Source: Bacteroidota bacterium
GTDB taxonomy: Bacteria; Bacteroidota; Bacteroidia; Chitinophagales; Saprospiraceae
Assembly (NCBI GenBank): GCA_017857395.1
Contig: JAFMDF010000001.1
Location: 1-64,000 of the forward strand
DNA: 64,000 bases
Direction: 5' to 3'
The notes under the pieces are model-generated. The model was not told the origin of the DNA, ran no database searches, and saw only the letters and a program-made list of their open reading frames with translations. A program made the position numbers and the translations under genes. This document shows, in pieces, positions 1-64,000 of this stretch; positions within the stretch are counted from its first letter, which is position 1, and the number at the start of each line of letters is the position of its first letter.

Positions 1-55
1 TTATCAAAAAACTACCTACATATTAGCCTTTTTAATTTTTGTCGGGTCGAGTGAC

Positions 56-105
56 CAAAACAAAAAGCTCAAACAAAATTGAATTTGTTTGAGCTTTTTT
101 GTTTT
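56..105 (-). terminator. recA intrinsic terminator
   Basis: A perfect 16-bp stem (62-77 with 84-99, loop of 6) begins with an A-run and ends with a T-run, so it can work in both directions. It lies just past the recA stop codon, which reads leftward, and probably ends the recA transcript. Confidence 0.85.
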
Positions 106-122
106 ATAGTTAAGCGTAATAA

Positions 123-1175
123 CTATGCTTTCGCTTTCTCTTTAACAACTACTTTTTTTTCTTCTTCCTCTGGAAGGTCTAAAATAGCTATTCTTACTTT
201 GTTTTCGATTTCTAAAGCTACTTCTGGATTGTCCTCCATGAAACGTTTAGCTGCTTCTCGACCTTGAGCAATTTTAGCGTCAGCATAAGCATACCAAGCA
301 CCACTCTTTTTAATAATATCGTGTTCAACACCTAAATCAACAATCTCTCCTACTTTAGAAATACCTTTTCCATAAGTAATATCAAATTCAGCTTCTCTAA
401 AAGGAGGCGCCAGTTTATTTTTCTTCACTCTCACTTTTACGTGATTGGCAACGATATTTCCTTCTTTATCTTTAATGGCTGCACCACTTCTTCTAATATC
501 TAAACGAACAGAAGCATAAAATTTTAAAGCATTACCACCTGTTGTTGTTTCAGGGTTACCGAACATCACCCCAATTTTTTCTCTTAATTGGTTGATAAAA
601 ATACAACAAGTTCCTGCCTTACCAATAATAGCAGTTAACTTTCTAAGTGCTTGAGACATTAAACGAGCTTGTAAACCCATTTTAGAATCTCCCATTTCTC
701 CTTCAATCTCTGCTTTTGGTACTAAAGCTGCAACAGAATCCACTACTATAATATCAATCGCCCCAGAACGAATTAGATTCTCTGTAATTTCTAACGCTTG
801 CTCCCCATTATCTGGTTGAGCAATTAATAAATTATCAACATCTACCCCTAATTTCTCTGCATAAAAACGGTCGAAAGCGTGTTCCGCATCAATGAAAGCA
901 GCGATACCACCTTGTTTTTGCGCTTCTGCAATCGCATGAATAGCCAAAGTTGTTTTACCAGAAGATTCTGGACCATATATTTCAACAACTCTTCCTTTAG
1001 GAAAACCTTGTATTCCTAATGCAATATCCAATCCTAAAGAACCTGTAGGAATTGTTTCAATTTGTACGACTTGCTTATCTCCAAGCCTCATTACGGTTCC
1101 TTTTCCGTAGGTTTTCTCCAATCTGTCTACTGTTAGTTGGAGCGCTTTTAGTTTATTTTCTCTTTCTTTAGACAT
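123..1175 (-). CDS. recA: Recombinase RecA
   Basis: RecA is the ATP-dependent strand-exchange protein of homologous recombination and the SOS co-protease; it acts in the cytoplasm on single-stranded DNA. At 350 residues it is of normal length. The Walker A motif GPESSGKT is at residues 68-75, the Walker B strand IIVVDS at 142-147, and the DNA-binding loop 2 region with [20 protein letters not shown] at 195-214. The C-terminal tail is lysine- and glutamate-rich; RecA tails are usually acidic, so the last dozen residues (VVVKEKAKA) are unusually basic. The gene stands alone, with its own consensus promoter about 50 bp upstream and a strong terminator downstream. Identification is certain. Confidence 0.99.
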
Positions 1176-1226
1176 TATCAGCTATATTTTAAACTTATTA
1201 AAATCAATTATTTGTTTTCACTTGTA

Positions 1227-1257
1227 CAAAAGTAAAGTATTTGTTTATCAAAACAAA
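1227..1257 (-). promoter_or_regulatory. recA promoter, Bacteroidota type
   Basis: On the minus strand the -33 element TTTG (1254-1257) and the -7 element TACTTTTG (1227-1234) are separated by 19 bases. This fits the TTTG-N19-21-TAnnTTTG consensus known for the Bacteroidota primary sigma factor. It lies about 50 bp before the recA start codon. I see no obvious SOS-box palindrome next to it. Confidence 0.75.
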
Positions 1258-1358
1258 ACTTTTTGTAGTTTATTTTAAAAAAAATAAACACATATTTGAG
1301 TTATAGTAAAAGTAAGGCTTTTCGTATAAATTATTTGTTTGAATTTCATCCTAAACAA

Positions 1359-1390
1359 AAAAGTCTCTGATGATAAGCATCGAAGACTTT
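1359..1390 (-). terminator. Terminator after the permease-USP gene
   Basis: Outer arms AAAGTCT/AGACTTT and inner arms GATG/CATC form a hairpin followed on the minus strand by a T-run. It probably ends transcription of the permease gene at 1579-3798 before the recA promoter. Confidence 0.6.
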
Positions 1391-1415
1391 TATTTATCTA
1401 CAACTAAGTTGCCAA

Positions 1416-1539
1416 ACTATGAACTATAAATGATGAACGATGAATTGTGAAATTTGAAAATATATTAGCCTTTAGATAATAATTTATTGCAGAACTGTCT
1501 TCTTGCTAATTTATCGTTTATAGTGCATCATTCATTGCC
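1416..1539. repeat. Word-repeat palindrome, ATGAACGATGAA family
   Basis: The left block (1416-1447) consists of variants of the words GAACTATAAATGATGAACGA and GATGAATTG. The right block (1511-1539) carries the same words in reverse complement (ATCGTTTATAG, ATCATTCATTG). A short copy (ACGATAAATGATGAATGG) lies at 4763-4780. It is non-coding and sits downstream of the permease gene; its function is unknown. Confidence 0.55.
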
Positions 1540-1578
1540 TGGCGAACCCATTACCAAAATAATCAATAACCAGCCGCT

Positions 1579-3798
1579 CTATTCTCCAATCACCTTCCCA
1601 ATCAAAGCTTTGACTGGATGAAAATGCTTGACAACGATTACTGTTTTATCCGTCTTTTTAGCAATCTCTTCTGGAATATTTCCAAATAGAATTTGAGGAT
1701 AAATACTCTTTCCTGCTGCACCAATCATCACCGCATCATGATTTTGAGCTTCTGTTGCAATACCATCCACGACTGAAGCATTATTAATGAGCTCTTCCTT
1801 TATCTTAATGCCATTCTTTTCGCCCAGACGACCTAGTGCTTTCGTTAAATTATCTTTACTAAAAGTCACTTGTTCTTCCGTAGAATTATCAGAAACAACT
1901 TGACAAACCGTTAAGCTACCACCATTGCTTTTAGCTAGCGAATGCGCATATTGCTCTGCACATTGAGCGTGTTCACCGCCCGCAGTTGGTAATAAAATAT
2001 TTTTGATTGGCTGATCACCAACTAATTTGACGAGCATAATATCAGACTTTGCATGCGTCACCACATCGTCGGTAATCGTTCCTAACATTTTTTCTTTATT
2101 GGTAGAAAATCCTTTCCAACCTAAAACGATTAAATTGCAAGACCTATCACTAGAGGTTTCCAAAACCGCCCGAGCAATATTATATCCGATTCTAACTAAA
2201 GCATGTGCAGGAACACCTTGGCCTTCTGCAAACTTTCGAGCTTGTTTTAAGGCAATTTGCTCTTGTTCTACGCTTTCCTCATCATAACTAGTTAGCGGTA
2301 CTTGGTTAGGCACGGTCACCACCTTTAAAAGTAGTAATTCCCCATCTCGTTCTTTAGCGATAGCAGCGGCAATTTGAATTAAGCTTTCTGTTGTTTTAGG
2401 ATTCGCAATTGGGACTAATATTCTAAATTTATTTTTATCAATCGTTCCTCTTCCTTGGCTATGTGCAACGTGAGAAGCTGCACCTTTAATAGATGCTTCC
2501 GCCGTTTGCGTTCCCTTCCAAGCTAGAAAACCTAGCATTCCTAATAATAAACTACCAATCGCCATGAAAAAAGGTATGGTATCACTAAACATTTGGAAGA
2601 GTAAATAGAAATTAGCCAATACGCCTAAAATTGGAATCAAAGGAACTAAAGGGACTTTAAACGGCCGTTCTATGTCAGGAAATTTTTTGCGATGAATGAT
2701 TAAGGCAATATTTACCAACACCAAAGCCAATAATAAAACAGTATTAGCGTAAGTAGTTAAGTCTTCTAAATTAAGGATTAGAGAAAATAATAGAATAACG
2801 CCGCCCACTAAAAATACAGCGATAATCGGTGTTTTTGTTTTTTTATTAATCGTACCGACTTCTTCTGGTAAATGCCCCAATTGACTCATCGACAAAATAA
2901 CCCGTGACCCTGCCATAATCGACGCATTGGAGGCAGAAATCATAGAAAAAATAGCACCTGCAATAATTACATATCCGCCAAAAAAGCCTAAAAATTTCTT
3001 AGCGGCTTCTCCCATAGAAGCTTCTGTATATTCTGTTAATCCTGCGAAAAGTACTACCAAAACAACCGCAGTATATAAAATCGTCACAACTCCCATAGAG
3101 ATGAAAATCGCTCTAGGAATTGTTTTGACGGGATCTTTCACCTCACCAGCTGCCGCTGCAATAGCTGAAAAGCCAAAGAAGGTAATAAACACCATGGCAG
3201 CAGTCGAACCAATAGCGACTATATCTGTACTAAAACGATTAATCACTTCATCAATTTCAATAAATTTAACGCCGCCTGAGATAAACCAAATCAATAATAA
3301 TACTTTGGCAGCCGTGACAATTATCTGAAATTTTCCACTCTCCTCTGTCCCTTTTATATTTAATAAGGTCAAACCAATTAAGAACACAACTCCTGATAAA
3401 GCCTCAATTGGACTGTGCCATATAAATTCATTAAAATAAGTAGATAAACTGGCGATGTAAAAGGCACAAGAAGAGGTATATCCTAAAAATAAAGCCCAAC
3501 CTACCAAATAAGCTAAGGGCGCAGGGTAAGTTTTTCGAGCATAAAGATAACCTTCTCCCGTTCTCGGATAAATCGAGACAAATTCGCAATAGACTAAAGC
3601 GGTAAAAGTAGCCGCAATACCCGCTAATAAAAAAGATAAAATAGCTGCCGATCCTACATTTCTAATAGCTAAGCCTGAAAGCGTAAAAATTCCAGCAGCA
3701 ATCATTGTCCCAATACCAATAGACAAAGCAGTAGGTAAGCCTAAATCTCTACTTAACTCTGTTTCTATATTTTGGTGGGAGTTGTTTCTATTTTCCAT
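1579..3798 (-). CDS. APC-family amino acid permease fused to two UspA domains
   Basis: This is an inner-membrane transporter of the amino acid-polyamine-organocation (APC) superfamily; the substrate is probably an amino acid. The first ~440 residues hold about 12 hydrophobic segments and the APC helix-1 signature GIGTMIAAGIF at 28-38. After a hydrophilic linker there are two tandem universal-stress (UspA) domains: the first begins near FRILVPIANP and the second near KNILLPTAGG. Both keep the alpha/beta fold pattern, but the nucleotide-loop motif G-x2-G-x9-G-S/T is imperfect (GWKGF...LGT, and GAAGK...FGN), so ATP binding is uncertain. The length of 739 residues matches known APC-Usp fusions. 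The ATG start is followed by a short soluble N-terminus and then helix 1. The Usp part probably senses energy or stress state and modulates transport (inference). Confidence 0.9.
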   Translation of the reverse strand: MENRNNSHQNIETELSRDLGLPTALSIGIGTMIAAGIFTLSGLAIRNVGSAAILSFLLAGIAATFTALVYCEFVSIYPRTGEGYLYARKTYPAPLAYLVGWALFLGYTSSCAFYIASLSTYFNEFIWHSPIEALSGVVFLIGLTLLNIKGTEESGKFQIIVTAAKVLLLIWFISGGVKFIEIDEVINRFSTDIVAIGSTAAMVFITFFGFSAIAAAAGEVKDPVKTIPRAIFISMGVVTILYTAVVLVVLFAGLTEYTEASMGEAAKKFLGFFGGYVIIAGAIFSMISASNASIMAGSRVILSMSQLGHLPEEVGTINKKTKTPIIAVFLVGGVILLFSLILNLEDLTTYANTVLLLALVLVNIALIIHRKKFPDIERPFKVPLVPLIPILGVLANFYLLFQMFSDTIPFFMAIGSLLLGMLGFLAWKGTQTAEASIKGAASHVAHSQGRGTIDKNKFRILVPIANPKTTESLIQIAAAIAKERDGELLLLKVVTVPNQVPLTSYDEESVEQEQIALKQARKFAEGQGVPAHALVRIGYNIARAVLETSSDRSCNLIVLGWKGFSTNKEKMLGTITDDVVTHAKSDIMLVKLVGDQPIKNILLPTAGGEHAQCAEQYAHSLAKSNGGSLTVCQVVSDNSTEEQVTFSKDNLTKALGRLGEKNGIKIKEELINNASVVDGIATEAQNHDAVMIGAAGKSIYPQILFGNIPEEIAKKTDKTVIVVKHFHPVKALIGKVIGE

Positions 3799-3883
3799 GT
3801 TATTTAGTTAATTGGCTGCAATTTAAACCGTTTTTTTTGAGGGAAAGGAATTTTTTAGATAAAAAATAATGGGATATTTTTTA

Positions 3884-4708
3884 TTACACGAAAAAATCAG
3901 GCGCTAATTCCATTTCTGGATTTACCGCATAACCTGTTAAATCGGTAATTCCTTCTCCTATCAATACTTCCTCATCTATAAAGAAATTACCTGTACAAGA
4001 TTTGCTATCTCTTTTTAAAATATGATAAGCGGCATCTCCCATTACAGCGGGTATTCTGGAACGTTGCATTATTTCATCGCCACCTAATAAATTGCCAACT
4101 GCAGCGGTAGCAATCGTTGTTTTTGGCCAAAGCGCATTTACTGCAACGCCTTGTTTTCTAAATTCTCCTGCCATACCTAAGACACACATACTCATTCCGA
4201 ATTTTGCCATGGTGTACGCAACGTGCGGCGCAAACCATCTTTCCGTAATACTTTGAATCGGTGGTGCTAAATTTAAGATATGTGGATTTTCTGCTTTTAA
4301 TAAATAAGGCAAACAAGATTTGGAAGTTAAAAAAGTACCTCTCGTATTGATGCTGTGCATTAAATCATAGCGTTTCATTTCTGTTTGCAAAGTCCCTGTT
4401 AAGGAAATAGCACTAGCATTATTGATTAAAATATCTATGCCACCAAACGTTTCAATCGTCTTTTCTATAGCTGCCAAAATATTTTCTTCAAAACGAATAT
4501 CAACCTTAATGGGTAATGCTTTACCTCCAGCTTTTTCCATTTCTTCCGCAGCTGTAAAAATAGTGCCTGCCAATTTTGGATGCGGGGTCGTTGTTTTAGC
4601 CGCAATGACGATATTTGCGCCTTCTTGCGCTAATCTTAAACCAATGGCTTTGCCAATGCCTCTACTTCCACCAGTAATGAATACTGTCTTTCCTTTAAAA
4701 TTTTTCAT
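3884..4708 (-). CDS. SDR-family oxidoreductase (HSDL2-like)
   Basis: A short-chain dehydrogenase/reductase of 274 residues. The Rossmann nucleotide-binding motif TGGSRGIG is at 12-19, the NNAS motif follows the fourth strand, and the catalytic YxxxK appears as YTMAK. The TGGSRGIG turn and the long segment AAKTTTPHPKLAGTIFTAAEE resemble the HSDL2/hydroxysteroid dehydrogenase-like subgroup, which is typically NADP-dependent. The usual catalytic serine region reads LNLAPPIQS, with alanine-proline where many SDRs have S-S, as in the HSDL2 group. The substrate is unknown; lipid or steroid-like ketones are a guess. It shares orientation with the permease gene downstream (85-bp gap). Confidence 0.88.
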   Translation of the reverse strand: MKNFKGKTVFITGGSRGIGKAIGLRLAQEGANIVIAAKTTTPHPKLAGTIFTAAEEMEKAGGKALPIKVDIRFEENILAAIEKTIETFGGIDILINNASAISLTGTLQTEMKRYDLMHSINTRGTFLTSKSCLPYLLKAENPHILNLAPPIQSITERWFAPHVAYTMAKFGMSMCVLGMAGEFRKQGVAVNALWPKTTIATAAVGNLLGGDEIMQRSRIPAVMGDAAYHILKRDSKSCTGNFFIDEEVLIGEGITDLTGYAVNPEMELAPDFFV

Positions 4709-4754
4709 TTTTTATTATCTATTTTATAGTGATAAATCTTATTGAATAAAAAAC

Positions 4755-4780
4755 AATGAGTAACGATAAATGATGAATGG
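4755..4780. repeat. Short copy of the ATGAACGATGAA word family
   Basis: The words GATAAATGATGAATGG and GAGTAACG repeat those of the element at 1416-1539. It lies directly before the transposase remnant. A single short copy could be chance in AT-rich DNA. Confidence 0.35.
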
Positions 4781-4860
4781 TCAAGATATTTGTGGTTGGA
4801 AAAAACATAAATATCTTGGCAATTGTGAAGCCTAAATTTAAGCGTGCAAGTTTCATCGAA

Positions 4861-5025
4861 TTGACCAATTCTCAATGGCAAATTATAGAAAATTTGATAT
4901 ATAATGGTAGAAAGCGGAAATATAATTTACGAAGAATCTTCGATGCTCTTTTAAAGCAGACTCGTACAGGCGGTTAATGGCGAAATATGGATAAAAAAAT
5001 ATCCGCCTTGGGAATGATAACTACC
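4861..5025 (+). pseudogene. IS5-type transposase remnant (N-terminal fragment)
   Basis: The translation LTNSQWQIIENLI, then RKRKYNLRRIFDALL and RTGG, matches the N-terminal pattern of IS5-family transposases (LTDxQWxxIxxLL ... RKYxLRxxLNAIL ... RTGxQWR). At 4975-4977 a TAA replaces the expected glutamine codon, and WRNM follows in the same frame. After that the family signature YPPWE (from about 5006) is only readable in another frame, so there is also a frameshift. No catalytic DDE part and no terminal inverted repeats remain. This is a decayed fragment, not an active element. Confidence 0.7.
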
Positions 5026-5148
5026 TTGTTAGTCTAATTAGAATGGGTCAGATAGAAGATTGGCAATTTAAATCTTTAAACATACTCTAAAACCCTTTTC
5101 TTGATTTTAATGTCGGTATACTAAGATACGCTTCTAACCAAATAATCG

Positions 5149-5156
5149 TATTTTTG
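5149..5156 (+). promoter_or_regulatory. Candidate -7 element for the radical SAM gene
   Basis: TATTTTTG matches TAnnTTTG and lies 73 bp before the ATG at 5229. No clear TTG is present at the -33 distance, so the call rests on one box. Confidence 0.4.
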
Positions 5157-5228
5157 CAGTAATAAGGAATAAGTAGTGACCTCACATTACTTATCGCCCC
5201 ATTATTAATCAATCATTACAGAAAGAAA

Positions 5229-6521
5229 ATGTCACCATACTTACTATATTCAGACGGAGAAGGAAATGTATTTGAAGATATGACGCTTTATGCTTGTGGC
5301 AGAAGTGGTCATTATATTCAACCCGTTCCAGAAGAAGATTGGATTGTATTACCAGAAGGAGGTTCCTTATATGAATTACCTGGTCGGCGAGGAGTCGGTA
5401 TAGATGTACGGACAGGAGAGTTGCGAGAGTGTCAATTAGGTTGGGCAATGGCCGCTTTTATTCCACCAGCGCATACAGGTTTATTAATGGCGGCCTATAC
5501 GAGCGCAGAAGATGCGGAAGTATTGCCTCTATTTTGTTACACGGCAGTCGGCTGGAATGAAGCAGATGATGAATTTTATGTAACAGCAGTCAGAATAGAA
5601 TCGGATATTCGACAAGAAGCAGAGGGGTTTGACGAAGAAAAAGTAACGACAGGAGTTGCGGAGTTAATTGCTAAATATCCGAATAATAGAGTAGTGGAAC
5701 ATTTGGCAAATAATTGTGCCTTGACTTACGAATGCCCTGCTGCTAGAAATTATTTTATGGGTCGTTGGGAATGTCCAATTCCTAGTTCGCCTGCTTGTAA
5801 TTCGAATTGTTTGGGTTGTATCTCCTTACAACCAGAAGATGAAGTAATTGTCTCTACGCAAGACCGTTTGCAATTCAAGCCATCTGCTGGAGAAATTGTG
5901 GAATATACGGTGCCTCATTTAATGAATGCACCTTATCCAATTGTTTCTTTTGGGCAAGGTTGTGAAGGCGAACCTTTGTTAATGTGGGAAATGATTCGAG
6001 AAGCTATTTTACAAATTAGAAAATTTACAGATAAGGGGAGTATCAATATTAATACCAATGCTAGTAAACCTGCTGCGGTTAAAGCTTTATGTGAAGCAGG
6101 CCTAGATAGTATCCGAGTCAGCACCAATTCTTTTCAGGAAGCATTGTATACTCCTTATTACCGACCAAATAATTATCAATTCGAGGATATTATTGAGAGT
6201 ATTAAAGTTGTCAATAGTTACGGTGGTTGGACAAGCATCAATTATTTCGTTTTTCCTGGCGTAACAGATAGTGTAGCAGAATACGAGGCTTTGCGGAAGG
6301 TGATTAAGGAGACAGGATTGAAGATGATTCAATGGCGAAATTTTAATATCGACCCAGACTGGTATTTAAAGCGAATTGATTTGGAAGACCCAGGAGAATG
6401 TTTAGGCGTAAAACAACTAATGAATTTAATCAAAGAAGAATTTCCGCATATTAAGTATGGCTATTTTAATCCGCCAATTGAACGAATTAATGGAGATTAT
6501 GAAATGGATTTTGCACATTAG
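5229..6521 (+). CDS. Radical SAM protein with N-terminal extension
   Basis: This is a radical S-adenosylmethionine enzyme of 430 residues. The 4Fe-4S cluster motif CxxxCxxC is C190, C194 and C197 (ACNSNCLGC), followed by the TIM-barrel elements VSFGQGCEGEP (the usual GGEP position), INTNAS and DSIRVSTNS. The 185 residues before the cluster are an unusual extension, rich in acidic residues, beginning MSPYLLYSDG; I do not recognise it as a named domain. There is no C-terminal SPASM-like cysteine cluster. The substrate cannot be assigned. The gene appears monocistronic; the following gene is separated by a hairpin repeat. The ATG start is preceded by AGAAAGAAA, without a strong Shine-Dalgarno sequence, as is normal in Bacteroidota. 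Confidence 0.88.
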   Translation: MSPYLLYSDGEGNVFEDMTLYACGRSGHYIQPVPEEDWIVLPEGGSLYELPGRRGVGIDVRTGELRECQLGWAMAAFIPPAHTGLLMAAYTSAEDAEVLPLFCYTAVGWNEADDEFYVTAVRIESDIRQEAEGFDEEKVTTGVAELIAKYPNNRVVEHLANNCALTYECPAARNYFMGRWECPIPSSPACNSNCLGCISLQPEDEVIVSTQDRLQFKPSAGEIVEYTVPHLMNAPYPIVSFGQGCEGEPLLMWEMIREAILQIRKFTDKGSININTNASKPAAVKALCEAGLDSIRVSTNSFQEALYTPYYRPNNYQFEDIIESIKVVNSYGGWTSINYFVFPGVTDSVAEYEALRKVIKETGLKMIQWRNFNIDPDWYLKRIDLEDPGECLGVKQLMNLIKEEFPHIKYGYFNPPIERINGDYEMDFAH

Positions 6522-6573
6522 CGGTTGCCAGTTTTACGAGCTAAACTGGCAACCCGCAACTGGTAACTGACAA
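6521..6573. repeat. Word-repeat hairpin, TTGCCAGTT family
   Basis: GGTTGCCAGTTTTA (6523-6536) pairs with TAAACTGGCAACC (6542-6554) with one bulge. The tail CAACTGGTAACTGACAA continues the same words. It starts on the last base of the radical SAM stop codon. A related copy is at 50219-50297. It may act as a 3' hairpin for the upstream mRNA. Confidence 0.7.
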
Positions 6574-6600
6574 TATTTTTACACACAAAAACAAATTCTT

Positions 6601-7311
6601 TTGCCTGACCAACTGCCTGAATTATCTATTCTTTTTGAAAATAAGCATTGGCTGGCAGTCAATAAGATACCGAAGCTTTCGGTAGAAAAAAGCCCTTACG
6701 GAGAACCCACCATAGAATCGTGCGTATTTGACCATGTTTCCAAAGCCTACAAAAATCCTTATATTGGCATTATTCATCGCTTAGATAGAGTGACTACAGG
6801 TGTTTTATTATTCGCGAAAAGGAAGAGTACGCTCCGAAAAATTAATGAGCAATTTCGGAATAGGGAAGTAAAGAAAACCTATTTGGCAATTGTAGAAAAA
6901 GCACCTGCGGAAGCAAAAGGAACCTTAGTTAATTTTTTATATAAAGATAGACCGACTAAAAGAGGATTAGTAAGTCCGACCAAAATAAAAGGAAGTGTTG
7001 AGTGTACTTTAAGTTATGAAGTAATTGGAAAAAATGAATATGGGCATTTATTAGAAGTTAAACCAATTACAGGAAAATTCCATCAAATTAGAGTACAATT
7101 AGCGCATATCGGCTGCCCCATTTTAGGGGATGCAAAATATGGCGCTACCAAAAACGTCTCTCCTCATTCCGTTGCCTTACATGCTTGGAAATTAACTTTC
7201 ACAAATCCGACTACCAAAACAGCGATTGAATTAATTGCGCCCCTACAAAAAAATGACTGGTGGCAGGGCTTTGAAGAAATCTTAGCTAAAAAAACTAAAA
7301 AATCGGAGTAA
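6601..7311 (+). CDS. RluA-family RNA pseudouridine synthase
   Basis: The enzyme isomerises uridine to pseudouridine in rRNA or tRNA. The catalytic motif HRLDRVTTG is at 59-67 with the nucleophilic aspartate D62, followed by LLFAK, and the C-terminal block GKFHQIRVQLAHIGCPILGD is typical of the family. Length is 236 residues with no S4 domain, as in the short RluA/RluC-like members. The usual NKPaG motif reads NKIPKLSVEK. The start is a TTG at 6601: no ATG precedes the conserved LFENKHWLAVNK strand in frame, and the preceding gap is taken up by a hairpin repeat. The target uridine cannot be told from sequence. Confidence 0.93.
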   Translation: MPDQLPELSILFENKHWLAVNKIPKLSVEKSPYGEPTIESCVFDHVSKAYKNPYIGIIHRLDRVTTGVLLFAKRKSTLRKINEQFRNREVKKTYLAIVEKAPAEAKGTLVNFLYKDRPTKRGLVSPTKIKGSVECTLSYEVIGKNEYGHLLEVKPITGKFHQIRVQLAHIGCPILGDAKYGATKNVSPHSVALHAWKLTFTNPTTKTAIELIAPLQKNDWWQGFEEILAKKTKKSE

Positions 7312-7380
7312 TTTCTAGTAATTTTGCTTTCCCTAACTAACCCGTCTGATAATTTACTAAAAAAAGGAAAATATATTTTT

Positions 7381-7758
7381 ATGCGTTCAAGCACAGAAGC
7401 TGCAAAATTGGAAATCAATGGTATGTTTTGGGCACACCTATTTGTTACTAGCCTAGCTTGGGTTGGTCCTTTCTTATTCTCTTGGTATGTAATGATTGTT
7501 GCTTATATCTGCGTACAAATGCAGTATCAACTTTTCAATCGTTGTTTAATGAATGAAGGGCATGAATTAGGTGAAGAAGACCATAATACCTTTTATCACT
7601 ACCTCTTTACCAAAATGGGCATGACTTTGGAACGTCGAGGAGTAAAGGTATTTGTTCGAGAACGATTGAATTATTTCTTGGGTGCATTTGCTGTTTTTTG
7701 GCAAGTTTATTTAGGTTTTGAGCCACTATTGTTTTTTTCTAATGCTTTGCCCTTTTAG
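7381..7758 (+). CDS. Small membrane protein, unknown function
   Basis: I do not recognise this 125-residue protein. Starting from the ATG at 7381 (an upstream TTG at 7324 would add a basic, non-conserved-looking leader), it has a hydrophobic helix pair at about 17-45 (HLFVTSLAWVGPFLF, then WYVMIVAYICVQ), a polar middle with histidines and acids (NEGHELGEEDHNTFYHYLF) and a final hydrophobic helix (FLGAFAVFWQVYLGF). This suggests an inner-membrane protein with two or three spans. It follows the pseudouridine synthase by 69 bp on the same strand and may be cotranscribed. No function is claimed. Confidence 0.75.
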   Translation: MRSSTEAAKLEINGMFWAHLFVTSLAWVGPFLFSWYVMIVAYICVQMQYQLFNRCLMNEGHELGEEDHNTFYHYLFTKMGMTLERRGVKVFVRERLNYFLGAFAVFWQVYLGFEPLLFFSNALPF

Positions 7759-8312
7759 TAGAACAAATTAGGGAGACGAGTATAGTTTAATTTTTACCAT
7801 ATAGCCTATGTCTTTTTAGAACCTAATAGTATTTAGGCTAAAATAAATCGTATGAGAAGCGCTTCCAAAACTTAGAGTTCTATTGATACCCCACAGCATA
7901 AATTACTAGATAAATCGGGCCGAAGCTACGCTCCTTTGTGCTAATGTCGATACTTTTTTCTGCAGACAGCGCCAGAGCGATGCTCTTTTGGACAAATTTT
8001 ACAAGAAATGGAAGTTATTCCTAGGGGCATCGCCTCGAAACCGGCTGTAATTTCGATAATGTCTATACCTTTCTTAAAGGAGTGTAGCTTCTACACAGCC
8101 CACTTTATTCTGTGGATAATCATAAGAACTTAGAGGTTTGGAAGCCCTAACCTCTTTGGAATAAAGTCTAATCTAAATGTAATTTTTCAAATATTTTGAA
8201 ACTAATTAGCCTATTTGGGAGGTTTAATACTTTATTGGAACAAAAGAAAAAACTAACTTAACCAGCTAAGTAATTATTTCCTACATTTTAGAAAAAATTC
8301 AACGAAAATATA
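7759..8312. other. Non-coding gap upstream of trpB with an inverted-repeat element
   Basis: A 554-bp gap without a credible gene. Between 7861 and 8145 it is bounded by imperfect inverted repeats: GCTTCCAAAACTTAGAGTTCT at 7861 and the related reverse complement at 8125-8145, 17 of 21 matching. The interior is more GC-rich than its surroundings and holds nested hairpins, for example GGCTGT 8043/ACAGCC 8095, GTGTAG 8082/CTACAC 8091, and CCAGAGC/GCTCTTTTGG near 7970-7996. It may be a decayed mobile element or a structured leader. Confidence 0.45.
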
Positions 8313-9524
8313 ATGACCACAACACCGACCGTTAAATCAGCTTATGCAGTAGACAATCGAGGCTATTATGGCGAATTTGGAGGCGCTTTTATTCCTGAAA
8401 TGCTTCATCCAAACATAGAAGAATTACGTAATGTCTATTTAGAAATCACCCAAGAAGCGTGTTTCCAAAAAGAATTTCGTGGTTTGTTAAAAGATTATGT
8501 AGGTCGGCCTACGCCACTTTATTATGCAGAAAGATTATCCAACCATTATAAGACCAATATTTATCTTAAGCGAGAAGATTTAAATCATACAGGCGCACAT
8601 AAAGTCAATAATACGATTGGGCAAATTTTACTAGCTAAGCGATTGGGCAAAAAACGAATTATTGCCGAAACGGGTGCAGGACAGCATGGTGTAGCAACGG
8701 CAACTGTTTGTGCTTTGATGGGCTTCCCTTGTATCGTATATATGGGTGCGATTGACATCGAAAGACAAGCACCGAATGTATCGAGAATGAAAATGTTGGG
8801 AGCTGAAGTTCGCCCAGCCTTAAGTGGTAGTCAGACTTTGAAAGATGCGACAAATGAGGCTATTAGAGATTGGATTAATAATCCAGCGGATACGCATTAT
8901 ATTATTGGGTCTGCAATTGGTCCACACCCGTATCCTGATATGGTGACTCGTTTTCAATCGGTGATTAGCGAAGAAATCAAATGGCAATTAAAAGAGCAAA
9001 CGGGTAAAGAAAATCCAGATGCCGTCGTGGCTTGTATTGGAGGAGGTAGTAATGCGGCAGGAACTTTTTACCATTACTTGGATGAGCCAGATGTACGTTT
9101 GATTGCTGTGGAAGCAGCAGGATTGGGTATTAACTCAGGAGAATCAGCAGCGACTAGTGTTTTAGGTACAAAAGGGATCATTCATGGTTGCCGAACGCTT
9201 TTAATGCAAACTAAAGATGGGCAAATTGTAGAACCTTATTCAATTTCTGCGGGGCTAGATTATCCAGGAATTGGGCCAATGCACGCACATTTAATTGATA
9301 CAGGTCGAGCAGAAGCGGTCAGTATTACAGATGATGATGCTTTGAAAGCTGCTTACTTTTTGACTCGTACGGAAGGTATTATTCCTGCCTTAGAATCGGC
9401 ACACGCTTTTGCTGCATTAGATTATATTAATTATAAAGAAGACGATGTGATTGTGGTGAATTTATCTGGTCGAGGCGATAAAGATTTGAGTACTTTCATT
9501 AAGCATATTGAGAAATACGGGTAA
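8313..9524 (+). CDS. trpB: Tryptophan synthase beta chain
   Basis: TrpB condenses indole and L-serine to L-tryptophan using pyridoxal phosphate; it normally works in an alpha2-beta2 complex with TrpA. The PLP-binding lysine is K97 in [10 protein letters not shown], and the glycine-rich phosphate loop GGGSNAAG and C-terminal LSGRGDKD are present. The length of 403 residues matches the TrpB1 type, which pairs with TrpA, rather than the longer TrpB2. No other trp gene is in this window: neighbours are a membrane protein upstream and a convergent TonB receptor. The long non-coding gap before it may hold regulatory sequence, but I found no Trp-rich leader peptide. Confidence 0.98.
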
Positions 9525-9530
9525 AAATTA

Positions 9531-9633
9531 AGAAGTCAGCCGTCAGACCGAAAATTAAAATTTTCTGTCAGAAGTCAGATTTATCTTAGAAATCTGACTT
9601 CTGACAGTTTATGAAATAAACGGTCTGACTTCT
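9531..9633. repeat. Nested palindrome, GTCAGAAGTCAGA family
   Basis: A perfect 18-bp inner stem (9565-9582 with 9590-9607, loop of 7) is enclosed by outer arms built from the same word (GTCAGACCG near 9542, CGGTCTGACTTCT at 9621). It fills the gap between the convergent trpB and TonB receptor genes. A 41-bp part (9542-9582) recurs at 30939-30979 with only two differences. It may serve as a bidirectional terminator. Confidence 0.85.
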
Positions 9634-9638
9634 CACTT

Positions 9639-11693
9639 CTAAAAAAAGACTTTCACTCCCCCATAAAAGTTAGCCGTAGGTGCTGGTTCATAAAATCGAC
9701 TACCAAAAGCATTCACCCGAACATTATCAAAATACTCCGTTCCTAATAAATTATTGATACCAAAAAATGGTTCGATGTGTCCTTTTGTTAGATTATGTCG
9801 GTAGCCTAATTTTAGATTCACGACAGTATAACCATCTACCGTAACAGAATTATCATCTTTAGCAAATAACTCGCCGATGCTTCTCACTTGTAATGACCCG
9901 AATAAGCCTTTATTACGGGAATAATTTAAAGCAAAAAAGGTATTATGTTTTGGAATGCCAGGTAAAAAATTGCCATTAAAAGAACGGAATTCATCATATT
10001 TAAAATCAGAGTAGGTATAATTCAAAAAGGCATTTAGGCCTCTAGCCAAACTATAAGTTAAACTTGCTTCTACCCCTTTTCTATCCGTACTTCCTGCATT
10101 TCTAAAAAAGTCTCTATCTGGAAAATCTTCTAATTCAAAAGAGACAATTTCTTCTTTGACTTTAATGGTAAATAAAGCCAGTTCATAGCGCAACTTATTA
10201 TTGACAATTCCTTTGATACCGACTTCATAATTGGTCGCTTCTTGTGGCATCAAGTCTGGATTAAAACCACCTAAACCAGAAGGGTTATTTGATAACTCAT
10301 TCAAAGTAGGCGTTTCAAAACTAGTTGAAATATTACCATAAATATTAGCGGCATCGGAAGCGCTGTAGACTAGACCAAAAGTTGGGTTAAAATTATTTAA
10401 GTTAGATTCACCTGATTGGTCGCCATTACTTAGGAAATTATCCGTTGCTTTTAGGCGTATCGCATCATAACGCAAGCCTAGCATAGCGGTGAAATTATCC
10501 GTCAAACTTAATTCTTGTACTAAGAAAGTACCAAAGCTTAAAAATGCCTCTTTTTGGTCTAAAGTCATATTGCCTTTTACCCCATTTTCATTCACAAATC
10601 TAGTTCTATCATCCACTTGGTTTTGTAAGTCTACGCCAATTTTTAATCTATACGGCAAACCAAATAGCGTCTTATCCAATTGGTAATTAGTATTAAATCC
10701 AGTAAAAGTTCTATCAAATTCTACAATACCACCAAAACCAAAAGGCAAACGATTGGCAAAATCCCGATTACTAATCCACGTTTTGATTTCTAATTGTTGG
10801 TTGTCCGCAATCGCATTTTTATAAATCAAAGCAAATCGAGATTGCACAATTTCTTCACCGCCCATAAACGATAAGTTTCTATCTCTAGCACTTTTTCTGT
10901 CTTCCTCTGCTTGGGCTAAATTGATACCTCCAGGGTCATCCGCTTGTGGGCTATTGGCATAATTCGCTAAGAATTGTAGGTCCGATTTATCAGTTAACTG
11001 GAAATTAAATTTACCATTTAAAATAGTATTTTTCATACCACTATTTTCTCTATAACCATTTGTATTGACATGAATACCGTGAATCAAGTAACCAAATTTT
11101 CCTTTCTGTTGCCCTGTTTTTAATTGATACTGTTGTAAACCATAAGAACCAAGGGCTACTCTTGCTTCTACAAAAGGATTAATAGTAGGATTTTGAGTGG
11201 TAAAACTAATCACTCCACCAGAAGCATTACCGTATAAACCAGAAGATGGACCACGGACGACTTCAATATTTTCTAAAACCCCTAAATCTAGATTATCAAC
11301 TTGTGCTTGCCCATCAGGTGTAGATTCTGGAATGCCATCGACTAATACTTTAACGCCTCTAATCCCAAAAGCTGACCTTGCACCAAAACCACGAATAGAA
11401 ACTCGTAAATCTTGGGAAAAGTTATTACCATTTAAAGCAAATAAACCAGGAATCGCATCTAAGGATTCATTGACTGACAATTGATTTTGCCCTCTTTGAA
11501 TGAAAGATTTTGCTAGAGAAGTTGTCGCTAAGGGAGATTTTGTATCGGCTGTCTCGAAGCGAGTGGCTTGGACGGTGACTGGGACTAAGTCGTAAATCTG
11601 GGCGGTGTCAATTTGGGCGGTTGCCAAGATAGTTAAAAAAGAAAAAAGAATAATAGGTAAAATTCTCATATGTAGATATAAATTATTTTTCAA
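9639..11693 (-). CDS. TonB-dependent outer-membrane receptor (FecA/iron-type)
   Basis: This is an outer-membrane beta-barrel that imports a ligand, probably an iron chelate or similar, using TonB energy. At 684 residues it has a signal peptide (hydrophobic LPIILFSFLTILATAQ), a TonB-box-like VPVTVQATR, a plug domain with SIRGFGARSAFGIRGVKVLVDG and VVRGPSSGLYGNASGGVI, and a barrel ending in the typical aromatic NFYGGVKVFF. It lacks the carboxypeptidase-like N-terminal domain of SusC proteins and has no SusD partner nearby, so a siderophore or cofactor role is likelier than glycans. The first ATG gives n-region MKNNLYLHMR; the ATG at 11669 is an equally good start. It converges with trpB. Confidence 0.93.
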   Translation of the reverse strand: MKNNLYLHMRILPIILFSFLTILATAQIDTAQIYDLVPVTVQATRFETADTKSPLATTSLAKSFIQRGQNQLSVNESLDAIPGLFALNGNNFSQDLRVSIRGFGARSAFGIRGVKVLVDGIPESTPDGQAQVDNLDLGVLENIEVVRGPSSGLYGNASGGVISFTTQNPTINPFVEARVALGSYGLQQYQLKTGQQKGKFGYLIHGIHVNTNGYRENSGMKNTILNGKFNFQLTDKSDLQFLANYANSPQADDPGGINLAQAEEDRKSARDRNLSFMGGEEIVQSRFALIYKNAIADNQQLEIKTWISNRDFANRLPFGFGGIVEFDRTFTGFNTNYQLDKTLFGLPYRLKIGVDLQNQVDDRTRFVNENGVKGNMTLDQKEAFLSFGTFLVQELSLTDNFTAMLGLRYDAIRLKATDNFLSNGDQSGESNLNNFNPTFGLVYSASDAANIYGNISTSFETPTLNELSNNPSGLGGFNPDLMPQEATNYEVGIKGIVNNKLRYELALFTIKVKEEIVSFELEDFPDRDFFRNAGSTDRKGVEASLTYSLARGLNAFLNYTYSDFKYDEFRSFNGNFLPGIPKHNTFFALNYSRNKGLFGSLQVRSIGELFAKDDNSVTVDGYTVVNLKLGYRHNLTKGHIEPFFGINNLLGTEYFDNVRVNAFGSRFYEPAPTANFYGGVKVFF

Positions 11694-11707
11694 AACTTAG
11701 TACAAAT

Positions 11708-11759
11708 AAAAAAGCAGGGAACAAAAGCCAAATATACTGCTTTTGTTCCCTGCTTTTTT
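11708..11759. terminator. Strong bidirectional hairpin between the TonB receptor and POT genes
   Basis: A perfect 21-bp stem (11708-11728 with 11739-11759, loop of 10), with an A-run on one side and a T-run on the other. It should end transcription of the POT gene on the minus strand before the TonB receptor gene. Confidence 0.85.
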
Positions 11760-11769
11760 AATCATAGTC

Positions 11770-11816
11770 GGGAAATTCATTTCCCAGTAAAATATTTATA
11801 GGGAAATGAATTTCCT
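11770..11816. repeat. Paired GGGAAAT palindromes
   Basis: Two 16-bp palindromes, GGGAAATTCATTTCCC (11770-11785) and GGGAAATGAATTTCCT (11801-11816), are also near-perfect reverse complements of each other (15 of 16). The pair can fold either as two small hairpins or as one long one. It lies just after the POT gene stop and before the terminator. Confidence 0.75.
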
Positions 11817-11828
11817 AGTTATGAATGT

Positions 11829-13586
11829 TTACCGTATCCCGTGCATTAATTTCTTTACAACTGGAGATAAGACAATACAAAGTACACCAAGGGCAACAGA
11901 GATGGCGGTCAATATCCAGAAGAAGTAGCTAATTCCACTTTCTTCTGCAATCCCTGCCGAAGCTCCACCAAAAACACCAGCTAGTTTCATACCGATAGCA
12001 ATCGCCAAATAATACATACCATACATAAAAGCAATCATTCGACCTGGCACTAATTTACTGACTAAAGAAAGAGAGACTGGAGAAATACAAAGTTCACCTA
12101 AAGTGTGAAATAAATAAACTAAGATTAGCCAAATCATACTGACGGATACCGTTTTAGCGGCAGCACCTGCGGGAATATCACTTGCACCATAAGCTATACA
12201 AGCCATTCCTAATCCCAGTAAAAACATTCCAATAGCATATTTCATATTGGCACTTGGGTTGTATTTACTTTCCCATATTTTAGAAAATAAAGGTGCAAAA
12301 ATGATGATGTACAAGGAATTTAAGATACCAAACCAAGAAGCTGTAACTTCTGTTGTCTCTGCTGCAAATTCTCGTAGTAACATCCATAAAGTAATACCCC
12401 AGATAATAAGGAAACTTATAGTCAAGAAGACAAAAGATAAGCTATACTTATTACCAATTTGTTGGAATAATAAAAAGATAATCCAAGTAAATATGCTTAA
12501 TGGAACAAGCGTTAGAATAGAATTGACAATATTAAAAGTCATACCTGCACTTCCTTCTAAAAATCTATCGGTATAATCTCTTGCAAAGATGGTCAAAGAC
12601 CCCGGTGCTTGTTCAAAAACAGCCCAGAAGAAAATGGTTACAAAACAGAAGAATAAAACGGCAATCATTTTATCTCTCGTAATGCTAGAATAATTGACTA
12701 ATCGAGCAATAACAACAATTAAAAAAATAACAAAAGCAGCAATAATGGTAAAATTAGGGCCACTCATTCCGCCTACACTAAATGGTAAAAAATTAGTAGC
12801 TCCTTCTGATATTTTGGAGACAGGGTCATTGATAATCCATACAAAGCCTAAAATTCCTGCAATTGCAGAAAATACAATTTGCCACATTTCAAATGGATTT
12901 CTTTTATCTCCATCCTCTTGTAGTACGGCTAATTGTTTTGCTTTAATTGGTTTTTTTCCTGCCTCACCAAAAACGTCTTGCGCAAACCAAAATTGTAATA
13001 AACCGAAAAACATAAAAATACCTGCTAAACTAAATCCATAAGTCCAACCTATCTTTTCCCCTAAATAACCACAAAGTAAAATGCCTAAAAATGCTCCTGA
13101 ATTTACGCCCATGTAAAAAATGGTATAAGCACCATCTTTTTTATCTGGATGTTTTTCATACATTTCTGAAATAATAGCAGTCATACAAGGTTTAAAAAAA
13201 CCACTTCCTATCACCAATAAAGTCAATCCTAAATATATAAAAAAGGGTGACTCTAATGCCATGCTGCCATGTCCAAGGGACATTAATAAAGCACCTAAAG
13301 CGATTGAATTTCGATACCCTATAATATTATCAGCAACATAGCCGCCTACTAAAGTGGATAAATAAACTAAGGAAACATAAGTACCAAAAATGGCATAAGC
13401 GTATTCTTCTGGCCATCCCCATCCACCACCAATTAGGGAAGCGGTAAAAAACATGACTAATAAAGCCCGCATGCCATAATAAGAAAACCGTTCCCACATT
13501 TCCGTAAAAAATAGGACAAATAACCCTGATGGATGTCCTAGAACTGCCCCGTTGGCAGTTAATAAATCTCCATTATTATTGGACAT
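11829..13586 (-). CDS. POT/PTR2-family peptide transporter (585 aa)
   Basis: This is an inner-membrane proton-coupled oligopeptide symporter of the major facilitator superfamily. The proton-coupling motif ExxERFxYYG is present near the N-terminus (EMWERFSYYG), and the PTR2 signature appears as FYMGVNSGAFLG. About 12-14 hydrophobic helices are spread over 585 residues. It is longer than its tandem neighbour at 13706-15202, mostly from a larger central region around residues 200-300 that includes an insert KKPIKAKQLAVLQEDGD. The two are clearly paralogous. It lies 119 bp downstream of that gene on the same strand and ends before a strong terminator. The substrate is probably di- and tripeptides. 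Confidence 0.95.
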   Translation of the reverse strand: MSNNNGDLLTANGAVLGHPSGLFVLFFTEMWERFSYYGMRALLVMFFTASLIGGGWGWPEEYAYAIFGTYVSLVYLSTLVGGYVADNIIGYRNSIALGALLMSLGHGSMALESPFFIYLGLTLLVIGSGFFKPCMTAIISEMYEKHPDKKDGAYTIFYMGVNSGAFLGILLCGYLGEKIGWTYGFSLAGIFMFFGLLQFWFAQDVFGEAGKKPIKAKQLAVLQEDGDKRNPFEMWQIVFSAIAGILGFVWIINDPVSKISEGATNFLPFSVGGMSGPNFTIIAAFVIFLIVVIARLVNYSSITRDKMIAVLFFCFVTIFFWAVFEQAPGSLTIFARDYTDRFLEGSAGMTFNIVNSILTLVPLSIFTWIIFLLFQQIGNKYSLSFVFLTISFLIIWGITLWMLLREFAAETTEVTASWFGILNSLYIIIFAPLFSKIWESKYNPSANMKYAIGMFLLGLGMACIAYGASDIPAGAAAKTVSVSMIWLILVYLFHTLGELCISPVSLSLVSKLVPGRMIAFMYGMYYLAIAIGMKLAGVFGGASAGIAEESGISYFFWILTAISVALGVLCIVLSPVVKKLMHGIR

Positions 13587-13632
13587 AAGAAATAGTTTTT
13601 TCGTTAAGGATGATTTTATTTGTTAAGAACAT

Positions 13633-13670
13633 AAGGCGGCTATTTCCCACAGCCGCCTTGTTTTATTTTT
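13633..13670. terminator. GC-rich hairpin between the two POT genes
   Basis: AAGGCGGCT (13633-13641) pairs with AGCCGCCTT (13651-13659), followed by a T-rich tract on the plus strand only. Both flanking genes are on the minus strand, where no U-tract follows, so it is either a weak 3' hairpin for the upstream POT gene or blocks antisense transcription. A related AGGCGG/CCGCCT hairpin is at 22836. Confidence 0.5.
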
Positions 13671-13705
13671 TAGCAAAATGACTGTAAAAAATAACCACCT
13701 TACGA

Positions 13706-15202
13706 TTATTTTATATCGCCCATCCATTTTTTAGCAAATGGACTTAAGGCTAAAAATATTATTCCTGCACCAACACTTACTGTTACCACAGACATAAATA
13801 AACTAGGCATTTGTTGCACATTTTCTGGGTCAAAATTTCCTGCAAATAAACCAGCAATTAGATTTCCTAAGGCTGCACCTACAAACCAAATACCCATCAT
13901 TTGACCAACATATCGCTTAGGAGATAATTTGGTCGTCGCACTCATTCCGATAGGACTTAAAGTCAATTCTCCAATAGTATGAAGAAAATAAGTCAATACT
14001 AAAAAGAACATACCAGCTTTTTCACCACCAGCCGCAATTCTTGCTGCAAAAACCATTACTAAAAACCCAAGCCCTAGCATGATTAAACCAAAAGCAAACT
14101 TTAAAGGGGTATTCGGATTCATATTTTTGGCTGCTAGTTTCACCCATAATGCACCCATTAACGGCGCACAAATAATGATGAACATAGAGTTAACAGATTG
14201 TAATGATCCTGCTGGAATAGTAAATCCGAACAATCCTCTATCCGTATAATCTCTAGCAAATAAATTCAGAGAAGAACCCGCTTGTTCAAAACCTGACCAG
14301 AAGACAGCAGCGCCTACAAATAGTAAAAAGATAATGGCTACTTTCTTCTTTTCGTCTGGGGTTAAACCTCCTGCTATAATGATATAAATAAAGTAGAACA
14401 AAGTGACCAAAACAATAACGACCCCTACTCCTTGTGCTATCCCCGTTGCATTCGTCATGTTTATGATGCTCATATATTGTAACAGTCCAAGAATTCCGAT
14501 TAAAAGCGCCGCGAAACCAAGACCTAACATGCTATTAGAAGAATCCGAATCACTTAGTTTTGAGGCTTCTTTTGCTTTCGCTACAATCCCTAACTCCCCA
14601 AGGGTACCTTCTGTCATTTTGTACTGCACTAAACCTGCAAACATCCCTATTGCTGCCAAGCCAAAGCCTAAATGCCAACTTACATTCTCCGCTACAATTG
14701 GTACAATCAACTGTCCTAAAAATGCACCTAGGTTAATCCCCATATAAAATGTAGAAAAACCGGCATCTCTTCTTGCACCTCCTTCAGGATATAAATCCCC
14801 GACAATGGTACTAATATTGGGTTTTAATAAGCCTGTACCGATAGCAACTAAACCTAAACCAGAAAAGAAAATAGGCGTACTTCCCGGAATCGCCAAAACT
14901 AGATGCCCCAGCATAATGATAATACCACCGTAATAAATAGCTTTCCGTTGCCCAAAGATATTATCTGCTAACCAACCACCTGGTAAGGTTAATAAATAGA
15001 CCCCTGCTGTATATAATCCATAAACTGCTGCGGCTGTTTCCGTCGTTAAGCCCAGCCCTTCTTGAGCAGCATCTGTGGTCATGAATAAGATTAACATGGC
15101 TCGCATTCCATAATAACTAAACCGCTCCCACATTTCGGTAAAAAACAAGGTGGCTAATCCTCTTGGATGCCCGAAAAACGTTTTTTCACTTACTTGACTC
15201 AT
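13706..15202 (-). CDS. POT/PTR2-family peptide transporter (498 aa)
   Basis: A proton-coupled oligopeptide transporter of the inner membrane. ExxERFxYYG is seen as EMWERFSYYG close to the N-terminus and the PTR2 signature as FYMGINLGAFLG. The length of 498 residues with about 14 hydrophobic helices is typical of bacterial POT proteins such as the DtpA group. The central soluble linker is short (AKEASKLSDSDSSNS). It is the upstream member of a tandem paralogous pair on the minus strand; the pair may share a transcript, although a hairpin lies between them. The protein starts at an ATG followed by MSQVSEKTFFGHPRGL, and the paralogue has the matching GHPSGL. Confidence 0.95.
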   Translation of the reverse strand: MSQVSEKTFFGHPRGLATLFFTEMWERFSYYGMRAMLILFMTTDAAQEGLGLTTETAAAVYGLYTAGVYLLTLPGGWLADNIFGQRKAIYYGGIIIMLGHLVLAIPGSTPIFFSGLGLVAIGTGLLKPNISTIVGDLYPEGGARRDAGFSTFYMGINLGAFLGQLIVPIVAENVSWHLGFGLAAIGMFAGLVQYKMTEGTLGELGIVAKAKEASKLSDSDSSNSMLGLGFAALLIGILGLLQYMSIINMTNATGIAQGVGVVIVLVTLFYFIYIIIAGGLTPDEKKKVAIIFLLFVGAAVFWSGFEQAGSSLNLFARDYTDRGLFGFTIPAGSLQSVNSMFIIICAPLMGALWVKLAAKNMNPNTPLKFAFGLIMLGLGFLVMVFAARIAAGGEKAGMFFLVLTYFLHTIGELTLSPIGMSATTKLSPKRYVGQMMGIWFVGAALGNLIAGLFAGNFDPENVQQMPSLFMSVVTVSVGAGIIFLALSPFAKKWMGDIK

Positions 15203-15409
15203 AAAAACTATTTATATTTATTTGATTAGATTTTTTAAATTCCGCTCAAAATAGATTTTTTTACCTAAAATAAAGCTACGATATATTGTTTTATTCTGAA
15301 TTTGCTTGTTTTAACCAAACCTTAATAGGATTTAGGGATAATTAAGACGTAGTATTTAACGGAATTATCGGGGATTGTTTTTTAACTCGGATGTTTTTAT
15401 TTCGGATTC

Positions 15410-15492
15410 CCCACGAATTTATTGCCCCACGGATGAATTGTACCACGGATTCGACGCACATGGAGTTGTGCTGATTTATTTTAGCCACGGAT
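15410..15492. repeat. CCACGGAT word cluster
   Basis: Between the divergent POT and thioredoxin-like genes the words CCCCACGGAT, ACCACGGATT and GCCACGGAT recur three times, with CCCCACGAAT as a variant. The same words form clean hairpins at 17062-17099 and 34320-34383. Here they are in tandem, without a long stem. The rest of the 404-bp gap holds nothing I recognise apart from the next repeat. Confidence 0.6.
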
Positions 15493-15556
15493 ACTGTGAT
15501 ATGGATGTTTTTAAAATAGGACATTTTTTATAATATATTTGTTGTCAACGGATAAA

Positions 15557-15593
15557 ATCTTGTTTAATCTTGCACTATCCTGTCATCCTGTAG
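15557..15593 (+). repeat. ATCCTGT leader repeat
   Basis: Tandem variants of the word AATCCTGT (AATCTTG, AATCTTG, TATCCTGT, CATCCTGTAG) end 13 bp before the start codon at 15607. A very similar block ends 2-3 bp before the gene at 45890, in the same orientation relative to the gene. Confidence 0.65.
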
Positions 15594-15606
15594 TATATTT
15601 TGCAAT

Positions 15607-17031
15607 ATGAAAAAAAATAGGTATTCCTCCGTTTTTTATAGCTTCCTTTCTTTCCTTTTTTTATGTTCAACTATGCAAGGAAAAGCGGTCAATTATGATT
15701 TCCTGTTTCAAGTAAAAGGCTTGGATATTTCGGAAAAGTGTACCCTTGGTTATTATGCAGGTAATTTTACTTATGTTATAGATTCTGTGAAGGTGGCTAA
15801 AGGAGGAAATATTCGATTTAAAGGACAAAAAGACTTATTAGATGGAATGTATTTTCTGATGATTCCCGAAGTTGGATTTATTGATTTTATCGTTTATAAA
15901 GATTATCAATTTACGGTCAAAACAGCGGTCGCCAATCTGAACAAAAACCTAAGTGTCACAGGGTCTAAAGAAAATACCGCCTATTTTGCTTATCAAAGTT
16001 TTTTGGAGACCAAAAGAGAAGAAATTGAGCAGCAAACCCAAATGCTGAATATGCTTAAAAGGGCGACCAAAGACCCACAAGTTATCCAAGAAAGTCAACA
16101 ACGTATTAATGAATTGCGGCAATCTATTGCAACGAAGGCTTATGATTTAATGGAAACACATACGATCAGTTTTTTCTGTATGATGATGGAAGCAAATGAT
16201 TTGCCAATAGTACCTTCTAATATACCAGTTCAACTAAATAATCAAACCAATCCTGTTTATTTACAATATATAAAAGACCATTTTTGGGATAATTTTGATT
16301 TTAATGAGGAAGGACTTTTACGAACTAAAATTTTTAGTACCAAAGCCAGTTTCTTTTTCGAACGATTGACGAATCCAAGTCCAGCAGGTTTTATCGAATC
16401 GGTGGATATTATTGCGCAAAAGTCTAATGTGAATCCTGCCATGATGCAAAATACTTTGCGCTGGTTAGTTACGGCTTTTGAGAATCCTAAAAACAAAGGG
16501 GCGGATGCAGTCTTCGTTCATATTTTTGATAATTATTTTACGACACCTGAAGAGAACGGAATTGATGTGGCTGTTTTTAGTAGAGTGGAACAAAAAGCGA
16601 ATTATTATAGACCTACCTTAATTGGAAATCTTGCGCCCAATATCACTTTATTGGATGAAAATGATAAACCACAATCTTTACATGATTTTAAAGCAAAATA
16701 TACGATGCTTTATTTCTTTAGTCCACTTTGTGATAAATGTCGAACTGCTACACCTAAAGTCGTAGAATTATTTAAAAGATTCGAAGTGAAAGGTTTAAAA
16801 GGGTTTGCGGTTTGTACAGATGATAAAAAAGAGTATTGGAAAACTTATGTCAAAGAGAATAAATTGCCTTGGACTTGTGTCATGGATACAGATGATGATT
16901 TAACGGTGGAAACTAAATACGCTCCGAATAGTTTACCGAATGTTTTTATTTTGGATAAGGATAAAAATATTTTGGCAAATAGAATAGAATTTGAAGAATT
17001 GGAAGCTGCATTGCAGGCTTTGATTCGATAG
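15607..17031 (+). CDS. Secreted thioredoxin-like protein (DUF4369/DUF5106 type)
   Basis: This is a periplasmic thiol-disulfide oxidoreductase, probably membrane-tethered or periplasmic. It has 474 residues: a signal peptide at 1-28 (hydrophobic FYSFLSFLFLCSTMQGKA), an N-terminal beta-rich region resembling DUF4369 (~30-120), a helical middle resembling DUF5106 (~125-330), and a C-terminal thioredoxin fold with the redox motif C375-D-K-C378 and the cis-proline region SLPNVF. These proteins are common in Bacteroidota near electron-transfer or T9SS functions; the exact substrate is unknown. The gene is monocistronic, led by an ATCCTGT repeat and followed by a CCACGGAT hairpin. The catalytic motif CDKC is unlike the CGPC of general thioredoxins. 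Confidence 0.85.
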   Translation: MKKNRYSSVFYSFLSFLFLCSTMQGKAVNYDFLFQVKGLDISEKCTLGYYAGNFTYVIDSVKVAKGGNIRFKGQKDLLDGMYFLMIPEVGFIDFIVYKDYQFTVKTAVANLNKNLSVTGSKENTAYFAYQSFLETKREEIEQQTQMLNMLKRATKDPQVIQESQQRINELRQSIATKAYDLMETHTISFFCMMMEANDLPIVPSNIPVQLNNQTNPVYLQYIKDHFWDNFDFNEEGLLRTKIFSTKASFFFERLTNPSPAGFIESVDIIAQKSNVNPAMMQNTLRWLVTAFENPKNKGADAVFVHIFDNYFTTPEENGIDVAVFSRVEQKANYYRPTLIGNLAPNITLLDENDKPQSLHDFKAKYTMLYFFSPLCDKCRTATPKVVELFKRFEVKGLKGFAVCTDDKKEYWKTYVKENKLPWTCVMDTDDDLTVETKYAPNSLPNVFILDKDKNILANRIEFEELEAALQALIR

Positions 17032-17061
17032 TATTTTAAGCGCCTTTAATATCCGTGGCAC

Positions 17062-17099
17062 AATCAATCCGTGGCTTTAAAAATTGCCACGGATTGATT
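17062..17099. terminator. CCACGGAT-family hairpin at convergent gene ends
   Basis: A perfect 14-bp stem, AATCAATCCGTGGC (17062-17075) with GCCACGGATTGATT (17086-17099), loop of 10. It lies between the convergent thioredoxin-like and LVIVD genes and may terminate both. It belongs to the CCACGGAT repeat family. Confidence 0.75.
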
Positions 17100-17159
17100 T
17101 TTCCACAGATGCTTGTCCTATTTCTAAAACAATAAATTGGTTAATTGACTCCCCATTTA

Positions 17160-18443
17160 TTAATCTCGCTCCACAGGAATGACACTAATTTCCTTCAAAT
17201 CTTTTGGGTTATCTGCTTTAAATTGGTAAAATCCATCTTTACCAATAACTAATAAAATATCATTAGGTAGCGCAATAGCATCATAAGTAGAAAAACCTTT
17301 GATATGCGCTAATTGATTTTCATCAATTGTTTCCCAATCTGTTACATCAAACGCTTTTAATCCTGCATCACCCTCACATAAATAAAGTGTTTTATCTCGA
17401 AGGGCTAATCCATGAGGATTTTCCATAGCATAAGAAGTCAATAATTTTGGACGAGTAAGTGTCGAAATATCTACCACATCTAATTGATTATTAAATCCTT
17501 CACAAGTAGTTCCATCTCTTAACGTCACATAAGCAATATCCCCATCTACGACAACTGGATCGCAAGCACGAGCATGCTCAAATTTAGATAAAAATCTAGG
17601 CGCTACTGGATTTTTATTATCAAAAATATACATCCCATCCGCAGCACCAATAAATAGATTATCTTGATAGGGGTAAATGGTTTCAATGCCCCAACCCACA
17701 TTTACGGTATTGACAAAAGCGGGTTGATTACAATCGATAACGTCAAATACTTTTAAATCCCATTCATCGACAACATATAAATAATGGTCTGCTAAAGTAA
17801 ATTGTGCTAAAGAACCACCTATGCCAACAGCCGCAGGTAAACCACTATTACTAAGAGGCGCACCACTTGCTTCAGATGTCGAAGCATTTACAAAAACATC
17901 ATCTCCTCTGGTAAACCAAGGATTCCCCCATTGTGGGTCTGAACAATTGATTTCTTCCGTAATAACGGTTTCTTCATAATAAACTAAATGACCTAAATCT
18001 CGATTTTGACCTAGTGAATTAAAAACATCTTCAGTTCGACTGACTAATCTTGGGACAGCAGGATTTTGAATATCAATGGCTAATAAGTCAATGTAATTAT
18101 CCGCATATAAAATACCGTTTTTGACCGCCATATCTATATTACCAGGAATTTTTACAAAAGCGATATTTTCGGGGTTTTCAGGGTTTCGGTTATCAATAAT
18201 ATGTAGGCCTTCTCTTCTTTCGTTAATCAAAATATAATCGTTATAATAGTAGAGTTTTCCTGGGTTTTTTAAACTTCGAGCAGCTTGTATCTGAATGTCT
18301 TCTCTAATTTCATTTACTTGTAGATAGACAGGTTCAAAACGAACAAAGGTGGCACTACGATTGCACAAATCTTGTGTACAAGATTGAAAGACAAATAAAG
18401 TCAAGAGACCGCCAAGTGTTAAGTAATAATTTATTTTTTTCAT
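17160..18443 (-). CDS. LVIVD-repeat lipoprotein (beta-propeller)
   Basis: A predicted surface or periplasmic lipoprotein of 427 residues. The signal peptide ends in a lipobox-like LFVFQSC with the cysteine at about residue 22. At least six LVIVD-type repeats are visible, each with a hydrophobic strand followed by D-x-x-N/D-P: GLHIIDNRNPENP, DLLAIDIQNPAVP, DLKVFDVIDCNQP, GMYIFDNKNPVAP, QLDVVDISTLTRP and GLKAFDVTDWE. Such repeats form a beta-propeller. The function is unknown; related proteins are often surface-exposed and of unknown ligand. There are two extra cysteine-containing insertions (EINCSDPQWGNP, DGTTCEGFNNQ). It is monocistronic and convergent with the thioredoxin-like gene. Confidence 0.88.
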   Translation of the reverse strand: MKKINYYLTLGGLLTLFVFQSCTQDLCNRSATFVRFEPVYLQVNEIREDIQIQAARSLKNPGKLYYYNDYILINERREGLHIIDNRNPENPENIAFVKIPGNIDMAVKNGILYADNYIDLLAIDIQNPAVPRLVSRTEDVFNSLGQNRDLGHLVYYEETVITEEINCSDPQWGNPWFTRGDDVFVNASTSEASGAPLSNSGLPAAVGIGGSLAQFTLADHYLYVVDEWDLKVFDVIDCNQPAFVNTVNVGWGIETIYPYQDNLFIGAADGMYIFDNKNPVAPRFLSKFEHARACDPVVVDGDIAYVTLRDGTTCEGFNNQLDVVDISTLTRPKLLTSYAMENPHGLALRDKTLYLCEGDAGLKAFDVTDWETIDENQLAHIKGFSTYDAIALPNDILLVIGKDGFYQFKADNPKDLKEISVIPVERD

Positions 18444-18708
18444 GGTTGTGATTTTAAAATTTGGAATAACAGTACTGTGGATGCATTTACTAATTAAGAC
18501 CTTTCAATTGATAAAAAAGGTTGGGTTAGGTTTCAAAATTTTTATTTATACTAATATGTTAATTCTTGTTATAAAGTCGCAATTAGCCTATAATTTCCAT
18601 AAATTTGGTATTTCCCTCCTTCCATTACTGATACTACCCTTTTAAGTATAACACAACACATAAAGAATTAGGGCTTCACGCTCGTTAAACAACAAAAATC
18701 CACTATTT

Positions 18709-21000
18709 ATGAAATGGACATGGTTTACCCGTTTATTACTGTTTGCTATTGCATTTAATAGCGCATCAAATTTATCTGCCCAAAATGTCATATTGACGAC
18801 TCAAGCACAAGTCGATGCTTTTACGGGCACAAAAATTAATGGTTATTTATTGATTAAAGGAGACGAAATTACGAACCTCCATAAGCTAAGTACGCTAGAT
18901 ACCGTTATGGGAAGTGTTTTTATTGAATACAACCGAAAGTTGAAAGATTTAGATGGTTTAGATAGCCTACTTTATATTAAAAAGACTTTATTGATTGAAG
19001 GAAATACAGAATTAGATTCTATTAATGCATTTGGCTTAGTAAAAGAAATAGGAGGGCCACTTATCCTTAGAAAAAATTTACTGTTGGAAGATTGCTGTGC
19101 TTTTTACCCACTTATTGACGGAAAGCTGATTAAAGGGGGAACGTTTATTAGTAATAATAAAGCTTGTAAGAACGAGAAAGAATTGAGAGAAAATTGTGAT
19201 TCGGATACAGATAAAGATGGCAAAGATGATAGCGATGATGCTTGCCCAAATGATCCTAATAAAATACAACCTGGTATTTGTGGTTGTGGGGTAACTGAAA
19301 CAGATAGCGATGGAGATGGAACGCCTGATTGTAATGACAAATGTCCAAATGATGCTAATAAAGTAGCAGCAGGAAGTTGTGGTTGTGGAGAAGCAGATGA
19401 AGATAGTGATAATGATGGAACACCTGATTGTGAAGATGAATGCCCTTATAATGCGGAGTTGACAGAAGTGGGGGTTTGTGGTTGTGACAATCCAAGAATT
19501 GCGGATATTACGGTTGATAATATTGGAGAATGCAATGATAAAGGAACAGCGTCTTCGTTGGATGATACTTATACAGTAGATGTTACGGTTACTTTTGATT
19601 GGGCGCCTACTTCTGGAAAAGTACTATTGACTGGAGGTACGAGTGCTGAGCTTACTTTTTCTTCGACTTCTACTTCGACTAGTTACACACTATTTGATTT
19701 GCCTTTTGCCGCAAATGGTCAATTAATTGAAGTAATAGCGACCTTCGAGGGGAATAGACGTTGTACTAAAAGAAGGGTTTATGGAATTAGAGGACCTCAA
19801 AGTTGTTCTACAGGTGCTTGCGATTCACCAAGTAATATTATCATAGATACCGAAAATCATTTAAATGGCGCATTGATGTCTTGGTCAGATTTAGGAATAG
19901 GCGTGGAATATGAATTGGATTACAGACCAACGGGAACAGCTAGTTGGTCGACAAAATTGATTAAAACCAATCAATTATTAATTAGCGATTTGGCGGAATT
20001 GACGACTTACGATTATCAAATTCGCTCGATTTGTGATGGACAAAGAGCATCTGCTTATTTTACAGGGCAATTCACCACCATTGGTAAGGAATGCAATTTA
20101 ACCAGTGCAATCCTTCAAAATGTTAATTGCCAAGATAATCAAACACCAGACGATGCTTCAGATGATTATTTAACTTTTGATTTATACGTGACAGGAACAA
20201 ATGTAGGTACTGGCTTTTCAGTCGATAAAGTAGCAGGTGAAAATAGCGGACAATACAATACCGTGAATTCTTATAGAACAGCTATGGGGTCTTATGGAAA
20301 TGGTTCAATTACGCTAACAATTACAGACCGTTTAGATGGGAATTGTCAGTTGGAAACAATGTTAATAGAACCTGAATCTTGCGACGATGACTGCCAAATT
20401 AATAAGATTTCCATTGGGGAGGTTCATAGTTGTCATGAGGGAAGTCGGTTTACAACCAATGATGATTTTATTATAGCAGATGTTGTTGTTAATTTTAAGA
20501 ACGCTCCTGAAAAAGGCCATTTAAGATTAGAAGCTGGAAGATTTTTCCAAAGTGTTCAAGTGAGTAGGTTACAAGAGACAAATAGCTATACTTTTAAACG
20601 AGTATTAATAGCTACTACAGGGAAAGATTTTACATTTAAAGCTGTTTTTTCTAAAGAAAAGACTTGTGTCTACACGGAGGAATTTACAGGTCTTTTAATC
20701 AAAGAAGATAAACTTTGTGGCGACGATCTAAGAATTGGCACACTTAGTAATAATGGGGTCTTAGCACCAGCAACCTCCTTAAAAGTATACCCTAATCCAG
20801 CAAGAGAAGTCTTATTTTTAGAGTACCCAACGACTAATCATAGCCTTTTAGTTGAAGTGGTTGATTTATTAGGTCAAGTCGTAATAAGTCAGCAATTGGA
20901 AAATAAGGAATTAAATATTAGCCACTTGCAGAAGGGATTATACCATCTTATTTTAAGAGATGGGGAGTATTTACAAACTAAAAAATTCATCAAGGAATAA
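18709..21000 (+). CDS. Secreted T9SS protein with L-domain-like, TSP3 and fibronectin III regions
   Basis: A large exported protein of 763 residues. After a signal peptide (1-24), residues 30-160 resemble a receptor L-domain/leucine-rich beta-helix (GYLLIKGDEITNLHKL, then FIEYNRKLKDLDGLDSL). Residues 164-260 are thrombospondin type-3 calcium-binding repeats (DSDTDKDGKDDSDDACP, DSDGDGTPDCNDKCP, DSDNDGTPDCEDECP), each followed by a cysteine pair CGCG. Around 372-456 there is a fibronectin III-like domain. The C-terminus (from LKVYPNPAREVLFLEY) is a type A T9SS sorting domain, ending GEYLQTKKFIKE. It is therefore likely exported by the Por/type IX system and anchored or released at the cell surface. 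Function unknown; an adhesin or matrix protein is possible. A strong terminator follows. Confidence 0.88.
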   Translation: MKWTWFTRLLLFAIAFNSASNLSAQNVILTTQAQVDAFTGTKINGYLLIKGDEITNLHKLSTLDTVMGSVFIEYNRKLKDLDGLDSLLYIKKTLLIEGNTELDSINAFGLVKEIGGPLILRKNLLLEDCCAFYPLIDGKLIKGGTFISNNKACKNEKELRENCDSDTDKDGKDDSDDACPNDPNKIQPGICGCGVTETDSDGDGTPDCNDKCPNDANKVAAGSCGCGEADEDSDNDGTPDCEDECPYNAELTEVGVCGCDNPRIADITVDNIGECNDKGTASSLDDTYTVDVTVTFDWAPTSGKVLLTGGTSAELTFSSTSTSTSYTLFDLPFAANGQLIEVIATFEGNRRCTKRRVYGIRGPQSCSTGACDSPSNIIIDTENHLNGALMSWSDLGIGVEYELDYRPTGTASWSTKLIKTNQLLISDLAELTTYDYQIRSICDGQRASAYFTGQFTTIGKECNLTSAILQNVNCQDNQTPDDASDDYLTFDLYVTGTNVGTGFSVDKVAGENSGQYNTVNSYRTAMGSYGNGSITLTITDRLDGNCQLETMLIEPESCDDDCQINKISIGEVHSCHEGSRFTTNDDFIIADVVVNFKNAPEKGHLRLEAGRFFQSVQVSRLQETNSYTFKRVLIATTGKDFTFKAVFSKEKTCVYTEEFTGLLIKEDKLCGDDLRIGTLSNNGVLAPATSLKVYPNPAREVLFLEYPTTNHSLLVEVVDLLGQVVISQQLENKELNISHLQKGLYHLILRDGEYLQTKKFIKE

Positions 21001-21033
21001 AAGTCAGTAACGAGGAAAGAATAACGTAGCAAT

Positions 21034-21077
21034 AAAAGTGATAGTTTCTAATTTGAAGCTATCACTTTTTGTTTTTA
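21034..21077 (+). terminator. Terminator of the T9SS/TSP3 gene
   Basis: A perfect 11-bp stem AAAAGTGATAG/CTATCACTTTT (21034-21044, 21059-21069), then T-rich TTGTTTTT. It is placed 34 bp after the stop codon. Confidence 0.85.
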
Positions 21078-21123
21078 CGAAAAGAACCTTATTTTGGAAT
21101 TTTATTTTTTCAAAATATTGTCC

Positions 21124-22797
21124 ATGATTGGTTTTCGTTTCAATAAGCTGCTTTTATTTTTGTTTGCTACCTTTCTTTTATTGGTAGCTTGTAATAGCTA
21201 TAAACATCCTAATTTTTCAAAGAAAGATGTCCGAAAAGCGCAAAAAGTAATTGGGGTAGATTTTTCTAAAAATGCGATAGATACGATGTATCGCTATTTA
21301 GGAAGAAATCAAGAAGGGTATGATTCTTCTAGAGTTTATGCGATAGACAATGAAGTATTTCCTGCTTTACTTTTTGACCCTCATCCGAATGGTTTTGTGA
21401 TACCCAAAAAGCAAATACCTAATAATTGGGAAGTAGCCAAAGGAGTAACCTTACCAGCCAATAAAGAAGCGATTGCTTTTTATAGTATTCCTCAATTAGC
21501 TGCACTCCTTCAAACTCGCCAAATTACCGCCGAAGCATTAACGAAAATTTATCTCGACCGCATTAAAAAGTATGATAGAACTTTACAAGCGGTCACCACT
21601 TTAACCGAAGAACGAGCTTTAACACAGGCAAAAAAAGTAGATGCGGAAATAGCTGCGGGTAATTATAAAGGATTATTGCATGGCATCCCTTATGGGACAA
21701 AAGATTTAATGGCGGTCGAAGGCTATAAAACAACCTGGGGCGCTGCACCTTATAAAAATCAAAAGATTGATTATACGGCAAGTGTGATTGAAAAGTTAGA
21801 TGAAGCTGGTGCTATATTAATTGCTAAATTAACCTCTGGTGCTTTGGCAAGAGGAGATGTCTGGTATGGTGGAAAAACAAAAAACCCTTGGGATATTACA
21901 CAGGGTGCAAGTGGTTCTTCTGCTGGTCCAGGGGCCGCTACTGCAGCAGGTTTAGTCGCTTTTGCTTTAGGCACAGAAACATTGGGTTCCATCGTTTCGC
22001 CATCCAATCGTTGTGGTTTGACGGGGTTAAGACCTACTTATGGCCGAGTGACAAGATATGGTGTAATGTCACTTTCTTGGTCGATGGACAAAGTTGGACC
22101 AATGTGTCGAAGTGCGGAAGATTGTGCCATTGTTTTTGATGCCATTCATGGATCAGATGGTAAAGATAGAACCGTTAGAGATGCTGCTTTTAATTATTCA
22201 GCTGATCTAGATTTAAGTACCCTAAGGGTAGGTTATTTAAAAGAACATTTTGATAAAGATACGACAACTATCGGCGATAATAATCGAACTGCATTGGCTA
22301 CTTTAAAAACAATGGGGCTAAATCCAGAAGCGGTCAGTTTTCCTAAAGATGTTCCTTATCCTGTTTTTGATGTTATTTTACGAGCCGAAGCAGGCACTTT
22401 TTTTGATGAATTGGTACGGTCTGAAGAGGTTGATAAAATGGTGCAGCAAGATTATCGCTCAAGAGCAAATTCTTTACGTCAGGCACGATTTATACCTGCG
22501 GTGGAATATTTACAAGCGAATCGACATCGGAAAGTATTAATCGAAAAAATGCAGGAAATTTTTCAAAACTATGATGTCATCCTCAGTCCTACTTTTGGTG
22601 GTCGCCAATTATTAATTACCAATTTGACAGGACATCCAGCAGTTGCATTGCCCAATGGATTTGATAAAAAAGGACGACCAACTAGCATTACTTTATTAGG
22701 AAATCTTTATGAGGAAGGTATCTTATTAGCAATTGCTAAACAATTTCAGGAAAAGACTGATTTTGAGGAAAAGCATCCTACTGATTATAAGGATTAA
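21124..22797 (+). CDS. Amidase-family lipoprotein
   Basis: An amidase-signature (GatA-like) hydrolase of 557 residues exported as a lipoprotein: the start at 21124 gives MIGFRFNKLLLFLFATFLLLVACNS with a lipobox LVAC. A TTG 30 bp upstream is less likely because it lengthens the n-region. The Ser-cisSer-Lys triad is readable: Lys in PYGTKDLM, Ser in GASGSSAGPGA and Ser in ETLGSIVSPSNRCG. The mature N-terminus (~25-130) is an extra domain not seen in GatA. It is not the tRNA amidotransferase subunit, since it is exported and stands alone. The natural amide substrate is unknown. Weak hairpins follow the gene. Confidence 0.92.
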   Translation: MIGFRFNKLLLFLFATFLLLVACNSYKHPNFSKKDVRKAQKVIGVDFSKNAIDTMYRYLGRNQEGYDSSRVYAIDNEVFPALLFDPHPNGFVIPKKQIPNNWEVAKGVTLPANKEAIAFYSIPQLAALLQTRQITAEALTKIYLDRIKKYDRTLQAVTTLTEERALTQAKKVDAEIAAGNYKGLLHGIPYGTKDLMAVEGYKTTWGAAPYKNQKIDYTASVIEKLDEAGAILIAKLTSGALARGDVWYGGKTKNPWDITQGASGSSAGPGAATAAGLVAFALGTETLGSIVSPSNRCGLTGLRPTYGRVTRYGVMSLSWSMDKVGPMCRSAEDCAIVFDAIHGSDGKDRTVRDAAFNYSADLDLSTLRVGYLKEHFDKDTTTIGDNNRTALATLKTMGLNPEAVSFPKDVPYPVFDVILRAEAGTFFDELVRSEEVDKMVQQDYRSRANSLRQARFIPAVEYLQANRHRKVLIEKMQEIFQNYDVILSPTFGGRQLLITNLTGHPAVALPNGFDKKGRPTSITLLGNLYEEGILLAIAKQFQEKTDFEEKHPTDYKD

Positions 22798-22835
22798 GTG
22801 TATCTTTTTAATAGTCAGGGGAAATGGATGAAACA

Positions 22836-22912
22836 AGGCGGCTGTTTCTTAGAACCGCCTAATTTAACGTAAAAAACCGTAAGCATTCCTTTATTAGAAA
22901 ACTTACGGCTTT
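22836..22912 (+). terminator. Two hairpins after the amidase gene
   Basis: AGGCGG (22836-22841) pairs with CCGCCT (22855-22860), and CCGTAAG (22877-22883) pairs with CTTACGG (22902-22908) followed by CTTTTAG. Both are modest stems, downstream of the amidase stop. The second is the better terminator candidate. Confidence 0.5.
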
Positions 22913-23062
22913 TAGCAGAGTGCCCTCAATGGAGAGCGAATGATTTGTTAGATTGAGACCTAGGGTATAAATAGTAAATCTGAAACGTCAATTTTAATTT
23001 GGCATCAATGGATACCGTTGATTGCCGCTGTTTACGACTACTAAAATATTACCACTAATCAT

Positions 23063-23293
23063 TTACGCTTCTACCGTTGCTTGTGCGCTATAGCTTAAGA
23101 TATTCTGAAGTGCAGAACGAGTAGGTGCAAAAGTAACTTTTGGCAACTCCATATAACCACTCATCAATGTTTGATAATTATCAAACAAGTCAGTGTCTAA
23201 AGTTAAAGCTTCTTGAATAGCTAAAGTTTTGATGGCAGAAGTTTCTTTGTAAATAAATCTAACTAAATCGTTGTTCGTAAAGGTTTGCTTCAT
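23063..23293 (-). CDS. Small conserved protein, unknown function
   Basis: A 76-residue soluble protein beginning MKQTFTNNDLVRFIYKET and containing the conserved-looking block LPKVTFAPTRSALQNILSYS near the C-terminus. I recall similar 70-80-residue proteins with the same ends in many Bacteroidota, usually unannotated, so it is likely a real family gene. The N-terminal half (NNDLVRFIYKETSAIKTLAIQEAL) resembles helices seen at the start of anti-sigma or zinc-finger-like proteins, but no metal-binding cysteines are present. It lies alone on the minus strand, divergent from the rimP operon. No function is claimed. Confidence 0.75.
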   Translation of the reverse strand: MKQTFTNNDLVRFIYKETSAIKTLAIQEALTLDTDLFDNYQTLMSGYMELPKVTFAPTRSALQNILSYSAQATVEA

Positions 23294-23524
23294 GAAAAAT
23301 GTTTGTAGTAAAAACAGTAATTATTAATAGAATAATTTTTTTGAATTTACCTGATTTTGAAATAAAAATTACATCTATTAAACTAAAGCGATAATCGAAT
23401 TATTGTACAAGGCAAAAAAAATATTGGGGTTTATCTAATATTGATAAAAAACAGTATATCTAATCGCAAGGAATTCAAATTATAAGCATGTATGGAATTA
23501 TATCTGCTTCTAGCGTAAATTTTC

Positions 23525-23555
23525 TTGCTGTATTTGTTAAAAAGCCTTATATTTG
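23525..23555 (+). promoter_or_regulatory. Promoter upstream of rimP-nusA-infB
   Basis: TTG at 23525-23527, a 20-base spacer, and TATATTTG at 23548-23555 match the Bacteroidota TTG-N19-21-TAnnTTTG consensus. A start site near 23562 is expected. The next feature is a perfect terminator hairpin only about 15 bp further on. Confidence 0.7.
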
Positions 23556-23576
23556 CAGTCACATAGCGAAGAAAAC

Positions 23577-23609
23577 AAAAAAGAGGGAACAATTAGTTCC
23601 CTCTTTTTT
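23577..23609 (+). terminator. Leader terminator (possible attenuator) before rimP
   Basis: A perfect 14-bp stem (23577-23590 with 23596-23609, loop AATTA) ends in TCTTTTTT. It lies between the promoter at 23525 and the rimP start, with no plus-strand gene upstream for about 780 bp. It is therefore likely to terminate a leader RNA of roughly 48 nt or to act as an attenuator for the operon. Confidence 0.7.
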
Positions 23610-23657
23610 GTGCCCTAACTAAAAAATTGCCTAAACAACAATTAAAAAGGACGGACA

Positions 23658-24140
23658 TTGATTGAGCAAAAAATGGAGGCTTTATTAGCCGAAAAGTTTA
23701 AAGAAGAAGAATATGCAGATTTTTTTATTGTAGAAATAAGAATGCATAGTTCTAATAAATTAGATGTTTTTATTGATAGTGATACGTCATTACCACTATC
23801 CAAATGCCAGAAAATTAGCCGTTATTTAGAATATCATATTGATGAAAATCAATGGCTAGGAGAAAGATACATTATTGAAGTTTCTTCACCTGGTATTAGT
23901 AGACCACTAACTTTATTTCGACAATACAAAAAAAATATTGGTAGAAAATTAGCCATAAATTTTTTAAAAGATGGCGTGAAGAAGCGAGAAGGGAAACTAG
24001 TAGATGCGAACGAGACAGCATGTTTTATAGAAGAAAAAGTAGTCTTGAAAGAGGGAAAGAAAAAGATAAGAACCACAGAAATTACGGAAATACCTTATGA
24101 TACGATAAAAAAAGCGGTAATAAAGCCTGCTTTCAAATAA
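23658..24140 (+). CDS. rimP: Ribosome maturation factor RimP
   Basis: RimP assists assembly of the 30S subunit. Length 160 residues, with N-terminal domain residues DVFIDSDTSLPLSKCQKISRYLE and the family signature EVSSPGISRPL. The C-terminal Sm-like domain (REGKLVDANETACFIEEKVV) follows. It heads the rimP-nusA-infB order that is conserved across bacteria. The start is uncertain: TTG at 23658, preceded by AAAAAGGACGG, or ATG at 23673; the TTG keeps the helix IEQKMEALLAEK, so it is chosen here. A promoter and a terminator-like hairpin in the leader suggest the operon is controlled at this point. Confidence 0.95.
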   Translation: MIEQKMEALLAEKFKEEEYADFFIVEIRMHSSNKLDVFIDSDTSLPLSKCQKISRYLEYHIDENQWLGERYIIEVSSPGISRPLTLFRQYKKNIGRKLAINFLKDGVKKREGKLVDANETACFIEEKVVLKEGKKKIRTTEITEIPYDTIKKAVIKPAFK

Positions 24141-24217
24141 ATAAAATTAAATCCCTTGATAATATCAAAAGCGTTATTATTAATAAGGATAAAATCTGAC
24201 ATAAAAACTTTAAAGCG

Positions 24218-25456
24218 ATGATGAATCTCGTTGATACTTTCTCTGAGTTTAAAGCAGGGAAAAACATTGACCGTCCTACAATGGTTAGAGTCTTAGAGGA
24301 TGTATTTAGAACCCTAATTAAAAAGAAATATGGTTCTGATGAGAATTTTGATGTGATTGTAAACACCACTAAGGGTGACCTTGAATTGTGGCGGGTAAGA
24401 GAAATTGTACCAGATGGAGAGGTCACAGATGATAAAAGTCAAATTTCTATTTCAGAAGCATTGAGCATAGATGATGATTACGAAATTGGGGAAGAATGTT
24501 ATGAGCAGTTACAATTGAAAGATTTTGGTAGAAGAGCGATTATGGCAGCTCGTCAGACGCTAATTTCCAGAATTATGGAATTGGAGAAAGATGAGATCTA
24601 TAAGAAATACATGGAGCAAGTAGGTACAATTGTACTTTGCGAAGTTCACCAAATTCTGAAAAGAGAATTATTAGTATTAGATGATAAGACAGGAAACGAA
24701 TTAATCTTACCTAGAAAGGAAATGATTAACGGTGATTTTTTCCGAAAAGGAGACATGGTGAAAGGGGTGATTAAGAATGTAGAAATGAAGAATAATACAC
24801 CAGTCGTCATTTTATCTAGAACTGATAATTTATTTTTATCAAAATTATTAGAACAAGAAGTACCTGAAATTGAAGATGGTTTAATTACGATTCAAAAAAT
24901 TGTGAGATTGCCAGGAGAGCGTGCTAAAGTAGCGGTAGAGTCTTATGATGATAGAATTGACCCAGTAGGTGCTTGTGTAGGTATGAAAGGGTCTAGAATT
25001 CACGGTATTGTCCGAGAATTGAAAAATGAAAATATTGATATCATCAATTTTACTAATAATGAATCTTTATTAATTCAGAGAGCTTTAACACCAGCTAAGG
25101 TAAGTTCTATTGATTTAGATACAGAAGCGAAGAGAGCGTCCGTTTACCTAAAACCTGACCAAGTTTCTCTAGCTATTGGAAAAGGAGGTACGAATATTAA
25201 ACTCGCAAGTTTACTGACAGAATACGAAATTGATGTTTACAGAGAGAATGATACAACGGAATTAGACGATGTAGATTTAGATGAATTCTCTGATGAAATC
25301 GAAGATTGGATTATCGAAGAATTGAAAGCTATTGGCTGCGATACTGCAAGAAGTGTACTAGAACTAAGTGTCAAAGAATTGGTCAGGAGAACAGACTTAG
25401 AGGAAGAGACAATTGGTACGGTATTGAAAGTCTTGCAGGCTGAATTTGAAGAATAA
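24218..25456 (+). CDS. nusA: Transcription termination/antitermination factor NusA
   Basis: NusA binds RNA polymerase and modulates pausing, termination and antitermination. Length 412 residues. The N-terminal domain occupies about 1-125, an S1 RNA-binding domain about 134-200, KH1 contains VGACVGMKGSRIHGI, and KH2 contains AIGKGGTNIKLAS with its GxxG loop. The acidic stretch TTELDDVDLDEFSDEIED and a helix-hairpin-like tail close the protein; the two acidic AR repeats of E. coli NusA are absent, as in other Bacteroidota. It follows rimP by 77 bp. The first two codons are both ATG (24218 and 24221). Confidence 0.97.
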   Translation: MMNLVDTFSEFKAGKNIDRPTMVRVLEDVFRTLIKKKYGSDENFDVIVNTTKGDLELWRVREIVPDGEVTDDKSQISISEALSIDDDYEIGEECYEQLQLKDFGRRAIMAARQTLISRIMELEKDEIYKKYMEQVGTIVLCEVHQILKRELLVLDDKTGNELILPRKEMINGDFFRKGDMVKGVIKNVEMKNNTPVVILSRTDNLFLSKLLEQEVPEIEDGLITIQKIVRLPGERAKVAVESYDDRIDPVGACVGMKGSRIHGIVRELKNENIDIINFTNNESLLIQRALTPAKVSSIDLDTEAKRASVYLKPDQVSLAIGKGGTNIKLASLLTEYEIDVYRENDTTELDDVDLDEFSDEIEDWIIEELKAIGCDTARSVLELSVKELVRRTDLEEETIGTVLKVLQAEFEE

Positions 25457-25953
25457 CGGATTGTTTTTTAAGAATGAGATAATTTGTTAAGTATTTCTAA
25501 TACGAGATTATTCATTTTTCAAGCTATCAATTCTATTAAAATAACTATTCTAAGGAACTAATTGCGTTAATTTTACATTAAATCAAATAAAAAAGGTCTG
25601 ATAATAGTGGTTTTTTTAAAATGACAGCTAAGTAGCAATAAGAATTCTGTAACTTTGTACGATTCTATTAAAAAGTAGAATAGTGTTTTTTTTATGTCTT
25701 ATTAGAATGACCTAAAACAAGTATAAAAAAATTACTAAACTAGTTTTTATTATCATACAGTATATTAATAACGCCGCTCGTCAATTATAGAATTGAAAAG
25801 AGATAAGGCAAGTGCAAAACCTTATTTGTTCATTTAAGTATTTCTAAAATAAATGCTTAACGTGAATGAATTAAGAACACTTCAACATCAATTGAATTTT
25901 AGATGTTGTTTAACAAAATCAAGGAATTTCTAAAAGAGCGGAAAAGGAATTTA
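25457..25953 (+). promoter_or_regulatory. nusA-infB gap with a candidate promoter and weak terminator
   Basis: The 497-bp gap contains no credible gene. TAACTTTG at 25650-25657 matches TAnnTTTG but lacks a -33 TTG. Directly behind it, ATTCTA (25662-25667) can pair with TAGAAT (25676-25681), followed by T8 at 25686-25693. This mirrors, in a much weaker form, the promoter-terminator order in front of rimP. The remainder is AT-rich and featureless. Confidence 0.35.
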
Positions 25954-28900
25954 ATGGCAAAACGTCTGATTAAAGTAGCAAAAGAACTTAACGTAGGAAC
26001 AACTACGATTGTGGACTTTCTCAACCAAAATGGTTTTGAGATAGAGGACAAACCTATTGCTAAGGTTACGGAAGAGATGGAAAAGAAACTTCACCAAGAG
26101 TTTCAAGAATCCTATGCAATCAAAGAGAAAGCAAATCAATTGGTTATTGGTACTCGTCCAACAACTCGGAAAGAGCCAGTAGCACCTCCTCCTCCAGTGG
26201 CACCACCGCCACCTCCTCCAATAACAAAAAAGGCAGTTGCACCACCACCACCTCCTCCTCCAGCCCCAACTCCTCCGGTAGTTGAAGTGAAGCAAGAAGA
26301 AGTGGTTCTTCCTGAACCTCCAAAAGAGGTAAAGAAAGAAGTACCTGTTCCTGAGAAACAGGAAAGGGGGCCAGGGTTGAAAATTCTTGGAAAGATTGAT
26401 TTAGATGCAAGAAAGCATAAAAAGAAACCTAAGAAGGAAATGCCACCTGTGGTAGCAGCTAAACCTAAGCCAACTCCTAAAAAAGAGGAAGCCCCTGTGG
26501 TAGAGCAGCAAAAAGAAGTGGCAAAACCTATAGTAGCAAAAGTCGAAGCTCCAGCAGCTAAAACTGAGCCAGTAGTAGTAAAAAATAAAGAAGAGGCACC
26601 TAAAGCTAAAGTAGAAGAAGCGCCTATCGTGCCTCCTGTAAAAAAGCCAGTGGCGATAGAGAAGCCCGTGGTTGAGCAATCTGTAGATAAACCTGTAGTG
26701 GAGCAACCAGTTAAAGAAAAAGCTCCAGCTGCCAAAGCCACACCTACAACAGATCAGGAAGTACCAACCGAAGCCATTAAACAAGGTGTAATTAGAGCAG
26801 AGGCACCAAAACTTAAGGGAACGAAAATTCTTGGAAAGATTGATATTGGTAAATTTTCTAGGCCAAAGAAAAAGAAAGGCGGAAATCAGAACCAGAACCA
26901 ATCACAACCAAATCGAGGTGGTGCATCAAAGCCCACTGGTGATAAAGGTGCAAAACCTGTAGCATCTTCGGATTCTACTACACCTAAAAAACGTAGAAGA
27001 AAAAGAAAGAAAATTGAAACACCTTCATCTGGTGGTGGTCAACAAAGACAAGGCCAAGGCGGACAAGGTGGCGGCGGTAATAGACCTAGGCGACCAGCTC
27101 AAGGCGGTGGTGGCGGTAATAGAGGAGGAAATAATAGAGGTGGCAATAATAGAGGTGGTAATAGTAAAGGCGGTAGTAGCCGTAGAAATGATGAAGTCAA
27201 AGAAGTTTCTCAAAAGGAAATTGAAGAGAAGATCAAAGCAACAATGGCTCGTCTCCAAGGTGGCGGCGGTAAAAAACGTCAGAAACTTAGAAGAGAAAAG
27301 CGAGAAAATATACGAGAAAAGCAGGAAGCACAACAGCAAGAGAGCAAGAATGAGAAGTTACAGTTGACAGAATTTGTCTCTGTATCTGAATTGGCGAGCC
27401 TAATGGATACGCCTGTGACGGATGTGATTATGACCTGTATGAATTTAGGTGTAATTGTATCTATCAATCAGCGATTAGATGCCGAGATTATAGAATTGGT
27501 TGCTGAAGAATTTAACCATGAAGTTGAATTCATTTCTGTCGAAGAGCAAGAAGAAGAAGAAGAAGAAATTGTAGATGCTCCAGAAGATTTATTACCTCGT
27601 GCGCCAATCGTAACCGTAATGGGACACGTTGATCACGGTAAGACATCTTTGCTGGATCATATTAGAAAGGCAAATGTAGCAGATGGGGAAGCAGGGGGGA
27701 TTACGCAACATATTGGTGCCTATGAAGTAGTAGTCGGAGAAGATAAGAAGAAGATTACTTTCTTAGATACACCTGGTCACGAAGCCTTTACTGCGATGCG
27801 GGCAAGGGGTGCGAAAGTGACGGATGTCGCGGTTATTATTATTGCGGCGGATGATAGCATCATGCCTCAAACGAAGGAAGCAATTAGTCACGCACAAGCA
27901 GCGGGAGTACCAATTATTTTTGCGATTAATAAGATTGATAAAGATGGAGCATCACCAGATAGAATCAAACAACAACTTTCAGGAATGAATTTGTTGATTG
28001 AAGAATGGGGTGGACCAATTCAATCACAAGATATTTCTGCTAAAACAGGTTTAAATGTTGACCTTCTTTTAGAAAAAATCTTATTAGAAGCAGAATTATT
28101 AGAGCTAAAAGCAAATCCTAATAGACAAGCAATTGGCGCTATTTTGGAAGCCTCTCTAGATAAAGGTCGAGGGTATGTTTCAAAAGCATTAGTTCAAACA
28201 GGTACTTTGAAGATTGGAGATGCTGTAGTAGCTGGAGAACATTCTGGTAAGATTAAGGCGATGTTTAATGAAAGAGGAGAAAGAGTCAAAGTAGCAGGAC
28301 CAGCAACTCCTGTATTAATCTTAGGGTTAAGTGGTGCGCCACAAGCAGGGGAGAAATTTAGAGTCTTAGATAGTGAACAAGAAACTCGACAAATTGCAGC
28401 CAAACGTGCTCAAATTTCTAGAGAACAAAGTAATAGAGCGAGCAAGCGTATCAGTTTAGATGAAATCGGAAGACGTTTAGCTTTAGGTACCTTTAAAGAA
28501 TTGAATTTGATTGTGAAGGGTGATGTGGATGGTTCTATTGAAGCCTTAGCGGATTCTTTAATTAAGCAATCTATTGAAACGGTTCAAGTAAATGTTATCC
28601 ACAAAGCGGTAGGTCAGATTATTGAATCGGATGTCTTATTGGCTTCTGCTTCTGATGCGATTATTATTGGTTTCCAAGTTCGTCCATCTTTAGGTGCTAG
28701 AAAATTAGCAGAAAAAGAAGGCGTAGAAATCAAGACTTACTCCATTATCTACGAAGCAATTGAAGAGATACGTTCTGCGATTGAAGGCATGCTAGAACCA
28801 ACGAAGGAAGAGAAAGTGATGGGCGAGGTTCAAGTACGAGAAACTTACAAAATCAGTAAGATTGGTACGATTGCTGGATGTTACGTTCAAGATGGAAGAA

Positions 28901-29136
28901 TTACTAGAAATGCACATATCCGTTTAATCAGAAACGGTATCGTTATCTACCCTACTAAAGAAGGGGTGCATGGCGAAGTTAGCTCTCTTAAGCGTTTCAA
29001 AGATGATGCGAAAGAAGTTAAGAATGGCTTAGAGTGTGGTATTACTATCAAAAACTTTAACGATATTAAAGTAGATGATATCATTGAAGCTTACGAAATT
29101 GTGGAAGTGAAGCAAACGCTCGAAGCAAATAGATAA
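25954..29136 (+). CDS. infB: Translation initiation factor IF-2
   Basis: IF-2 is the GTPase that delivers initiator tRNA to the 30S subunit. The chosen ATG at 25954 gives the conserved [16 protein letters not shown] start of the IF2N domain; an ATG 51 bp upstream would add a basic leader. Total 1,060 residues, long for IF-2 (about 890 in E. coli). The extra length is a disordered N-terminal half: proline runs separated by Lys/Ala (VAPPPPPP), Lys/Glu/Pro/Val-rich segments, and a Gly/Arg/Asn-rich block with [13 protein letters not shown]. The G domain starts near residue 557 with GHVDHGKT, then DTPGHEAF and NKID, followed by domains II-IV. A terminator lies behind the gene. Confidence 0.97.
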
Positions 29137-29179
29137 TTTATAAAGATAGTCGGTCGAAATTAGACTGATAATATATAAT

Positions 29180-29220
29180 AAACCTCCTACGTAATAATAA
29201 AACGTAGGAGGTTTTCTTTT
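29180..29220 (+). terminator. infB terminator
   Basis: A perfect 13-bp stem AAACCTCCTACGT/ACGTAGGAGGTTT (29180-29192, 29202-29214), then TCTTTTT. It closes the rimP-nusA-infB cluster. Confidence 0.85.
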
Positions 29221-29309
29221 TGCTGAACGTTAGGAGAATAAGTAAAACGAAGTATGAAAAATTAGTGTAAAAAATACACTAAGTTTCTAGTTTTTAGATT
29301 TATTTCAGC

Positions 29310-29317
29310 TACTTTTG
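29310..29317 (+). promoter_or_regulatory. Candidate -7 element for gpmI
   Basis: TACTTTTG matches TAnnTTTG and lies between the infB terminator and gpmI, 78 bp before the start codon. I see no good -33 TTG. Confidence 0.4.
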
Positions 29318-29394
29318 TTTGGATTATAGTTTACAATATAACTAGTGGTTCAAGTCATAAATAATTGAGATTTGTAATATAAACGAAAATAAAA

Positions 29395-30921
29395 ATGCAA
29401 ACGGAAAAAGTCATTCTAGTAATTCTTGATGGATGGGGACACGGACAAGACCCTAAAGTAAGTGCATTAGCACAAGCAAAGACACCTTATGTGGATAGCC
29501 TATATCAAAAATATCCTAACTCGGAATTAGTGACTTATGGAGAACAAGTAGGATTGCCAGAAGGGCAAATGGGGAATTCAGAAGTAGGGCATTTAAATAT
29601 TGGTGCTGGACGAGTGGTTTACCAAGAACTAGCTAGAATTAATAAAGCGATTAGAGAAAAGACATTAGAGAAAAATGAGTCCTTATTAGCAGGGTTAGAA
29701 TATGCTAAAGCAAATAATAAAGCAGTTCATTTAATTGGTTTAGTTTCTGATGGAGGGGTGCATTCTCATATCAATCACCTCAAAGCTTTATGCGATATTA
29801 CCACTGATTATGGTTTAGAAGATGTTTTTATTCATGCCTTTATGGACGGTCGAGATACTGCGCCTAATGGTGGATTGGATTATTTAAAAAATATTCAAAA
29901 GCATATCAAAGAACAACCTGTTAAAATAGCTTCTGTTATTGGCCGTTACTATGCAATGGACCGAGATAATCGTTGGGAAAGAGTAAAACTGGCTTATGAT
30001 GTTTTAGTCAGTGCAGAAGGAGAAAAGACCAATAATTTATTAAAAACAGTAAAAGCCAGATACGAGGCTGGAGAAACAGATGAATTTTTAAAACCAATGG
30101 TTCGGACTTTTAGAGGAAAACCTATCGCTAAAATCGAAGCAGATGATGTAGTAATTTTTTATAACTTTAGAACAGACCGACCAAGAGAAATTACAGAAGT
30201 ATTGACCCAATCTGATAAGCCTGAGTTTGGGATGAAAAAATTACCCCTTCGTTTTTTGACGATGACTCGATACGATGAAAGCTTTAAGGGAATTGATGTC
30301 TTATTCACCAAAGATAATATCAAAAATACTTTAGGAGAGGTATTGGCAAAAGCAGGGAAAACACAAGTCAGAATTGCGGAAACAGAAAAATATCCGCATG
30401 TTACTTTTTTCTTTAATGGTGGTAGAGAAGCGGAATTTGAAGGCGAAAGTAGAATTTTAATTCCTTCTCCAAAAGTAGCGACTTACGATTTGCAACCAGA
30501 AATGAATGCAGCGGAAGCTACAGATAAACTAATTGCGCATATTGAAAAACACCAACCTAATTTTGTGTGTTTAAATTATGCTAATACAGATATGGTTGGG
30601 CATACAGGCATATTTTCAGCAGCAATAAAAGCAGCAGAAACAGTAGATGCTTGTTTAGAACGATTAATGCAAGTGACACTGAAAAATGATTATGATGCAA
30701 TTGTGATTGCCGATCATGGTAATTCAGATTTTATGATAAATGCAGATGGTTCGCCACATACGGCACATACAACGAATCCTGTTCCTTGTTTTTATATTAG
30801 CAATAAGGTGAATGGGAGAACTATCAAAGATGGAAAATTAGGAGATATAGCACCAACAATTTTAAATTTATTAGAACTGAAAGTGCCTAAAGATATGGAT
30901 GGAGAGAATTTGATTGCCTAA
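29395..30921 (+). CDS. gpmI: 2,3-bisphosphoglycerate-independent phosphoglycerate mutase
   Basis: The enzyme interconverts 3- and 2-phosphoglycerate in glycolysis, in the cytoplasm, using a phosphoserine and two Mn2+ ions. Length 508 residues is normal. The first metal aspartate is in VILDGWGHG, and the catalytic serine is S62 in GQMGNSEVGHLNIGAGR, matching the position known for the Bacillus enzyme. Other metal ligands are visible in NYANTDMVGHTG and VIADHGNSD, and the phosphate-binding region in MDGRDT and GRYYAMDRD. It stands alone between terminators. Confidence 0.98.
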   Translation: MQTEKVILVILDGWGHGQDPKVSALAQAKTPYVDSLYQKYPNSELVTYGEQVGLPEGQMGNSEVGHLNIGAGRVVYQELARINKAIREKTLEKNESLLAGLEYAKANNKAVHLIGLVSDGGVHSHINHLKALCDITTDYGLEDVFIHAFMDGRDTAPNGGLDYLKNIQKHIKEQPVKIASVIGRYYAMDRDNRWERVKLAYDVLVSAEGEKTNNLLKTVKARYEAGETDEFLKPMVRTFRGKPIAKIEADDVVIFYNFRTDRPREITEVLTQSDKPEFGMKKLPLRFLTMTRYDESFKGIDVLFTKDNIKNTLGEVLAKAGKTQVRIAETEKYPHVTFFFNGGREAEFEGESRILIPSPKVATYDLQPEMNAAEATDKLIAHIEKHQPNFVCLNYANTDMVGHTGIFSAAIKAAETVDACLERLMQVTLKNDYDAIVIADHGNSDFMINADGSPHTAHTTNPVPCFYISNKVNGRTIKDGKLGDIAPTILNLLELKVPKDMDGENLIA

Positions 30922-30938
30922 AAAGGAAGAAGCTAGAA

Positions 30939-30979
30939 GTCAGACCGAAAAATAAATTTTTCTGTCAGAAGTCAGATTT
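30939..30979. repeat. Second copy of the GTCAGAAGTCAGA element
   Basis: The 41 bases match 9542-9582 with two differences. The right-hand arm is decayed here (CATCTGACTTCTGAAC near 31021), so the long stem of the first copy is not kept. It lies just after gpmI. Confidence 0.8.
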
Positions 30980-31042
30980 TACCCATATAAATAGCTGAAT
31001 TTTGGAATTTTATTGCTGACCATCTGACTTCTGAACAAAAAG

Positions 31043-31152
31043 GTTCCACAGACTTAAAGAAAGCCTGTGGAACGCTAGCGTGTAATTTTCTCAACATCGT
31101 TTAAATTAAGAGACCTTTTTTCATAAAGCTGCCTACCCATTAGGCAGGCAGC
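31043..31152. other. Two hairpins in the gpmI-lipoprotein gap
   Basis: GTTCCACAG (31043-31051) pairs with CTGTGGAAC (31065-31073), and GCTGCCT (31128-31134) pairs with AGGCAGC (31146-31152). Neither has a proper T-tract. The gap of 441 bp holds the repeat copy at 30939, these hairpins and otherwise nothing I recognise. Confidence 0.5.
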
Positions 31153-31362
31153 ATTGGGGGGAATTTTGAGTTTGGTTAAAATCCATTTCGGGGGGAAGAA
31201 ATGAAAGTTATTCTTAGTCGAAACTTCCTTAATTTCTGAATTGCGAGAGTATGAGTTACGGTCATGGATAGCGCCTATTCAGTATCAACATTTACCCAAT
31301 ACGTGATTACACTAAGTAATCTCCCTTCTCTCATAGCTCACAACTCAAATTAACGAAAGCCT

Positions 31363-31923
31363 ATGCGACTTTATATTGTTTTTTTTGGACTAGCCATGTT
31401 TTCTTTACTCGCTTGTCAAGAGGTAACTACACCTATTAAACAAAGCGATAAATCAGCCATTTTTTTTGACTTAAAAGATTTCTTTCAAAAAGAAAAAGCG
31501 CGCTTAGAAAAGATAAATTCATTTAAAAAGACTGTGTCTATCAATGGAATTTCCGAAGAAAAAGAAGTAGCTACGCTAAATTTTGACAACGAACTCTCCA
31601 TTTTTATCGCATCTGATATTAATAGACCTGCCTGGTCTGATAAATATAAGGTTGATAGTATTTTTACGGCTCAAAAAAAACTCAGTCAAATTACTTATAG
31701 TGTTTTAGATGAATCCTTAAAAACTAAAAAAATAACGATTGATTTCCAAGATAATATTGCAGTAAATATTGAAATCGAAAAAGCTACAGATAATGCAGTT
31801 GCCCAATCTAAACAGGTTTTATTTTATACTGTAGGCAAAGGATATTCTATCCAAAGCAAACAAGCTTTAAGTCTTTCTGATACAAAAACGATTCTGGTAC
31901 AAGTGGACTACAATAGGCAGTAA
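31363..31923 (+). CDS. Lipoprotein of unknown function
   Basis: A 186-residue lipoprotein with signal MRLYIVFFGLAMFSLLAC; the lipobox cysteine is C18. The mature part begins with a charged helix (FFDLKDFFQKEKARLEKIN) followed by beta-rich sequence with hydrophobic-polar alternation (TVSINGISEEKEVATLNFD, ITIDFQDNIAVNIEIEK). I do not recognise the family. It is likely in the periplasm or on the outer membrane. It converges with the OmpA-like gene. Confidence 0.78.
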   Translation: MRLYIVFFGLAMFSLLACQEVTTPIKQSDKSAIFFDLKDFFQKEKARLEKINSFKKTVSINGISEEKEVATLNFDNELSIFIASDINRPAWSDKYKVDSIFTAQKKLSQITYSVLDESLKTKKITIDFQDNIAVNIEIEKATDNAVAQSKQVLFYTVGKGYSIQSKQALSLSDTKTILVQVDYNRQ

Positions 31924-31973
31924 ACGGTTTGCAGTATGTCGTAGAAACTGCCTACTGTTTACTATCTACTGAA

Positions 31974-32774
31974 TCAGGTTAAGTTGATAAATTTCAGCAA
32001 AACGGTGGGATTATTAAATAAAGATAAATCTTTACTCAATGCGTTTTGCTGTTGAAATTTATCAATTACTATTTCTTCTTTTATATCAACTAGGGTCACA
32101 ATAATCCTTCTATTATAATCTCTAGTTTTCGGCAACCCGCTTCCTTTAAAATAAACTGCTGGACTTGGTGTATCTGCTACTTTCATTTTTAGTCGATAGG
32201 AAGGAATCCCACTAGCTAGTAAGAAATTCTGAATCATTCTAGCTCGCTTTTTGGAGATTGCCTGATTATGTTCTTTTTCTCCAATATCGTCCGTATGTCC
32301 TACAATCCTCAATTTTAAAGTAGGGTGTTTTTTCATAACCGACAATGCTTCCTCTAAAGAGTTCAATAGTTCCTTACTCACACTCAAGTCTGTTGCTTCA
32401 AATCGAATGGAACGAATAAATAAAGCTTCTTTTTCTGGTACCATCATTAGTGGTAGCTCATGAGAGTCTTCCATATAGGCAAATAATGGCTGATCCAATT
32501 CAATAACATGCGTATTCAAAAAACCTTTATCAATTGCCTTTTGTTGTGCAGCCTTTGCTGCCTTCAAAGTATAAAATTCACCTAGCGTATAACGGGTAAA
32601 ATTATTATGGTCTTTTTCTGCATAAAAATGGTCATAGCCAGCAAAAGCAAAAAAATCAGGGGCTATTTCTTCTGTAAAAGCAGCTAATTGTACTTGATAA
32701 ATTTGAGCTTGTATTTTTCCCAAAAAGCTCAATAATAAGCAACAACTAGTCAATAGAATGCATCGCTTTCTCAT
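31974..32774 (-). CDS. OmpA-family protein with N-terminal SPOR-like region
   Basis: A periplasmic peptidoglycan-binding protein of 266 residues. After a signal peptide (1-23) the region QIYQVQLAAF...FTRYTLGEFYTLKAAKAAQQKAIDKGF resembles a SPOR/sporulation-related fold. An OmpA-like domain covers about 125-235 with the signature LRIVGHTDDIGEKEHNQAISKKRA and the later YNRRIIVTLV. OmpA-like domains bind diaminopimelate in peptidoglycan through the conserved D and R. There is no beta-barrel, so it is soluble or loosely associated. The gene is preceded by a small hairpin region on the opposite strand. Confidence 0.85.
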   Translation of the reverse strand: MRKRCILLTSCCLLLSFLGKIQAQIYQVQLAAFTEEIAPDFFAFAGYDHFYAEKDHNNFTRYTLGEFYTLKAAKAAQQKAIDKGFLNTHVIELDQPLFAYMEDSHELPLMMVPEKEALFIRSIRFEATDLSVSKELLNSLEEALSVMKKHPTLKLRIVGHTDDIGEKEHNQAISKKRARMIQNFLLASGIPSYRLKMKVADTPSPAVYFKGSGLPKTRDYNRRIIVTLVDIKEEIVIDKFQQQNALSKDLSLFNNPTVLLKFINLT

Positions 32775-32854
32775 ACGAAAAAGAATTTAAAACCTTCGAT
32801 AGTCAGCCGAAGATTTAATTAAAAAATGTCATGTTGGTTGTTTTTGCAAAGAGC

Positions 32855-32890
32855 GATTGTAGCATACTCAGCATGCTACAATCTTTTTTT
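32855..32890 (+). terminator. Orphan plus-strand terminator (possible small RNA end)
   Basis: A perfect 11-bp stem GATTGTAGCAT/ATGCTACAATC (32855-32865, 32873-32883) is followed directly by T7. No plus-strand gene precedes it after 31923, and the gene to its left is on the minus strand. A short RNA starting in the 32775-32855 interval is possible, but no clear promoter is seen. Confidence 0.65.
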
Positions 32891-33565
32891 GCTATACTTA
32901 AATGTAATCTAGTATAAAAAGTAAGTGATGCTTTTTTATCTAATAACAGACTAGTCTTATTAGGTAGAAATGGTTGATGTTTTACAGTAATAGGAACTGT
33001 CAACTATTGTAGACCTAAATAATTATAGTCTCGGTTTTTTATAAAGTAATTATATTTTTTAGTAAAATTATTAAATCTAAAAGATGTAGCAATCTCTTAC
33101 AATTTAATTTGGTGGTAAGTCTTGGTTTCCCGATTAAACTACGGGATAAGTTGTGTAGAAATATTTTAAATATTCCTGTTTGTGTGTAAGTATGACCCAA
33201 AAGTACAGCAAATCTTATTAAAATACAAAATAATATATTTTTTTTAATGAAATAATGAAACATTTGCTAATAACTGGCAATTTTCCTGTAGTGCCAAACT
33301 CCGCTTGGTGGATTTTTTAATACAGATGAGTTGCTAACGGATTTATTGGATGGTGATTAATATTTGCGAGAAATTAGATGTTCCTATAACGGTAACCAGA
33401 TAAAATCTATTAAAAAAATACGCTTCAAATCCCTCTTTTTAATTAAGAAAGTGCTAATATTAGGATTGAATTAATATGTTAAGAGGATTGACCTCTAAAA
33501 CAATATAAATTTATTTTGTCCCATTACTAATATTAAAATGACTAGCGATAAACTATACTCAACTA
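32891..33565. other. Non-coding gap before pcm
   Basis: About 675 bp without a gene I can support. Minus-strand reading frames here (up to 74 codons) are AT-rich, with no conserved pattern. I saw no repeat family or riboswitch. The interval probably contains the pcm promoter, but no consensus box stood out. Confidence 0.4.
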
Positions 33566-34213
33566 TTGAAAGATACTTATAGACATAAAGGACTACGAAA
33601 AAGGCTAATTGACACCTTGTATCAAAAAGGAATTCGAGATGAACGAATTCTACAGGCATTCAATTTAGTTCCTCGACATTTATTTTTAGATAAGGCATTT
33701 GAAGAGTGGGCGTATACCGATAAGGCTTTTCCTATAGGGAATCAACAGACTATCTCTCAACCATTTACGGTAGCTTACCAAACAGATTTATTGGAGATTA
33801 AACGACGGGATAAAGTATTAGAAATTGGGACAGGCTCTGGCTTTCAAGCCGCTATTTTAGATACATTAGAAGCGACAGTATTGACCGTAGAACGGCAAGA
33901 ATTATTATATAAAAAAACAAGCGAACTATTATTTAAATTAGGATTCACGAATATCCGCACTTTTCTAAAAGATGGAATGGGCGGCTTATCTGAACATGCC
34001 CCTTTTGATAAGATAATTGTAACGGCTGCGGCTAGTGAAATTCCTACAGCGCTGTTAAGTCAATTGAAAATTGGAGGTATTCTAATTATTCCGATAGGGA
34101 AGGAGCGCCAACAAATGTGTAAGATTATTAAAGAATCTGCTAAGCAATATAAACGGATTTATTTGGATTATTTTAAGTTTGTCCCCTTATTGAAAGGATT
34201 GAATAAAGATTAG
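33566..34213 (+). CDS. pcm: Protein-L-isoaspartate O-methyltransferase
   Basis: Pcm methylates L-isoaspartyl residues in damaged proteins so that they can return to normal aspartate; it is cytoplasmic and SAM-dependent. Length 215 residues. The family block GNQQTISQPFTVAYQTDLL precedes the SAM motif VLEIGTGSGFQ at 85-95, and IIVTAAASEIPTALLSQL follows. The start is a TTG at 33566; the nearest upstream ATG (33538) is in another frame and soon meets a stop, so the TTG is the best choice. It is monocistronic and followed by a large palindrome. Confidence 0.95.
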   Translation: MKDTYRHKGLRKRLIDTLYQKGIRDERILQAFNLVPRHLFLDKAFEEWAYTDKAFPIGNQQTISQPFTVAYQTDLLEIKRRDKVLEIGTGSGFQAAILDTLEATVLTVERQELLYKKTSELLFKLGFTNIRTFLKDGMGGLSEHAPFDKIIVTAAASEIPTALLSQLKIGGILIIPIGKERQQMCKIIKESAKQYKRIYLDYFKFVPLLKGLNKD

Positions 34214-34319
34214 CAAGTGGTTTAGTTTACGATTTTAACTGAGTTCGTTAACTATATTTTAGATAGTCAGAATAAAAATTTATATTACAAATAATTATTA
34301 CTACTTAATAACGCCTAAT

Positions 34320-34383
34320 ATCCGTGTCCCTTCAATAATCCGTGGTAGCAATCAATACCACGGATTATTGAAGGGACACGGAT
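34320..34383. terminator. 28-bp perfect palindrome, CCACGGAT family, at convergent ends
   Basis: The arm at 34320-34347 pairs perfectly over 28 bp with 34356-34383, with a loop of 8. Each arm contains the words ATCCGTGTCCC and ATCCGTGGTA. It lies between the convergent pcm and lipoprotein genes, so a bidirectional terminator is likely, although no long T-tract follows. It is the longest exact stem in the window. Confidence 0.85.
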
Positions 34384-34418
34384 AATTATCACTTTTTTAT
34401 CTGACGCTCTACTCTACG

Positions 34419-35057
34419 TTAATCAAATCGAATAATCATTGACCTAACTTTTAAATCAGCGGTCTTTGCTTTTGGATGATTAGAAGAAAATAAGCTATCT
34501 CCTAATAAACCGGGATAGACTGCTTCTGGGTTAGTTGGTTCTAGAAATACAGCTAAATTTTTAGATATGTTGCCATCTTGCCAATCGTTGGTATACCCAC
34601 TATAATCCCACTCAAACCCTGCAAATTGGAAATCTTTACCATTTATTTTGACTAATTCTGTTAAGGTCGTTCCTATACCAACACCTTGATTGGTTGTCCA
34701 AGGTGAATTTTCATTTTCTATTAGCACTTCTGAAATAACTTGAAATGGCTTGTCTAATTGCCAAGAGATAAAGATTTCATTAGCTGTTTTAGGAAATAGA
34801 ACGGTAGAAGTAACTACTTCTCCTTCTCCCATACTTATTTCTTGTCGACTAACATTTTCTTTGCCATAAGCTTTTATAATAGCTGCTTCCGTAAAATTTT
34901 TATTGATTAACCCGACTTTTTCGCCTGGGACACAAGTCCAATTGACAATATTTTTACTTGCGTCAATAGCTTTTGGCGTATTGTATTTCTTATCTTCGCT
35001 ATTAAATTTACAGGCGATGAAGCATAATAAAAGGAGTAAAAAAGATAAATTTTTCAT
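34419..35057 (-). CDS. Lipoprotein of unknown function
   Basis: The ATG at 35057 gives a clean lipoprotein signal MKNLSFLLLLLCFIAC; a TTG two codons upstream is less likely. The 212-residue protein has a mature region with INKNFTEAAIIKAYGKENV, a pattern (I-x-x-x-F-T-E-x-x-I-x-x-x-Y-G) I have seen in small Bacteroidota lipoproteins, and the tail LKVRSMIIRFD. It probably lies in the periplasm. The adjacent gene upstream on the same strand (70 bp) is also a secreted small protein, so the two may form a transcription unit. No function is claimed. Confidence 0.78.
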   Translation of the reverse strand: MKNLSFLLLLLCFIACKFNSEDKKYNTPKAIDASKNIVNWTCVPGEKVGLINKNFTEAAIIKAYGKENVSRQEISMGEGEVVTSTVLFPKTANEIFISWQLDKPFQVISEVLIENENSPWTTNQGVGIGTTLTELVKINGKDFQFAGFEWDYSGYTNDWQDGNISKNLAVFLEPTNPEAVYPGLLGDSLFSSNHPKAKTADLKVRSMIIRFD

Positions 35058-35126
35058 AAGCAATTTAATTTAGGAATAGCTATTAGAAATGTGACAAATA
35101 ACCTTGATTTATTTCACCAATCTAAA

Positions 35127-35660
35127 TTAAAAATTCAAAGTATCTTCGTTTTTAGCATTATTGAAAAGCAGATAACCTTTTCGTTTTTTTGGACCTATAA
35201 TACTGATAATATTTTTTTGGTCCTCAAAAGCTTCCAATAAAGTATTGTTTTTCACATGTAATTTGCTGAAAGGTTTAATGTTTTCAACTTCTAAATAGCA
35301 CCAAACTGCAACCAAATCTTCTGATACTTCTTTGCCAACAAATGTATAATTCACTGCTTTATCATCTAAGCTAATCTGTAGTTTTTGTTGTATATATTTA
35401 TAAATATATTCCTCCGCTTTATCGGATTCTTTTTCTGTGCAAATAAATAATTTATCGGCGCCTTGTAGTCGAAGAGCGTCTTCTAAATCGTCGATGAATA
35501 GATGTAAAGTCAATTGTAAGGCACTTTCTTTTTCATTATACTCAATTGAGCATTTACTGATATGAAATTCATGAGGCGGAAGCACCTTAGCACTAGAAAA
35601 AATCGCTGTAGAAGGGATTAATAAACAGCATAGAAAGAAATATAATTTCAATTGTTGCAT
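35127..35660 (-). CDS. Exported DUF6702-like protein
   Basis: A 177-residue protein with a signal peptide (hydrophobic FFLCCLLIPSTAIFSSA). The mature start HEFHISKCSIEYNEKESALQLTLHLFIDDLEDALR has the pattern H-x-x-H/Y-x-S-x-x-x-I-x-Y-N-x-x-x-x-x-L-x-x-x-x-x-x-F-x-D-D-L-E of the Bacteroidota DUF6702 family, often annotated as peptidase E by error. It is probably periplasmic. It lies 70 bp upstream of the lipoprotein gene on the same strand. The function is unknown. Confidence 0.75.
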   Translation of the reverse strand: MQQLKLYFFLCCLLIPSTAIFSSAKVLPPHEFHISKCSIEYNEKESALQLTLHLFIDDLEDALRLQGADKLFICTEKESDKAEEYIYKYIQQKLQISLDDKAVNYTFVGKEVSEDLVAVWCYLEVENIKPFSKLHVKNNTLLEAFEDQKNIISIIGPKKRKGYLLFNNAKNEDTLNF

Positions 35661-35725
35661 AGTTTTAAGATTACTAAGTACCTAGTGTTAAATAATTACC
35701 ATTTTTGAGGAGGCTATTTTTTCGT

Positions 35726-35751
35726 TATGCAAAGCAAAAATTCTTTGCATA
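35726..35751. other. Short inverted repeat in the 35661-35913 gap
   Basis: TATGCAAAG (35726-35734) pairs exactly with CTTTGCATA (35743-35751). A-rich and T-rich flanks can extend it loosely. It may be a terminator for the SH3-like gene or an operator; neither is well supported. Confidence 0.4.
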
Positions 35752-35913
35752 GCACCGTTACGGAAATAATTTTTAATGCCGCAGAACGGAAAAAGAGTCT
35801 GTCATAAAATGTGTCTATTATTTGATATTAGGTACTTAAATTGAACGGGGTTTTTATTTTAGACAAAAATAAGGAACTATTAGTCACTTAAAAAGTATTG
35901 GCGCTATCCTTAA

Positions 35914-37194
35914 CTATTCCTTTTTTGTAAGAATAGTATTACTTTCTGCAATTTTAATGCTTAAAAAGTTGGTGTCTAAGGTCCAATCTTGCTTATTTAA
36001 AGGAGGGTTTTTATAAAAAAGATTGAGGATACTGGCATGTTCTCCTCCCTGAAATTGAACATCTTTTGCATGAATGTAGCCATAATTTCCGTTTGGAGAT
36101 TGCACATATAAATAAGGAATAATTTTTTTTTGCCCTCTTTGGGTAATTATTTTTTCAAAATGCTGGACTACTTTTAAAGTTGTTGCGGGTGCTAATTTTT
36201 CTATTACTTCACTTAAATAAGTTGGCTCAGATCGAAGAAATCCTTTTTCTGGTATTAATGTACCTTCAATAACTGTTCGACTTTCTTCGTATAAGGATTG
36301 ATAAGTTTGTGTTGCTTCTTGCCAAACAAAAGAATAGGTGACATATTCCAAACATTTTTCGTTCGCCTTATCTAATTCCTTTGGTGTTAACATAAGACTA
36401 TAATCCGCACAAGCCAAATAATCTACATAAGCCACTCGAATGGTTTTTTCGTCAATTTCTATAAATTTGAATAAGGCAGGCGAAGGTTCTCTTGATGCAT
36501 AAGTCAACTCCATTTGTTCTTCAAATACTTTAGTAATAGACCCTGCTTGAAAGGAAAATATTTCTACTACTCTATTTTCTAGACGGCTATCGGTATCAAA
36601 ATTACTTTTTAAAAATAATAATTCTGGAACATTATCTGCGGTCAAATCTTGTAAAATAAATGTTTGCAATTCACTTTGCCCCATAGCACTTTCTCCTGCA
36701 AACTGGATATGATAAGATTTCCCTAAACTACTGGTTAAAACTAGGTAATATTCTTTATATATTGGATTTAAATAATCGTCTTCATGGAAATTATCTTTGC
36801 CTTCAATACCTGCAATCCAAACGGTAGTGGCTACTAAATCATCTGAAAAATTAAATTTCCGTAAATGAAAATTACTTAAAGTAGACGGAACCATTGCTGT
36901 AGGTAGAATGACCGCTAAACCATCTCCATATACCCAACCTATTTTATCATCAGGCGCTTTTACTTGGTACCATTTAAATTTCTGATTTTGTGCTTCATCT
37001 TCATGCTCAAAACGAGTCTCTTCAAGAACCTCAAAGAGCGTTCCTTCTTCATAAAAAATATTGGAATGGGCAAAAAAGGAAGAATCAGGATAGAGGATAA
37101 CTTTATTCAAAGCCGTACCAGGCCTTGAAGATAAGGTTTGCCCTTGCAACCAAAAGGAAAGACATAAGCAGATATATAGGGGAAAAAGCCGCAA
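35914..37194 (-). CDS. Exported protein with bacterial SH3-like domains
   Basis: A 426-residue protein with signal peptide MRLFPLYICLCLSFWLQGQ. Residues ~25-95 resemble a bacterial SH3 (SH3b) fold: EGTLFEVLEETRFE, KFKWYQVKAPDDKIGWVYGDGLAV. A second, weaker SH3-like stretch is near the C-terminus (LRSEPTYLSEVIEKLAPATTLKVVQ, then NGNYGYIHAKDVQF). Between them lies a large beta-rich region of unknown type, with LFLKSNFDTDSRLENRVVEIFSF. SH3b domains often bind cell-wall peptides, so a cell-envelope role is plausible. The start codon lies close to the 37218 repeat. Confidence 0.75.
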   Translation of the reverse strand: MRLFPLYICLCLSFWLQGQTLSSRPGTALNKVILYPDSSFFAHSNIFYEEGTLFEVLEETRFEHEDEAQNQKFKWYQVKAPDDKIGWVYGDGLAVILPTAMVPSTLSNFHLRKFNFSDDLVATTVWIAGIEGKDNFHEDDYLNPIYKEYYLVLTSSLGKSYHIQFAGESAMGQSELQTFILQDLTADNVPELLFLKSNFDTDSRLENRVVEIFSFQAGSITKVFEEQMELTYASREPSPALFKFIEIDEKTIRVAYVDYLACADYSLMLTPKELDKANEKCLEYVTYSFVWQEATQTYQSLYEESRTVIEGTLIPEKGFLRSEPTYLSEVIEKLAPATTLKVVQHFEKIITQRGQKKIIPYLYVQSPNGNYGYIHAKDVQFQGGEHASILNLFYKNPPLNKQDWTLDTNFLSIKIAESNTILTKKE

Positions 37195-37217
37195 ATTATT
37201 GGGATTAAAGTTACATT

Positions 37218-37282
37218 CAGTTGTCTGTTGTCGGTTGTCAGTTCAAGTTGATTAAAAACTGATAACGGATAACAAACAACTG
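37218..37282. repeat. Word-repeat palindrome, GTTATCGGTT family
   Basis: The left block repeats GTTGTC words (CAGTTGTCTGTTGTCGG...CAGTT), and the right block repeats the complementary words AACTGATAACGGATAACAAAC. Compare 59731-59809. It lies between the divergent SH3-like and Bax-inhibitor genes; the rest of that 404-bp gap shows nothing else I recognise. Confidence 0.7.
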
Positions 37283-37598
37283 ATAGACTAACTTATAAAT
37301 TTAGAATTTAATAATATATAAGCCACAACCATGCCGTTTTAGAACGTTATAAATACATAGTTTAGCGTGATTTTTAATAATTTTTAAAAAGAATGACAAT
37401 TATTGGTCGAACAAAATTAAGCGACTAGCGATTAAAGAGATGTCGTCGGTATACAAAGTGGGGAAATAAATGTTTTTTTAAAGAGATTTGCTTACTTTTA
37501 TAGTAATAATTGAAAGTTCCATAAAACTTTAAGTCGTGACTAATTCTTTTTCTAGCGTCTTAAAGTTGTATTTATTAATACTCAAAATTTTAATCGAA

Positions 37599-38336
37599 AT
37601 GAATTTAGACAGATTGAATAAATCTAATAATCCAATGATTAAGGAGGAAGTCCTTAGAGAGAACATGACTAATAACCGTCAAGAAGTAATGACGGTACAA
37701 GGTGGTGTAAATAAATCGTTTCTCCTTTTTGGTGTTTTATTAATGACTTTTTATGTAGGATATGCTTCACCAAGTCCATTATTTATGTACGGTGGAATGA
37801 TAGGTGGTTTTATCGTTAGTATTATTGCTTCTAGAGATTTAAAGCGATCTAATATATGGGCGCCTCTTTTTGCAGGTCTTTATGGATTGGCGATAGGCGC
37901 AATTTCTAATTATTATAATGCTAGATTTGATGGCATTGTTTTCCATGCAGTTACGATAACTTTTGCTATTTTCTTTACGATGTTGACCTTGTTCAAATCA
38001 GGTTTAATTACGGTGACGGAGAAATTTAGAAGTATTATTATGATGGCAACGGGAGCAATTATGCTGTTGTATATCGTTAGCTTTGTATTGAGCATGTTCT
38101 CTATTAACATGCCATTCTTGCACGAACAATCTATGATGGGTATTGGTATTAGTGGCGTAATTGTAGTGATTGCCTCTTTAAAATTATTGGTTGACTTCGA
38201 TAATTTTGAAAAAGGAGAGCAATTTGGCTCGCCAAAATACATGGAATACTACATCGCTATGGGCTTATTGTTTACCATGATTTGGTTGTATACAGAGATT
38301 CTTTGGTTGTTGTCTGCTGTAATGAGTGGAGACTGA
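37599..38336 (+). CDS. Bax inhibitor-1/YccA family membrane protein
   Basis: A 245-residue inner-membrane protein with seven likely transmembrane helices in the BI-1/YccA (DUF4870-unrelated, Bax1-I) pattern; examples are FLLFGVLLMTFYVGYA, LFMYGGMIGGFIVSII and MGIGISGVIVVIASLKLLVDF. The acidic helix end LVDFDNFEKGEQFGSP and the last helix ILWLLSAVMSGD are family-like; the aspartates in this position form the pH-sensing pair of BI-1 proteins. The start is the ATG at 37599, which gives MNLDRLNKSNNP; an upstream in-frame start at 37536 would add a hydrophobic leader and is disfavoured. Role: calcium or ion leak and envelope stress, by family. Confidence 0.9.
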   Translation: MNLDRLNKSNNPMIKEEVLRENMTNNRQEVMTVQGGVNKSFLLFGVLLMTFYVGYASPSPLFMYGGMIGGFIVSIIASRDLKRSNIWAPLFAGLYGLAIGAISNYYNARFDGIVFHAVTITFAIFFTMLTLFKSGLITVTEKFRSIIMMATGAIMLLYIVSFVLSMFSINMPFLHEQSMMGIGISGVIVVIASLKLLVDFDNFEKGEQFGSPKYMEYYIAMGLLFTMIWLYTEILWLLSAVMSGD

Positions 38337-38358
38337 TTTTAAAGACTGAATCAATAAA

Positions 38359-38390
38359 AAAGCCTGCTTCATTTTAATGGAGCAGGCTTT
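38359..38390. terminator. Bidirectional terminator between convergent genes
   Basis: AAAGCCTGCT (38359-38368) pairs with AGCAGGCTTT (38381-38390), with further inner pairing. An A-run precedes and T's follow. It separates the Bax-inhibitor gene from the ABC permease gene. Confidence 0.8.
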
Positions 38391-38396
38391 CTTAGT

Positions 38397-40853
38397 TTAT
38401 TCCTCCCTCAAAGCCTGAATAGGATTCTCCACGGTAGCCTTAAAAGTCTGCAAATAAATGGTTCCAATCAATAAACTAAACACTAAGGTAATCGCCACTA
38501 AATAAACTAAAGGTGAAATTTCAATATGGTAAGCAAAATTCTGTAACCATTCTGAAATCCATTGATAACTTATTGGAATGCCGATTAAAGTTGCAATCAG
38601 TAAAATCCATAAATATTCCTTACCAATCAGCATGGTTAAATTCGTTAAATCGGCACCAATAACTCTCCGAATGGCTAATTCCTTAGAGCGAGTTTTTAAA
38701 GCATAAGCCACTAAGCTAACCAAGCCCATAAAGGAAATTAAAATGGCGATAAAGGATAGTGTACTTAATAATTGTAATTGTACCCTATCTTGCTGATAAA
38801 GCTTATTAAATAACTCATCGAGAAAAGCATATTCTAAGGCATAAGGGAATAAATCATTCCAGACTGTTTCAATACCCGCTATCGTCTTTTCTAAATTTGC
38901 TGTTTCTACTTTGATTAGAATATTCGACATCCAGATAGGTTCTACGGTTAAAACTAGAGGGTCTACTTTATTGCGTAAAGATTCTTGGTGGTAATCTTTG
39001 ATAATGCCTGTGACTGGACCATAAGCTAATTCGAAATTACCAATAGACCAATTGATTTGCTGACCTATGGCTTCAGCTGGCGTATTCCAACCAAGCTGTT
39101 TCATTGCCGTTTCATTGATTAAATATTTCCTCGGTTTTCCCTTTAAATAACTTTGCGGTGTCAATTCCTCATTATAAATAGGCGGCTTTCCTAAGATTTC
39201 ATTGGTTGTAAAATTTTCTCCCGCCAACATTTCTATCTGCATCATTTCAATAAAATCAGGGTCAATAATTTGCACATCCATCATAGGAACTTCGTCCGTT
39301 TCGCTATTTTTTCCTTGAATGCGTACAGGGCCAACATCTCTGATTTCACTCGAAGGCATTTGCATACAAGCCGTTACCTCACTTACGCCTGCAATCTCTT
39401 TTAACCTGTTTTTAAAAGTGAGGTAATTATCGGTTATTTGACTCGGGACTTCTGGAATACCAATAATTTGTTCTGACTTTAGTCCTAAATTTTTATGATT
39501 GATATAATTGAATTGCTGATATGCCATCATCGCACTTCCAATTAAAATAATGGTCGCACTAAATTGAATGGCAATCATGACTCTTTTAACATTGATTTTA
39601 TTGGTCTGCTTTTTCATTGACCAATTATTTCCTTGCTTAATGATTTGTAGAATTTTAATCGAGTTTGCTACCAAAGCGGGAAGAATGCCAGCTAGTAAAC
39701 CACTTAAAAGAGCGATGCCTAATAAGCCAAGTATAAAATAATTGGTAGGCGGTAAAATGGATATACCTGTCAAATTACTAAAAATAGGGAAGGCGAAAAA
39801 AGCTAATAAACCACCAAAAAATAATGCGACTAAACTATAGATAATCGTTTCTGTAAAAGAGAAGAGGACTAAATTACTTTTAGTAGCGCCCAAAACTTTT
39901 CGTACGCCAATTTCCTTGCCTCGACTCATTGCCAAAGCAGCACTCAAATTCGCAAAATTGACCAAAGCGATTATCCATACAAATAAACCGACCCAGAAAA
40001 ATATTTTAATATATAATCCTTCGCCATTAGGTTTAATTTCTCTAGCAAGATTGGATTGTAAATGAATGTCTTTTAAAGGCTGAAAATCATAGGCTATAGT
40101 AGATGTACTTTCTGGGGGGAGAAAATTACTTAGAAAGTCAGGCATCTTTGCATTGATATCTGCTATCGTTGTTCCCTTTGCCAATAGGGTATAAACATAA
40201 GCCCAACCAGAACGAGCTGCTTCATTTGGAAAAGAGAATAGCATTTCTATGGGCAAATGTGTATTAACAGGAACATCTTTTATCACCCCCGTTACGCTAT
40301 AAGTTGTTTCTGTTTCAGAATTATTTCCAGTAACCATTAGTTCTTTTCCAACAACATCTAAAGTGGCAAAATATTTTTTAGCAATGGTTTCAGTTAAGAC
40401 AATCGCATTGGGCTTAGCCAATGCAGTCTTTGGGTTTCCTGCTAAAAATGGTAAGGTAAATACCTCAAAAACGTCCGCATCGGTGATATAAGCATGTTTG
40501 GGTTTAAATCGTTGGTCACCAATACGAATGTACTTTTGTTCTTTATTTTGAAAACGAATTAATTTTTCAATTTCAGGGATTTCATTGGGTAACTCATTAA
40601 TATAAGCTGAAGGTATTCTGGCAAAATGGGCGTTAAACCCATTTTGTGCCGTAAAATTATAAGTTGGGCGATAAATCCGATTGGCGTTTTCATGAAAAGC
40701 CTCATAAGTGGTTTCCTGATGTAAATAGGCAATCACTAAGATTAGAGTGGCAAAAGCGATAGATAAGCCTAGAATATTTAAACTACCATATTGCCAATTT
40801 TTACGGAAATTTCGAAGGGCGCTTTTGGTGGCTATAGAAATGTGATTGAACAT
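38397..40853 (-). CDS. ABC transporter permease, FtsX/MacB type (818 aa)
   Basis: A large inner-membrane permease with two FtsX modules. The N-terminal helix (LNILGLSIAFATLILVIAY) is followed by a periplasmic MacB_PCD-like domain, then helices around residues 285-390 with the motif GKEIGVRKVLGATK. A second helix and periplasmic domain begin near 425, and the last three helices contain KELAIRRVIGADLTNLT. Duplicated FtsX modules in one chain of about 800 residues are typical of Bacteroidota permeases that export antimicrobial or lipid substrates. No ATPase gene is adjacent, so its partner must be encoded elsewhere. It is divergent from a LytTR regulator (172-bp gap), which may control it. Confidence 0.92.
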   Translation of the reverse strand: MFNHISIATKSALRNFRKNWQYGSLNILGLSIAFATLILVIAYLHQETTYEAFHENANRIYRPTYNFTAQNGFNAHFARIPSAYINELPNEIPEIEKLIRFQNKEQKYIRIGDQRFKPKHAYITDADVFEVFTLPFLAGNPKTALAKPNAIVLTETIAKKYFATLDVVGKELMVTGNNSETETTYSVTGVIKDVPVNTHLPIEMLFSFPNEAARSGWAYVYTLLAKGTTIADINAKMPDFLSNFLPPESTSTIAYDFQPLKDIHLQSNLAREIKPNGEGLYIKIFFWVGLFVWIIALVNFANLSAALAMSRGKEIGVRKVLGATKSNLVLFSFTETIIYSLVALFFGGLLAFFAFPIFSNLTGISILPPTNYFILGLLGIALLSGLLAGILPALVANSIKILQIIKQGNNWSMKKQTNKINVKRVMIAIQFSATIILIGSAMMAYQQFNYINHKNLGLKSEQIIGIPEVPSQITDNYLTFKNRLKEIAGVSEVTACMQMPSSEIRDVGPVRIQGKNSETDEVPMMDVQIIDPDFIEMMQIEMLAGENFTTNEILGKPPIYNEELTPQSYLKGKPRKYLINETAMKQLGWNTPAEAIGQQINWSIGNFELAYGPVTGIIKDYHQESLRNKVDPLVLTVEPIWMSNILIKVETANLEKTIAGIETVWNDLFPYALEYAFLDELFNKLYQQDRVQLQLLSTLSFIAILISFMGLVSLVAYALKTRSKELAIRRVIGADLTNLTMLIGKEYLWILLIATLIGIPISYQWISEWLQNFAYHIEISPLVYLVAITLVFSLLIGTIYLQTFKATVENPIQALREE

Positions 40854-41025
40854 AAAATTGATATTTCGGTGATTATCCCATAAAGTTAACTTATTCTACT
40901 TTTTTTACGAGCGAAAGAAGGGTTAAGTAGGTGAATGAAAAGTTAATATGGTTTAACTTAGCCCCAAATTTTAGCCAAAGCGGGAAATTTATTATTTTGA
41001 CCACTCCTAAAAATGCAGCAAATTT

Positions 41026-41835
41026 ATGTCTACCATTCCTCTCAATCACCACTACAAAGACCATCTATTATTAGGTGCTGCAGTTGGTTTTTGGTTGGTG
41101 TTTTTCTTGATTTTTATTGTGCCTTTTGACATTATCGAATTTAATTTTGCGGAGAAAATCTATTTGATGCCCCCTTATGGTTTTTTCTTTTTAGCTAGTT
41201 ATTTATCGGCTGTTTTTTTACAAGAAAAAATTTATCAACATTGGAAACGCTGGAATCTCTGGTTAGAAATAGGAGTAATCGTTTTTACTTGTATTTTAAA
41301 TCTTTTCCTAACTTATTTTTATTACACCTTACCCTTTAATAATGGCTATTTTAGTTTGATACTTTTTATTCGATTGGTTTATAAACCGATTGCTACGCTA
41401 ACTATTTCTTTACTTGTTTTTGGTCGGTTATTTATTAATCGACAAACAACTATTACTAGGATAAAAACCTTGCCTGTAGATAAAATAACCTTGGTCGGCG
41501 AGAATAAAAATGATGCATTACAAATTGAACCGAGTCAAATTATTTGTATTTCTAGCGCTCATAATTATGTGGAAGTCTTTTATCAACAAAAAGGTACAAT
41601 CAATAAACACTTGATCCGAAATTCTTTAAAGAAAGTCGCTCTAGATTTAGATTTTTTGCTGCAAGTTCATCGTTCTCACCTGATTAATCCTGATTATATT
41701 ATCAAGTGGTTAGATAATAAAACTTTATTGGTTGATGAAAAAAGGATTCCTGTTTCTAAGACTTATCGAACGGCTGTCATTCAGCATCTAATTTCCATAC
41801 CTAAAACCGCCCATTTAGTACCTAAAGGAGAATAA
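41026..41835 (+). CDS. Membrane-anchored LytTR-family transcriptional regulator
   Basis: A 269-residue regulator with four hydrophobic helices in the N-terminal half (about 18-40, 48-66, 78-100, 107-130), and a LytTR DNA-binding domain at about 160-262 (ALQIEPSQIICISSAHNYVEVFY, HLIRNSLKKV, LDFLLQVHRSHLINPDYI, RIPVSKTYR). It has no receiver domain, so it is not a response regulator; the membrane part presumably senses the signal. The divergent neighbour is an FtsX-type permease and the next gene is a lipoprotein serine hydrolase, 69 bp downstream of its stop. Autoregulation or control of either neighbour is likely by analogy. Confidence 0.9.
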   Translation: MSTIPLNHHYKDHLLLGAAVGFWLVFFLIFIVPFDIIEFNFAEKIYLMPPYGFFFLASYLSAVFLQEKIYQHWKRWNLWLEIGVIVFTCILNLFLTYFYYTLPFNNGYFSLILFIRLVYKPIATLTISLLVFGRLFINRQTTITRIKTLPVDKITLVGENKNDALQIEPSQIICISSAHNYVEVFYQQKGTINKHLIRNSLKKVALDLDFLLQVHRSHLINPDYIIKWLDNKTLLVDEKRIPVSKTYRTAVIQHLISIPKTAHLVPKGE

Positions 41836-41904
41836 AGGCAGTTTCTGCGGATATTTTCGGGCTAACTTGTGAAAAAATCATTCTTTTATATCAAACACCC
41901 GAAG

Positions 41905-43566
41905 ATGAAAAAAAATAAAATTAGCTTTTTAGTAATTGCTTGTTTCCTATTTTGGACTGCCTGTTCGGAACCCGAAGCACCTCTAATACTTAATCATGGA
42001 AAAATTCATAATGATATTCATCAAAGAAGTATTGGTAAACTTGCCTTTTTTCAGGAATATATTCCCGTCGACCAATTAACTGAAAAAGATTTTATAGAAA
42101 CGGCTATTTTAGGAGAGGACAAACGCTTGTTTATGCGTATTTTTTTAGAACATACACAAACCCATTACCTACAAGAACTAGCCCCTGAATTAAAACCCAA
42201 TCAGTTATGCAAAAAAGGGAATTGGCAATTGACTTTTTATTTAGATGGCAAACAAATTTATCAGGAAAATATTAACCCAGGCGCAGGAGGTTGTGCTTAT
42301 CGGAATGAACAAACCATTATTGGCGTGCCATTGGCCTTTGGGGAAGAGATGGAACATTGGGGCGAATTTGTTTGGCTAAAAATGCTCAAAAGAGGGAAAG
42401 GAGAGAAAATATTAGCGACAGGTAAACACGATATGAAAATTGAAATTCGACCTTATATTAATGTAGACGAAGTTAAGGTTGGTAAAATTGTCGCACAAGG
42501 TACCATCAACCTAAAGAAAGATATCATTGATGTGTCACCAGCGGCAATTGTCTATCAAGCTATTCAATCGACGGATGATTGGATGGTTTCAGAAGCAGTT
42601 TTTGATAAAGAAAAAATTGTAGCACTCAATAAAAAAATTGCTCAGCGTGATTTTAAAAAAGTCACCAGTATTGTTGTGATTAAAGAAGGAGAATTATTAC
42701 TTGAAGAATATTTTAATCATACTAATAGAAATACCTTACATGACACCCGTTCTGTAGGGAAATCATTTGCTTCTACTTTGGCAGGAATTGCTATAGCCGA
42801 AGGACATTTAACGGATGAACAAATGACGCTAGGGCAAATTTTTGATGTTAAAAAGTATCAAAATTACGACGAGCGAAAAGCTGATATTCAATTAAAAGAT
42901 TTGATGATGATGAGTTCTATTTTAGCAGCATCAGATAACGATATGAAATCCGCAGGACAAGAAGAAAAAATGTATCCCACTGATAATTGGATGCAATTTG
43001 GTTTGGATTTGCCTATTGATGAAGCAAAGGTAAAACAAGCAGTATTTGATTATAGCTCAGTGAGTAGTGTTTTAGTTGGCGGAGCAGTACATCAATTAGT
43101 TCCTAATGGGCTTGAAAAATATTTATTAGAGAAGGTTTTTGAACCCTTAGGTATTGAAGATTATCGGTTTCAATATACGCCTCAAAAAGTGCTAAACACA
43201 GCAGGTAGCATTCAACTCAATTCCTTAGATTTAGCGAAATATGGACAGTTGTATAAGAACCAAGGTCAATGGAATGGTCAACAAATTATTGCTAAAAATT
43301 GGGTGAAAAAAACGCTTTCTCCGCTTGTTCCAAATGGACAAACGGATAGTGATGGTTACGGTTATTTCTTTTGGCATAAGACTTATGAAGTGGATGGAAA
43401 AATCTATCCTTGTGCTTATGCTTCGGGTAATGGCGGTAATAAGCTTATCATTTTTGAAAATTTACCGATTGTTATTGTGATTACCGCAACGGCTTACGGG
43501 AAACCTTATGGGCATTTTCAAGCTGATCAAATCGTTCAAGATTATTTGCTACCTGCGGTCTTATAG
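41905..43566 (+). CDS. Serine hydrolase lipoprotein (beta-lactamase fold) with N-terminal extension
   Basis: The ATG at 41905 gives a lipoprotein signal MKKNKISFLVIACFLFWTAC; an upstream TTG at 41869 would add 12 residues. The C-terminal ~320 residues are a class C/penicillin-binding-like serine hydrolase: the SxxK motif is S283-VGK286 in DTRSVGKSF, the second motif Y-S-S lies in FDYSSVSSVL, and the third is GNGGN near the end. The preceding ~230 residues are an unrecognised domain with paired cysteines (PNQLCKKGNWQ, AGGCAYRN). It may be a peptidoglycan-related DD-peptidase or an esterase. It probably shares a transcript with the LytTR gene and is closed by a strong terminator. Confidence 0.88.
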   Translation: MKKNKISFLVIACFLFWTACSEPEAPLILNHGKIHNDIHQRSIGKLAFFQEYIPVDQLTEKDFIETAILGEDKRLFMRIFLEHTQTHYLQELAPELKPNQLCKKGNWQLTFYLDGKQIYQENINPGAGGCAYRNEQTIIGVPLAFGEEMEHWGEFVWLKMLKRGKGEKILATGKHDMKIEIRPYINVDEVKVGKIVAQGTINLKKDIIDVSPAAIVYQAIQSTDDWMVSEAVFDKEKIVALNKKIAQRDFKKVTSIVVIKEGELLLEEYFNHTNRNTLHDTRSVGKSFASTLAGIAIAEGHLTDEQMTLGQIFDVKKYQNYDERKADIQLKDLMMMSSILAASDNDMKSAGQEEKMYPTDNWMQFGLDLPIDEAKVKQAVFDYSSVSSVLVGGAVHQLVPNGLEKYLLEKVFEPLGIEDYRFQYTPQKVLNTAGSIQLNSLDLAKYGQLYKNQGQWNGQQIIAKNWVKKTLSPLVPNGQTDSDGYGYFFWHKTYEVDGKIYPCAYASGNGGNKLIIFENLPIVIVITATAYGKPYGHFQADQIVQDYLLPAVL

Positions 43567-43598
43567 TAATAATTATTTAAAAGAAGTATTTGAGTGTT

Positions 43599-43634
43599 AA
43601 AAGGGCTTTATTGTAAGAAATAAAGCCCTTTTTT
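43599..43634 (+). terminator. Terminator of the serine hydrolase gene
   Basis: A perfect 14-bp stem (43599-43612 with 43619-43632, loop of 6) followed by T's, 32 bp after the stop codon. Confidence 0.85.
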
Positions 43635-43695
43635 ACGTAGATTGCAGGGGTGTTTTATTTTTTAGTAAGAACTTACTAAAAAAAATATTTTGATT

Positions 43696-43968
43696 TATAG
43701 CGCTAGGTTCGCCCAAAATTAGTTAATAAAATAAAATATTATCAAAATAATATTTTGATTTATGTTTAAAATGCAGAATTTTATTTATTTTAAATAAACT
43801 CTTTTCAGGTTATTATTTTAGGGTTAAAAATAATATTTTAATTATATTTATTTAATAAAAATAAATACGAACAAAATACTGTTTTAAAGATAAAAATACT
43901 TTTAATACAGAATATTATTTCGTGTAATTTATGTATTAATCAAAAATTTGAGCGAACCTAGCGTTATA
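43696..43968. mobile_element. AT-rich element with 24-bp terminal inverted repeats (MITE-like)
   Basis: The left end TATAGCGCTAGGTTCGCCC (43696-) and the right end, read in reverse complement (43968-43945), match at 21 of 24 positions. The interior is about 225 bp of very AT-rich DNA, without an open reading frame. Just outside and inside the left end, AATATTTTGATTTAT occurs twice (about 43684 and 43748). The right end overlaps the promoter region of the TetR gene. No target-site duplication is obvious. It may be a non-autonomous transposable element, or two distant operators. Confidence 0.5.
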
Positions 43969-43980
43969 GTAAGCCTTTAC

Positions 43981-43988
43981 TATATTTG
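43981..43988 (+). promoter_or_regulatory. Candidate -7 element for the TetR gene
   Basis: TATATTTG fits TAnnTTTG, 24 bp before the TTG start. The expected -33 region is occupied by the right inverted repeat of the element at 43696-43968. Confidence 0.5.
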
Positions 43989-44011
43989 AAGGAAATTAAT
44001 ATAGCTAAATT

Positions 44012-44632
44012 TTGAATAAAACTAAAAAACGAATACTAGAGACGACCATCCGTCTTTTCAATAGGGATGGATTTGCTAATGTAAGCTTACCCTTAATTTC
44101 TAGAATAGTAGATATCAGCTTAGGGAATTTAACTTATCATTTTCACAAGAAAGAAGATTTAATCGAAAGTATTTATGCTTTATTCCAAGAGGAATTAGCC
44201 ATTATTACCAAAGATTATAAGAAACTTTCAGACTTAGGTGAAATGGATCGACAGTTAAGAGATTTTTATGTTTTTCAACAGCGTTTTCAATTTTTTTATC
44301 TGGATTTATTAGAGATAGAACGTGCTTTTCCAATTATTGCGGCAAAACACCAACCCCATATTGAAGGGCAAATTAATGGATTAGCTAAAAGCTTTAATTA
44401 TAATGTGGAGATTGGGAATTTAGTGGAACAAGATAATCCAATTATCTATCAGCATTTAGGCCAACAATTTTGGATGAATACCGTCTTTTGGTTGATGCAA
44501 TTAGCGGTTAGAGGTAAATCAGGGACAGTTGATGAAATGGCACAAGCTGCTTGGTTATTAGTCTTACCCCATACAACAGAAAAAGGAAGAACAATCTTTG
44601 AAAATATTTTTAACATGGAAAAAATAAGTTAA
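44012..44632 (+). CDS. TetR/AcrR-family transcriptional regulator
   Basis: A 206-residue one-component regulator. The N-terminal helix-turn-helix is typical: ILETTIRLFNRDGFANVSL, then ISRIVDISLGNLTYHFHKKEDLIESIY at about 20-52. The C-terminal ligand domain is not informative. The start is a TTG at 44012, preceded by a purine-rich GAAGGAAATT. Its stop is separated from the sterol-desaturase gene by 3 bp, so the two are cotranscribed and the regulator probably controls this lipid enzyme, and itself through the promoter just upstream. The ligand may be a fatty acid or sterol-like molecule (inference). Confidence 0.92.
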   Translation: MNKTKKRILETTIRLFNRDGFANVSLPLISRIVDISLGNLTYHFHKKEDLIESIYALFQEELAIITKDYKKLSDLGEMDRQLRDFYVFQQRFQFFYLDLLEIERAFPIIAAKHQPHIEGQINGLAKSFNYNVEIGNLVEQDNPIIYQHLGQQFWMNTVFWLMQLAVRGKSGTVDEMAQAAWLLVLPHTTEKGRTIFENIFNMEKIS

Positions 44633-44635
44633 AAA

Positions 44636-45751
44636 ATGGCTACAATCATTGAAGACTATTATGCAATATTAGTATTAAGCGTATTAACCTTATTTGCTTT
44701 AGGTGATATTATAATTGGGTCTTATCATCGTGGAAAACGAAGAAAAGATGACTTAGCACAAGAGGCAGTAGGTTTTATTCAGTTATATACTTTAGTACAA
44801 CCTGCAGTTGTGGCGCTTGCACTTTTACTTATGGGAGTGATTTTTCCTAATGCTCAAAATGAATTTTTAGGGACGACACTTTGGGTGGCCTTACCTTTCT
44901 ACTTATTAGTAGATGATTGTTCTCAATACTGGTATCATCGAAAAGCACATGAATGGGAATGGCTGTGGAAATTACACCGACCGCACCATGCTACACCAGA
45001 AATGGGGGCATTCGCTACTTATAGAAATGCTGCTTTATACTATGCTTTATTACCCAATTTATGGTGGGGTGGTATTTTTACTTATTTAGGTTTTGGTCAA
45101 GCTGTAATCATAGGCTTAGTCTTAAAAAATATTGTCGTTATCGGCGCACATGGAAGTATTAAGTGGGATCGGTTTTTATATGAGAATAAGTGGCTACATC
45201 CAGTAGCTTGGTTTGTAGAAAGGTTTATTTCTACGCCTGCAACTCATTTTGCTCATCATGGCAAATCGGCAAAAGATGGGATTAGTGACCCGAATGGTAA
45301 TTTTAGTAATATGTTTTTCTTTTGGGATATTCTATTCGGTACGGCGATAATTACTCGTCAATACCCAACAGAAATTGGCTTAGATAATGACCCAAATGAT
45401 CCTTGGTATGCGCATTTATATTATCCAATCATTAAGTCTAAGCAGGAAGGAAGTGAAATCTCCGCAGGTTTCAAAAAACAATCTTATGTAACCAACAAAC
45501 CACTTAAAGTGGAATTGGAAGTAGGTAAGCATTTATATTGCGTTTGTGGTATGAGTAAGGATAATCCTTTTTGTAATGGTTCGCATCATGGGACAACCAA
45601 TAAACCTATTTTATTTGAGGTTAAGAAAAAGCGAAAAATGTCTTATTGTACTTGTAAAATGACTAAGACACCACCTTATTGCGATATGTCACATGAGCAA
45701 ATGGATATGCCGAGTGTAGGAGCAATTAAAAAAGAAACGGCGAAAGTCTAA
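44636..45751 (+). CDS. Sterol desaturase/fatty acid hydroxylase fused to paired CDGSH domains
   Basis: A 371-residue membrane di-iron enzyme. The three histidine boxes are H101-RKA-H105, H114-RPHH118 and H204-FAHH208, between hydrophobic helices, as in the fatty acid hydroxylase superfamily. Residues ~295-360 add two CDGSH-type iron-sulfur modules: C302-x-C304 ... C313-NGSH317 and C338-x-C340 ... C349-DMSH353, each with the three-cysteine, one-histidine ligand set for a 2Fe-2S cluster. The CDGSH part may pass electrons to the di-iron site (inference). It is in an operon with a TetR regulator. Substrate candidates are fatty acids, sphingolipids or sterol-like lipids. Confidence 0.9.
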   Translation: MATIIEDYYAILVLSVLTLFALGDIIIGSYHRGKRRKDDLAQEAVGFIQLYTLVQPAVVALALLLMGVIFPNAQNEFLGTTLWVALPFYLLVDDCSQYWYHRKAHEWEWLWKLHRPHHATPEMGAFATYRNAALYYALLPNLWWGGIFTYLGFGQAVIIGLVLKNIVVIGAHGSIKWDRFLYENKWLHPVAWFVERFISTPATHFAHHGKSAKDGISDPNGNFSNMFFFWDILFGTAIITRQYPTEIGLDNDPNDPWYAHLYYPIIKSKQEGSEISAGFKKQSYVTNKPLKVELEVGKHLYCVCGMSKDNPFCNGSHHGTTNKPILFEVKKKRKMSYCTCKMTKTPPYCDMSHEQMDMPSVGAIKKETAKV

Positions 45752-45850
45752 AACATAATTCAGTAAATTTTCTTATATTTGAGTTATTCTTTAATGTTCA
45801 AATTGTTTGATTCAATCAAATAATTTGAACATTAATATTTTAGGATTATT

Positions 45851-45887
45851 CATCTTGTTAATCCTGTATAATCCTGTCATCCTGTAG
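45851..45887 (+). repeat. ATCCTGT leader repeat, second copy
   Basis: CATCTTGTTAATCCTGTATA continues with ATCCTGTCATCCTGTAG, ending 2-3 bp before the ATG at 45890. It is closely similar to 15557-15593 and has the same orientation relative to the gene. Confidence 0.7.
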
Positions 45888-45889
45888 CT

Positions 45890-47119
45890 ATGTTCCTTAA
45901 ATTCTTTTACGCACTAAGAACACACGGTATCAAGGTAAGCCTTCACGAATACTTGACTTTAATGCAAGCGTTAAAGCAAGAGTTTACAGATTATACCTTA
46001 GACGATTTTTATTATTTGTGCAAAACCATTATGGTCAAGCAAGAAGTGCAATTAGACCGCTTTGACCGAGTTTTTGGGCATTATTTTAAAGGGTTGGAAT
46101 TGATTCCGGATGATTTTTTTGTATCCAAGATTCCAGAAGATTGGCTGAAGGGAGAATTGCGAAAAGTATTGTCCGAAAAAGAGATGGAGGAGATTGAAAA
46201 AATGGGTGGCTTGGATGCTTTGATGCAGAAGTTTCGAGACTTGATGGCGGAACAACGCAAGCAACATCAAGGCGGCAATAAGTGGATTGGCACAGGTGGT
46301 TCGTCTGCTTTTGGTGCTTTTGGTTTTAATCCAGAAGGCTTTAGAATTGGACAAGAAAAGAATCGAAACAATAAAGCGATTAAAGTTTGGGATAAAAGAG
46401 AGTTTAGAAATTTAGATGATAAAATAGAGTTGAATACCCGTAGCATTAAAATGATTTTAAAACGACTACGGCATTTGACTAGAGAAGGATTACCAACGGA
46501 ATTAGACATTGATGACACCATCAAAAATACGTCTAAGAATGCAGGGATGTTGGATATTAAGATTGTTGCCTCTAAGAAAAATAGAGTAAAAGTTTTGCTC
46601 TTAATGGATGTTGGTGGCACGATGGATGAGCATATTGATACTTGCCAAAAAATATTCTCCGCAGCTAAACATGAATTCAAACATTTAGAATTTTTCTATT
46701 TCCATAATTGTTTATACGAATCAGTTTGGAAAGACAATCGTCGTCGATTTTCTGAACGTATGCCAACTTTAGAGCTCATCAATAAATATAATAAAGATTA
46801 TAAATTGATTTTTATTGGAGATGCGACGATGTCTCCTTACGAAATCTTTTATTCTGGCGGAAGTGTAGAGCATCATAATGATGAAGCAGGAATTAAGTGG
46901 TTAAAACGGATGAAAGACCATTTTTCTAGTATGATTTGGATTAACCCAACGGCAGAATACGAATGGAATTTTTATGAAACGATTCCGATGTTGCGAGAAT
47001 TTACAGGCAATCGAATGTTTCCATTGACTTTGGATGGGTTGACGCAAGGCATGAAATGTTTGCGGCATCCTAAGAAAACTTACGATAATAATGCTTGGGA
47101 TTTAGAAGATTTTAAGTAG
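45890..47119 (+). CDS. CoxE-like VWA-domain protein
   Basis: A 409-residue protein of the CoxE/VWA-containing family, which works with MoxR-type ATPases in metal-cofactor or complex assembly. The N-terminal half has the typical FYALRTHGIKVSLHEYL, then the linker FNPEGFRIGQ and RHLTREG. The VWA core is VLLLMDVGGTMDEH, with the MIDAS motif D-x-G-x-T in place of D-x-S-x-S, then FFYFHNCLYESVW, LIFIGDATMSPYE and the C-terminal WINPTAEYEWN. No MoxR gene is next to it; the MoxR at the right edge is 16 kb away in a different locus. The ATG directly follows a repeat, so no Shine-Dalgarno sequence is available. Confidence 0.88.
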   Translation: MFLKFFYALRTHGIKVSLHEYLTLMQALKQEFTDYTLDDFYYLCKTIMVKQEVQLDRFDRVFGHYFKGLELIPDDFFVSKIPEDWLKGELRKVLSEKEMEEIEKMGGLDALMQKFRDLMAEQRKQHQGGNKWIGTGGSSAFGAFGFNPEGFRIGQEKNRNNKAIKVWDKREFRNLDDKIELNTRSIKMILKRLRHLTREGLPTELDIDDTIKNTSKNAGMLDIKIVASKKNRVKVLLLMDVGGTMDEHIDTCQKIFSAAKHEFKHLEFFYFHNCLYESVWKDNRRRFSERMPTLELINKYNKDYKLIFIGDATMSPYEIFYSGGSVEHHNDEAGIKWLKRMKDHFSSMIWINPTAEYEWNFYETIPMLREFTGNRMFPLTLDGLTQGMKCLRHPKKTYDNNAWDLEDFK

Positions 47120-47181
47120 CTAGGATTTGCTAAATTTTCAGACTTCAGTAAATCTTACCTACGTATGTTACGAGCTACCTT

Positions 47182-48168
47182 ATGTCCAATTTCAGAACCG
47201 TACTACCTATAGAGAAAGCCTCCATTGATATTAATTATCAAAGCTCAATTCTCTGCATCGGTTCTTGTTTTACCGAAAATATAGGCGACTTATTAATTGA
47301 AAATAAATTTCCTACCCTGCTCAATCCTTTTGGTATTTTATACAATCCAATTTCTATTAAAAATAGTTTAGAAATTATCCTTTCTAAAAAAGCATACAAA
47401 GCGGATGATTTATTTTTGCACCGAGATTTATGGCGTAGTTTTGACCATCACGGTGTTTTTGCCCATCCAGATAAACAAAAAGCTTTAGCTACGATTAATA
47501 AACAATTAAAAGCAGCTCGTACCTTTTTATCGCAAACGAAACGACTCATTCTTACTTTTGGAACAGCTAATGTTTTTGTAAAAAAATCAACAGGAAATAT
47601 AGTGGCAAATTGTCATAAACTACCCAATAGTGAATTTGAAAAACGTCGCCTATCCGTTTCCGAAATAAGTAACGAACTTGTCCCTATTTTACAGCAATTA
47701 AAAACACAAAATCCAGCACTAGAAATTATTTTTACGGTTAGTCCAGTTAGACATATTAAAGATGGACTATTAGAAAATCAACGCAGCAAAGCGACTTTAT
47801 TATTAGCAATAGAAAATATCACTAAAAGGCTCTCCTATACCCATTATTTCCCTGCTTATGAATTGGTGCTAGATGATTTAAGAGATTATCGTTTTTTCGG
47901 AAAAGATATGATTCATCCCAATGAAATAGCCATCAATTATATATGGAATTATTTCCAACAAACTTATTTTTCTTCAGCAACGATGACTATTTTTAAACAA
48001 GTCCAAAAAATAGTGCAGGCTAGTCAACATCGCCCATTGCATATCGAAACAGATGCCCACCAACAATTTGTCAAAAAACAATTAGAAAAAATCTCCACTT
48101 TCACCAAACAATATCCTTTTATAAAGCTTACAACAGCACAAGAAAGATTTCAAGCACAATTAAAATAA
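47182..48168 (+). CDS. GSCFA-domain protein
   Basis: A 328-residue protein with the naming motif ILCIGSCFTENIGDLL close to the N-terminus, followed by NPFGILYNPISI and the mid-protein blocks LILTFGTANVF and IIFTVSPVRHIKDG, then YFPAYELVLDDLRDYRFFGKDMIHPNE. GSCFA proteins are SGNH/GDSL-like hydrolases; the serine in GSCF and the DxxH (DMIHP) fit a GDSL-type triad. They are common in Bacteroidota; their substrate is not established. Cytoplasmic, no signal peptide. It follows the CoxE-like gene by 62 bp. Confidence 0.9.
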   Translation: MSNFRTVLPIEKASIDINYQSSILCIGSCFTENIGDLLIENKFPTLLNPFGILYNPISIKNSLEIILSKKAYKADDLFLHRDLWRSFDHHGVFAHPDKQKALATINKQLKAARTFLSQTKRLILTFGTANVFVKKSTGNIVANCHKLPNSEFEKRRLSVSEISNELVPILQQLKTQNPALEIIFTVSPVRHIKDGLLENQRSKATLLLAIENITKRLSYTHYFPAYELVLDDLRDYRFFGKDMIHPNEIAINYIWNYFQQTYFSSATMTIFKQVQKIVQASQHRPLHIETDAHQQFVKKQLEKISTFTKQYPFIKLTTAQERFQAQLK

Positions 48169-48198
48169 GAGAAAGTAAAAGATTTGGTAATTCCATAA

Positions 48199-48271
48199 AA
48201 CTTTGCGTCTTTGTGTCTTCGCCCACCTTAGGGCTGGCTTGACGGCAGTCTGGGCTGGTTTAGGTGCGTAA
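48199..48271. repeat. TTTGCGTCTTTGTGTC word repeat
   Basis: CTTTGCGTCTTTGTGTCTTC is followed by CGCCCACCTTAGGGCTGGC and TCTGGGCTGGTTTAGGTGCG; the outer words CACCTTA/TTTAGGTG form a loose inverted repeat. Repeated TTTGCGTC words occur in intergenic DNA of many bacteria. It lies before the helicase gene. Confidence 0.45.
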
Positions 48272-48311
48272 GAAAGAATAAGTTAGATTGCAATAAATTA
48301 AAATTAAAAAG

Positions 48312-50216
48312 GTGGACGAGCAATTATATTTTAAAAAATTATTAGAACAGGTTTTAGCGGAGAAGAAAGCAGATTTCGAAGCCTATAAACAATTAATTGC
48401 TGATTTGCCAATGACAGAACGAAAAGAAAAAGGATTTACTTGGCATCCTTTGAATGTGGTAAAGTTTGGTTATACGATTGGGGAACGTTCTTTTGTCATT
48501 GTTGAAAAGACCTCAGAAACCGATGCACCTAGACAATTTCGTTCAGGAAAAACAGTTCGTTTATTTACCTTGTCAGAGGGCGCTTATAGGCCAGAGAGAA
48601 TTGGGGTCATTAATTACATCAAGGACAAAAAGATGAAAATCATCTTGAGTGCTAAAGACATTCCAGATTGGTTGAGTCAAGGAAACTTGGGTGTAGATAT
48701 ACAATTTGATGAGCGAACGTATTTAGAAATGGAGAAAGCTGTTAAATTAGTCAGCAAGGCGAGTAGGGATAGATTAGCAGAATTGAGAAGTGTTTTATTA
48801 AATAATAAAGTAAAAGCCCGTTTTTTAAACGGGCATCCAGTAACGATTCCTAATTTAAACGCTGGCCAAAATAATGCAGTCAATCAAATTGTAGCGGCAC
48901 AAGATGTTTCGATTATTCATGGCCCTCCAGGAACAGGGAAAACGACCACGATTATTCAAGCTATCAAACAATTAATTAAAACCGAAAATACTGTTTTGGT
49001 TTGTGCGCCAAGTAATGCGGCGGTGGATTTATTGACAGAAAGAGCCGCCGCACAAGGTTTATCAGTTGTAAGGCTTGGTAATATTTCCAGAGTAGACGAA
49101 GACATTATTAAACATACTTTAGAAGCACAATTAGCCGCTCATCCAGAAAGTAAAAATATTAAAAAGGTAAAGATACAGGCAGCAAATGCTCGAAAAAAAG
49201 CAGGGAAATTCAAACGGAAATTTGGCGGCAAAGAGCGAACAGAAAGACGAGAACTATACAATGAAGCTAGAGAATTAACTGCTTGGGCAAATCAATTAGA
49301 AGACCGTTTAATTGACCAAATGCTAGATGGAGCGCAAGTAATTACTTGTACCTTGGTCGGTGCAAGTCAGAGAGTTTTAGCCAAAAGAAAGTTTAGAACC
49401 GTTTTAATTGACGAAGCAGCGCAAGCTTTAGAACCTGCCTGTTGGATTCCTATTACTAAAGCCAGTAAAGTTGTTTTTGCAGGCGACCCATTTCAATTAC
49501 CGCCAACTGTTAAATCCACCACCTCTAAAAAAGAAGGACTAAATATTACCCTTATTGAAAAATGTTTACAATTTTTGCCTCAAATTAGTTTTTTAAACCT
49601 GCAATACCGTATGCACGAAGCGATTATGGGGTTTTCTAATCAACAATTTTATGATGGAAAATTAATAGCAGATGAAAGTGTTAAAACACATCAGTTAGCA
49701 TTACCTGAAGGGCAACCTGTTACTTTTATTGATACCGCAGGTTGTGGATTTGAAGAAAAAGTAAACCCTGAATTTAAAAGTCGTTATAATCCCGACGAAT
49801 TTCAAATGCTTTGCGAACATCTTTATTTAATGGTGGATGCTTATCAAAAACAAGAAATGGATTTACCAAGTATTGGTATTATTTCTCCTTATCGAGAACA
49901 GGTAATTTATATGAAAAAACAAATTGCTGAAGATGAAAAATTAACCGCTTTATCATTTTCCATTAATACAATTGATGCTTTCCAAGGGCAAGAGCGAGAT
50001 GTCATTTATATCTCTTTAGTTCGGTCGAATGGTAAAGGCGAAATTGGCTTTTTAAAAGATTATCGTCGAATGAATGTAGCGATGACAAGAGCTAGAAAAA
50101 AATTGGTTGTACTAGGAGATAGTGCGACTATTGGAATGGATAAATTTTATGGTAATTTTCTAGATTATTGTGAGAAAGCAGGGGAGTATAAGACGGCTTG
50201 GGAGTATATGCAGTAA
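48312..50216 (+). CDS. Superfamily 1B DNA/RNA helicase (IGHMBP2/Upf1-like)
   Basis: A 634-residue ATP-dependent helicase. Walker A is GPPGTGKTTT near residue 204, motif II is DEAAQ, motif III GDPFQLPPT, and motifs V-VI appear in TIDAFQGQERDVIYISLVRSN and NVAMTRARKKLVV. The N-terminal ~190 residues form the OB-fold/stalk region of the Upf1-like group (GKTVRLFTLSEGAYRPERIGVI). The charged helix KKVKIQAANARKKAGKFKRKFG between motifs Ia and II is the accessory domain. The start is GTG at 48312 with AAAAAGG upstream; no ATG lies nearby in frame. Function: unwinding of DNA or RNA, role unknown. Confidence 0.93.
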   Translation: MDEQLYFKKLLEQVLAEKKADFEAYKQLIADLPMTERKEKGFTWHPLNVVKFGYTIGERSFVIVEKTSETDAPRQFRSGKTVRLFTLSEGAYRPERIGVINYIKDKKMKIILSAKDIPDWLSQGNLGVDIQFDERTYLEMEKAVKLVSKASRDRLAELRSVLLNNKVKARFLNGHPVTIPNLNAGQNNAVNQIVAAQDVSIIHGPPGTGKTTTIIQAIKQLIKTENTVLVCAPSNAAVDLLTERAAAQGLSVVRLGNISRVDEDIIKHTLEAQLAAHPESKNIKKVKIQAANARKKAGKFKRKFGGKERTERRELYNEARELTAWANQLEDRLIDQMLDGAQVITCTLVGASQRVLAKRKFRTVLIDEAAQALEPACWIPITKASKVVFAGDPFQLPPTVKSTTSKKEGLNITLIEKCLQFLPQISFLNLQYRMHEAIMGFSNQQFYDGKLIADESVKTHQLALPEGQPVTFIDTAGCGFEEKVNPEFKSRYNPDEFQMLCEHLYLMVDAYQKQEMDLPSIGIISPYREQVIYMKKQIAEDEKLTALSFSINTIDAFQGQERDVIYISLVRSNGKGEIGFLKDYRRMNVAMTRARKKLVVLGDSATIGMDKFYGNFLDYCEKAGEYKTAWEYMQ

Positions 50217-50218
50217 TT

Positions 50219-50297
50219 CAGTTGCCAGTTGCCAGTTTAGTGGTTTTTGGTATTACTAGAATCTAAACTGGCAACTGATAACGGGCAACTCGTAACC
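50219..50297. repeat. Word-repeat palindrome, TTGCCAGTT family, second copy
   Basis: The 14-bp arms CAGTTGCCAGTTTA (50226-50239) and TAAACTGGCAACTG (50264-50277) pair perfectly, flanked by further words of the same kind. It starts 2 bp after the helicase stop codon. Compare 6521-6573, which also starts at a stop codon. Confidence 0.8.
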
Positions 50298-50418
50298 ATT
50301 AAACGTTAAATAATGACCGAATAATAGCAAAAGATGATTTTTTTTCGTACTTTGTTAACTCTTACCATCGCCTTAATGACACTCAACTATACATTGAATA
50401 TGAACAAAAATTGACATT

Positions 50419-50793
50419 ATGAATCAATTTCATTGGACTTACTGGGATCATTTCGGACGACAACATATTGTCGGCATTTTACATGGCATCAAATCAGGGC
50501 ATTTAGTTATTCACTTAAACTCAAGAATACTCATCATTGATTTTAATGTATTGAATGCAAAAAAATATTCTTTCTTGATTAATGAAGAAATATGCGAGCT
50601 GCAAATTAAGGAGGAAGATAGTGGTTTTAAATATGACCTTGGGGTAAACGAAGAGCAAGCAGCAAAGCGAAAAGCAATAGAAAAGCAAGCAAATCGCAAA
50701 TTTTTATACCAACAAATAGGGGCAGTTGCTTTGACCACTTTATTACTTTTTGGAATTGCAGCAATTGTGTTTTATTTAAATAGTCCTCAGTAG
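50419..50793 (+). CDS. Small protein with C-terminal membrane helix
   Basis: A 124-residue protein that I do not recognise. The soluble N-terminal part is beta-like (FHWTYWDHFGRQHIVGILHGIKSGHLVIHLNSRILIIDF), a charged helix with many K/E follows (QAAKRKAIEKQANRKFLYQQ), and the last ~22 residues are a single membrane helix (VALTTLLLFGIAAIVFYL). It is therefore probably a tail-anchored inner-membrane protein. It stands between the helicase gene and the convergent flippase gene. Confidence 0.72.
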   Translation: MNQFHWTYWDHFGRQHIVGILHGIKSGHLVIHLNSRILIIDFNVLNAKKYSFLINEEICELQIKEEDSGFKYDLGVNEEQAAKRKAIEKQANRKFLYQQIGAVALTTLLLFGIAAIVFYLNSPQ

Positions 50794-50843
50794 CTTGGAC
50801 TTCCAACCCTAAAACGCTGATTTACTAAACCTGCCAAATTATT

Positions 50844-52340
50844 TTAGTATTCTCCTTTAAGCACCGCTCTTAAAGATTTTTCTTCCTGCATATAAATAAA
50901 ACTCAAGTATAATAATAGCAATAAAGTATTCATACCTAAAGTAGCAATTAAACCACCTGGATTTATCCATTCACTTAATACATAAACACCTACTGCGACT
51001 AATAAATAAAGGCCCATTCTCCAAATAGCATAAGGAATTGGGTAATATTTTTGCCCTAAAAGATAACAGGCAAGGGTCATAAAAGTATAGCAAATTAAAG
51101 TTGCCCAAGCTGAACCCATATACCCTAAAATGGGAATCCACCAAATATTTAAGGCAATGGTAATCAAAGCACCGCCAACAGAAATATAAGCGCCCCACTC
51201 CGTTTTATCAATTAGTTTATACCAGACAGAGAAATTATAATAAAGTCCTGCTAGTACGTTAGCGACTAAAACTATGGGAACTATTTTTAGCCCTTCCCAG
51301 TATGCTTCGTTTCTTAAAAGATGTTTAAATAAATCTAAATACAGCGTTACGACTAAGAAACCAATTAATCCAAAAATTAGGAAGTATTTTGCTACAATAG
51401 CATAAAGCACCTTAGCATTTTTTTGATTTTTATTTCTAAAAAAAAAGGGTTCTGCCCCATACCTAAAAGCTTGGGTAAATAAAGAAATGAGGATAGCTAA
51501 TTTATAATTCGCTCCATAAATACCAACTGCCGCTTTATTTTCTTCAACTGTTCCTGTTAACAATCTTTCTAATAATAATTTATCTAACATTTCATTGATT
51601 AGATAAGCAAAACCTACTATAACCAAAGGAAGCACATAACGCATCATGTTTTTCCATAATACTAAATCTAACATGAACCTATACTGCTTAAATGTAGGCG
51701 AAAGTAATAGAAAAGCAATTAGACTTGCGATAAAAGTAGATATAAAGATATAGCCAATCCCAATTTCTGGAGAATAAACAGTATTAATAAACGGATGTAA
51801 GAATTGAAGGGCTTCACTTTCCAATGCCCAAGGGCAAAATTTTAGAAAAAAGAGATTTAAGCCTAAGTTGATAAATATATTGGTCAATCGGATACTTGCA
51901 AATCGGATAGGACGCCCTTTTAGGCGCAATTCAGCGTAAGGTAATTCACTTAATGTATCAAGGCAAATAATTCCTATACACAAATAGACAAAAGCTTTAT
52001 AGTCTACTAAATTATAAGAGGAAATAAAATAAGGAGCAAGTGAAGTTGCTAAAACAACTAAAATGACTGTAGATAATGCTATGGAAGAAAAACCTGTATT
52101 AAAAGTAACTTTTCTATCTAATGATTTATCTGTACCAAATCGGAAATAAGCGACTTCCATTCTGTAGGTAAAAAAAACCATGGAAAAAGCTACAATAGCA
52201 AAGAGTTGAGTAACAATTCCATATTCACTAGGAGCAAATATTCCCGTATAAAGCGGAACTAAAGCAAAATTTAGAATTCGTCCTAAAATACTACTAACCC
52301 CATATATCGCTGTTTCGCTGGCTAACTTTTTAATAGACAT
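50844..52340 (-). CDS. Polysaccharide flippase (Wzx/MurJ-like MATE-fold protein)
   Basis: A 498-residue inner-membrane protein with about 12-14 hydrophobic helices and the opening KLASETAIYGVSSILGRILNFALVPLYTGIFAPSEYGIVTQL, which matches the oligosaccharide flippase (Wzx/RfbX) family in the MVF superfamily. It should translocate an undecaprenyl-linked glycan unit across the inner membrane. Arginine 20 region (GRILNF) and the YGIV motif are typical. No glycosyltransferases are adjacent, so the glycan cannot be inferred. It lies upstream, on the same strand, of a hairpin that separates it from the HD-DUF5706 gene's end. Confidence 0.92.
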   Translation of the reverse strand: MSIKKLASETAIYGVSSILGRILNFALVPLYTGIFAPSEYGIVTQLFAIVAFSMVFFTYRMEVAYFRFGTDKSLDRKVTFNTGFSSIALSTVILVVLATSLAPYFISSYNLVDYKAFVYLCIGIICLDTLSELPYAELRLKGRPIRFASIRLTNIFINLGLNLFFLKFCPWALESEALQFLHPFINTVYSPEIGIGYIFISTFIASLIAFLLLSPTFKQYRFMLDLVLWKNMMRYVLPLVIVGFAYLINEMLDKLLLERLLTGTVEENKAAVGIYGANYKLAILISLFTQAFRYGAEPFFFRNKNQKNAKVLYAIVAKYFLIFGLIGFLVVTLYLDLFKHLLRNEAYWEGLKIVPIVLVANVLAGLYYNFSVWYKLIDKTEWGAYISVGGALITIALNIWWIPILGYMGSAWATLICYTFMTLACYLLGQKYYPIPYAIWRMGLYLLVAVGVYVLSEWINPGGLIATLGMNTLLLLLYLSFIYMQEEKSLRAVLKGEY

Positions 52341-52366
52341 TTGGTCTTGTTTTACCTTTTATGAAA

Positions 52367-52399
52367 AGAGCTTCCAGAACTTCAAGTTCTGGAAGCTCT
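52367..52399 (-). terminator. 16-bp palindrome after the HD-DUF5706 gene
   Basis: AGAGCTTCCAGAACTT (52367-52382) pairs perfectly with AAGTTCTGGAAGCTCT (52384-52399), with almost no loop, followed on the minus strand by TTTTC. It resembles the ends of the element at 7861-8145. It probably ends the HD-DUF5706 transcript. Confidence 0.7.
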
Positions 52400-52422
52400 G
52401 AATCTTTCAGATTAATAGCTAA

Positions 52423-53634
52423 TTACGTAAATAAAGCGATAAATAAAGTAATTGAAGTGGCTACAAAACCGACCATGAAAATATTATAAGACGTAGTTAA
52501 ATAACGATATTTTTTGTCTAGGACTTTTCCTAAGTAGTATAAATCTCGGACCATATTACCATACATCAATTCGCCATCTCTAAATACGGCATCCATAACT
52601 GCCTCGTATTCATCCAAGTCTAAATGGACAAAATTCCCAAAGAAAATAATATTTTTTTGATTGATAATTTTATCTTTTGATTGTTTATTAACCGTCGTCA
52701 CTTTAGGACGGGCAGATAAGACAGCAAAAACAAGGGAAGTTAAACCCGTTATAAAAAAGACACTAATTGCCATTAAAATCATGGGTTTAGTCTCTGCCAC
52801 ATTTCTATAAGTCAATAAAGAAATCATTACTGATAATAAAATAGCATTGACGCTAATCATGATATTTGCCTTATTATCAGCAATGGCACTTAGGTTAATA
52901 TGATTTCGATAATTAGTTCGGAAGAAAGTTTGAATGGCTCGATTAGGGACTTTTTCTTCGAGGTTTTCAAATGCGTTGGGTTTTGCTTCTTCGACAAAAA
53001 GATTTCTTTTCTTTTTTAGTTTTTGTAATTGATTTTTAACTGCTAAAATATTAGTGGCTAAAGCAGATTCAAAAGTTAATTTGCCGTAAGGCGTATAGAA
53101 TTTAGTACCTAAGAGTTGTTGCAATTCTAAAGTATACCATTGTTCTTTAGGTAGCGGTGTTTTCTGATATAACTCTTGTTCTAATTGTAATAAAGCAGAT
53201 TTTGAAGTAAAAGCTTCTCCGTAGGTTAAGGCGCGAAAAGCATCATGAAAGACTTCTTGTTCCCCGTTGACAGGCACTTTTGAAGTATTTGCTAAGCGGA
53301 TAAAATCTTTTATTTTTTCCGTTTTCGCTTTAGGATAGTCTTCTTCTGTTAAGAATTGTACGACATTTTTGATAGCGGCTTCGGTAGGATTACTGTAATC
53401 TAATAAATGACCTGTTGGATAGAACCAACCAGCAATACATAACATTTCCATCGCTTGTGGTGGCAAGTCAAAATCGTTTCCTACTTCTTGGATGGATTCT
53501 ACTAACCTTGTAGCAAATTCATAATTATGATACAATAACCGACTATCTTGATTGATTTTAAACAAATCAAAAACAGTAGTTTCCGCTTTTGCCAACATTC
53601 CTTGAGGAAGAATTTGTTTTGTTTGTAGAGTCAT
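52423..53634 (-). CDS. HD-DUF5706 protein (Pycsar-effector-like membrane protein)
   Basis: A 403-residue protein with two parts. Residues ~10-205 have the helical pattern of an HD-domain phosphohydrolase, but key residues differ: YHNYEF at 35-40 (H36 kept, second H replaced by F40), WFYPTG at 70-75 where active members have FHDTG (the HD pair is Y72-P73), and H130-D131 further on. Residues ~236-403 are a DUF5706 domain, the membrane domain of PycTM effectors: it has IADNKANIMISVNAILLSV (251-269), TMs at ~257-276, 285-307 and 384-402, and NFVHLDLDEYEAVM between them. PycTM proteins respond to cyclic pyrimidines and disrupt membranes during phage defence. No cyclase gene is nearby. Confidence 0.85.
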   Translation of the reverse strand: MTLQTKQILPQGMLAKAETTVFDLFKINQDSRLLYHNYEFATRLVESIQEVGNDFDLPPQAMEMLCIAGWFYPTGHLLDYSNPTEAAIKNVVQFLTEEDYPKAKTEKIKDFIRLANTSKVPVNGEQEVFHDAFRALTYGEAFTSKSALLQLEQELYQKTPLPKEQWYTLELQQLLGTKFYTPYGKLTFESALATNILAVKNQLQKLKKKRNLFVEEAKPNAFENLEEKVPNRAIQTFFRTNYRNHINLSAIADNKANIMISVNAILLSVMISLLTYRNVAETKPMILMAISVFFITGLTSLVFAVLSARPKVTTVNKQSKDKIINQKNIIFFGNFVHLDLDEYEAVMDAVFRDGELMYGNMVRDLYYLGKVLDKKYRYLTTSYNIFMVGFVATSITLFIALFT

Positions 53635-53923
53635 TGCTGCTAAGTTGATTTAAAGAAATGATTCAAGTTTGGTCGCCAATTGTTTTCTAGGCATCAATTT
53701 GTAACAGACAACTTGAAAAAGTTAAATTTAAATCGAGACTTTCCAAATAAATTTTCGTCTATAAATTGAAGAACTACTTATATTATTTAATTTCTGTAGA
53801 AAATAGCCGAATATGTTCTTTAGAAAACACTTAATTAAGTAGATTACAACTTATTTTACGCACAAATTAAGCTTTAAGGTCGCACTTGCGCAATTTTTTT
53901 ACGAATTTAGTAACTTTATTGTT

Positions 53924-53951
53924 GAAAAAAGTAATTTTTCTTACTTTTTTC
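53924..53951. other. Perfect hairpin in the 53635-54039 gap
   Basis: GAAAAAAGTAA (53924-53934) pairs with TTACTTTTTTC (53941-53951), loop TTTTTC. Terminator-like, but it lies between divergent genes, so no transcript end is expected here. TAACTTTA at 53911 is a weak -7 candidate for the DUF937 gene. Nothing else was recognised in this gap. Confidence 0.5.
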
Positions 53952-54039
53952 TTATTATTCAGTCATCCTTTTGGATGAAAAGGTGCAAGTAACCTACATT
54001 ATTAACGATAATACTTTATCAAAAATTTATTTCTAATTT

Positions 54040-54657
54040 ATGGCAAATTTAATAGACTTATTACAAAGCCAGTTGTCCGACGGATTAATTGACCAACTGA
54101 GTAAACAAATCGGTGCGCCTCAACAGCAAACTCGAACAGCAGCAGATAGCATTCTTTCTTCTTTAATTGGTGGATTGGCTAAAAATGCACAACAACCAGG
54201 AGGAGCAGATGCTTTGGCGAATGCTTTAGATAATGATCATGATGGTAGCCTTTTGGATAACTTAAATGATTTAATTGGTGGGGGAAAACCTGCGAATATT
54301 AATCCTAGAGCAGCTAACGGAGAAGGTATTTTGAAGCATGTACTTGGAGGAAAGAAAGGCGGTGTAATGGATATGGTTAGCCAAATTAGTGGACTTGGAC
54401 AAGGGCAGACAGGTAACTTAATGGCGATGTTAGCACCTATCGTAATGGGCATGTTGGGTAAACAAAAAAAATCAAGTGGGTTAGACTCTGGTGGTATTGC
54501 TAATATTTTAGCAGGCGCTTTGGGTGCTCAAAAGCAACGTGGAGGTTTGGCAACTACCTTAATTACAAATCTTTTAGATAGAGATGGTGATGGTAGCGCA
54601 ATAGATGATGTGGCTAAGATTGGAATGAATATCTTTAGCAAATTCTTTAGGAGATAA
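54040..54657 (+). CDS. DUF937 protein
   Basis: A 205-residue soluble protein, beginning MANLIDLLQSQLSDGLIDQLSKQIG and containing glycine-rich, helical repeats with ADSILSSLIGGLAKNAQQPGGADALANAL, the pattern of the DUF937 family (YidB-like). There are short acid-loop motifs NDHDGSL and DRDGDGSAIDD, which resemble calcium-binding loops. YidB and related proteins are of unclear function. No signal peptide. The gene is monocistronic with a bidirectional terminator behind it. Confidence 0.88.
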   Translation: MANLIDLLQSQLSDGLIDQLSKQIGAPQQQTRTAADSILSSLIGGLAKNAQQPGGADALANALDNDHDGSLLDNLNDLIGGGKPANINPRAANGEGILKHVLGGKKGGVMDMVSQISGLGQGQTGNLMAMLAPIVMGMLGKQKKSSGLDSGGIANILAGALGAQKQRGGLATTLITNLLDRDGDGSAIDDVAKIGMNIFSKFFRR

Positions 54658-54680
54658 GCGATTTCTTTATACTGAAAATT

Positions 54681-54716
54681 AAAAAAGGTCATGGAAGCAA
54701 TTCCATGACCTTTTTT
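54681..54716. terminator. Bidirectional terminator between DUF937 and LOX-like genes
   Basis: A perfect 16-bp stem (54681-54696 with 54701-54716, tetraloop GCAA), with an A-run before and a T-run after. It closes two convergent genes. Confidence 0.9.
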
Positions 54717-54738
54717 AAGGAAAGGTAAAATAGAATGA

Positions 54739-57114
54739 TTATTGAACAACTAATTTTCCCGTAATAGTCTTTGCCTCTCCCACCAACTGAAAATAATAAA
54801 CACCATTTACCAATTCTTCTCTATTAATTTCCACACTTTCTACCTTAATTCGCTCCACTCGTTTTATTGTTCGCCCTGCCAAATCATTAATCAATAAAGT
54901 ATAATTATCCCGATTCGGATTGATAAAAGATATAGTTGTTGTTTGACTAAAAGGATTGGGTTGAATTTTTACAGCAGTACTTTGAACTAGATCTTCTGTA
55001 TTCGTCAGAATAGCAGCAATACAGTTTCCTAACACGCTTGTATTAACTTGTTGGTAACTTCTGTTAATGATATCGCCAATGCTTTCTATACAAACAAAAT
55101 CATCATTATATTCAGTAAAATGAACTCGTAATAGCGATTCTAAGCCTCTTGATTTTTCAATGGTAGAGTCTTGCAAAGATAATCCAAGAATTTCTCCAGT
55201 TGCCATATTGGCTTGTAACATCACAGGGAATTTTTGAATATCTACTAAACTTTCTACCGCTTGAATTTGTACCCCTTTTAAGGTAAATTGAAAACCTACA
55301 ATTTCAGAATCTGGGTTTCGGATGGCAATATCCACATATTTCTGAACAGGATTGACCAGATTAATCACCAAATTGACTTCTTCATTGGTATTTAATATCC
55401 CATAAGGAAAATCACAATGACTATGAATTTCATTACTTGGGTGTAAATGTCCTTGTTCAAAATTGACACAATCAGATAATAACGCCGCATCATAAACAGT
55501 GAGTCGTTCATCTCCATTCAGATCATTACAAGGTGTAGCAATTATTTCTTCATCTAAAATAGCAGAGATATAAGATTGGACATCTGCTTTGTCTTGTGCC
55601 CTACTATTATTCACATCCCCCATCAATGCAGTACCGCCACAAACGCCTTCACAGTCTGCTAATACGCTTCCATAAAGTGTGCCTTCACAATCTGCAAATA
55701 TTGGGCAATCTTCATTTAGTGTTACGACTAACTTGCCTGATGAGCGGTCTAAATTCATGCAAACTTGCGCCCAATTATTATCTAGATTTTTTTCTACTCT
55801 GCCTAAGGCGTCAGGCTGATTATTCCAATTAATTCTAGTGATAAATGTAATATCTCCATCAGGTATATCCGTTACATCTATCCATTGACAATCTAAGTTT
55901 GACCCATATTCATCATAACATCCTACTGATAAACCCATATTAGCACAGCCATATTTATTATTGCCGGTTGGACAACCTAAATCTATGACGCAAAATCCAC
56001 TTTTAAAGCCACTAGGAATTTTATTCCCATTAGCATCAAATAATAAATACTCTGCATAGTTTTCGTAATGAAAATGATTATGGCAGTTATCAAATACAAA
56101 TTGCTCATTATTTAAAGCTGGTTGACCGATGTAATAATCTAATTCTCCAATATTTTCAAAACGAGTAGTAAATCGAATAATGTCTCTCCAACCTGTTCCT
56201 TTCAAACAGCCCTCTTCAATCCAGCATTCATCTTCGGTGTAAATACTGTCTAATTCGATACTTGAAAATAAAATATCCTGTCTTACTGCCAAGTCTGGTC
56301 CATTTGGACACAATGGATCTCCTTGTGGCCGACAGGAACCATCATCAATTGTTGCTAGTGGATTATAATTGCAAGAATTTCGGTCCATACAACCAATGAC
56401 TGGTCCTTGATAATCTATCGAAAAATTAATAACATCGCCACAATCTCCATCTGTATCTGAAATTCTAATTAGATAAGGGACCTCTGCATTTAGAAAGGCA
56501 TTCACTACGGCTTGAAAACCACAATTACCAGAATTATCATCAAAAAAGATAAAGCCTTCTAGCCCTCCAGGTATAAAACTTTCGCAACGATCATATACCC
56601 AAATACGTGTATCACATTCATTCACATCACAAGTAGAAATAGTGTACGTCCCAATAGAATCTGGTGTAAAACTATACCAACTATCTCTTTGTCGAGCTTG
56701 ATAGGTACCTTGTGTAACCTCGACTGCTTGGGAACAAGAAGTACCTGGTTGACAATTAACTTCAAAAGATTTACTCAACCCAAATTGGCTTTCTTGTAAC
56801 ACTAAAGAATCGCTTACATAAATTTCAAAACCACCTCCTTCTACAATCCCATCTCCAAAACCATCAAATATGGTAAAGGTCAAGCACTCAAAAATACCTA
56901 CACAAAAGGTATCTAAAAATATTTCTTTTTGGAAGTAAGCATCTTTATCCACCATGGTATAAATAGAATCTCCTGAACCTAAAGTCCAAGAATTTTCTGC
57001 CCATTTATCTGTTTCAACTCGTAAGACAACCATCACTTTATCATCTGAACAGGTTTGGCTATAGATGTTCGAAAAAAAGAAAAGACCAATAAGTACTAGT
57101 AAATATTTTCTCAT
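54739..57114 (-). CDS. T9SS-exported lysyl-oxidase-like protein with dockerin-like loops
   Basis: A 791-residue secreted protein with signal peptide 1-20. Residues ~130-235 are beta-rich. At 241-261 is the motif GCMDRNSCNY...IDDGSC common in marine Bacteroidota. Residues ~272-460 match lysyl oxidase: copper ligands H345, H347 and H349 in CHNHFHYENY; K371 in GFKSGFC and Y403 in CYDEYGSNLDCQW at the positions of the LTQ cofactor lysine and tyrosine. At 498-551 are two calcium-loop repeats (DVNNSRAQDKAD and DLNGDERLTVYD) that look like a type I dockerin. The C-terminus (NPFSQTTTISF to TGKLVVQ) is a T9SS sorting domain. Predicted role: copper-dependent oxidation of peptidyl lysine outside the cell. 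Confidence 0.85.
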   Translation of the reverse strand: MRKYLLVLIGLFFFSNIYSQTCSDDKVMVVLRVETDKWAENSWTLGSGDSIYTMVDKDAYFQKEIFLDTFCVGIFECLTFTIFDGFGDGIVEGGGFEIYVSDSLVLQESQFGLSKSFEVNCQPGTSCSQAVEVTQGTYQARQRDSWYSFTPDSIGTYTISTCDVNECDTRIWVYDRCESFIPGGLEGFIFFDDNSGNCGFQAVVNAFLNAEVPYLIRISDTDGDCGDVINFSIDYQGPVIGCMDRNSCNYNPLATIDDGSCRPQGDPLCPNGPDLAVRQDILFSSIELDSIYTEDECWIEEGCLKGTGWRDIIRFTTRFENIGELDYYIGQPALNNEQFVFDNCHNHFHYENYAEYLLFDANGNKIPSGFKSGFCVIDLGCPTGNNKYGCANMGLSVGCYDEYGSNLDCQWIDVTDIPDGDITFITRINWNNQPDALGRVEKNLDNNWAQVCMNLDRSSGKLVVTLNEDCPIFADCEGTLYGSVLADCEGVCGGTALMGDVNNSRAQDKADVQSYISAILDEEIIATPCNDLNGDERLTVYDAALLSDCVNFEQGHLHPSNEIHSHCDFPYGILNTNEEVNLVINLVNPVQKYVDIAIRNPDSEIVGFQFTLKGVQIQAVESLVDIQKFPVMLQANMATGEILGLSLQDSTIEKSRGLESLLRVHFTEYNDDFVCIESIGDIINRSYQQVNTSVLGNCIAAILTNTEDLVQSTAVKIQPNPFSQTTTISFINPNRDNYTLLINDLAGRTIKRVERIKVESVEINREELVNGVYYFQLVGEAKTITGKLVVQ

Positions 57115-57373
57115 TTTTTCTGTTTGCTAGAAGGCAAAGGATTTAATTGCATTACTAAAATATGCGGGTAATGGTTGCTTTTGAGGAAGCTTAAATTTTA
57201 TTAATCGACTTTAGGGAGTAGAAAGGATAAGATGAATTGCTAAATTAAGGGGAATAATAATGAAATAAAAGTAAAATAAAGAAACTTAATTTTGTTAGGA
57301 CAAAATTTTTGAAGCTATTACTTAAATATTACATTTTAGGGGAAGAAAGGAGAACCGTTCAAGGAGATGAACA

Positions 57374-58708
57374 TCAAATCAACCCTCTAGATTTTAGTCC
57401 TAAGTATTTATTAATCGTATTGAGGGATAAATCTTCTGGTTTGGTTAAAATAGATTGAATGCCATACTGCTTGAGGATTTGAACCATCTGTTCCTTTTTG
57501 TTTAAAAATTTTCGAGCAACGGTTTGAAAATAAATTCCTTCAGTATCTGTTACGGTTTGGTTGACAAAATCTTTGATTTCGGTATTTTCAAAAATGACCA
57601 CTACTAATAAATGAAATTTACTAACTTTTCGAAGGATCGGCAAAACTCTTTCTAAACTATAGCGACTTTCAAAGTTAGTGTATAATAGTAATAAACTTCT
57701 TCTGGTAATGAGTTTTCTGGCAGCGTAATATAATAATTCATAATCAGCTTCTAACTGCCCTGATTTTTCTTTGTATAATGCGGTTAAAATTTTATTTAAT
57801 TGAGTCGATTTTTTATCTGCCTGAATAACGGTCCCGATTTTATCAGCAAAAGTAATTAAGCCTGCATAATCATGTTTTTTTAAAATAATATTAGAAATAG
57901 CTAAACTTGTATTGACTGCATAATCCATTAAACTCATACCATTAAAGGGCATTTTCATATTCCGGCTTTTGTCAATAATTGAATAAACTTGCTGTGCTCG
58001 TTCATCTTCATATTGATTCACCATTAAAATACCTTTCCGGCTACTTGCCTTCCAATTAATGCTTCGGTAATCATCTCCTCGGACATAATTTTTGATTTGC
58101 TCAAACTCGTAACTATGTCCCAACCGACGAACTTTTTTGATACCTTCTTGATAAGATAACCGAGATAATGCTTTTAGTTGCATTTCCTTCATTTGAATAA
58201 TGGAAGGGTAAACAGGAACGATCGTCGGAGTGCTACCTTGGACTCTTCTTTGAACGAATCCAATAATGGTGGCTAAAAAAATATTGGTATAACCGAAAGC
58301 ATATTCCCCTCTGACAACTGGGGTTAAATTATATTGAATAGTTGGATTAGCTCCACCTGCTAAGTCTTGTATAATTTCAAAATCCCTTTTCTGAAATTGG
58401 ACAGGTAGTTCTTCTATAATTATTGCTTTCAAAGAAAGGTTAGCATTATTTTCTATCGTGAGGCTTATTTTATTAGCATCGCCTAAAGACAGTAATTTGG
58501 GTAATTTACGTTCACATTGAATTTGTGTATTTTTATTGAATAATAAGACGATATCCAATAGCGTAATGATGATGCCTAAAATCAGTAAAGTTTGAGCAAT
58601 TGGGAATAAAAAAGAGAAGGGAAAACTCAGGCAAAATAATAAGACGAAACTACCAAAACTCCAGAAGAATCGGTTGGTGAGGTAGGTGTTTTTGATGAGT
58701 TCTAGCAT
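57374..58708 (-). CDS. DUF58 protein (long form)
   Basis: A 444-residue protein with two membrane helices near the N-terminus (SFVLLFCLSFPFSFLFPIAQTLLILGIIITLLDIVLLF), a beta-rich region, then the DUF58 signature VRGDDYRSINWKASSRKGILMVNQYEDERAQQVYSIID, which resembles a degenerate VWA fold (IDKSRNM). It is the last gene of the Bat/MoxR cluster on the minus strand, 16 bp after BatA. Compared with the shorter DUF58 at 60834-61721 it has the membrane helices and a variable C-terminal half. Role by family: assembly or folding of envelope or metal-dependent complexes with MoxR ATPases, not proven. Confidence 0.88.
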   Translation of the reverse strand: MLELIKNTYLTNRFFWSFGSFVLLFCLSFPFSFLFPIAQTLLILGIIITLLDIVLLFNKNTQIQCERKLPKLLSLGDANKISLTIENNANLSLKAIIIEELPVQFQKRDFEIIQDLAGGANPTIQYNLTPVVRGEYAFGYTNIFLATIIGFVQRRVQGSTPTIVPVYPSIIQMKEMQLKALSRLSYQEGIKKVRRLGHSYEFEQIKNYVRGDDYRSINWKASSRKGILMVNQYEDERAQQVYSIIDKSRNMKMPFNGMSLMDYAVNTSLAISNIILKKHDYAGLITFADKIGTVIQADKKSTQLNKILTALYKEKSGQLEADYELLYYAARKLITRRSLLLLYTNFESRYSLERVLPILRKVSKFHLLVVVIFENTEIKDFVNQTVTDTEGIYFQTVARKFLNKKEQMVQILKQYGIQSILTKPEDLSLNTINKYLGLKSRGLI

Positions 58709-58724
58709 TGGTTTATTTTAAAAA

Positions 58725-59729
58725 TTAGGGTATAGTTCTAAAAACAGTATACCGCAATAAAAATTCCAATACTAATAAAACTAATCCCCAAAGGGCAAAA
58801 TAATGAAATTCTTCGCTATATCGTTTAATACTTGTTACTTCAATTTCTGTTTTTTCTAATTGATTAATTTCTTCGTATATTTTTTCTAATCCATCTCCTG
58901 AAGTCGCTCTAAAATATTTCCCACCAGTCATTTCTGCGATTTCTCCTAATAAAGCTTCATCAATTTCTACTCTAGCTAGACCAAAAATATATTTGCCATC
59001 ACTTCTTCTACTAACAGGTGTTAAGGCATCTCCAGTAGAACCAACGCCAATCGTATAAACTTTTACATCAAATTCTCTAGCAATTTCAGCGGCTGTATAA
59101 GGTTTAATATAACCAGCATTATTGACCCCATCCGTTAATAAAATAACGACTTTACTTTTGGCTTCGCTATCCTTCAGTCGATTAACAGAAGTGGCCAAGC
59201 CCATACCAATCGCTGTACCATCTTCTAATAATCCACATTTTAAACCCGCTAAAAATTCTTTCACTACTTTATGGTCAGTCGTTAATGGACATTGAGTAAA
59301 TGCTTCTCCCGAAAATACAGATAAACCAATACGGTCATGTTCTCTTTTATTCACAAAATCTGCCGCTACTCGCTTACTTTCTTCTAGTCTATCAGGCTTA
59401 AAATCTTGTGCTAGCATACTACTTGACAAATCCATCACTAAGAAGATATCAATTCCTTCTGCTTTAATATCTTCTTCTTTTAAGGTCTTTTGTGGTCGAG
59501 CTAAAGCAATAATTAAGAAGATTAAAGATAACGCTCTTAGTAAGGGGAGATATTTTCGTAGCGTTCCCCTTAAAGAAGAAATACCTGCTATAGCTGCTAG
59601 CGTGGGCATTTTTAAATGAACATACCGTTCCTTTTGCTGATAGAAATACCAAGCTGCTATTGCTGGTATCAACAATAGAAGTCCTAATAATTCAGGATTG
59701 ACGAAATTTATATTTTCTAAAAAGGACAA
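58725..59729 (-). CDS. BatA-type VWA-domain membrane protein
   Basis: A 334-residue inner-membrane protein: two N-terminal helices (LLGLLLLIPAIAAWYFY; LLRALSLIFLIIALARP), then a VWA domain with an intact MIDAS motif D-L-S-S-S (VMDLSSSMLAQDF) and the later threonine TDG loop (LLTDGVNNAGY), and a final helix (FALWGLVLLVLEFLL). It is the Bat (Bacteroides aerotolerance) A-type subunit. The start is a TTG at 59729; no in-frame ATG lies near the conserved NFVNPELLGLLLL. A repeat directly abuts this start, so no Shine-Dalgarno is visible. Confidence 0.92.
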   Translation of the reverse strand: MSFLENINFVNPELLGLLLLIPAIAAWYFYQQKERYVHLKMPTLAAIAGISSLRGTLRKYLPLLRALSLIFLIIALARPQKTLKEEDIKAEGIDIFLVMDLSSSMLAQDFKPDRLEESKRVAADFVNKREHDRIGLSVFSGEAFTQCPLTTDHKVVKEFLAGLKCGLLEDGTAIGMGLATSVNRLKDSEAKSKVVILLTDGVNNAGYIKPYTAAEIAREFDVKVYTIGVGSTGDALTPVSRRSDGKYIFGLARVEIDEALLGEIAEMTGGKYFRATSGDGLEKIYEEINQLEKTEIEVTSIKRYSEEFHYFALWGLVLLVLEFLLRYTVFRTIP

Positions 59730-59730
59730 G

Positions 59731-59809
59731 TGGTTGTGAGTTGTCGGTTGTCGGTTATCAGTTATCGGTTGATTAATTCTAACTTAACTGATAATTGATA
59801 ACGAGAACC
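59731..59809. repeat. Word-repeat palindrome, GTTATCGGTT family, second copy
   Basis: The left block reads GGTTGTCGGTTATCAGTTAT, with the words repeated as GTTATCGGTT; the right block carries AACTGATAATTGATAACGAG in complement. It occupies most of the 91-bp gap between the BatD-like and BatA genes, starting 2 bp before the BatA start codon. Confidence 0.8.
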
Positions 59810-59820
59810 AAAATGATGAA

Positions 59821-60771
59821 TTATACGGTTTCTTTTTCCGCTTCTATAATAACTGGCTTAACCTTCGTCGCTATTACAAAATCTTCTGCTTCTTGCCATA
59901 CTCTATCATGAAAATCCGCAGGCGGTTTGGCTTTCGCAAATTTTACTAAATCGGCTACTTGTAAAATATTTTGTAATTTATCTTTCCAACTACTATCAAA
60001 ATCGACCTTTTTCAGACTTCTTAAAATTTCATCTGTAGTGGATTCTAAAGCAGGTATTTCGTAGCGATTTTCTAGGTATTCCCTAATTGTATAGGTTAAG
60101 CGACTTTGATATTTTTTAATAGCTCCTTGTTGCCATAATTTTTCTCCTTTCAAGGTGTTTAAAGCTGTTAGCGCAATTTCATGGGCTGGCAACTTAATTT
60201 CTAGAATAGGAGGCGCTGCTTTTTGTGCTTGTCGTCTTTGCCATAAATAATAGGCTAGAACAGCAAAACAAATCATTAAGAAGGCAACGATTAAAAAGAG
60301 ATAATCTTCCCAATTGGCTTGCTCTCTAATAATATCTTTAATATCTGCTAATTGGATACTATCTTGTAGTATAACGCTAGCTACATTAATTGGAATTCGA
60401 TTGGTTTTATAGATATTTGATGCGCCGTTTTGTTTTAAGACAAAAGGTATTTCAGGTATCCAATAATATCCCGAATCCCAAACTTGCAAGGTTAAATCTT
60501 TTTTTAATACAATATCCTGCCCAACTTGTGTGGTATCCCAATTGGTTTCTGCTTCAACATCTAAATTTTCGACTTCTTTTAAAGCGGTTAAATCAATTGA
60601 TTCTAAAGCTGCATTTTGTGGAAGACTTGTAGTTAGGTGTAGTTGGAATTTGTCTCCGATTACCATATTGGAACTATCTACATTTGCGCTCACAGAGACT
60701 CGTTGTGCTTGTGCAGATACGCCAAACAAAAGCAGAAAAAAGAAGGTAATTGGTAAAATGGAAAATTTCAT
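59821..60771 (-). CDS. BatD-like protein (exported, single membrane helix)
   Basis: A 316-residue protein with signal peptide 1-22 (FFFLLLFGVSAQAQ), an extracytoplasmic beta-rich domain (~24-150) with the pattern of BatD Ig-like domains (VSVSANVDSSNMVIGDKFQL, DSGYYWIPEIPF), one membrane helix at 157-177 (FLIVAFLMICFAVLAYYLW), and a basic, helical cytoplasmic tail with ALNTLKGEKLWQQGAIKKYQSRLTYTIREYLENRYEIPALE. It lies between DUF58 and BatA in the cluster. It is shorter than typical BatD (~600 residues), so it may be a reduced form. Confidence 0.8.
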   Translation of the reverse strand: MKFSILPITFFFLLLFGVSAQAQRVSVSANVDSSNMVIGDKFQLHLTTSLPQNAALESIDLTALKEVENLDVEAETNWDTTQVGQDIVLKKDLTLQVWDSGYYWIPEIPFVLKQNGASNIYKTNRIPINVASVILQDSIQLADIKDIIREQANWEDYLFLIVAFLMICFAVLAYYLWQRRQAQKAAPPILEIKLPAHEIALTALNTLKGEKLWQQGAIKKYQSRLTYTIREYLENRYEIPALESTTDEILRSLKKVDFDSSWKDKLQNILQVADLVKFAKAKPPADFHDRVWQEAEDFVIATKVKPVIIEAEKETV

Positions 60772-60833
60772 TTATAGTATAGACTTTAGCTAACTAGCTG
60801 CTAATAATAACCTTAATAATTGCTAATAACTTC

Positions 60834-61721
60834 CTATCTTCCTCGTTTCTTAAAAAACTTCAATAAAGCATTGACATAGGATTCATTGGTTTGAATACTG
60901 ACGACATCTGCGCCTGATTTGGCAAATGTGCTTTTCAAATAGTCAAAATTTTCTTGAAACCAACTTTTATATCTTTCTCTAATTCGCTTTACTGACGTAT
61001 CTAACCAAATTCGTTGCCCTGTTTCTGCATCTAATACTCTAACTAAACCGACATTTGGAATTTCCACCTCTCTAGTATCATACATGTGTACGCCAATAAT
61101 ATCATGTCGACGAGCAGCGATTCTTAGAGACGTTTCATAATCCTTAGTAAAAAAGTCGGATAGTATGAATGTTGTACAACGCTTTTTAATAATATTATTC
61201 AGATATTCTAAAGCAATGGATAAATTAGTGCCTTTTCCTTCTGGCTTAAAATCAATTAATTCACGGATAATTCTTAGAATATGCTTTTTCCCTTTTTTAG
61301 GTGGAATAAATTTTTCCACCTTATCAGAAAAGAAAATAACGCCTACTTTATCATTATTATTAATTGCTGAAAAAGCTAGAACTGCAGAAATTTCTGTAAT
61401 AATTTCATTCTTCATCTGTTCATTCGTTCCAAAAAAAGAGGAAGGACTAATATCTACCACTAGCATTACGGTTAATTCTCTTTCTTCCTCAAAAACTTTG
61501 ATGTAAGGGTCACCTGTTCGGGCGGTAACATTCCAATCTATATTCCGCACATCATCGCCATATTGATACCCTCGAACTTCACTAAAAGACATTCCTCTTC
61601 CTTTGAAAGCACTATGATATTCCCCTGAGAAAATGTGCTTACTCAGACCCTTCGTCTTAATCTCTATGCGCCGAACTTTTTTTAGTAATTCGCTCGTTTC
61701 CATGATTTCGAGTTTTATCAA
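60834..61721 (-). CDS. DUF58 protein (short form)
   Basis: A soluble 295-residue DUF58 protein: IKTKGLSKHIFSGEYHSAFKGRGMSFSEVRGYQYGDDVRNIDWNVTARTGDPYIKVFEEERELTVMLVVDISPSSF includes the GDD-x-R-x-I-D-W signature, and the VWA-like VVDISPSS shows D-x-S-x-S. The C-terminal part holds FILSDFFTKDYE and the IQTNESYVNALLKFF block. It normally partners with the MoxR ATPase encoded just upstream in the same direction. Here it is separated from moxR by one secreted-protein gene. Confidence 0.9.
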   Translation of the reverse strand: MIKLEIMETSELLKKVRRIEIKTKGLSKHIFSGEYHSAFKGRGMSFSEVRGYQYGDDVRNIDWNVTARTGDPYIKVFEEERELTVMLVVDISPSSFFGTNEQMKNEIITEISAVLAFSAINNNDKVGVIFFSDKVEKFIPPKKGKKHILRIIRELIDFKPEGKGTNLSIALEYLNNIIKKRCTTFILSDFFTKDYETSLRIAARRHDIIGVHMYDTREVEIPNVGLVRVLDAETGQRIWLDTSVKRIRERYKSWFQENFDYLKSTFAKSGADVVSIQTNESYVNALLKFFKKRGR

Positions 61722-61841
61722 GTAATTTCCTATTACTTGATAAATTAATGAGTGACTAATTTGAAATCTTCCAATTATAGAAAGTTACAGGAAGATAACC
61801 TTATCAACTTGAAATATTGTTCTGCTTTTTCAAAACATTCT

Positions 61842-63158
61842 CTAAAACAGTTGCCGAACCGAAGCATTTTTCCGAATATTAGCTTTTAGCTTTTTATAAG
61901 GAATCATGATTCGTTGACGGTCATAAATGATATGAAAATCACTATAAAAAGAAATACCTTCTTTACCTAAAGTAAAATAGGTGAATTCCTGATTTTTTAT
62001 CCAATTTCGATAACTTTCGTTTCGCTTATAAATAGGACTTTTAATAATTTCTGCGGCTACCTGTTTTTTGATAAACTGCTTATAATTAAAGCCTTTTTTA
62101 AAAATGGTAGTTAACTCAATAACTTCGCCGTTAGTTAAATCATAATTAAAGGTTTTCGTCTCTTCGCCAACTCCCCACGTTGCATGATAAGTGAGCATAC
62201 CACTTACAAAATTGTCGGTTAGTAGCGCTACATCCGTCCAACTATAAGCCCTTTGACTTGCTCTTAATTCAGCTTTTGTCCCTTTTTTACGAATTTTTTG
62301 GACATTGACTCGACAATCCTCAATCCAATCTTTAGTCAGTAAAACCATCACTTCATTAAAGATAGCATGACTACTTTTTGGGAATAGAAAATCGTAATTT
62401 GTATAATAATCAGCGTATTCTAAGCAACTGATGTCTAAACTTTTTTGTAGTTGAAAAGATACAATTTTTTGCTTGTTTTGTTGGTCATAAAAACTAACAC
62501 TTAGGTTTTGGTTGGGTTTATAGATACCCCTTAAAGAGCCTAGAGATGTTGATGTCTTTTCATCTGCAAAATTTAAGTACAGATTTTTATCTACAGATAA
62601 AGTGCCATTTATAACCGCTTTTTTCTTGGTTTTGGTGTAATAAGCAGTACCTAAAACTCTATGATTATCTACTCGTTGCAAAATTATTTCAACTGCTTCA
62701 TTATTTATTTTGCCACTATAAGCATTTATCCACTTATTATCTCCACAAAAAGTTGGGAAATCTGGTTGTCTAGCAACTTCTTCTAATTGAATGGTATTGC
62801 CAATAGTACCTGCTTCATTTTTCCAATCTAATTGGATGACCTTACCTTCCATTCTTCCACTCAAATACCCCGTACATTTATTTGTTCGGTTAAATTCTCT
62901 TAATTGTATTTGACTGCCGTCAAGTGTACCTTTCAATTTGAATTTATCTCGACTTCTCAAATAAGTTAAATCCCCTGAACATACTTTACTATTGCAGGTT
63001 AGCGCAATAGTGACGTCATTAATATCGTCAATTCGCCCTTTATAATACTTGGTCGTACCTGTACTTAAGCTAGTTTTAACTAGTGTTTGCGCTTGAGCGA
63101 AAGGGGAAAAAAATGTGATGATTACTAATCCCACAATAACTTTCATAAAATGATGCAT
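61842..63158 (-). CDS. Exported protein with DUF3298/RsiV-like C-terminus, inserted in the Bat locus
   Basis: The ATG at 63158 (or 63146) gives a signal peptide MHHFMKVIVGLVIITFFSPFAQAQ; an upstream start at 63233 would add a polar leader and is disfavoured. The 438-residue protein has a beta-rich first half with cysteines (CNSKVCSGDLTYL, TNKCTGYLSGRM, SFCGD-like PTFCGDNKW) and a C-terminal region with the pattern of DUF3298 domains: FNYDLTNGEVIELTTIFKKGFNY, FTYFTLGKEGISFYSDFH, IMIPYKKLK. The DUF3298 part occurs in anti-sigma RsiV and related envelope proteins. It lies between moxR and the short DUF58 gene; the function is unknown. Confidence 0.72.
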   Translation of the reverse strand: MHHFMKVIVGLVIITFFSPFAQAQTLVKTSLSTGTTKYYKGRIDDINDVTIALTCNSKVCSGDLTYLRSRDKFKLKGTLDGSQIQLREFNRTNKCTGYLSGRMEGKVIQLDWKNEAGTIGNTIQLEEVARQPDFPTFCGDNKWINAYSGKINNEAVEIILQRVDNHRVLGTAYYTKTKKKAVINGTLSVDKNLYLNFADEKTSTSLGSLRGIYKPNQNLSVSFYDQQNKQKIVSFQLQKSLDISCLEYADYYTNYDFLFPKSSHAIFNEVMVLLTKDWIEDCRVNVQKIRKKGTKAELRASQRAYSWTDVALLTDNFVSGMLTYHATWGVGEETKTFNYDLTNGEVIELTTIFKKGFNYKQFIKKQVAAEIIKSPIYKRNESYRNWIKNQEFTYFTLGKEGISFYSDFHIIYDRQRIMIPYKKLKANIRKNASVRQLF

Positions 63159-63319
63159 TGTTAGTGTTTTGTTTTTTATAAAAACTGCGGGAGTAGAAGA
63201 GGTGATTTTCAATTTATTATATTTTATCTTCAAAAGATAGAAAATAATTATTTTTTAGTTGATTAAACCTAAAAATCGTTTTGAAAATTGAAAATAGAGT
63301 CTTTAAAATTAAAAATCGA

Positions 63320-64000
63320 TTAAGGTACTTCTACCGTATTTAAAATCTTACTGATAATATCTTCTTGTGTAATGTTTTCTGCTTCTGCCTCGTAAGTCAA
63401 GCCAATTCTATGGCGCATAATATCATGGCAAATATTTCGGACATCTTCTGGAATCACATACCCTCTTCGTTTCATAAAAGCATAAGCTTTGGATGCCATT
63501 GCTAAATTAATACTCGCTCTTGGAGAACCACCATAACTAATTAAATGACTCAAATCGCCTAACCCATGCCCTTTGGGGTCTCTAGAGGCAAAAACAATAT
63601 CTAGAATATATTGCTCAATTTTTTCGTCCATATACACTTTACGAACTGTCTTTCTAGCTTTTAGTATATCCTCTGGGCTAACAATTGCGTCTATTTTTTC
63701 AAAATCTCCTTTTAGATTTCTACGCACTATTTCTCTTTCCTCTTCTTTACTAGGATAAGTGATTTTTGCTTTGAGCATAAAACGGTCAACCTGTGCTTCT
63801 GGTAAAGGATAAGTACCTTCTTGTTCGATTGGATTTTGGGTAGCCAATACTAAAAACGGTTGATCTAATTTGAAAGTATCGTTGCCAATGGTTACTTGCC
63901 GTTCTTGCATCGCTTCTAATAAAGCACTTTGTACCTTAGCAGGAGCTCGATTGATTTCATCTGCCAAAACAAAATTGGCAAAAATGGGCCCTTTTCTAAC
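63320..64000 (-). CDS. MoxR-family AAA+ ATPase (partial, runs off the right edge)
   Basis: This gene starts beyond 64000; 226 residues of the C-terminal two-thirds are in the window. The visible part begins inside the conserved [20 protein letters not shown], with Walker B ADEINRAP, the sensor region [24 protein letters not shown], and the C-terminal lid with [29 protein letters not shown]. The Walker A motif lies outside the window. MoxR ATPases act as chaperones with DUF58 and VWA proteins, and this gene heads the Bat cluster. There is an 87-bp gap between its end and the next open frame, and it shares orientation with all Bat genes. Confidence 0.96.

Follow-up and report, generated by a model that had tools for sequence, protein, structure and literature searches.

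A predicted surface-exported lysyl oxidase with a dockerin and a cohesin-like domain in Saprospiraceae

What might a lysyl oxidase do for a bacterium, and what does it mean that the enzyme carries modules otherwise associated with cellulosomes? Animal lysyl oxidase (LOX) is a copper enzyme that cross-links collagen, and cellulosomes are held together by a clip made of two halves, dockerin and cohesin. Parts resembling all three meet in one open reading frame (ORF), 54739-57114, of the window, a stretch of 64,000 nucleotides from a genome of the family Saprospiraceae (Bacteroidota). The product of this ORF is most likely a surface-exported peptidyl-lysine oxidase. Its homology, its order of domains and its sorting tail can be read directly from profiles, alignments and structural models; its chemistry, its substrate and the work of its dockerin and cohesin-like domains have to be argued from them.

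Domain build, catalytic residues and export

The ORF was described from its translation, from profile matches and from a full-length AlphaFold2 model (mean pLDDT 83.6, pTM 0.61). Conservation was read from an alignment (A2) of the window protein with 50 of the best 80 LOX loci found on named genome contigs, which are 35-78% identical to the window protein; these 51 sequences are the family members referred to below. The resulting features are listed in Table 1.

Table 1. Features of the lysyl oxidase gene and its product (coordinates are positions in the window)
Feature	Residues	Coordinates	Strand	Basis
Whole gene, 791 aa, ATG start, intact		54739..57114	-	ORF translation, profile matches, model
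Order of parts: signal peptide, N-terminal domain, PPC-type fold, Cys-rich stretch, LOX, dockerin, cohesin-like, T9SS tail		54739..57114	-	
Sec-type signal peptide (predicted)	1-20	57055..57114	-	By eye; helix 2-15 in model
N-terminal beta domain, conserved in family	22-119	56758..57051	-	Alignment HMM: 78/79 named ORFs
PPC / ColG collagen-binding-type fold	121-235	56410..56754	-	5iku, 5sv5
Cys-rich stretch GCMDRNSCNYNP..DDGSC	239-266	56317..56400	-	Alignment; 78/79 named ORFs
Lysyl oxidase domain	271-480	55675..56304	-	Pfam, LOXL2 alignment, fold
Copper ligands HNHFH	345-349	56068..56082	-	LOXL2 alignment; 51/51 members
LTQ lysine K371	371	56002..56004	-	LOXL2 alignment; 51/51 members
LTQ tyrosine Y403	403	55906..55908	-	LOXL2 alignment; 51/51 members
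Dockerin type I domain	496-556	55447..55629	-	Dockerin_1 slices, PDB profile search, loop conservation
Calcium loop 1	500-511	55582..55617	-	Ligand conservation in alignment
Calcium loop 2	531-542	55489..55524	-	Ligand conservation in alignment
His-rich linker, invariant Cys567	549-570	55405..55470	-	Three or more His in 43/51 members
Cohesin-like beta-sandwich	574-704	55003..55395	-	Fold only, without sequence match
T9SS type A sorting domain	718-791	54742..54963	-	Pfam, TIGR04183, 8qb1 fold

Lysyl oxidase homology is clear at the level of sequence. Pfam Lysyl_oxidase (PF01186) matches residues 308-456 (E 2e-30; 106.4 bits, cut-off 20.4), and the ORF is the sole LOX match at E <= 0.001 in the host's 10.15 Mb genome. 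A phmmer search of the PDB returns one strong match, human LOXL2 (5ze3, E 6.1e-25), and this alignment pairs up the HxHxH motif, both LTQ residues (lysine and tyrosine) and eight cysteines. The same residues are invariant in the family: H345, H347, H349, K371 and Y403 are identical in 51/51 aligned members, and so are C297, C303, C344, C375, C381, C390, C399 and C409. An earlier note on this DNA had named the three histidines, the lysine and the tyrosine as conserved, with correct numbering, and had counted a missing fold match to LOX among the outcomes that would speak against its reading. The match was found: the model of residues 271-480 superposes on 5ze3 with Z 19.9 and rmsd 3.2 over 190 residues, and Foldseek agrees on the fold (E 6.4e-14). 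In the N-terminal half, structure alignment of the model matches residues 121-235 to the collagen-binding domain of ColG (5iku: Z 11.8, rmsd 2.7, 103 residues) and to the PPC domain 5sv5 (Z 10.4). This PPC-type fold, the N-terminal domain (residues ~22-119), the Cys-rich stretch and the cohesin-like domain had gone unmentioned in the earlier note.

The comparison with animal LOX, represented by human LOXL2 (5ze3), shows both kinship and divergence. Shared are the fold, the copper histidines, the LTQ residues and the eight cysteines, as well as a multidomain, exported build. Unlike LOXL2, the product of the ORF has no SRCR domains and carries dockerin, cohesin-like, PPC-type and T9SS parts. Excerpts of a 2015 survey describe an extra histidine before the motif as typical of animal LOX (PMC4448552); it is absent from the window protein, which reads FDNCHNHFH. 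The prokaryotic LOX treated in excerpts of that survey and of a later study keep the catalytic residues (PMC4448552, PMC6452851), as the window protein does, and the archaeal LOX of Haloterrigena turkmenica is described in excerpts of the latter as active when refolded with copper (PMC6452851). Because conservation of the residues is complete and an archaeal LOX is active, copper- and LTQ-dependent catalysis by the window protein, including formation of the cofactor itself, is likely.

Export is equally well marked. The type A sorting model of the type IX secretion system (T9SS), TIGR04183 of NCBIfam, scores 34.9 bits against a cut-off of 23 and is matched at E <= 0.001 in 51/51 family members, which bears out the T9SS tail proposed in the earlier note, and Pfam Por_Secre_tail covers residues 719-790 (E 3e-8). 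Residues 713-791 resemble the C-terminal domain of mirolase (8qb1: Z 11.8, rmsd 1.7, 77 residues), a T9SS type A cargo with the same kind of C-terminal sorting domain. The window protein differs from such known cargo in being a lysyl oxidase, for which NCBIfam gives no model at E <= 0.001 in any of the 51 family members. SprA, part of the T9SS machine, is present in the host's genome (SprA_N, E 7.8e-133). Passage through Sec and then T9SS is a well-supported prediction from these signals; the two systems would carry the protein out, and it would work on or near the cell surface, where it may be retained.

The dockerin and the cohesin-like domain

Between the oxidase and the sorting tail lie two domains that have to be judged by different kinds of evidence. 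The first is a dockerin. The two type I calcium loops that the earlier note had seen are real, their ligand aspartates being kept in 50-51 of 51 members: D500, D511 and D531 are identical in 51/51, D535 and D542 in 50/51 each. Pfam Dockerin_1 (cut-off 22.9 bits) scores 12.8 on the whole protein (16.3 in the genome search) and 23.1 on the isolated slice of the window protein, and it matches 47/51 family slices at E <= 1 (best 5.2e-10). A PDB search with a profile built from the dockerin slices retrieves dockerins of cellulosomes (1daq, E 6.1e-4; 2mte, E 6.8e-4). Given the Dockerin_1 matches across the family and these PDB profile matches, the slice 496-556 can be filed as a dockerin-type domain. 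It shares its two calcium loops with the type I cellulosomal dockerins (CelS, 1daq, 2mte), to which the profile matches at about E 6e-4. It differs from them in sitting on a Bacteroidota oxidase, in having its own cohesin fold in the same chain and in a conserved Cys pair, C529/C549.

The second domain is recognised by its shape. In the full-length model, residues ~574-704 match cohesins (6kgf: Z 11.5, rmsd 2.8, 123 residues; 2vn5 and 1ohz tied). A separate model of residues 496-702, covering the dockerin and the cohesin-like domain, reaches pLDDT 92.4 and pTM 0.89, as against a pTM of 0.61 for the whole protein. Judged by their titles, the first 37 rows of the VIA list for this model are all structures that bear a cohesin (Z 11.5 to 8.7), rank 38 is a glycosidase that ties with the last of them, and Foldseek likewise points to cohesins (3kcp and 2ccl, E 8.8e-6). 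Sequence profiles do not follow: the Pfam cohesin family PF00963 is matched by 0/51 family slices at E <= 1, and a PDB search with the cohesin slice gives nothing relevant (best E 0.022). Since the fold matches without a sequence-profile match, residues 574-704 are called cohesin-like, by modelled fold only, and not a member of PF00963. Homology between this domain and the Pfam cohesins of the same genome was considered and rejected, hhalign giving a probability of 5.4 against a profile of 21 of them.

Non-cellulosomal cohesins and dockerins were reportedly surveyed in 2009. Structures of such cohesins, from C. perfringens (2jh2, 2w1n, 2vo8) and Archaeoglobus (2xdh), share the fold of the window domain with Z 11.5 to 10.5. 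They differ from it in that their titles name no LOX, and in that the window family is too distant for the Pfam cohesin model.

With a pTM of 0.89 across two domains, the predictor is confident of their mutual placement, and from this value alone we infer that the dockerin and the cohesin-like domain pack on each other within one molecule. On the model, such intramolecular packing is the first choice over assembly with other exported proteins and over a stalk. The two domains would then form a calcium-stabilised pair and be part of the enzyme's own body, set between the oxidase and the T9SS tail.

Occurrence and architecture among relatives

How common is this enzyme? The earlier note had spoken of scattered bacterial members, a description that holds across the phylum, where a draw of 395 genomes contains LOX in four (the host's own genome, one other strong match and two weak ones), but fails within the host's family. 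There, LOX is matched at E <= 0.001 in 61/199 Saprospiraceae genomes, in 53 of these 61 with E below 1e-20, and contigs of named genomes hold at least 587 LOX stretches, at least 542 of them confirmed. The best 80 of these confirmed stretches form the named-locus set. Nearly all are Bacteroidota by title, and they include strains of Phaeodactylibacter luteus (L071) and P. xiamenensis (L075); the closest among the matches listed, two Saprospiraceae MAGs (L060, L061), are 82-83% identical over the LOX domain.

Architecture was scanned with HMMs built from slices of alignment A2. One of the best 80 named loci (L095) has no LOX ORF, which leaves ORFs from 79; LOX is followed by dockerin and then by cohesin in 79/79, and the order holds in 29/29 named ORFs outside the set used for building the HMMs, although these loci are the closest relatives and the uniformity may be overstated. 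A T9SS tail is detected in 71/79. All eight ORFs without a detected tail keep dockerin and cohesin; two of them (L094, L134) run off the contig end and six are not cut.

A wider view shows that the pair can be missing. Of 31 further LOX loci (one from the host and 30 from relatives), 23 carry both modules and eight lack the pair, ten short loci having been refetched at greater length and rescanned. Seven of these eight reach a T9SS tail of their own with no dockerin or cohesin match on the way, and one (L017/L175) is cut. In L005 and L012 the pair is kept, and the longer stretches show the T9SS tail much further on. In a LOX tree of 96/110 rows (duplicates and rows under 150 aa excluded), the eight loci without the pair form one group (support 99/91) next to rows in which both modules are present. 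Given this placement, a single loss of the dockerin-cohesin pair in the sister class is a fair reading; since the root was placed at the midpoint, there may instead have been a single gain elsewhere. Since the sister class has a T9SS tail and no pair, not every exported LOX requires these two modules.

Prokaryotic LOX from Bacteroidetes, Actinobacteria and other groups were reported in 2015, and excerpts of that survey describe all but three as simple, made of the LOX domain alone (PMC4448552). Against these mostly single-domain proteins, the window family has a fixed build with dockerin, cohesin-like domain and T9SS tail. What the present analysis adds to the 2015 picture is this fixed multidomain build, its frequency in one family and a scaffoldin-like protein in the same genome. 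Among the titles that a literature search in an incomplete library listed, none describes a LOX with dockerin or cohesin. The functions of prokaryotic LOX homologues are called enigmatic in excerpts of the archaeal study (PMC6452851); a family of proteins of about 800 aa, in which dockerin and cohesin form a fixed pair ahead of a T9SS tail, offers a concrete system for the role of LOX outside animals.

Candidate roles and genomic setting

The preferred explanation is a copper- and LTQ-dependent LOX, exported by Sec and T9SS, that cross-links surface or matrix proteins and whose dockerin-cohesin pair is packed on itself in the chain; we give this whole about an even chance of being right. On this view the LOX domain would convert primary amines, those of exposed lysines or the like, into aldehydes, and surface or matrix proteins would become cross-linked through these. 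Lysines of surface proteins are a first guess at the substrate. Collagen, taken as a general LOX substrate, was tried and rejected: collagen-like proteins occur in 20/61 LOX genomes and in 54/138 others (p 0.43). In the host's genome four ORFs contain 21 collagen-repeat places between them, and the LOX of this genome could still use these proteins.

A different role for the pair follows if the dockerin is a true docking tag, as the earlier note had proposed in saying that it holds the enzyme in an assembly. The tag would bind cohesins of other exported proteins, and other dockerins would attach to the cohesin of the enzyme itself; LOX would in this way sit in a cellulosome-like surface complex, much as C. 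perfringens enzymes bearing cohesin and dockerin bind through them. Searching the genome for cohesins, which that note had also put forward, gave a positive result: 35 cohesin places at E <= 10, 25 of them over the cut-off, and 53 dockerin places at E <= 1, 37 of them over the cut-off. The genome contains a scaffoldin-like ORF of 1806 aa with 7 cohesins, 7 SprB repeats and a CHU_C tail; its neighbour, a protein of 263 aa, bears a cohesin and a T9SS tail. Assembly through the 7-cohesin protein is possible, and the intact ligands in both calcium loops of the LOX dockerin speak for docking. The assembly claim is only one option: the LOX dockerin is followed by a cohesin fold in its own chain, and the model places the two confidently in a single arrangement. 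Clostridial dockerins, moreover, have a serine-threonine pair in their calcium loops, and the LOX dockerin reads KA and VY at the matching positions.

Comparison across genomes also weakens docking. The clip modules of cellulosomes have here been placed in an oxidase in a bacterial family with cohesins in 187/199 genomes (185 over the cut-off), and cohesins do not track LOX, being present in 57/61 LOX genomes and 130/138 others. As almost all genomes of the family contain them, whether LOX is there or not, their presence is no proof that they bind the LOX protein, and it was set aside as uninformative. Of seven genomes with at least three cohesin matches in one ORF, six have LOX (p 0.004 over 199 genomes), in a count made by eye and post hoc among the matches listed down to E 2.9e-11. 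LOX is commoner in large genomes, however (32/57 of those of 6 Mb or more, 29/142 of the others), and among the 57 large genomes p rises to 0.12; this link was therefore rejected as size-confounded and post hoc. On balance the docking tag is unlikely.

A bolder picture is that of a covalent surface protein matrix. T9SS would export multi-cohesin scaffolds of the SprB type together with dockerin-bearing proteins, dockerin-cohesin contacts would place LOX among them, and LOX would lock the network by lysine-derived cross-links. If true, such a cross-linked matrix would be a bacterial counterpart of the animal extracellular matrix, independent of collagen, but this is highly speculative and we think it probably wrong.

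The preferred reading, in which the enzyme acts on surface proteins, also has to be weighed against a broad amine oxidase. This would gain nitrogen from free amines, or make hydrogen peroxide and disarm amine-bearing antibiotics, with cross-linking as a side effect. Excerpts of its description present the archaeal LOX as an enzyme that accepts many primary amines, shows no preference for one substrate and acts on aminoglycosides and polymyxin, and they call its native role cryptic (PMC6452851). In the window protein, however, calcium-binding and binding-type folds are built into a large multidomain chain that ends in a T9SS tail, which hints at a target in protein or matrix, and both the catalytic set and the eight cysteines of the LOX domain agree with LOXL2. 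A general amine oxidase is accordingly improbable here.

That the pair is a mere stalk, a local form of a C-terminal module common on the genome's T9SS proteins and with no role in catalysis or assembly, is very doubtful: 13 dockerins of the genome are indeed followed by a recognised cohesin at 187-298 nt, mostly in large ORFs (counted over 33/35 cohesin and 45/53 dockerin places, the weakest left out), but these modules have a degenerate first calcium loop, and none of their ORFs shows the strict two-loop pattern; a long SWRFV...KIGDVN link follows, which is absent from the LOX version. By hhalign the LOX cohesin shows no profile match to the genome's cohesins, and LOX keeps the pair in the six uncut ORFs without a detected T9SS tail.

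The neighbourhood was compared over the window and 79 loci, many of them on short contigs, and no operon partner or widely shared flanking gene was found among them. Within the 18 largest neighbour clusters, those that hold a neighbour from the window cover at most four loci including the window, and the commonest covers 11. Cohesin-related genes have been noted in a Saprospiraceae MAG, MAG096, in excerpts of a published study (PMC8547425). Locus L089 bears the isolate name MAG.096.

Cohesin-bearing and collagen-like ORFs of the source genome

A C-terminal module recurs in large ORFs of the genome from which the window derives (loci L140, L141 and L143-L152). In it, a dockerin-like stretch, in which the first loop is degenerate, is followed by an SWRFV...KIGDVN link, a cohesin and a T9SS-like tail. 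The 13 dockerin-cohesin pairs of this module are spaced by 187-298 nt. The same genome encodes a scaffoldin-like ORF that adjoins a single-cohesin protein (locus L142; see table). At least three strong cohesin matches per ORF also occur, among the matches listed, in the family genomes G030, G037, G062, G093, G107 and G196. In the collagen-like ORFs at L160 and L162, the runs of Gly-X-Y repeats are interrupted by Cys-bounded, calcium-loop-like inserts, e.g. CWDLNGNNVPDIATEDTNGDGNVNILDC.

Features located in the window and in the source genome
Feature	Position	Strand	Remarks
His-rich linker, invariant Cys	window 55405-55470	-	between dockerin and cohesin of the window protein
Scaffoldin-like ORF, 1806 aa	L142:113-5530	-	contig C250; 7 cohesins, 7 SprB repeats, CHU_C T9SS tail
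Single-cohesin protein, 263 aa	L142:6033-6821	-	contig C250; T9SS tail
Collagen-like ORF	L160		contig C229
Collagen-like ORF	L162		contig C556

Possible metal links

The His-rich linker of the window protein, which carries at least three His in 43 of the 51 aligned family members, might bind metal. At L100 and three other loci, which form a four-locus cluster, the same-strand gene two upstream of the lysyl oxidase (LOX) gene reads in translation as a metal-ABC-transporter binding protein-like gene, possibly serving metal supply.

A second LOX class and further LOX-profile matches

In a second class (L002, L003, L004, L006, L008, L009, L010 and L017), LOX lies close to the N-terminus and a T9SS tail is present in the seven members that are complete, L017/L175 being cut; at least five members carry a copy of the window protein's N-terminal domain after LOX. 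No dockerin or cohesin match occurs in this class, including its extended stretches (L166-L170, L173-L175). Some family genomes bear low-scoring LOX-profile matches (about 20-39 bits; e.g. G114:C244, G003:C41, G146:C36) in several copies each, many spanning only profile positions 128-200, the C-terminal third; they are perhaps LOX-like domains lacking the copper motif. In the LOX tree, the genes from a contig titled Euryarchaeota archaeon (L123) and a MAG titled Chryseobacterium gleum (L121) cluster with Flavobacteriales rows, and both records are probably misnamed or misbinned.
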